IMG/VR virus record: IMGVR_UViG_3300017786_000141
Coordinates: 1 to 24,003 of that record
Length of the DNA: 24,003 bases
From: a virus
Strand: one strand, 5' to 3'
Shown here: piece after piece, positions 1 through 24,003 of the stretch
Layout of the letters: each line of letters begins with the position of its first letter
Numbering within the stretch: the first letter of the stretch is position 1
Program-made: the position numbers and the translations under genes
The notes under the pieces: model-generated
What the model was told of the DNA's origin: nothing
Database searches by the model: none
Seen by the model: the letters and a program-made list of their open reading frames with translations, nothing else

Positions 1-2
1 TC

Positions 3-1112
3 CCAATGGAGTGGAACTACGAAGGATTTATTGATGAGCACGGAAGCCCAGTCTTCAATACTCCGGATCATGAAGTCTTCGATCCACATGGGGAATTAAT
101 AGACATAGGCGTTATAGACAGTTGGCAGAATGAAGCTGACGGTTTAAAAAATGATCAAGACGCACTAAACGAATTTTACAGGCAGTTTCCAAGAACTACT
201 GAGCATGCGTTTAGAGATGAAACAAAAAATAGTATATTTAACTTGGTAAAAATATACGAACAAATAGATTACAACGAAGAAATGTCTAGAACCTTAGGTA
301 TTTCAAGAGGTAATTTTCAATGGATTAATGGCGTAAAAGACTCAAGCGTTATATTTTACCCAGATGCAAAAGGTAGATTTAAAGTAAGTTGGGTGCCACC
401 ACAAAATTTACAAAATAAAGTTATAATAAAAAACGGTGTTAAATGGCCTGGTAACGAGCATATGGGTGCTTTTGGTTGTGATAGTTATGATATATCAGGA
501 ACAGTAGATGGTATAGGTTCTAAAGGTGCTTTGCACGGACTAACTAAGTTTAGCATGGAAGATGCTCCGGCTAATCAGTTTTTTTTAGAATACTTAGCAA
601 GACCACAAACTGCAGAGATATTCTTTGAAGACGTTTTAATGGCATTAGTATTTTATGGAATGCCTTTACTTGCAGAAAACAACAAACCTCGTTTACTATA
701 TTATTTGAGACGTAGAGGTTATAGAGGTTTTAGTATGAACAGGCCTGATAAAATATGGAACAAATTGTCTACTGCAGAAAAAGAAGTTGGTGGAATACCC
801 AACTCAAGTGAAGATATAAAACAAGCTCATGCTGCTGCTATTGAAATGTATATACAAGATCACGTAGGTATAAACAAAGAAGGTACGTTTGGCAGTTGTT
901 ATTTTAACGAACTATTAAATGACTGGGCTAAATTTGATATAAACAAAAGAACAAAGCACGATGCATCTATTAGTTCTGGTTTAGCAATTATGGCAAACAA
1001 TAGACATTTGTATAGGCCTAACGCCCCAGTACAAAAACCAAAACTAAATATAAATATTGCTAAATATGAAAACAAAGGCAATACATCAAAACTAATTAAA
1101 AAAGAAATATGA
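3..1112 (+). CDS. Terminase large subunit, C-terminal part (5' end outside window)
   Basis: This is the DNA-packaging motor subunit; the visible part should hold the RNase H-like nuclease that cuts concatemeric DNA. The frame is open to the left edge, so the Met codon at 6 is probably internal and the ATPase domain lies upstream. Counting from that Met, a GCDSYDISGT motif at about 157-166 supplies candidate metal-binding aspartates (D159, D162). A hydrophobic FFEDVLMALVFYGMP segment at about 207-221 fits the next core strand and helix. KHDASISSG at about 317-325 supplies a late Asp (D319). This Asp spacing and the position directly before a portal gene are typical of terminase large subunits. 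The TGA stop overlaps the portal ATG (ATGA), suggesting translational coupling. The residues after about 340 are Lys/Asn-rich and probably disordered. The family call is fairly secure; the exact catalytic residues are inferred. Confidence 0.85.
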   Translation, partial: PMEWNYEGFIDEHGSPVFNTPDHEVFDPHGELIDIGVIDSWQNEADGLKNDQDALNEFYRQFPRTTEHAFRDETKNSIFNLVKIYEQIDYNEEMSRTLGISRGNFQWINGVKDSSVIFYPDAKGRFKVSWVPPQNLQNKVIIKNGVKWPGNEHMGAFGCDSYDISGTVDGIGSKGALHGLTKFSMEDAPANQFFLEYLARPQTAEIFFEDVLMALVFYGMPLLAENNKPRLLYYLRRRGYRGFSMNRPDKIWNKLSTAEKEVGGIPNSSEDIKQAHAAAIEMYIQDHVGINKEGTFGSCYFNELLNDWAKFDINKRTKHDASISSGLAIMANNRHLYRPNAPVQKPKLNINIAKYENKGNTSKLIKKEI

Positions 1113-3514
1113 TTGTAAAAAGTTATTTTCCATCTCAAGTCGTTAGCGACATAGAAAAGATGAGCTATGATTATGGTTTGAAAGTAGCTAAAGCTATTCA
1201 AGCTGAGTGGTTTCATACTGAAAGAGGTAGTAGTAGATACAGAACAAATCACAACAATTTTAATGACTTAAGGTTATACGCTAGAGGTGAGCAATCAATA
1301 CAAAAGTACAAGGACGAGTTATCTATAAATGGTGATTTGTCCTATCTTAATTTAGACTGGAAACCAGTACCTATTATACCTAAATTTGTTGACATAGTGG
1401 TTAACGGTATTGCTGAAAGAACTTACGATATAAAAGCATACTCGCAAGATCCTTTTGGTGTTGCAAAACGTACAGAGTATATGGATTCTATATTAAACGA
1501 CATGAGAACTCAAGAGTTTAATAATTATGTTGAAGAAGCTTTTGGTGTTGGTATGTACGAAAATGATAAAGAAACACTACCTCAATCTCAAGAAGAGTTA
1601 GATTTACACATGCAGCTTAGCTACAAACAATCAGTTGAGTTAGCGGAAGAACAAGCTCTTAATGTTTTAATGGAAGGCAACAACTACGAGTTAATTAAAA
1701 AACGTTTTTACTATGATCTTACCGTTTTAGGTATTGGCGCTGTTAAAACTTCTTTTAACACATCCGAAGGTGTTGTCATTGATTATGTTGATCCTGCTGA
1801 TTTAGTTTACTCATATACTGAATCACCATATTTTGATGATATATATTATGTTGGTGAAGTTAAAACCATACCTATCAACGAACTGGTTAAACAATTTCCA
1901 CATTTAACTCAAGAGGAATTAGAGAATATAGTTAAAGATAAAAACTATAATAAAACAAATTATAATCAAGGGTATAGTTATAGCGAGCAAGATAATAACA
2001 AAGTTCAAGTTTTATATTTTAATTATAAAACATACATGAACGAGGTTTACAAAGTAAAAGAAACTGGTAGTGGCGCTGATAAGATATTAGCAAAAGACGA
2101 TACGTTTAACCCACCCAACAAAGACAACTTTGGAAAACTACAAAGATCTGTAGAGTGTTTGTATGATGGTGCTATGATTTTAGGAACAGATAAGTTGTTA
2201 AAATGGGAAATGGCTAAAAACATGATGAGACCTAAAAGCGACTATACTAAAGTTAAAATGAATTATAGTATTGTAGCTCCACGTATGTACAAAGGTCGTA
2301 TTGAATCTCTAGTTCAACGTATAACAGGTTTTGCTGACATGATACAGTTAACTCATTTAAAACTACAGCAAGTACTGTCACGTATGGTGCCAGACGGTGT
2401 TTATTTAGATGCTGATGGTTTAGCTGAAATAGACTTAGGTAATGGTACAAACTATAACCCACAAGAAGCCTTAAACATGTTCTTTCAAACAGGATCTGTT
2501 ATTGGTAGATCATTTACAAGTGAAGGTGATATGAACCCAGGTAAAGTACCAATACAAGAAATACAATCAGGTTCTGGTGGTCAAAAAATGCAAAGTTTAA
2601 TACAAACTTATAATTATTATTTACAAATGATAAGAGACACTACCGGGCTCAATGAAGCTAGAGATGGTAGTACTCCTGATAAAAATGCTTTAGTTGGTGT
2701 ACAAAAGCTAGCTGCAGCTAATTCTAACACTGCAACAAGACATATATTACAAGCTGGGCTGTATTTAACATCTGAAACTGCTGAGTGTTTATCTCTTAGA
2801 GTTTCTGATATTATAGAATATTCACCAACTAAAGATGCTTTTATACAGCAAATCGGAGTGCATAATGTTGCTACATTAGAAGAGATGGCAGAGTTACACC
2901 TTTATGACTTTGGTATATTTATAGAATTAACTCCTGATGATGAAGAAAAAGCTATGCTTGAAAATAATATTCAAATGGCATTGCAACAACAATTAATTGA
3001 GCTTGCTGATGCTATTGATCTTAGAAATATTAAAAACATAAAGCTAGCAAATCAATTGCTTAAAATACGTAGAAAAAGAAAGCAAGATAAAGATCAGCAA
3101 ATACAACAGCAAAACATACAAGCACAGTCACAAGCTAATATACAAGCTCAACAAGCATCTGCTGAAATGGAAGTACAAAAAGAACAAGCTAAAATGCAAA
3201 CAGAAATGCAGCTTGAACAAATGAAAGCACAGCTTGACGCTCAAAAACAAGCTCAAGAAGTAGAGTATAAAAAACAACTAATGCAATTAGAGTTTCAAAT
3301 GAACATGCAGCTTGAAGGTATGAAAAATCAAACTGTTAGTAATAAAGAAAAAGAAAAAGAAGATCGTAAAGACGAGAGAACAAAAATCCAAGCTTCACAA
3401 CAAAGTGAACTTATTGATCAAAGAAATAATGATAAACCACCTAAAAACTTTGAGTCTGCAGGTAATGATATATTAGGAGGCGGATTTGATTTAGGTAGCT
3501 TTGATCCTAGATAA
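1109..3514 (+). CDS. Portal protein (head-tail connector dodecamer subunit)
   Basis: This 801-residue protein probably forms the portal ring at one capsid vertex, through which DNA is packaged and ejected. It follows the terminase with a 4-base ATGA overlap and precedes scaffold and capsid genes, the standard head-cassette order. Visible portal-like features are an N-terminal helical clip region, a beta-rich core with VDPADLVYSY at about 227-236, and a long helical stem and crown region up to about residue 650. Residues about 654-765 form a Gln/Lys/Glu-rich, probably coiled-coil or barrel-forming tail, followed by a Gly/Asp-rich end (GNDILGGGFDLGSFDPR). The length is well above T7-type portals (536 residues in T7) and close to portals of crAss-like and related marine phages, where an extended C-terminus projects into the capsid. 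No active site is expected. The portal call is strong; the crAss-like affinity is inferred. Confidence 0.88.
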   Translation: MIVKSYFPSQVVSDIEKMSYDYGLKVAKAIQAEWFHTERGSSRYRTNHNNFNDLRLYARGEQSIQKYKDELSINGDLSYLNLDWKPVPIIPKFVDIVVNGIAERTYDIKAYSQDPFGVAKRTEYMDSILNDMRTQEFNNYVEEAFGVGMYENDKETLPQSQEELDLHMQLSYKQSVELAEEQALNVLMEGNNYELIKKRFYYDLTVLGIGAVKTSFNTSEGVVIDYVDPADLVYSYTESPYFDDIYYVGEVKTIPINELVKQFPHLTQEELENIVKDKNYNKTNYNQGYSYSEQDNNKVQVLYFNYKTYMNEVYKVKETGSGADKILAKDDTFNPPNKDNFGKLQRSVECLYDGAMILGTDKLLKWEMAKNMMRPKSDYTKVKMNYSIVAPRMYKGRIESLVQRITGFADMIQLTHLKLQQVLSRMVPDGVYLDADGLAEIDLGNGTNYNPQEALNMFFQTGSVIGRSFTSEGDMNPGKVPIQEIQSGSGGQKMQSLIQTYNYYLQMIRDTTGLNEARDGSTPDKNALVGVQKLAAANSNTATRHILQAGLYLTSETAECLSLRVSDIIEYSPTKDAFIQQIGVHNVATLEEMAELHLYDFGIFIELTPDDEEKAMLENNIQMALQQQLIELADAIDLRNIKNIKLANQLLKIRRKRKQDKDQQIQQQNIQAQSQANIQAQQASAEMEVQKEQAKMQTEMQLEQMKAQLDAQKQAQEVEYKKQLMQLEFQMNMQLEGMKNQTVSNKEKEKEDRKDERTKIQASQQSELIDQRNNDKPPKNFESAGNDILGGGFDLGSFDPR

Positions 3515-3519
3515 CAATT

Positions 3520-3542
3520 ATTAATTATTATTATATTATATT
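3520..3542 (+). promoter_or_regulatory. A/T-only leader before the scaffold-like gene
   Basis: The gap between the portal stop and the scaffold start is almost entirely A and T and ends in ATATTATATT directly before the ATG. A very similar stretch lies immediately before the gene at 6325, starting with the same ATTAATT and ending with the same ten bases. It has no Shine-Dalgarno motif and no clear Bacteroidota TTG/TAnnTTTG promoter. It may be an unstructured translation-enhancing leader or a phage promoter. Low complexity makes a chance resemblance possible. Confidence 0.35.
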
Positions 3543-4724
3543 ATGGAAGAAAACGTAGAAAACGTAGCCAAAGAGGTTACAAAAGTAGATGTATCTAAAG
3601 AAACACCAACTGATGGTGTTACTAAAGTAAATTTAGATAAACCACCAACACCAAAAACAGAAGAAAAAAATGAAACCACAGAGGAAATTAAAGAAGATAA
3701 CGCTGACGACAGCGGAGTGGTTGAGCTCGTTGAAGATGCCGACACCACAGAAAAACAAGAAGAAGTACAACCGGAGACTGAAACACAAGAAACTCCAGTA
3801 TTAGAAGAGGTTACTGAAGAAGAAGTTAAAGAGCAAACAGAAGAACTAGCTGAAGAAGTTGAAGAGGCTATAACTGAAGCTCAAGAAACTGGTCAAGCAA
3901 TACCTGAAAATTTACAAAAAGTTGTAGATTTTATGGAAGAAACTGGTGGTACATTAGAAGACTATGTGCGTCTTAATCAAGACTTTTCTAGTTATGATGA
4001 TATGACAGTTCTTAAAGAGTACTACAAACAAACAAAATCTCACTTAACATCTGATGAAATTGAATTTTTAATAGATGATTCTTTTTCGTACAATGAAGAT
4101 GAAGATGGTGATAGAGAGATTAAAAAGAAAAAAATAGCGCTAAAAGAGCAAGTTGCCAGCGCTAAAGCCCACCTGGACGGGCAGAAGTCCAAATACTATG
4201 AAGAAGTTAAAGCTGGTTCTAGGTTAACTACCGAGCAACAAAAAGCTATAAACTTTTTTAATAGATACAACAAAGAGTCAGAAGAAACTCAAAAAATAGC
4301 GGATCAACAAACTAATACTTTTAAATTAAAAACTCAACAAGTTTTTAACGATAAATTCAAAGGTTTTGAATACAACGTCGGAGATAAAAAATATAGGTTT
4401 AACGTGAAGAACGCTCAAGAGACTAAAGAAACACAAAGCGACATTAATAATTTTGTCAAGAAGTTCTTGAATAAAAACAATGAAATGTCAGATGCTAAAG
4501 GTTATCACAAGTCTTTATACGCAGCAATGAATCCCGACGCTATTGCTAAGCACTTCTACGAACAAGGTAAAGCAGATGCTATGAAAGATAGTGTTGCCAA
4601 AGCCAAAAATGTAAGTATGGATCCTAGACAATCGTTTTCAAACGATAATACTAGCGGGCCAAAAGTAAGAGTACTTAACAATGATGATTCTCCTAACTTT
4701 AAGTTTAAAATTAAAAATAAATAA
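3543..4724 (+). CDS. Scaffold-like capsid assembly protein
   Basis: This 393-residue protein probably guides procapsid assembly and is then lost or cut. The case rests on position, directly between portal and major capsid protein, and on composition. Residues about 1-120 are highly acidic (long Glu/Thr/Val runs) and look disordered. Residues about 120-300 are helical and charged, including a KKKKIALKEQ stretch near 198 and helices rich in Gln and Lys. The C-terminal part contains AMNPDAIAKHFYEQGKADAM at about 328-347, then a polar, basic tail ending FKFKIKNK, as expected for a scaffold segment that touches capsid protein. No protease motif was found, so an assembly protease would have to be elsewhere or absent. 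A head-interior or minor capsid role is the main alternative. The start follows the A/T leader and no better upstream ATG exists. Confidence 0.7.
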   Translation: MEENVENVAKEVTKVDVSKETPTDGVTKVNLDKPPTPKTEEKNETTEEIKEDNADDSGVVELVEDADTTEKQEEVQPETETQETPVLEEVTEEEVKEQTEELAEEVEEAITEAQETGQAIPENLQKVVDFMEETGGTLEDYVRLNQDFSSYDDMTVLKEYYKQTKSHLTSDEIEFLIDDSFSYNEDEDGDREIKKKKIALKEQVASAKAHLDGQKSKYYEEVKAGSRLTTEQQKAINFFNRYNKESEETQKIADQQTNTFKLKTQQVFNDKFKGFEYNVGDKKYRFNVKNAQETKETQSDINNFVKKFLNKNNEMSDAKGYHKSLYAAMNPDAIAKHFYEQGKADAMKDSVAKAKNVSMDPRQSFSNDNTSGPKVRVLNNDDSPNFKFKIKNK

Positions 4725-4748
4725 ATAATAAATTTAAAATAAAAAAAT

Positions 4749-6251
4749 ATGATTTCAAATCCTGGAGGTAATTTAAACAGTGTGCCTGCTCCAATACAGC
4801 AAGCGTTACAAACAAATTATCTTGATCTTTCATCTGCATCAAATGCAGGTTGGGGACAACAATATGTACCAGACCTAATGGAGAAAGAAGCTGAAGTTTT
4901 CGGACCGAGAACTATTTCAGGTTTCTTATCACAAGTTGGGGCTGAAGAAGCGATGACTGCTGACCAAGTTGTTTGGTCTGAGCAAGGTCGTTTACACTTA
5001 TCTTACAAATGTGAAGTAAAATCAACAACTACTATTGAGATTCAATCTGATATTGATGGTAACAATTCTGATACTACTAACGGTATTTCTGGTTCTGGTA
5101 ACAGTCCAATTAACCACGGTGTTAGAGTAAACGATACTATTATTATATCTGATGCAACTAACGGTGTAGTTAAAGCATTAGTTACAGTTGTATCTAACGA
5201 TACAATTACTGTAGCTCCTTATGAAGCTACTACGTTGACTGGTACTACAGCTGCTTTAGCAACTACAATATTAGTTTATGGCTCTGAATACGGTAAAGGT
5301 ACTAGATACGATCACCCTGATGGTACTTTTAACACTCAAGATGGTAGAGGTGCTAACGAGCCTTCGGTTCAAACATTTACTAACAAGCCAATCATTATGA
5401 AAGACTACTACGAAGTTTCAGGTTCTGATGCTTCTAGAATTGGTTGGATTGAAGTTTCTTCTGAAGGTGGTGCTTCTGGTTACCTATGGTACTTAAAAGC
5501 TGAAGCTGACACAAGAGCTCGTTTTAACGATTACTTAGAGATGTCAATGCTAGAAGCTGTACCTGGTGCTACTGATGGTTCTAACACTACGGCTGATACA
5601 CAGTTAAATATGGCTGGTGCTAAAGTTGGTACTCAAGGTTTATTCGATGCTATTGAAGACAGAGGTAACATTACTACTGGTGTAACTGGTGTTAATGCTG
5701 CTACTGATTTAGCTGAGTTTGACGCTATCTTAGCTGAGTTTGATTCTCAAGGTGCTATTGAAGAAAACATGATGTTCGTAAATAGAGCTACTAGTTTAGC
5801 TATTGACGATATGTTAGCTTCAATGAATTCTTACGGTGCTGGTGGTACGTCTTATGGTGTATTCAACAACTCTGAAGATATGGCATTAAACTTAGGTTTC
5901 TCTGGTTTCAGACGTGGATCTTACGATTTTTACAAGTCTGACTTTAGATACTTAAACGACAAAGCTACTAGAGGTGGTATTAATTCTGCTAATGCTGCAA
6001 ATGCAATTAGAGGTGTCTTAATCCCTGCTGGTACTTCTTCAGTTTATGACCAAACTGTTGGTGCAAGTATGAAAAGACCATTCTTACACGTTAGATATAG
6101 AGCTTCACAAACTGACGATAGAAGAATGAAAACATGGACTACTGGTTCTGTTGGTGCTGCTACATCTGCTTTAGATGCAATGCAAATCCACATGTTAACT
6201 GAGAGATGTTTAATTACTCAAGGTGCTAATAACTTTATGTTATTAAAATAA
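4749..6251 (+). CDS. Major capsid protein (HK97-fold type)
   Basis: This 500-residue protein is the likely shell subunit. It follows the scaffold gene and is closed by a strong terminator at 6264-6300, a common arrangement for the most abundant virion protein. The N-terminal arm (residues 1-60) is Asn/Gln/Ser-rich. A loop-rich beta segment at about 101-180, with GNNSDTTNGISGSGNSP and NDTIIISDATNGVV stretches, looks like an insertion. The later part contains LAIDDMLASMNSYGAGGTSY (about 351-370), GFSGFRRGSYDFYKSD (about 379-394), RPFLHVRYRASQTDDRR (about 443-459) and a conserved-looking end, TQGANNFMLLK. I associate these with major capsid proteins of marine and crAss-like phages from memory, not from a search. 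The gene favours C-ending codons for Asn, Tyr and Phe more than its neighbours, which fits heavy expression. No cleavage site is obvious. Confidence 0.87.
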   Translation: MISNPGGNLNSVPAPIQQALQTNYLDLSSASNAGWGQQYVPDLMEKEAEVFGPRTISGFLSQVGAEEAMTADQVVWSEQGRLHLSYKCEVKSTTTIEIQSDIDGNNSDTTNGISGSGNSPINHGVRVNDTIIISDATNGVVKALVTVVSNDTITVAPYEATTLTGTTAALATTILVYGSEYGKGTRYDHPDGTFNTQDGRGANEPSVQTFTNKPIIMKDYYEVSGSDASRIGWIEVSSEGGASGYLWYLKAEADTRARFNDYLEMSMLEAVPGATDGSNTTADTQLNMAGAKVGTQGLFDAIEDRGNITTGVTGVNAATDLAEFDAILAEFDSQGAIEENMMFVNRATSLAIDDMLASMNSYGAGGTSYGVFNNSEDMALNLGFSGFRRGSYDFYKSDFRYLNDKATRGGINSANAANAIRGVLIPAGTSSVYDQTVGASMKRPFLHVRYRASQTDDRRMKTWTTGSVGAATSALDAMQIHMLTERCLITQGANNFMLLK

Positions 6252-6263
6252 GCACTTTTATTT

Positions 6264-6300
6264 AAAGAACCGGGGCTTCGGCCTCGGTCCTTTTCTTTTT
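6264..6300 (+). terminator. Rho-independent terminator after the major capsid gene
   Basis: The stem pairs 6264-6276 with 6281-6293 around a TTCG tetraloop (6277-6280) closed by C-G, the especially stable UUCG type. It has thirteen positions with one G-U pair (6273/6284) and one A-C mismatch (6268/6289). The right arm runs into a T-rich tail (6291-6300). It lies 12 bases after the capsid stop. This is the only clear intrinsic terminator in the window. Confidence 0.88.
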
Positions 6301-6324
6301 ATTAATTTTATTATATATTATATT
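6301..6324 (+). promoter_or_regulatory. A/T-only leader after the terminator
   Basis: Directly after the terminator U-tract, this stretch starts ATTAATT and ends ATATTATATT before ATGG, closely matching the leader at 3520-3542. Because the terminator should block most transcripts from upstream, genes from 6325 onward need either read-through or a promoter near here. This is the only non-coding space for one. No recognised sigma-factor consensus can be assigned. Confidence 0.35.
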
Positions 6325-7143
6325 ATGGCAAAAAAACAAAAAACACAAGAGGTAGAGGTACCTGTTGTTGAAACTCCAGTAGTTGAAACACCAAAACCTA
6401 AAAAAACTCAACCTGTAAAACCAGCTTGGGAAATAAAAGACAGAATGTATTTTCTAAAAGGAAATAAAAGACCTCTTTCAAGATCTATTAAATCTGCAAA
6501 TATTTATCATTTTGATGAAGAAAAAGGTTACGAAAGAGAACTTAAGTATTGTGAAAATCAAAGAACTCCTTTTGTAGATGAAATGCAAGGAGATCAAAGA
6601 TTAGCTCATATTGTTTTTAGATCTGGAAATTTATTTGTACCAAAAGAAAAAACAGTTTTACAAAAACTATTAAGCTTATATCACCCACACAAAGGTATGA
6701 TATACGAAGAATTAAAACCAGAGAAAAACGCTGCATCTGAAATCGACTATTTAGAAATGGAAGTTTTAGCGTTAAATGAAGCTATGAACATGGATGTTGA
6801 TATGGCAGAAGCTATAATGAGAGTTGAAGTTGGTTCTAGAGCGTCTAAGATGAGTTCTAAAGAACTTAAAAGAGATTTACTGTTATATGCTAAAAGAAAT
6901 CCTGGTTTGTTCTTAGAGTTAGTTAATGATGACAATGTTCAACTTAGAAATTTTGGTATTAAAGCTACAGAGCTTGGAATATTAAAATTATCTGGAGATC
7001 AAAGAACTTTTACGTGGGGATCTAATGATAGAAAACTAATGAATGTTCCTTTTGACGAACACCCATACTCAGCTTTAGCCGCTTGGTTTAAAACTGACGA
7101 AGGTATGGAAATATATGCAAATATAGAAAAACAATTAAAGTAA
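6325..7143 (+). CDS. Conserved marine-phage structural-region protein, unknown function
   Basis: The function of this 272-residue protein is unknown. The first 32 residues are a low-complexity Lys/Pro/Val/Glu linker containing a short tandem repeat, VVETPVVETP. The folded part begins at about 34 with a Trp and a DRMYFLKG strand. Next come a Tyr/His-rich region (LLSLYHPHKG, about 115-124) and a helical segment with SKELKRDLLLYAKRNP at about 178-193. The C-terminal part contains RTFTWGSNDRKLMNVPFDEHPY at about 227-248 (two motif blocks, Trp- and Pro-centred). Proteins with this C-terminal pattern are familiar from uncultured marine phages beside head genes, but I know of no assigned role. Its place between capsid and connector genes suggests a head-associated, decoration or head-completion protein. 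It is the first gene after the capsid terminator. No Cys pairs, membrane segments or catalytic motifs are apparent. Confidence 0.75.
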   Translation: MAKKQKTQEVEVPVVETPVVETPKPKKTQPVKPAWEIKDRMYFLKGNKRPLSRSIKSANIYHFDEEKGYERELKYCENQRTPFVDEMQGDQRLAHIVFRSGNLFVPKEKTVLQKLLSLYHPHKGMIYEELKPEKNAASEIDYLEMEVLALNEAMNMDVDMAEAIMRVEVGSRASKMSSKELKRDLLLYAKRNPGLFLELVNDDNVQLRNFGIKATELGILKLSGDQRTFTWGSNDRKLMNVPFDEHPYSALAAWFKTDEGMEIYANIEKQLK

Positions 7144-7148
7144 TCAAA

Positions 7149-7180
7149 CTGTAGGAGCGGTCGCTCTACAGGGCGACTGC
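7149..7180 (+). other. GC-rich element with two mutually exclusive hairpins
   Basis: In an otherwise A/T-rich intergenic gap, 7149-7158 can pair with 7163-7171 (nine pairs, one bulged G, GGTC loop). Alternatively 7157-7164 can pair with 7173-7180 (eight pairs, one G-U, eight-base loop). The two stems share 7157-7164, so only one can form at a time. No T-run follows, so it is not an ordinary intrinsic terminator. It begins six bases after one stop codon and ends 19 bases before the next start. Confidence 0.5.
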
Positions 7181-7199
7181 AACTACTAAATAATTAAAT

Positions 7200-7364
7200 A
7201 TGAAATCAAAAGGATTAGGAGATTCAATAGAAAAATTTACATCAGCGACTGGTATAAAATCATTTACACAATACTTAGACAAGCAGAACGTGTTTGGTAA
7301 AAAAGGTTGTGGTTGTAACAAAAGAAAAGAAGCGCTTAACAAAGCGTTTCCTTATAAAAAATAA
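7200..7364 (+). CDS. 54-residue Cys-x-Cys small protein
   Basis: A short gene encodes a protein beginning MKSKGLGDSIEKFTSATGIK, with a Gly-rich turn, KKGCGCNKRKEALNK, near 34-48, and ending AFPYKK. It starts after an AAATTAAAT leader like its neighbours and stops seven bases before the next gene, so it fits the gene array without overlap. The two cysteines at 37 and 39, flanked by basic residues, could bind a metal, form disulfides, or pack against a partner protein. I recall similar small proteins (GLGD...ATGI... then CGC and KRxxxLN) in Bacteroidota and marine phages, but know of no assigned function. Its position between head and connector genes suggests a minor virion or assembly role. 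The basic charge also allows nucleic-acid binding, perhaps of the hairpin element just upstream. The existence of the gene is well supported; the role is open. Confidence 0.72.
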   Translation: MKSKGLGDSIEKFTSATGIKSFTQYLDKQNVFGKKGCGCNKRKEALNKAFPYKK

Positions 7365-7370
7365 AAAAAT

Positions 7371-8087
7371 ATGGTAAGTGTAGACACAGTATATCAAAGA
7401 GTTTTGGCTTTAGCTAACAAAGAGCAAAGAGGTTATATAACACCTCAAGAGTTTAATTTATTTGCTAATCAAGCACAGATGGATATATTTGATCAATACT
7501 TTTATGACATAAATCAGTTTGGTAGAGTTAACGGTAATAGCACAGACCATTCTGATATGTTAAGTTTATTAGAAGAAAAAGTAAGCAATTTTAGACGTAC
7601 TTCAATCTTATCTTTTAATAATACTTTAAACGGTTATAGTTTAGCAACTTTGCAAGATTTTTATTCTGTAGGTACGGTGATATATGATAGATCTGTAGGT
7701 GGTGGTGTAGGAAGAGTTGAAGTAGAACCTATTAACCATAACGAGCAATTGATGTTAGAGTCTTCTTCTTTAACGGCTCCTTCTTTATTAAGACCTATTT
7801 ACACTAGAGAAAACAATACTATTAAAATATATCCTTTAACTATAATATCTGGTGTTAGTTGTAAATATATAAAATACCCAACTCCGGTTAATTGGAGTTA
7901 CATTGTTGTTAAAGAAAAAGCTTTGTATAACGGTACCAACTCTGCAAACTTTGAACTTCATACTTCTGAAGAAAATAATTTAGTAAATAAAATTTTAGCG
8001 CTAGCTGGTATATCAATAGAAGACCCAACTATATATCAAACAGGTCAAGCACAAGACATGAAAAGTATTCAACAAGAAAAACAATAA
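7371..8087 (+). CDS. Head-tail connector ring protein candidate (first adaptor)
   Basis: This 238-residue protein probably binds below the portal and starts the head-tail interface. The N-terminus is a helical hairpin, VDTVYQRVLALANKEQRGYI, followed by TPQEFNLFANQAQMDIFDQY (about 25-44). This is a common opening for ring or stopper proteins of short-tailed marine and crAss-like phages: two helices with aromatic and Asn/Gln-rich faces. The middle is beta-rich with a conserved-looking TIKIYPLTI strand (about 147-155) and CKYIKYPTPVNW. The C-terminal part (about 195-238) is helical and ends Gln/Lys-rich. Placement directly before a second adaptor and a nozzle gene matches a P22 gp4-like or crAss-like ring-protein role. 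The protein has no enzymatic motifs. The gap to the next ATG is only TAA. The assignment is by architecture and order rather than by a match I can run. Confidence 0.62.
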   Translation: MVSVDTVYQRVLALANKEQRGYITPQEFNLFANQAQMDIFDQYFYDINQFGRVNGNSTDHSDMLSLLEEKVSNFRRTSILSFNNTLNGYSLATLQDFYSVGTVIYDRSVGGGVGRVEVEPINHNEQLMLESSSLTAPSLLRPIYTRENNTIKIYPLTIISGVSCKYIKYPTPVNWSYIVVKEKALYNGTNSANFELHTSEENNLVNKILALAGISIEDPTIYQTGQAQDMKSIQQEKQ

Positions 8088-8090
8088 TAA

Positions 8091-9242
8091 ATGGGTTTAA
8101 TACAAACAACACAACAAGATTATTACAATAATAACAGTGGTTTTGGAAACTATCAATTTACTTCTTTAGAAGATATTATAAATCAATTTATTATTGCATA
8201 TGTTGGTGAAAACAAAATAATAAGTAAAATAAAAAGAGCTGACGTACAGTTTCATGCTATGCGCTCATTGCAAGAACTTAGCTTTGATACTTTTAAATCT
8301 ACAAAGTCTCAAGAAATAGAAGTGCCAGCAAATTTATCAATGGTGTTACCACAAGACTATGTTAACTATGTTAAGTTAGTCTGGGTAGATTCTTCTGGTG
8401 TTGAGCATGTAATACAACCAACTAGCAAGTCATCAAATCCTTTTTCAATAAAACAAAATAATGATGGAACTTATGACTTTGACACCGATAACGATAGTAT
8501 ATACGATCAAAATTCTTTAACACAACAAGGTGTTATATTCAAACAATTTAGTCCTTTTGACAATAGTTCTGCTGTATTAAGTTTAGTTTTTCCTGTGTCA
8601 AATGATTTACCTACTGGTGATTTAGAAGTTGGTATGTTCGTTACAGGCAGTAGTGATGTACCATTAGGAACTACAATAGCTAGTATAGACACTGTAAACA
8701 ATCAAATCACGCTAAGTACTACCCCAACAAATGATTTATTAGGTACTGCTGATGTTGAACTAAGATTTACTAAAGACAATATATTTCCAACTTCTGATAC
8801 TTTAAACAAATATAGATCGCAAAGCTCGGTTACAACTGGTGATGATTACGATAGCGACACCAGATGGGTTGCTGAAGGTAAAAGATATGGTTTAGATACT
8901 GAAAGAGCACAAGACAACGGTATATTTTTTATTGATGAATTACAAGGAAGAATACACTTTTCATCTAATATTTCTGGAAAAACTGTAATACTAAAATATA
9001 TAAGTGATAGTCTTGGTACAGACGCTGAGATGCAAGTGCATAAGTTTGCAGAAGAAGCTATGTACAAGTGTATAGCATACGCTATAATGTCTACAAGAGC
9101 TAATGTGCAAGAATATATAGTTCGTAGATTTCAAAAAGATAAGTTTGCAGCTGTTAGAAAGGCGAAACTAAGACTATCAAATTTAAAAATAGAAGAATTA
9201 ACTCAAATACTTAGAGGTAAATCTAAGCAAATAAAACACTAG
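8091..9242 (+). CDS. Second connector/ring protein with inserted beta module
   Basis: This 383-residue protein probably links the first ring to the nozzle. The N-terminal helices include SLEDIINQFIIAYVGENKII (about 26-45). A strand region carries VPANLSMVLPQDYVNYVKLV (about 77-96), a motif block I associate with a conserved structural family in uncultured marine phages. At about 131-139 lies DTDNDSIYD, resembling a TSP3 or dockerin-type calcium loop. Residues about 179-228 form a separate beta module starting GMFVTG and ending VELRF, related to modules in the protein at 19117. The core resumes with YGLDTERAQDNGIFFIDELQ and a helical end rich in Arg and Lys (about 315-383), a plausible DNA- or portal-facing surface. 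This is the only gene ending in TAG. A neck or stopper protein is the best guess. Confidence 0.6.
   Translation: MGLIQTTQQDYYNNNSGFGNYQFTSLEDIINQFIIAYVGENKIISKIKRADVQFHAMRSLQELSFDTFKSTKSQEIEVPANLSMVLPQDYVNYVKLVWVDSSGVEHVIQPTSKSSNPFSIKQNNDGTYDFDTDNDSIYDQNSLTQQGVIFKQFSPFDNSSAVLSLVFPVSNDLPTGDLEVGMFVTGSSDVPLGTTIASIDTVNNQITLSTTPTNDLLGTADVELRFTKDNIFPTSDTLNKYRSQSSVTTGDDYDSDTRWVAEGKRYGLDTERAQDNGIFFIDELQGRIHFSSNISGKTVILKYISDSLGTDAEMQVHKFAEEAMYKCIAYAIMSTRANVQEYIVRRFQKDKFAAVRKAKLRLSNLKIEELTQILRGKSKQIKH
8625..8775 (+). repeat. GMxVxG beta module, copy in connector protein
   Basis: This segment encodes residues about 179-228 of the connector protein. It contains GMFVTG, then LGTTIASID, then QITLS and VELRF. 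It shares this order of motifs with three segments in the 488-residue protein at 19117-20583, most clearly with the GMIVTG copy. Boundaries are approximate. Confidence 0.55.
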
Positions 9243-9245
9243 AGC

Positions 9246-12200
9246 ATGCCAGATATTAAGCACACTTTTTCGGCAGGGAAAATGAACAAAGACCTTGACG
9301 AAAGATTAGTTCCTAATGGCGAATATAAAGATGCCATGAATATACAAGTATCAACTTCAGAAGGATCTGATGTTGGTGCTGTGCAAAATATTTTAGGTAA
9401 TAAGTTGATCTCTGCAGAATCTACTTTGTATGAAAACTTATCTGCCCAACAAGGTTTTTCAACAGGTAGATGTATTGGTAGTATATCTAATGGTCAAAAT
9501 GAAAAGCTTTATTGGTTTATTAAAGACAGAGAAATAAACACATCGCAAAGTTACACTGACGCTGTTGCGCAGTGGGGTGATTACATGCCTAAGAAAGATA
9601 TGATTGTTGAAGCAGACGCTTCTTCTTCTCCTACAAACCCAGTAGTAAATCCTGTTTTAGTTGATATTTTTGAAACAAAATTTATATTATACCCAGGCCC
9701 TGGTATTCAAGCAGACAACAACCAGCCGCCAGGACAAAGTGTTTATTTTCTAGTTAGCGGCTTGGCAGACTCAGATTACATGCCAAAGGCTGGTGATACT
9801 TTTTCAGTATACAATTATGATAATTTATTTAATTATACAGCGACTACAAGACCGTGGAAAGTACTTGCTGTTATAAATGACACTACTCCAAATTTAACTA
9901 GAATTTACACTAACTTAATTCCAGGTCAAGGAGGTAATATTAGCGCTCTTGAATTTGCTCAAATAGCATCAGATTCGGCAAATCAATTAAATTTAATAGT
10001 AACTTTTATAAGCGAAAAAGTATTAAATTTTAATACTGATCCTAATAAAATTATAACCGGTATAAACATTATTGATAATTTACTTTTTTGGACAGACGAT
10101 TATTCAGAGCCAAAAAAAATAAATATAGACCGTTGCAAAGAACATACAAATTCTTTTCACCAATCAACAAAACTTCCTAGTGGTGAATTTTTACAAGAAA
10201 AACATATTACAGTTATAAAGCCAGCTCCTAAGAAAGCTCCAGTTTTAAAATTAATACCTACAGAAAACTTTAATCAACCAGGTATAATTGCTAATTTTAG
10301 ATTTCAAGACTTTTTTGGCAGTGATTTATACCCTTCATTTCATGGTTTAGAGCAAGACGGAACTCCAAAAAATTATGTTAATTTTTCAATATTAAACACA
10401 ACATCATCAACACCTTTTGATCTTGTTGCAAACCAAACTATTATACATTTAAAAGCTGCTGAAACAAACTCTATAATATACGACAGTGATGGTAATGGTA
10501 CTTACGATCAATTAAATCAAAATTTTAATCAACAATACCAAACAAGTGGCGATTGGGACGTAAGAATGATGATTATTGGTGGAGATGCTTTTAATCAAAA
10601 TCCAACCCAATCTGTGTTAACGCCAACAGGCTCGCCGTTAACAGGCAATGTAGATGTACACGCTATTATCTTAAACATAGGTCAAAATATAACTAGAGGA
10701 AACTCTTCTTGGGTTGTTAATTTTGAACAAGCTAAAGACACGTTGTTTGAACAAAAATTTCCTAGATTTTCTTATAGATATATATATGCGGATGGTGAAT
10801 ATTCTCCTTTTGGTCCATTTTCTGAAGTAGCTTTTAATCCTGGTGGTTATTCAATGAATAGCAAGCAAGGTTATAATACAGCAATGTCTAATAACTTAAG
10901 CAAAGTTATAGTAGAACAATTTGTAACAACTGACACGCCTGAAGACGTGGAGAAAATAGAAATATTATACAAAGAATCAAATTCACCAAATGTTTATATA
11001 GTAGATTCTATTTCGAAAAATGATAGTTTAGGAAGATACTACTCAGCAACATCAAATCCACCAAATTTAGGTGTATATGAAATAACCTCAGACACTATAT
11101 TTAAAACAGTAGCTTCAAATCAGTTGTTAAGACCATATGACAACGTACCTACAAAAGCTTTAGCGCAAGAAATTGTTGGTAACAGGGTTATATATGCTAA
11201 TTATTTACAAAACTTAAACCTTAGTGACTTATTAGATAAAAAAGTTTTAACAAGTGTTTCTTATAATTTAAGAAGTATTGTTGATGAGTTTGGCTCAAAG
11301 TCTTTAAAATCTTTAAGAGAATATCAGTTAGGTGTTGTTTACACTGACGACTATGGTAGAGAAACACCAGTATTAACAGATGAGTCTTCTAGTTTAGTTG
11401 TACCTATTACAGAGGCTTCAAATTCAATAAAACTTTCTGCTCAAATAACAACACAACCACCTTCTAAAGCTAAGTATTTTAAGTTTTATGTAAAAGAAAC
11501 TTCTAATGAGTATTATAATCTAGCTATGGATCGATGGTATGACGCTCAAGATGATAATGTTTGGATTTCTTTTAACTCTGCAGACAGAAATAAAGTTGAT
11601 GAAGAAACTTTTCTATATTTAAAAAAAGCACATGGATATGACAACGCTGTTTTAGTTCCAAATAAATATAAAATTTTAGCAATTAAAAATGAAGCTCCAG
11701 AGTTTATAAAAACTAATTTAAAACAAAAAAGAAAAACTACTCATAGCGCAAATAATAATGTTTTTTCTGACAACTTAGAATATCCTTTTCCAAAAACAAA
11801 TACGTTTATCTGCCAACAAGCTCTAATAGATCCGTCAAACACTTTGTCAGACTTGTCTAACCCAATAGTTAGATTTACAAATCTTACTACTAACAACGTA
11901 TCAAAAACATATCACATAACTAGTATTGAAGATCTTGGTGCAGAATTATTGTTTAGAATAGACGGTAAGTTTGGTTTTGACACAAGTTTTCTTGAAGCAT
12001 CTACGTCTACACCTACTACTCAAGTTATAAATGACAATATAACAATTGAAATTTTTGAAGGAGAAATACAAGATGCACCAGAGTTTTCAGGTAAGTTTTT
12101 TGTTAAAATATTTAAAGACTTTAATATATCTCAATACGTTCAACCAACACTTAACAACCAAGGAAATTTAAGAGTAATTGACCAGCTTAGTGTTTATAAC

Positions 12201-14510
12201 TACGACCAAGACACTGTTACAACTACAAATGGTATTTTGCCTTCTCAACCAGGTGGTAATGATTTTAAATGGCATGATGTTGCGTTGCAAAATAATAGCT
12301 GGGGTTTATCAGATACAGCATCGTTAATTCAAGATACTGTTGATTCTGCAAAAGAATTATTTGGTGATGGTACTACTAGTGATCCTGATGATCCTAATGG
12401 TCCAAAGTGGTTTATTGACAGCTTATATCACGAAGGTGTTGGTGTTAGAAACATTAACGTTGGATACGGTCAAGGTGTAGATTATTTCCATGACAATCAG
12501 CGACACCCAGCAGACCCACAAGATCCATTTGTAAACTCTTCAACTCAAAATGGTGTTTTTTCAGCTTTTAATGATGTGTATTCAGAGGATAATACAGCTC
12601 CCGCTGTTTCTGGCCAAACAAATGGAGCAGGCGCTCAAGTTATTGCTAGAAGAAGAATGAACGGTGTTAATCTTTCACAAATAGATATTGGTATTGCTGG
12701 TTTACCAAGAGTATCATCTTATAACCAAGGATTGTACGGTAACGGTACAAACACAAATCCAGCTGATTCAAATGCCCAGAACTTTGAATGGGTGTATCAA
12801 CAACCAAACCAAAATAATGGTCAAGGAGTTATTACAGCTCGTTTTACGCAAGGCCAACATATAAGATTTGCTAACGATCCAGATCTTATAGTTTATAAAA
12901 TAATAAACGTAGAGGTGTTTGATATTTTTAATTACAGTAGCACTTACAAAGGTGGTTTCGATATTACTAGAGCTCAACGCTCTGACACTAGGCCTAATGG
13001 GGGTGAGAATGATCCAGCAAATGTTACCGCTGGTTTTAAGGAAGAAAACAATATGTTTAACTCATACAACTATAGAAAAACATTTAGATTAACCCTTGAT
13101 AAACCAATTGGTGATAATGGTAGGTACAACCCAACACAAGACGCTACACAAACAAACGCTGTAAATATAGATTTTCTTGATGCTCCAGATAGAATAAATA
13201 TAACTGAAGCAAGTTCTAATCCAAACCCAGCTGTTTTTGAAACAAAGCCAAAAGAAGATTTAGACTTAGATTTATACTATCAAATTAGTGATACATATCC
13301 AATAGAAGATCACGGTTTACAAGTAGATCTTGATAATTATTTTAATTGTTATTCTTTTGGAAACGGAGTAGAATCAAATAGAATTAGAGATGATTTTAAT
13401 GCGCCAACAATAGACAAGGGGGTTAGAGTTTCTACTATTCTTGAGTCTGAGTATAAAGAAGAAAAAAGAAAAAGCGGTTTAATATATTCTGGTATATACA
13501 ACTCTACAAGCGGTATAAATAGAACAAATCAATTTATTCAAGCAGAAAAAATAACAAAAGATTTAAATCCTGAGTATGGTAGTATACAAAAGCTACATAC
13601 AAGAAATTCAGATTTAGTTGCTTTATGCGAAGATAAAGTTGTAAGAATATATGCTAATAAAGATGCTTTATTTAACGCTGATGGCAACGTAAATTTAACA
13701 GCTACTGATAAAGTTTTAGGTACTGCACAGCCTTTTGCTGGTGAATATGGTATATCTAAAAATCCAGAGTCTTTTGTAACAGAGTCTTATAGAAATTATT
13801 TTACAGATAAACAAAGAGGTGTGGTATTAAGACTATCTATGGACGGTCTAACACCAATATCTGATTACGGCATGAAAGATTATTTTTCAGATAACTTAAA
13901 AACAAGTACAATGCTTATTGGTAGTTATGATGCTAAAAAATCAGACTATAATATTTCACTAATAAAAGCTAATCCAACACTTAGCGAAACAGTAAGTTTT
14001 GATGAGGCTGTAAACGGATGGAGTAGTTTTAAATCTTTTATACCAGAAACTGGAGTTAGCTTGTCTAATGAATACTACACTTTTAAAAGCGGTTTATTAT
14101 ACAAGCATCACGATGATAAAAATGGTTACAATAATTTTTACGGAGTTCAAGTACCATCATCTATAAACGTGTTATTAAATGATATTAGTGGTAGCGTGAA
14201 AAGTTTTAAAAACTTAAGTTACGAAGGTTCTCAATCACAAGTTTTAAAAAACGTAGATGCTAGAGACAATAACTATTATAATTTAAATGACAAATTAGGT
14301 TGGTATGTAGAAAACATAACAACAGATATTGAAGATGGTTATATAAATGAGTTTATTGAAAAAGAAAATAAATGGTTTAATTATATAAAAGGAAATCAAA
14401 CAATGGACACTAGTAATTTTACACTACAAGGTATTGGGCTTGCACAAAGCTTTGTTGCTCCACCTGTTACATATAACTTAACTATACAAGATATAGCTGA
14501 CGAAGATTAA
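9246..14510 (+). CDS. Giant nozzle/muzzle-type tail protein
   Basis: This 1754-residue protein likely forms the tail nozzle below the connector rings. The N-terminus has AGKMNKDLDERLVPNGEY at about 10-27, then DAMNIQV and a Gly/Asn-rich block. This opening resembles nozzle or muzzle proteins of short-tailed phages, where similar Pro-Asn-Gly sequences start a beta-propeller. Residues 413-421 (DSDGNGTYD) resemble a calcium-binding loop. The middle is beta-rich with several insertions, including an Asn/Gly-rich region at about 1080-1200. The later segment resumes a repeated-strand pattern: LHTRNSDLVALCEDKVVRIY (about 1450-1469), GEYGISKNPESF (about 1498-1509) and YFTDKQRGVVLRLSMDGLTP (about 1518-1537). 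It is more than twice the length of T7 gp12 (794 residues), which suggests added domains. The start at 9246 has a weak GAGC context, and an ATG at 9282 would lose the leading strand; I keep 9246. Ring/nozzle is the best fit by order and motifs; a large fibre is possible. Confidence 0.65.
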   Translation: MPDIKHTFSAGKMNKDLDERLVPNGEYKDAMNIQVSTSEGSDVGAVQNILGNKLISAESTLYENLSAQQGFSTGRCIGSISNGQNEKLYWFIKDREINTSQSYTDAVAQWGDYMPKKDMIVEADASSSPTNPVVNPVLVDIFETKFILYPGPGIQADNNQPPGQSVYFLVSGLADSDYMPKAGDTFSVYNYDNLFNYTATTRPWKVLAVINDTTPNLTRIYTNLIPGQGGNISALEFAQIASDSANQLNLIVTFISEKVLNFNTDPNKIITGINIIDNLLFWTDDYSEPKKINIDRCKEHTNSFHQSTKLPSGEFLQEKHITVIKPAPKKAPVLKLIPTENFNQPGIIANFRFQDFFGSDLYPSFHGLEQDGTPKNYVNFSILNTTSSTPFDLVANQTIIHLKAAETNSIIYDSDGNGTYDQLNQNFNQQYQTSGDWDVRMMIIGGDAFNQNPTQSVLTPTGSPLTGNVDVHAIILNIGQNITRGNSSWVVNFEQAKDTLFEQKFPRFSYRYIYADGEYSPFGPFSEVAFNPGGYSMNSKQGYNTAMSNNLSKVIVEQFVTTDTPEDVEKIEILYKESNSPNVYIVDSISKNDSLGRYYSATSNPPNLGVYEITSDTIFKTVASNQLLRPYDNVPTKALAQEIVGNRVIYANYLQNLNLSDLLDKKVLTSVSYNLRSIVDEFGSKSLKSLREYQLGVVYTDDYGRETPVLTDESSSLVVPITEASNSIKLSAQITTQPPSKAKYFKFYVKETSNEYYNLAMDRWYDAQDDNVWISFNSADRNKVDEETFLYLKKAHGYDNAVLVPNKYKILAIKNEAPEFIKTNLKQKRKTTHSANNNVFSDNLEYPFPKTNTFICQQALIDPSNTLSDLSNPIVRFTNLTTNNVSKTYHITSIEDLGAELLFRIDGKFGFDTSFLEASTSTPTTQVINDNITIEIFEGEIQDAPEFSGKFFVKIFKDFNISQYVQPTLNNQGNLRVIDQLSVYNYDQDTVTTTNGILPSQPGGNDFKWHDVALQNNSWGLSDTASLIQDTVDSAKELFGDGTTSDPDDPNGPKWFIDSLYHEGVGVRNINVGYGQGVDYFHDNQRHPADPQDPFVNSSTQNGVFSAFNDVYSEDNTAPAVSGQTNGAGAQVIARRRMNGVNLSQIDIGIAGLPRVSSYNQGLYGNGTNTNPADSNAQNFEWVYQQPNQNNGQGVITARFTQGQHIRFANDPDLIVYKIINVEVFDIFNYSSTYKGGFDITRAQRSDTRPNGGENDPANVTAGFKEENNMFNSYNYRKTFRLTLDKPIGDNGRYNPTQDATQTNAVNIDFLDAPDRINITEASSNPNPAVFETKPKEDLDLDLYYQISDTYPIEDHGLQVDLDNYFNCYSFGNGVESNRIRDDFNAPTIDKGVRVSTILESEYKEEKRKSGLIYSGIYNSTSGINRTNQFIQAEKITKDLNPEYGSIQKLHTRNSDLVALCEDKVVRIYANKDALFNADGNVNLTATDKVLGTAQPFAGEYGISKNPESFVTESYRNYFTDKQRGVVLRLSMDGLTPISDYGMKDYFSDNLKTSTMLIGSYDAKKSDYNISLIKANPTLSETVSFDEAVNGWSSFKSFIPETGVSLSNEYYTFKSGLLYKHHDDKNGYNNFYGVQVPSSINVLLNDISGSVKSFKNLSYEGSQSQVLKNVDARDNNYYNLNDKLGWYVENITTDIEDGYINEFIEKENKWFNYIKGNQTMDTSNFTLQGIGLAQSFVAPPVTYNLTIQDIADED

Positions 14511-14521
14511 TAAAATTAAAT

Positions 14522-17500
14522 ATGCCAACAAATAATCATGCAAATAATAAATATGAGGTAACCGTATATAATATAAGTACGGTTAGTGGTAATCCAGGCG
14601 CAGGAGCACATATTGCAGAGCTGCATATTACACCTAAAAACTCTTTAGACCCTGTATTTGCTGGTGATTTTAAGATTAATTCATTGCCTAGTCAATACAA
14701 GGCTTCCTCTCATTACCCTACACCATATGGTCCAAGAACAACTTCTTACACACATCCAGACTTTAGCGGTCTTTATCCTACAACAGATTCTTACGAGTTT
14801 TACTATATAGGTTGGCAATCTTTTAACACAATAACAGGGTTTTCTTCAACAAGCACTGCTGGGTATATTGCTCAAGCGCACTTCATGGAAGTTTATCAAA
14901 ATGATAACGGTGATTTAATTAATAACGAGCCTATTGGGAGTGGAGGATTAAATGATCCAAGTAGCGGCCCAACTAGTTTGAATCTGTATATAAACACATG
15001 GCTTGCGGCTGAAACAGACCCTGCAGATAGAGGAACAATATCAGCAAATGTAAACCCTGTGTTTATTAGATTGTTTATTATTCTTCATAATTTACCAGAT
15101 CCTTTTACTGCTGATATATTACAACTTTTTGATTTAGATTTAGTACCGCATGCTGTTACTAATTATGGATGTACTGATCCTAATGCAATTAACTACAGTG
15201 CTAGTGCAAATATAGATGATGGAAGTTGTACGTATTTTGGTTGTACTAATGACAACACTGGTTCTTGGCCTGATATAAACGGAAATAATGTTGATGGTAC
15301 TCCTTGTTTAGGAGGCACATTATTTACAACTCAGCCGACAGGTTACAATATAATAAATTATCCTTGTATTGATGCAAATACTGGGCTAGCTAACGGCTAC
15401 GAAACTGTTAACTTTAATCCTCAAGCAGCGATTGATGACGGAAGTTGTTTAATACCAGTGACTGGTTGTGGAGATGATACTTATATAGAGTATAATCCAA
15501 ATGCTGATTTTGTAGACAACACTACGAACTGTATAACACCTATTGTTTACGGCTGTGTAGACAGTTCATATAGCGGTTCTGATATAAATCCAGATGTTAA
15601 TGGTTATTGTGTTTCTGGCGCTGCTGCAGTTGGTGGTTTTTGTGCTGTTGGTGATGGTTATTTTGCTTACAACTATGATCCTAGCGCAAATGTAAACCAA
15701 GTAAGTCTTACAGATACCTCAGATCCTTGTGGTTATTGCACGGTTTACGGTTGCACAGACAATACTGCTTTTAATTATGACGCGTCAGCTGATTGTGATG
15801 ATGGATCGTGTATAGCAACAATAACCGGTTGTTTTGACCCACAAGGTAATGATCCAACGACAGGCTTGCCATTATCTTCAAACTATAATTATTTAGGTAC
15901 TACAGGAGCTATAAATCATGATCCAACCGTAAACACTATTAATCTTAATGATTGCTATTATTTTCCTGGTTGTACAGATTCTGCTGATTTAACTTATTTT
16001 CAACAGACTTATATTGATGCAAACGGTGTAACTCAACTTATGTTTAATGCATGTGTTGGTGGTAGTGTAGTAGACTATGATGATGGTAGTTGTAGTGGAA
16101 CTACTAATTTTATTGCTGGTTGTACAGATCCTAACGCTAACAACTATTTAATAAGTGCAGTAGTTGATGATTGCTCTTGCATATATCCAAACCCTGTTGG
16201 TGGTTGTATGGACGATACTGTTGGTGATAATCCAGATGTAAACGGTGATTGCACAAATACAGACCCTGCTACTGGAAATATAATTAATGTTGGTTACCCA
16301 AATCCTCACGGTTGTGGTGGTACTGATGGTTATTTATCAGCAAACTACGACCCAGCTGCAAACACGACTAGTATAACTGATCCAGCCACTAATATAACAA
16401 CAACATATACTTGTGATTACTATGGCTGTACAGATTCAAATGGTAGTAACTATGATGCGACAGCAACTTTAGATGATGGCACTTGTGTAGTTGATGGCGT
16501 GTACTATAGCATTATTGGTTCTGGACATCTTAATATACCTAATACTAATTTAAATAACGGAACAATAAATAATCCTACGCCTAATGTTCATATTGGTGCC
16601 ACTGCAATGGGTAATACTTTAACTGGTGCTGGTCCTAGTAATGGTTTTATAACAAACCAAGGTCTTGTTGACTTTAGTCTTTATGAAGGTTTTACTTTTG
16701 AAGATGAAAATGGAAATGTGTTAGAATCTACAGCTTTTCTTTTTACTATGTTTGGCCATCTTGCCGGAAGCCCAGCATCGTGGGAAAATTTTCCTTTAAT
16801 ATTTTCTACAGCGCCAAGTTTTAAAAATGCTCAAGAGGTTAATTTAATGGTTTTAAATCAATATTTAGTTTCAGAAGCTGTTTTAGTTGTGGCTGGTGAA
16901 ATTGATATTGCTACTTTAGATCCTGGTTTTAATTCTACAGCTTGGTCTATAACCCCTCACCCTAGCGTTACTTATTCAGGTATAAACTCAGATCCTAGTT
17001 CTCCATACTTTGGTACTTTTGAGTTTTCACATGGTGATATTGCTGATATTGGACTTGATGGTGATTCTGCTCACAATCCTGCTACTGACGGTCCTGGATA
17101 TCAATTTGAAATTGTTGAAGAATATACTGGTACGGATAGAGCAAATATAATAGCGTTATTAGCAGATCAAAGACAACAAGGCGTTTGGGGAGGAGTTGAA
17201 TTAGATCAATATTTATTTGGGTGGAACATTTCGCCAGGCACTTCAAACCCTGCGCAAACTGGTTATATTACTTATTTAAAATGTAAGTTTTATACAAATA
17301 ATATTAATTTTGATTACGCAACCGGAGGTCAATATCCAAATTTAATGGGTGGTTTTACTCAAATAGAACCAATTCAATTTGTTTATAAACCAGGTTGTAT
17401 GGACGTTTTAGATTGTAATTACTGGGCAGATGCAACAGTTGAAGACACAGGGTTGTGTAGTGGTACTTACTATGGTTGTACTGATCCAGGTGCAACTAAT

Positions 17501-18661
17501 TATGATGCGCTAGCAGGTTGTGATGATGGTAGCTGTGCATATGCTAATTGTGTAGGCTCAAATGGACAGAGCAGCTTAGGCCCTGGAACCTATTATGGTG
17601 GTAGTTATGGTGCTTTAGGTTATGGCCTTGTAGGAAATGTTACTCCATATTCGCCTGGTGTCGGTGGAAGTAATCCAACAAAAACTAATGTTCAAGAATT
17701 TGATCCTTCTATGGTCGGTTTTAACATGGCATGTAACGGTATAAATACATATAACAATACTACTTTTTTACCTTCTAACAATCATAGAGCTTTTCATGCT
17801 GATTTTACTAATTTAATGGTTGAAGGACAATTGCCATCTACAACACCTTTGCTATCACCTGATACAGCGCTTTGGACGCTTTTTACTAGTCAAACTTCAG
17901 ATAATGGAACAAATAACTCTAGCTACACTGGTGTTTGTGGAAACACTACTACGCATAATTTTTGGTCAAGAGACCATCTTAACGTTGGATCAATGTACAG
18001 AAAATGGTCATCAAGTAGAACAAGACTTTATTTAAAAGGCATGCACGATACCTACATTTCAAGCGGTTTGCATGGTGGTACAAGCGGAAACAATGCAGAT
18101 ATTACATCAATTATTGCGAGCACAAGAGGTTTATCTGGAGGTATACCATACGGTATTCACGGTATGTATATTAAATTAGATAATTTGGATGTTAATGATG
18201 AATACACATTTGATATTAGATATAGATATATACCTAAATGGAATAACAACTACACAAATACTGACCACGTAACTTTTAACAAACAAAGTGATGATTTAAG
18301 AGCACACATACGGCTTGGCTGGGGTTATTATGGAACAAATGGAATAAATAGTGCTGATGATAGTAATGGTAATCTTGCATTTATAGATTACAATGGTATT
18401 GTAGGGCAAGGAGTTACTCAAATACCACCAAACGATATAGCAAACTGGGGAGGCGTTACAGGTGATGGACCTTATCACAGTTTAATAGAAGGTAGACTGA
18501 GACAGCGGAAAGCTTACAAGACAAATGGTCAAGCTAATATAGATATGCATAGAGAACAAATTAATTTTTCACCTACTCACGCAAATAACAATGTTTTAAT
18601 GATTTCTATAGGTAATGGGTTTAGAATGGATATTGAAGCAATACAAATTTACTGCGTTTAA
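14522..18661 (+). CDS. Large cysteine-repeat tail fibre/adhesin-like protein
   Basis: This 1379-residue protein is a likely receptor-binding fibre or spike. Residues 1-205 form a beta-rich N-terminal domain, probably the virion attachment part. It shares HITPKNSLDPVFAGDF-like and FDLDL-like signatures with the next small protein. Residues about 216-655 are a Cys-rich repeat block of GCTDxxAxNY...DDGSC units mixed with PDVNGxC and NYDPxAN units. Residues about 657-955 form a Gly/Asn/Thr-rich beta domain without Cys until near the end. Residues about 957-1005 hold two more repeats. Residues about 1010-1379 form a final Gly/Asn/Ser-rich domain with Trp and Tyr (WSRDHLNVGSMYRKWSSSRT), a plausible carbohydrate-binding tip. 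GCTD...DDGSC repeats are known from secreted Bacteroidota proteins, where Cys may pair and the Asp-rich loops resemble calcium sites. No signal peptide or T9SS sorting tail is present, so it is not itself a secreted host protein. The substrate is unknown. Confidence 0.72.
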   Translation: MPTNNHANNKYEVTVYNISTVSGNPGAGAHIAELHITPKNSLDPVFAGDFKINSLPSQYKASSHYPTPYGPRTTSYTHPDFSGLYPTTDSYEFYYIGWQSFNTITGFSSTSTAGYIAQAHFMEVYQNDNGDLINNEPIGSGGLNDPSSGPTSLNLYINTWLAAETDPADRGTISANVNPVFIRLFIILHNLPDPFTADILQLFDLDLVPHAVTNYGCTDPNAINYSASANIDDGSCTYFGCTNDNTGSWPDINGNNVDGTPCLGGTLFTTQPTGYNIINYPCIDANTGLANGYETVNFNPQAAIDDGSCLIPVTGCGDDTYIEYNPNADFVDNTTNCITPIVYGCVDSSYSGSDINPDVNGYCVSGAAAVGGFCAVGDGYFAYNYDPSANVNQVSLTDTSDPCGYCTVYGCTDNTAFNYDASADCDDGSCIATITGCFDPQGNDPTTGLPLSSNYNYLGTTGAINHDPTVNTINLNDCYYFPGCTDSADLTYFQQTYIDANGVTQLMFNACVGGSVVDYDDGSCSGTTNFIAGCTDPNANNYLISAVVDDCSCIYPNPVGGCMDDTVGDNPDVNGDCTNTDPATGNIINVGYPNPHGCGGTDGYLSANYDPAANTTSITDPATNITTTYTCDYYGCTDSNGSNYDATATLDDGTCVVDGVYYSIIGSGHLNIPNTNLNNGTINNPTPNVHIGATAMGNTLTGAGPSNGFITNQGLVDFSLYEGFTFEDENGNVLESTAFLFTMFGHLAGSPASWENFPLIFSTAPSFKNAQEVNLMVLNQYLVSEAVLVVAGEIDIATLDPGFNSTAWSITPHPSVTYSGINSDPSSPYFGTFEFSHGDIADIGLDGDSAHNPATDGPGYQFEIVEEYTGTDRANIIALLADQRQQGVWGGVELDQYLFGWNISPGTSNPAQTGYITYLKCKFYTNNINFDYATGGQYPNLMGGFTQIEPIQFVYKPGCMDVLDCNYWADATVEDTGLCSGTYYGCTDPGATNYDALAGCDDGSCAYANCVGSNGQSSLGPGTYYGGSYGALGYGLVGNVTPYSPGVGGSNPTKTNVQEFDPSMVGFNMACNGINTYNNTTFLPSNNHRAFHADFTNLMVEGQLPSTTPLLSPDTALWTLFTSQTSDNGTNNSSYTGVCGNTTTHNFWSRDHLNVGSMYRKWSSSRTRLYLKGMHDTYISSGLHGGTSGNNADITSIIASTRGLSGGIPYGIHGMYIKLDNLDVNDEYTFDIRYRYIPKWNNNYTNTDHVTFNKQSDDLRAHIRLGWGYYGTNGINSADDSNGNLAFIDYNGIVGQGVTQIPPNDIANWGGVTGDGPYHSLIEGRLRQRKAYKTNGQANIDMHREQINFSPTHANNNVLMISIGNGFRMDIEAIQIYCV
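15548..15811 (+). repeat. Compound repeat, copy 1
   Basis: Residues 343-430 run in the order YGCVD, NPDVNGYC, NYDPSANVNQVSLTD, YGCTD, DDGSC. The same order occurs again at 16199-16486, so these are two copies of a larger repeat of about 90 residues. Linkers between the motifs differ in length. Confidence 0.6.
16199..16486 (+). repeat. Compound repeat, copy 2
   Basis: Residues 560-655 run in the order GGCMD, NPDVNGDC, NYDPAANTTSITD, YGCTD, DDGTC. This parallels copy 1 at 15548-15811 with a longer linker after the second motif. Copy number variation within the fibre is a likely source of length change. Confidence 0.6.
17390..17536 (+). repeat. Second short cysteine-repeat block
   Basis: Residues 957-1005 hold two repeats, one starting PGCMD and ending with a degenerate EDTGLC, and one starting YGCTDPGATNYD and ending CDDGSC. 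They separate the middle beta domain from the C-terminal domain of the fibre, so they may act as a stiff joint. Confidence 0.7.
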
Positions 18662-18662
18662 A

Positions 18663-19112
18663 ATGAATAAATATACAATAACAACATTTACTAAATCAGG
18701 GTTGCAACCAAATGTTTCTAACCAACTTAATAATGTTAGAGGTGTTTTAAGAATAATTCCAAATCAAGGAGAGCAAATTATTGCTGGTAATTTTACTATA
18801 GATGGCCAAAGAGGTTATCCGCTTGGTGACGCACCATACCCACTTGCAAGGCATAGGAGTTTAACTTATTTAGAAGAGCAAGCGAGTAACGTTTACACTT
18901 TCAAAACACCTACGAGTTTTGATATTAACGGAAATGCTATCGCGTGGACTGATTTTAATTCTGCAATAGAAAATATAAAACTAACAGAAAGATATAATCA
19001 AACATCTAACTTTCCTATATTTATTGTTGTAGAAGTTAATTTTACACAAGCATTTAAAACAGCTAACATAGGTAGTAATATAAGTATAAATTTGGACTTT
19101 GATTTAAAATAA
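18663..19112 (+). CDS. Small fibre-associated/appendage protein (149 residues)
   Basis: I start this gene at 18663, one base after the preceding stop, within TTTAAAATGAATAAA. An in-frame ATG at 18615 would overlap the fibre gene by 47 bases and would add a 16-residue segment with no recognisable pattern. The protein starts NKYTITTF, contains VLRIIPNQGEQIIAGNFTID near 29-48, and ends ISINLDFDLK. The fibre gene upstream starts with NKYEVTVY, then HITPKNSLDPVFAGDFKIN, and its N-terminal domain ends LQLFDLDL. This suggests that the small protein and the fibre N-terminal domain share a fold, as if one arose from the other. It may cap, anchor or replace a fibre. No enzyme motif is visible. It is beta-rich, with no membrane segment. 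Confidence 0.68.
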   Translation: MNKYTITTFTKSGLQPNVSNQLNNVRGVLRIIPNQGEQIIAGNFTIDGQRGYPLGDAPYPLARHRSLTYLEEQASNVYTFKTPTSFDINGNAIAWTDFNSAIENIKLTERYNQTSNFPIFIVVEVNFTQAFKTANIGSNISINLDFDLK

Positions 19113-19116
19113 TAAT

Positions 19117-20583
19117 ATGAAAAAATTAATAAAAAACTTTTTAATTTCAACTCAAGATGCCGCTGCTGCAAGCTCTATTAGGGAGTTTACAATAAACGGT
19201 GACGTTGGCTCTGTTTTTGATTTGCAAATTACAAACGAAGATGGCCACTATTATAGTTTTGAAAAAGGCAACTTTTCTGCTGGTGCAAAGCTTTCTACAA
19301 CAGCTAGCACTAGAGGTTCTATAGAAAACTCTTATGAATTTCATATACTTAACGTAAATGCAAGTATTGTGGTTGGTATGATTGTTACTGGAGACGGTAT
19401 TGTTGGTGAAACAAAAGTTGTTGGCTTAAAAAACCCTGGTACAGTAACAAGCCCTAGTGTTGTTGTTATGGATAAAGCACACACAATTCCAGATTCAACA
19501 ACTGTTACTTTTGTAGCAGAAAAAGGTTTAAATGAATATAAAATGGCGTCAGGATCATACACAGGCTCTGTTGTTTTACCAACTGTAACAGATGACGATC
19601 ATTATGTATTTTTATTAACAGCATCTCACAAAGACAATACTTTTTTAGAGAACATAGAGCCTGAAATTGACTTAAATATTGGAAGTAGTAATTATGGTGA
19701 GTTTTTAACAACCGGTTTTAGAAACGATCTTTTTAAATCAATTAGAATAAATCAATTTGTAAATACAACCGCTACTGTAAATTTAGTTTCTAGTGTGTTA
19801 ACAAATGCTGATATTAACTTAACCTCTTTTTCTTTTGATATTAGTAAACCTAGAGGTTTTACTTCTAGCGCTGGTTTTAAAACATCTTTTAAATGGACTA
19901 TTGTTTGCCCTACAAACCTTGCTATTAGAAAATCACTAGATTTAGAAGCAAAGTATTTTAAAACAAATGAAACTCAAACGGTAAATGGTGCTATTACAAA
20001 TAGTAGAACTGTTGTGTTAGATTCTGTTGATAATTTAAAAATAGGTATGCAAATTACCGCTGTTAGCTCTGGTTCTTTAGCAGGTAATAGTCATATACAG
20101 TTAATTGATAGAAACAACAAAACAATTGTTATTGGCGCAAACAACTCTTTTGCAGATGGTATTACTTTAACTTTTTCAGCTCGTGGATCTAGTGGTCCTA
20201 ATGCTTACGGTACTAATTTAGTTTTTCAAAATTTAGCAGTTGAAATACCTGACTTAACCGTTACTGTTAATGGAGCTACTAGCAATAATACAACTTTAGT
20301 TTTAGACGATGCTAGCTTTATTCAAGACGGTGCTACTACTATAATAAAAGGCGTTGGCATTGACGTTGATAACACTGTTACACACGTAGCAACTAGAGCT
20401 TCTGGGTCAAACAGTTTAACGCTTTCAGCAGCTAAAACAGTAGAAGATGGTGTAACTTTAACTGTAGAAGGCAGTAGCTCAACAGCAATTATAACAGGTG
20501 ATGTTATTTTAACGCGAATGGGTAGTTTAGATTTTACAACAAGTTTAGATTTATCAGACTTTTTAGGAATAGGTGTATCATAA
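19117..20583 (+). CDS. Modular appendage protein with repeated beta modules
   Basis: The core of this 488-residue protein starts REFTINGDVGSVFDLQITNE (about 23-42), followed by YYSFEKGNFSAG. I recognise this as a domain common in tail or fibre regions of uncultured marine phages. The core is interrupted by a module at about residues 79-138 (GMIVTGDGIVGETKV, then TVTFVAEKG) and resumes with YKMASGSYTGSVVLPTVTDD. Two further modules lie at about 289-358 (VNGAITNSRTVVLDS...GMQIT...ITLTFSARG) and 384-454 (VNGATSNNTTLVLDD...VTLTVEG). A short tail ends SLDLSDFLGIGVS. The modules resemble one in the connector protein at 8091. A virion appendage or fibre-linker role is likely; no catalytic motif is visible. 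The ATG follows an AATAATAAT leader four bases after the previous stop. Confidence 0.65.
   Translation: MKKLIKNFLISTQDAAAASSIREFTINGDVGSVFDLQITNEDGHYYSFEKGNFSAGAKLSTTASTRGSIENSYEFHILNVNASIVVGMIVTGDGIVGETKVVGLKNPGTVTSPSVVVMDKAHTIPDSTTVTFVAEKGLNEYKMASGSYTGSVVLPTVTDDDHYVFLLTASHKDNTFLENIEPEIDLNIGSSNYGEFLTTGFRNDLFKSIRINQFVNTTATVNLVSSVLTNADINLTSFSFDISKPRGFTSSAGFKTSFKWTIVCPTNLAIRKSLDLEAKYFKTNETQTVNGAITNSRTVVLDSVDNLKIGMQITAVSSGSLAGNSHIQLIDRNNKTIVIGANNSFADGITLTFSARGSSGPNAYGTNLVFQNLAVEIPDLTVTVNGATSNNTTLVLDDASFIQDGATTIIKGVGIDVDNTVTHVATRASGSNSLTLSAAKTVEDGVTLTVEGSSSTAIITGDVILTRMGSLDFTTSLDLSDFLGIGVS
19351..19530 (+). repeat. GMxVxG beta module 1, inserted in the core domain
   Basis: Residues about 79-138 include GMIVTGDGIVGETKVVGL and end TVTFVAEKG. 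It sits between two halves of the core domain rather than at a domain border, which suggests insertion into a loop. It is the copy closest to the connector-protein module. Confidence 0.55.
19981..20190 (+). repeat. Beta module 2
   Basis: Residues about 289-358 begin VNGAITNSRTVVLD, pass through KIGMQIT and end ITLTFSARG. The start matches module 3, so these two look like a duplicated pair. Confidence 0.55.
20266..20478 (+). repeat. Beta module 3
   Basis: Residues about 384-454 begin VNGATSNNTTLVLD and end VTLTVEG. The GM position has changed, but the order of motifs (V-N-G-A start, V-T central, LTLSA, then VTLTV) follows module 2. Confidence 0.55.
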
Positions 20584-20595
20584 AAAAATAATAAA

Positions 20596-20976
20596 ATGCC
20601 AAGTACAATAATAAATTTTTCACACAAAATAAATACTTCAGTTCAGGTAGGTGATACGGCTTATTGCCTTGATAGCGATCCTGCTAACGTTGGTGGTTTT
20701 GGAACAGCTGAAGAGCAAAACATTCAGCTTATAGGTGGTATAACAAATATAGATAGAATACTAAACAACATTACTTGTGATTTGCCAAATGGCACGCCAA
20801 CAGGCTTAGATCCTTTAAACAACACTGAGCCTTATATATTTTTTGGTAAAAACGAGTCTGTTAATACTTCTGGAGTAAAAGGTTATTATGCAAACGCTAA
20901 ATTTGTTAATAATAATTATGTAGAGCCTGCGGAGTTATTTGCAGTAAGCTCTGAAGTTAAAGAAAGTAGTAAATAA
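20596..20976 (+). CDS. Conserved 126-residue virion-region protein, unknown function
   Basis: The protein starts with INFSHKINTSVQVGDTAYC, contains a beta-rich middle, and ends with a FVNNNYVEPAELFAVSSEVK-type segment, then ESSK. I recognise this overall pattern (INFSHPL...VQVGDT...LF..K...LGYYA..KF.NN...KAELF.V.SEI.ESSK) from uncultured marine phages, where it recurs near tail and appendage genes without an assigned role. It has two Cys (near residues 23 and 60), no membrane segment and no enzyme motif. Its size and beta content suit a small virion component or tail-tip assembly protein. Its position, between fibre-type genes and ejection-type genes, supports a structural role. It starts after a TAAAAAAATAATAAA leader. 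The existence of the gene is secure; the role is unknown. Confidence 0.7.
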   Translation: MPSTIINFSHKINTSVQVGDTAYCLDSDPANVGGFGTAEEQNIQLIGGITNIDRILNNITCDLPNGTPTGLDPLNNTEPYIFFGKNESVNTSGVKGYYANAKFVNNNYVEPAELFAVSSEVKESSK

Positions 20977-21016
20977 TACATAAAAAGTGTAATTATAAAT
21001 AAATAAAAGATAAAAT

Positions 21017-21745
21017 ATGGCTTTAGGTTTAATAAAAAAACAAATAATACATACTTCTGATAATACTAGCTCTCCTTTAAAGCTTTTTGGTTCTGGTAAA
21101 AGAAAAGATGCTTTAACAGCTGCTACAAATGAGTACAACACTCAAATGCAAGCGTACAAAGACATGGAGATTACAAATCCATACGCAGAAAATGTGTATA
21201 GCAACATGGAAAACACTGCAGAGGATTTAACGGTTAACCAACAACAAGCACAATTTGAAGCTCAAAAAGGTGCACAGCAAAGAGCTAATATAATGTCAAA
21301 CATGGCTGGAGCAGCTGGAGGTTCTGGTGTTGCTGGTTTAGCGCAGGCAATGGCAAATCAAGGTCAACTATCAACGCAAAGAGCTTCTGCTAGTATAGGA
21401 CAACAAGAGTCTGCAAATCAAAGAATGGCAGCTCAACAGGCGGGAAGAAATCAACAACTAGAACGTCAAGGTAGATTACAAGTTCAACAAGGTGCTGCTA
21501 ACGTTCAGCAGATGGAAATGGATAAACAAGCTACTATGCTTGGCATGTCAATGCAGCAAGTCGGTAACGCACAAGATGCTATTGCAGCTCACAAAGCAAT
21601 GATGGGTAATATAGTTGGTGGTGTTTTAGGAGCTGTAGGTCAAATAGCTGCAGCACCGCTTGGCGCAACTAAAAATATAACTAACAATACAACTCTCGGT
21701 ATGAACGCAAACAAATTTAATAACTTAACAACAGGATTAGTATAA
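21017..21745 (+). CDS. Internal virion/ejection protein, gp14-like
   Basis: This 242-residue protein is probably held inside the capsid and released into the cell envelope during infection. Residues about 70-195 are Gln/Ala-rich and helical, with a Gly/Ala segment, MSNMAGAAGGSGVAGLAQAM (about 93-112), and long Gln-rich helix beyond. Residues about 196-221 (GNIVGGVLGAVGQIAAAPLG) form a glycine-zipper-like hydrophobic helix that could insert into a membrane. Such composition, at this gene position before two more internal-protein genes, matches T7 gp14-type proteins that form the first part of the ejection channel. Similarity to T7 gp14 by sequence is not claimed. Many marine phages carry a protein of the same pattern (NPYEDLTVN-like motif, then AGAAGGSG). 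Its stop overlaps the next start (TAATG), so translation of the two is probably coupled. Confidence 0.68.
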   Translation: MALGLIKKQIIHTSDNTSSPLKLFGSGKRKDALTAATNEYNTQMQAYKDMEITNPYAENVYSNMENTAEDLTVNQQQAQFEAQKGAQQRANIMSNMAGAAGGSGVAGLAQAMANQGQLSTQRASASIGQQESANQRMAAQQAGRNQQLERQGRLQVQQGAANVQQMEMDKQATMLGMSMQQVGNAQDAIAAHKAMMGNIVGGVLGAVGQIAAAPLGATKNITNNTTLGMNANKFNNLTTGLV

Positions 21746-23088
21746 TGGCGGCAGATCAAAATTTAATACAGGCTACTAGAGCTATGGGCGTTAGCAAGTA
21801 CAGAGATGACTCTGGCTGGGTTAAAGCTTTGGCTAGTATAGGTAAATACGTTGCGTCAAAACAAGCTTTAAAACAACAACTCAGTATTAATAGCGACGCT
21901 GCTTTTTCAACTATAGAAGATGCAGATATAGAGGGTTTATTAGAATACAAAAAGCTTGCAAACGAGTATACTAAAATAATGGCTAAACAACCTAGTTGGT
22001 CAAAAAAATATAAACAAGCAACAAAAGATTACAACGATTTAATGCAAGCTGTAGAATTAAATAAAGCTGGTAATACAGCTTTTGCTGCTTATAAACATGA
22101 TATAGAAGTTAACAACGGCCAAATATCAAAAGCACATGCTGGTAAAGAAGATAATATTGGTGATGAAATATATTTTGGAAGATATACTAAAACTTTTACA
22201 AACGAAGGACCTTCTCTTTACTTTCCAGAGTTAGGTATGGATATACTAGTTAAAGACTTGCCTACTTTTACAAAAAGAGATGAAGGTAAAGATGTTACAA
22301 CCGCTATGAAAAACATAGTAGATAAAAACGGGGCAAAAGTAAAAGTTAATGGTGGTAGATTTATTGAACAAAATGTTTCTAAAGATTTAAATGGTTCTAT
22401 GTCTTGGTGGGGTAATAAAAAACAAAGAGATATTCAAATGTTTGACACTGAATATACTTATAACGGTGACGAAAGTTATACTTTTGGTAAATATATTGCA
22501 GAAAAACACGGTTTTGATGGAATATTAGATGAAGCTGAAAAACAAGCTGGAGGCTTTGAGCCAGGTGAACGTGAAGCAACTAAAGACGTTATGATTTCTA
22601 TGATAAACGAAGGTAATACGTCTGACTATTTAAAACAAGAATATAAAAACTTTATAACAGAAGTTTCAAGACAAGATCACCAAGTAAATAGAACAAAAAA
22701 AATAGACAAAAAAACAGGTCAACAAATAGAAGAGCCTAGAAATAGAGTTGTTACTAATTTATTTGACAACTCTAGAGTTGATGTTGATCCGGAAAGAGCA
22801 TTACGTTATAGAAATGAAATAATAAATGTAAATTCAGAATCAGAAGACTTAAGTTGGTATAGTGGTGGTGGCTACGTGTTCAAGCCAGTTCTTTTAGAAA
22901 AAGAAAGAGGTGTAGAAATGTGGGGTTATGAGCGTTACAACAATGGTGTTAAAGAAATGAATCATTTAGATCCACAACTCTCTTACTACAATATTAACCA
23001 TATGAAAGAAACATTTGGAGTAAAAGATATTGATATGGTAGATATAGTGAACTATTACAAAGACGAAAAACAAGAAGGATTACCATAA
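21745..23088 (+). CDS. Second internal virion protein candidate, gp15-like position
   Basis: This 447-residue protein begins AADQNLIQATRAMGVSKYRD. It has an N-terminal helical region (about 20-130) rich in Lys, Gln and Ala, then a mixed, polar middle with motifs such as DEIYFGRYTKTF and SWWGNKKQRDIQMFDTEYTY (about 217-236). The C-terminal part includes PRNRVVTNLFDNSRVDVDPE and YSGGGYVFKPVLLEKERGVE. I see no signal peptide, membrane segment or enzymatic motif. It sits between the glycine-rich protein and a longer internal-type protein, with a one-base overlap at its start. By analogy with T7 gp14-gp15-gp16, this is the middle part of an ejected complex. That is a positional inference; a cargo protein of another kind is also possible. 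Confidence 0.55.
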   Translation: MAADQNLIQATRAMGVSKYRDDSGWVKALASIGKYVASKQALKQQLSINSDAAFSTIEDADIEGLLEYKKLANEYTKIMAKQPSWSKKYKQATKDYNDLMQAVELNKAGNTAFAAYKHDIEVNNGQISKAHAGKEDNIGDEIYFGRYTKTFTNEGPSLYFPELGMDILVKDLPTFTKRDEGKDVTTAMKNIVDKNGAKVKVNGGRFIEQNVSKDLNGSMSWWGNKKQRDIQMFDTEYTYNGDESYTFGKYIAEKHGFDGILDEAEKQAGGFEPGEREATKDVMISMINEGNTSDYLKQEYKNFITEVSRQDHQVNRTKKIDKKTGQQIEEPRNRVVTNLFDNSRVDVDPERALRYRNEIINVNSESEDLSWYSGGGYVFKPVLLEKERGVEMWGYERYNNGVKEMNHLDPQLSYYNINHMKETFGVKDIDMVDIVNYYKDEKQEGLP

Positions 23089-23103
23089 TAAATAAAATTT
23101 AAT

Positions 23104-24003
23104 ATGTCTAAAACCTACAGTTATAACAATGATATTTATTCTGAGGAGCAAGTATTAAAAGCTGCTCAAAATAAAAACTTAAGCATAGAGGAATATGTTA
23201 AGCAATACGGTATAAACGTTGCTGAAGACAAATATTCTTTGTCTAAAGCTGTAGATGATCCTGAAACTGAAGATGTTGATGAAAGTGTTTCGTATAGAGA
23301 TTTTTTAGCAGAGCAAAAAAGATTAAATGAAGAAAGACAATTAGTAGACTACGACACTTGGTTAAATGAATTTGCACCAAAAGATTTAGGTCCTGAAGCT
23401 GGCTCAATAGGTGATGAAAATTTTGGTTTTACAGCTGGTGTAGTTGATGCCTTTAGTATTCTTGGAGGTGCTATTGAAACTGTTGTTGATATGACACCTT
23501 TTGGAGATGGCGAGCCACCTAAAGAAATAGATGAAAATGTTAAAGCAAGAAAAAGAAAGTTAAAAGAAGAGAGGTTAAAAGGTTATGAAGCTTTTAAAAA
23601 CGAATACAATCCAGAATATCAACCAAGTAATATAACTCCTGACGTTGTTTATATGGCTGGCGATGTAAATAACTTTGGTAGAGTTGATTTTGGTGCAAAA
23701 GGTTTTACAGTAGAAGAAGTAAAATCTAATCCAAATCTTTTTTTAAGTGATGACAACAAAGTTTATCAAGTAAATCCTGACATAACAACTATTGGTGGTA
23801 TATCTAACGATGATTTAAAAAATGTATTTGGCGATGATTTATCTACTGATGATTTTTATAACTTTGCAGTTTGGTATGAGAATAGTGATGAAGCCAAAAA
23901 CTTAAGAGGAAAAAGAAAAGCAATATCTTCAGCAGGTATAACATCAGAACCTGTTGAAACAAAGCTTAAAGCTGATATTATTCAAAACTATTTATATTAT
24001 AAA
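23104..24003 (+). CDS. Large internal virion protein, N-terminal 300 residues (cut by right edge)
   Basis: The frame is open from ATG at 23104, after an AAATTTAAT leader, to the window end, so only the first 300 residues are visible. The N-terminus has YSEEQVLKAAQNKNLSIEEY (about 12-31), then VKQYGI. This short helical domain is common at the start of very long virion proteins in marine and Bacteroidota phages. A second feature is a hydrophobic, Gly-rich helix, AGVVDAFSILGGAIETVV (about 111-128). The rest is polar with acidic and Lys-rich helices and a FGDDLSTDDFYNFAVWYENS motif (about 240-259). Position after two internal-type genes suggests a T7 gp16-like ejection protein, which in such phages may carry a peptidoglycan hydrolase domain later in the chain. 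No such domain is in the visible part. Confidence 0.6.
   Translation, partial: MSKTYSYNNDIYSEEQVLKAAQNKNLSIEEYVKQYGINVAEDKYSLSKAVDDPETEDVDESVSYRDFLAEQKRLNEERQLVDYDTWLNEFAPKDLGPEAGSIGDENFGFTAGVVDAFSILGGAIETVVDMTPFGDGEPPKEIDENVKARKRKLKEERLKGYEAFKNEYNPEYQPSNITPDVVYMAGDVNNFGRVDFGAKGFTVEEVKSNPNLFLSDDNKVYQVNPDITTIGGISNDDLKNVFGDDLSTDDFYNFAVWYENSDEAKNLRGKRKAISSAGITSEPVETKLKADIIQNYLYYK

Follow-up and report, generated by a model that had tools for sequence, protein, structure and literature searches.

A cysteine-rich repeat array in a predicted tail appendage of a marine crAss-like phage

The muzzle–fibre region and its repeat array

The window analyzed here, the whole 24,003-base stretch of an IMG/VR record, is a fragment of a marine crAss-like phage. 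Matches to head and packaging families of PHROGs were obtained for the portal, TerL, MCP, ring-type and muzzle genes. The muzzle also exceeds the cut-off of the Pfam model PF25729 (crAss_MUZ_C; 27.7 bits against 27, E 3.8e-6) and matches phrog_14478 (PHROGs, E 3e-129). The cassette is of Crassvirales type both in its muzzle C-terminal domain and in the order TerL, portal, MCP, ring proteins, muzzle. The longer order TerL–portal–scaffold–MCP–rings–muzzle–fibre–tail genes is that of Cellulophaga, Maribacter and Flavobacterium podophages, and the closest annotated relatives by muzzle have Cellulophaga, Flavobacterium, Tenacibaculum and Maribacter as hosts.

A gene for a fibre-like protein starts 12 nt after the muzzle stop codon (Table 1). 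A frameshift or assembly break between the two genes was considered and rejected, as the muzzles of two other loci (L015 and L017) stop at a similar position and the muzzle stop therefore looks natural. The GC3 and codon usage of the fibre gene resemble those of the rest of the window, and recent capture from a host is not supported by its phage-like codon usage. Together with the position between a crAss muzzle and conserved tail genes, this agrees with the initial annotation, according to which the gene is not a misplaced host gene. The reported lack of a signal peptide and of a T9SS tail was likewise borne out: no signal peptide was apparent on inspection of the N terminus (MPTNNHANN...), and the Pfam search gave no Por_Secre_tail match. 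The gene that follows is listed with an ORF start at 18615, which lies within the end of the fibre gene; translation more likely begins at the Met at 18663, right after the fibre stop.

Table 1 Features of the muzzle–fibre region (positions in the window)
Feature	Coordinates	Strand	Basis or remark
Muzzle (tail-tip) protein, 1754 aa, upstream neighbour of fibre	9246..14510	+	PF25729, phrog_14478
Fibre-like tail-appendage gene (predicted), 1379 aa, 41 Cys	14522..18661	+	Position between muzzle and conserved tail genes
N-terminal domain, aa 1-213	14522..15160	+	Weak similarity to next gene and to N terminus of L101 post-muzzle protein
Repeat block 1, ten units (aa 216, 240, 315, 344, 410, 436, 483, 533, 561, 635)	15167..16486	+	
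Non-repeat domain, aa 660-957, ~300 aa, splits array	16499..17392	+	
Repeat block 2, unit 11 (aa 958-979) and unit 12 (aa 985-1005)	17393..17536	+	
C-terminal domain, aa 1010-1379	17549..18658	+	
Small protein, 149 aa, weakly similar to fibre N-terminal domain	18663..19112	+	BLASTP
Post-muzzle slot protein, homologues in many crAss-like loci	19117..20583	+	Locus comparison
Small conserved protein, same cassette as post-muzzle slot protein	20596..20976	+	

The 1,379-residue fibre ORF contains 12 matches to GC.D, compared to a mean of 0.36 and a maximum of 4 in 2,000 shuffles, and six matches to DDG[ST]C (shuffled mean 0.005). Cysteine makes up 3.0% of the protein versus 0–1.6% in the other window genes. 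With a gapless profile, five 21-aa units of the form GCTDxxAxNYxxxAxxDDGSC were recovered, four in block 1 (aa 216, 410, 533 and 635) and one at aa 985; these score 44–67 bits, and shuffled versions of 60 repeat ORFs gave no unit of 12 bits or more. The remaining seven GCxD heads belong to units that have diverged or contain insertions of ~50 aa at most, so that an earlier count of more than ten degenerate units is right for the 12 heads but covers only five gapless units. The interval originally assigned to the repeat, 15164–17536, proved accurate at its borders, with the first unit starting at 15167 and the last ending at 17536; although units lie at both ends, aa 660–957 form a separate domain that holds a single cysteine (C921).

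The N-terminal domain resembles the next window gene (E 0.002) and the post-muzzle protein of locus L101 (E 0.004) in single-comparison BLASTP, a weak three-way similarity that is suggestive at the sequence level, and was matched to the slot protein of L019 by HMM at iE 0.065. AF2 prediction of this domain from six alignment rows gave an unusable model (pLDDT 41). No relatives of aa 660–957 or of aa 1010–1379 were found in domain-wise searches, including tblastn of the fibre domains against phages, and none of the whole protein in the viral contig scan, tblastn against phages, phmmer against the PDB, Pfam, PHROGs or NCBIfam. A BACON domain was not detected in the fibre, which had no Pfam match at E<1. 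The C-terminal domain is a candidate receptor-binding part.

Distribution of the unit in phages and cells

A DNA pattern for the unit matched at least 120 viral and at least 118 genome stretches. Among the viral matches listed, ~25 repeat loci carry relatives of the window tail and head genes. In related marine phages, the units lie beyond the conserved muzzle C terminus in 20 of 20 repeat-bearing muzzle ORFs (strict units, among the matches listed); where the alignment covers its end, the conserved part stops at aa ~1731–1746, and the window muzzle ends at 1754. Two other phages have a separate post-muzzle gene as in the window (L139:7394-8620 and L101:5192-7372), and in both products a unit directly follows an N-terminal domain whose last part is a DxD-type stretch. 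The fusions past the muzzle C terminus and the separate gene at that position in two phages point to the tail as the place of the repeat array. Among 31 IMG/VR loci that share the muzzle and were found without regard to repeats, one (L024) carries them; repeat-free relatives usually have one ~400–560-aa protein in the post-muzzle slot. The 3,216-aa muzzle ORF of L024 (7226-16873, +) has units near aa 370–450 and another at its extreme C terminus, and insertion within the muzzle therefore occurs too.

The unit had been introduced as a Bacteroidota-type repeat known from Flavobacteria and relatives, which is too narrow a description. The 118 genome stretches comprise roughly 96 from Bacteroidota, 9 from Neomarinimicrobiota, 9 from archaea, 2 from Patescibacteria and 2 unnamed, about 20 thus bearing the title of one of the three other named groups (hand counts from record titles among the matches listed; MAGs are numerous, and some assignments may reflect binning errors). 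The unit also occurs in 28 named-phage records, mostly of Synechococcus phages, and, in the PDB, in the animal protein MPEG1 (perforin-2). A literature search for the GCTD...DDGSC motif found nothing relevant. In all three phages inspected (S-CAM4, S-RIM44 and S-H9-2; Kyanoviridae), the unit-bearing gene sits in the tail region and encodes a structural protein in which the unit is placed between domains, as in the window; these T4-like cyanophages, however, have one unit and no array.

That hosts carry the repeat in secreted proteins was confirmed. Such Bacteroidota proteins, with MAM, Fn3 and SprB domains, also have tandem units, at 24–27-aa spacing, but are exported with T9SS tails. Their adhesin-like character would suit units that form the adhesive part of the fibre, as a module taken from the host surface that either imitates adhesins of the host or binds one of its glycans or proteins. 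Likewise, four of the five canonical window units gave a higher score with the cellular profile than with the viral one, and the fifth scored equally, in a classification that did not discriminate for these five. We consider an adhesive role unlikely. Being present also in cyanophages and in archaeal genome records, the unit does not follow any one host surface; the cyanophage units are single linkers between other domains, and the fibre codon usage is phage-like. Viral and cellular units also differ as groups: Cys occupies column 8 in 49% of cellular (about half in the Bacteroidota T9SS-secreted proteins) versus 6% of viral units (per-ORF Mann–Whitney p 4e-5), and because phage units as a group are without this extra Cys, most phage copies are unlike fresh host captures.

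A T9SS C-terminal sorting domain was found by a local profile in 20 of 113 viral repeat ORFs among the matches listed, and Pfam Por_Secre_tail confirmed it in five. These ORFs include L048:4159-8022 (+), L059:4539-8597 (−) and L094:372-4346 (+), with further loci being L118, L150, L119, L103, L098 and L137; some have signal-peptide-like starts. A T4-type major capsid gene (PF07068) is present in 5 of 15 tested contigs with such ORFs. T9SS cargo encoded by a phage is already on record for Cryophage (PMC7468147). Two small proteins encoded close to the T9SS repeat genes (L048:2915-3277, +; L059:2469-2816, −) have a signal-like start, resemble thioredoxin (PF00085; E 2e-5, over the cut-off, and 0.006, below it, respectively) and are possibly linked to the folding of Cys-rich cargo. 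In the records behind L119, L103 and L098 (G005, G006 and G007), the matches to major capsid or terminase contain in-frame TAA or TAG codons, for which introns, inteins, recoding and assembly errors are candidate explanations.

Cysteine pairing and the MPEG1 match

In units selected blind to these columns, C2 is present in 99% and C21 in 91% of viral units, and in ~100% and 96% of cellular units; the two are too conserved for co-variation. In S-CAM4 and S-RIM44, the two Cys of the unit are the sole Cys of a ~490-aa protein, and the S-H9-2 protein has four. Between neighbouring units, C8 of unit n was seen with C16 of unit n+1 27 times versus 19.7 expected (P ≤ 0.0005, C16 permuted within ORFs), with the reverse order not enriched (19 versus 22.5). 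Pairing of C8 and C16 within the same unit was rejected by the same permutation (54 versus 53). The co-variation, drawn from about 21 ORFs, is thus enriched and directional, and an inter-unit bond is predicted from it. In the window, unit 11 has C8 without C16 and is followed by unit 12 with C16 without C8, such that C965 and C1000 fit the predicted pair; these units stand outside the co-variation count because unit 11 has an insertion. With respect to unit chemistry, the pattern of Cys residues favours disulfides.

The AF2 model of a tandem unit (mean pLDDT 81) returned MPEG1 as its only Foldseek match in the PDB (6u2k_B; E 1.3, rmsd 0.7 Å over 24 columns, 54% identity), and phmmer aligned the unit to MPEG1 with E 0.19. 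The sequence and fold matches are each weak alone and are not fully independent because both rest on the same sequence; AF2 may also have learned that structure. In MPEG1, the matching region has been described as an EGF-like module that lies between the MACPF and P2 parts (PDB 6u2j and 6u2k). This hinge shares the 21-aa motif and the position between two domains with the phage units, but it is a single copy in an animal pore-forming immune protein.

Units that bind metal, either Ca through conserved Asp/Asn or in a Cys–Asp site, and thereby rigidify the fibre would explain the conservation of D4, N9, D17 and D18 at about 80–99%. Calcium is, however, unmentioned in the MPEG1 structure paper, and the Cys are paired and co-vary between neighbours as disulfides would, a pattern with which a shared metal site is also compatible; metal binding is therefore quite improbable in our view.

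A proposed tail spacer

We favour, with a probability of about 0.68, a virion tail appendage in which disulfide-closed repeat units serve as spacers between domains. Gene context, the C-terminal muzzle fusions in relatives, the unit statistics and the Cys co-variation argue for it; virion presence, disulfide formation and a spacer role are what we infer from them, the last as read from domain order only. The low share of repeat carriers among the muzzle relatives (1 of 31) counts against this reading. The product would be a fibre or muzzle-associated protein in the virion tail of a marine crAss-like phage. Each ~25-aa module would be closed by a disulfide from first to last Cys, and in places a second disulfide would staple neighbours, from C8 of unit n to C16 of unit n+1. 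Placed between beta-type domains, the units would work as spacers or hinges and not as the receptor-binding part, and the array would lengthen, shorten and shift between the muzzle C terminus and a separate gene. The unit Cys would probably oxidize after lysis. Folding in the cytoplasm, initially presented as a puzzle, is less of one than stated: the tail of crAss-like phiCrAss001 virions has structurally resolved disulfides (PMC10172136), and cytoplasmic synthesis is therefore no obstacle if the bonds form late.

It is highly improbable that the protein acts outside the virion, either within the infected cell or after export from it, in the manner of the T9SS-tagged repeat proteins that large marine phages encode. 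Such phage proteins exist, but the window protein shows no apparent signal peptide and no T9SS tail, and its gene lies inside a tail cassette with counterparts fused to the muzzle.

For a tail appendage with repeat spacers, the nearest functional parallel is the tandem BACON array in the tail-associated protein of crAssphage. BACON domains occur in proteins of the Bacteroidota hosts as well, and their arrays change by duplication and transfer and have no known function on gut crAss-like tails (PMC6949934). The window module is unrelated to BACON, being ~25 aa long with paired Cys, marine instead of gut and often fused to the muzzle C terminus. phiCrAss001 shares the muzzle and disulfides between tail proteins, but the accessible text of its description (PMC10172136) mentions no GCTD repeats.

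More tentatively, and at somewhat less than even odds, GCTD...DDGSC may be one undescribed disulfide micro-module common to phage tail proteins, secreted bacterial proteins, archaeal proteins and MPEG1. In tandem it would form a rod stapled by alternating intra- and inter-unit disulfides, which would serve marine phages as an extendable spacer in the tail, hardening after lysis and able to be fused to or split from the muzzle. A module without a Pfam match here would thereby be linked to a solved animal structure. Since cultured cyanophages carry the unit, disulfide formation is directly testable. A different, marine module would fill a place comparable to that of the BACON arrays of gut crAss-like phages and bring with it a testable Cys-pairing rule, and it would illustrate how spacers that depend on oxidation are added to phage tail tips.
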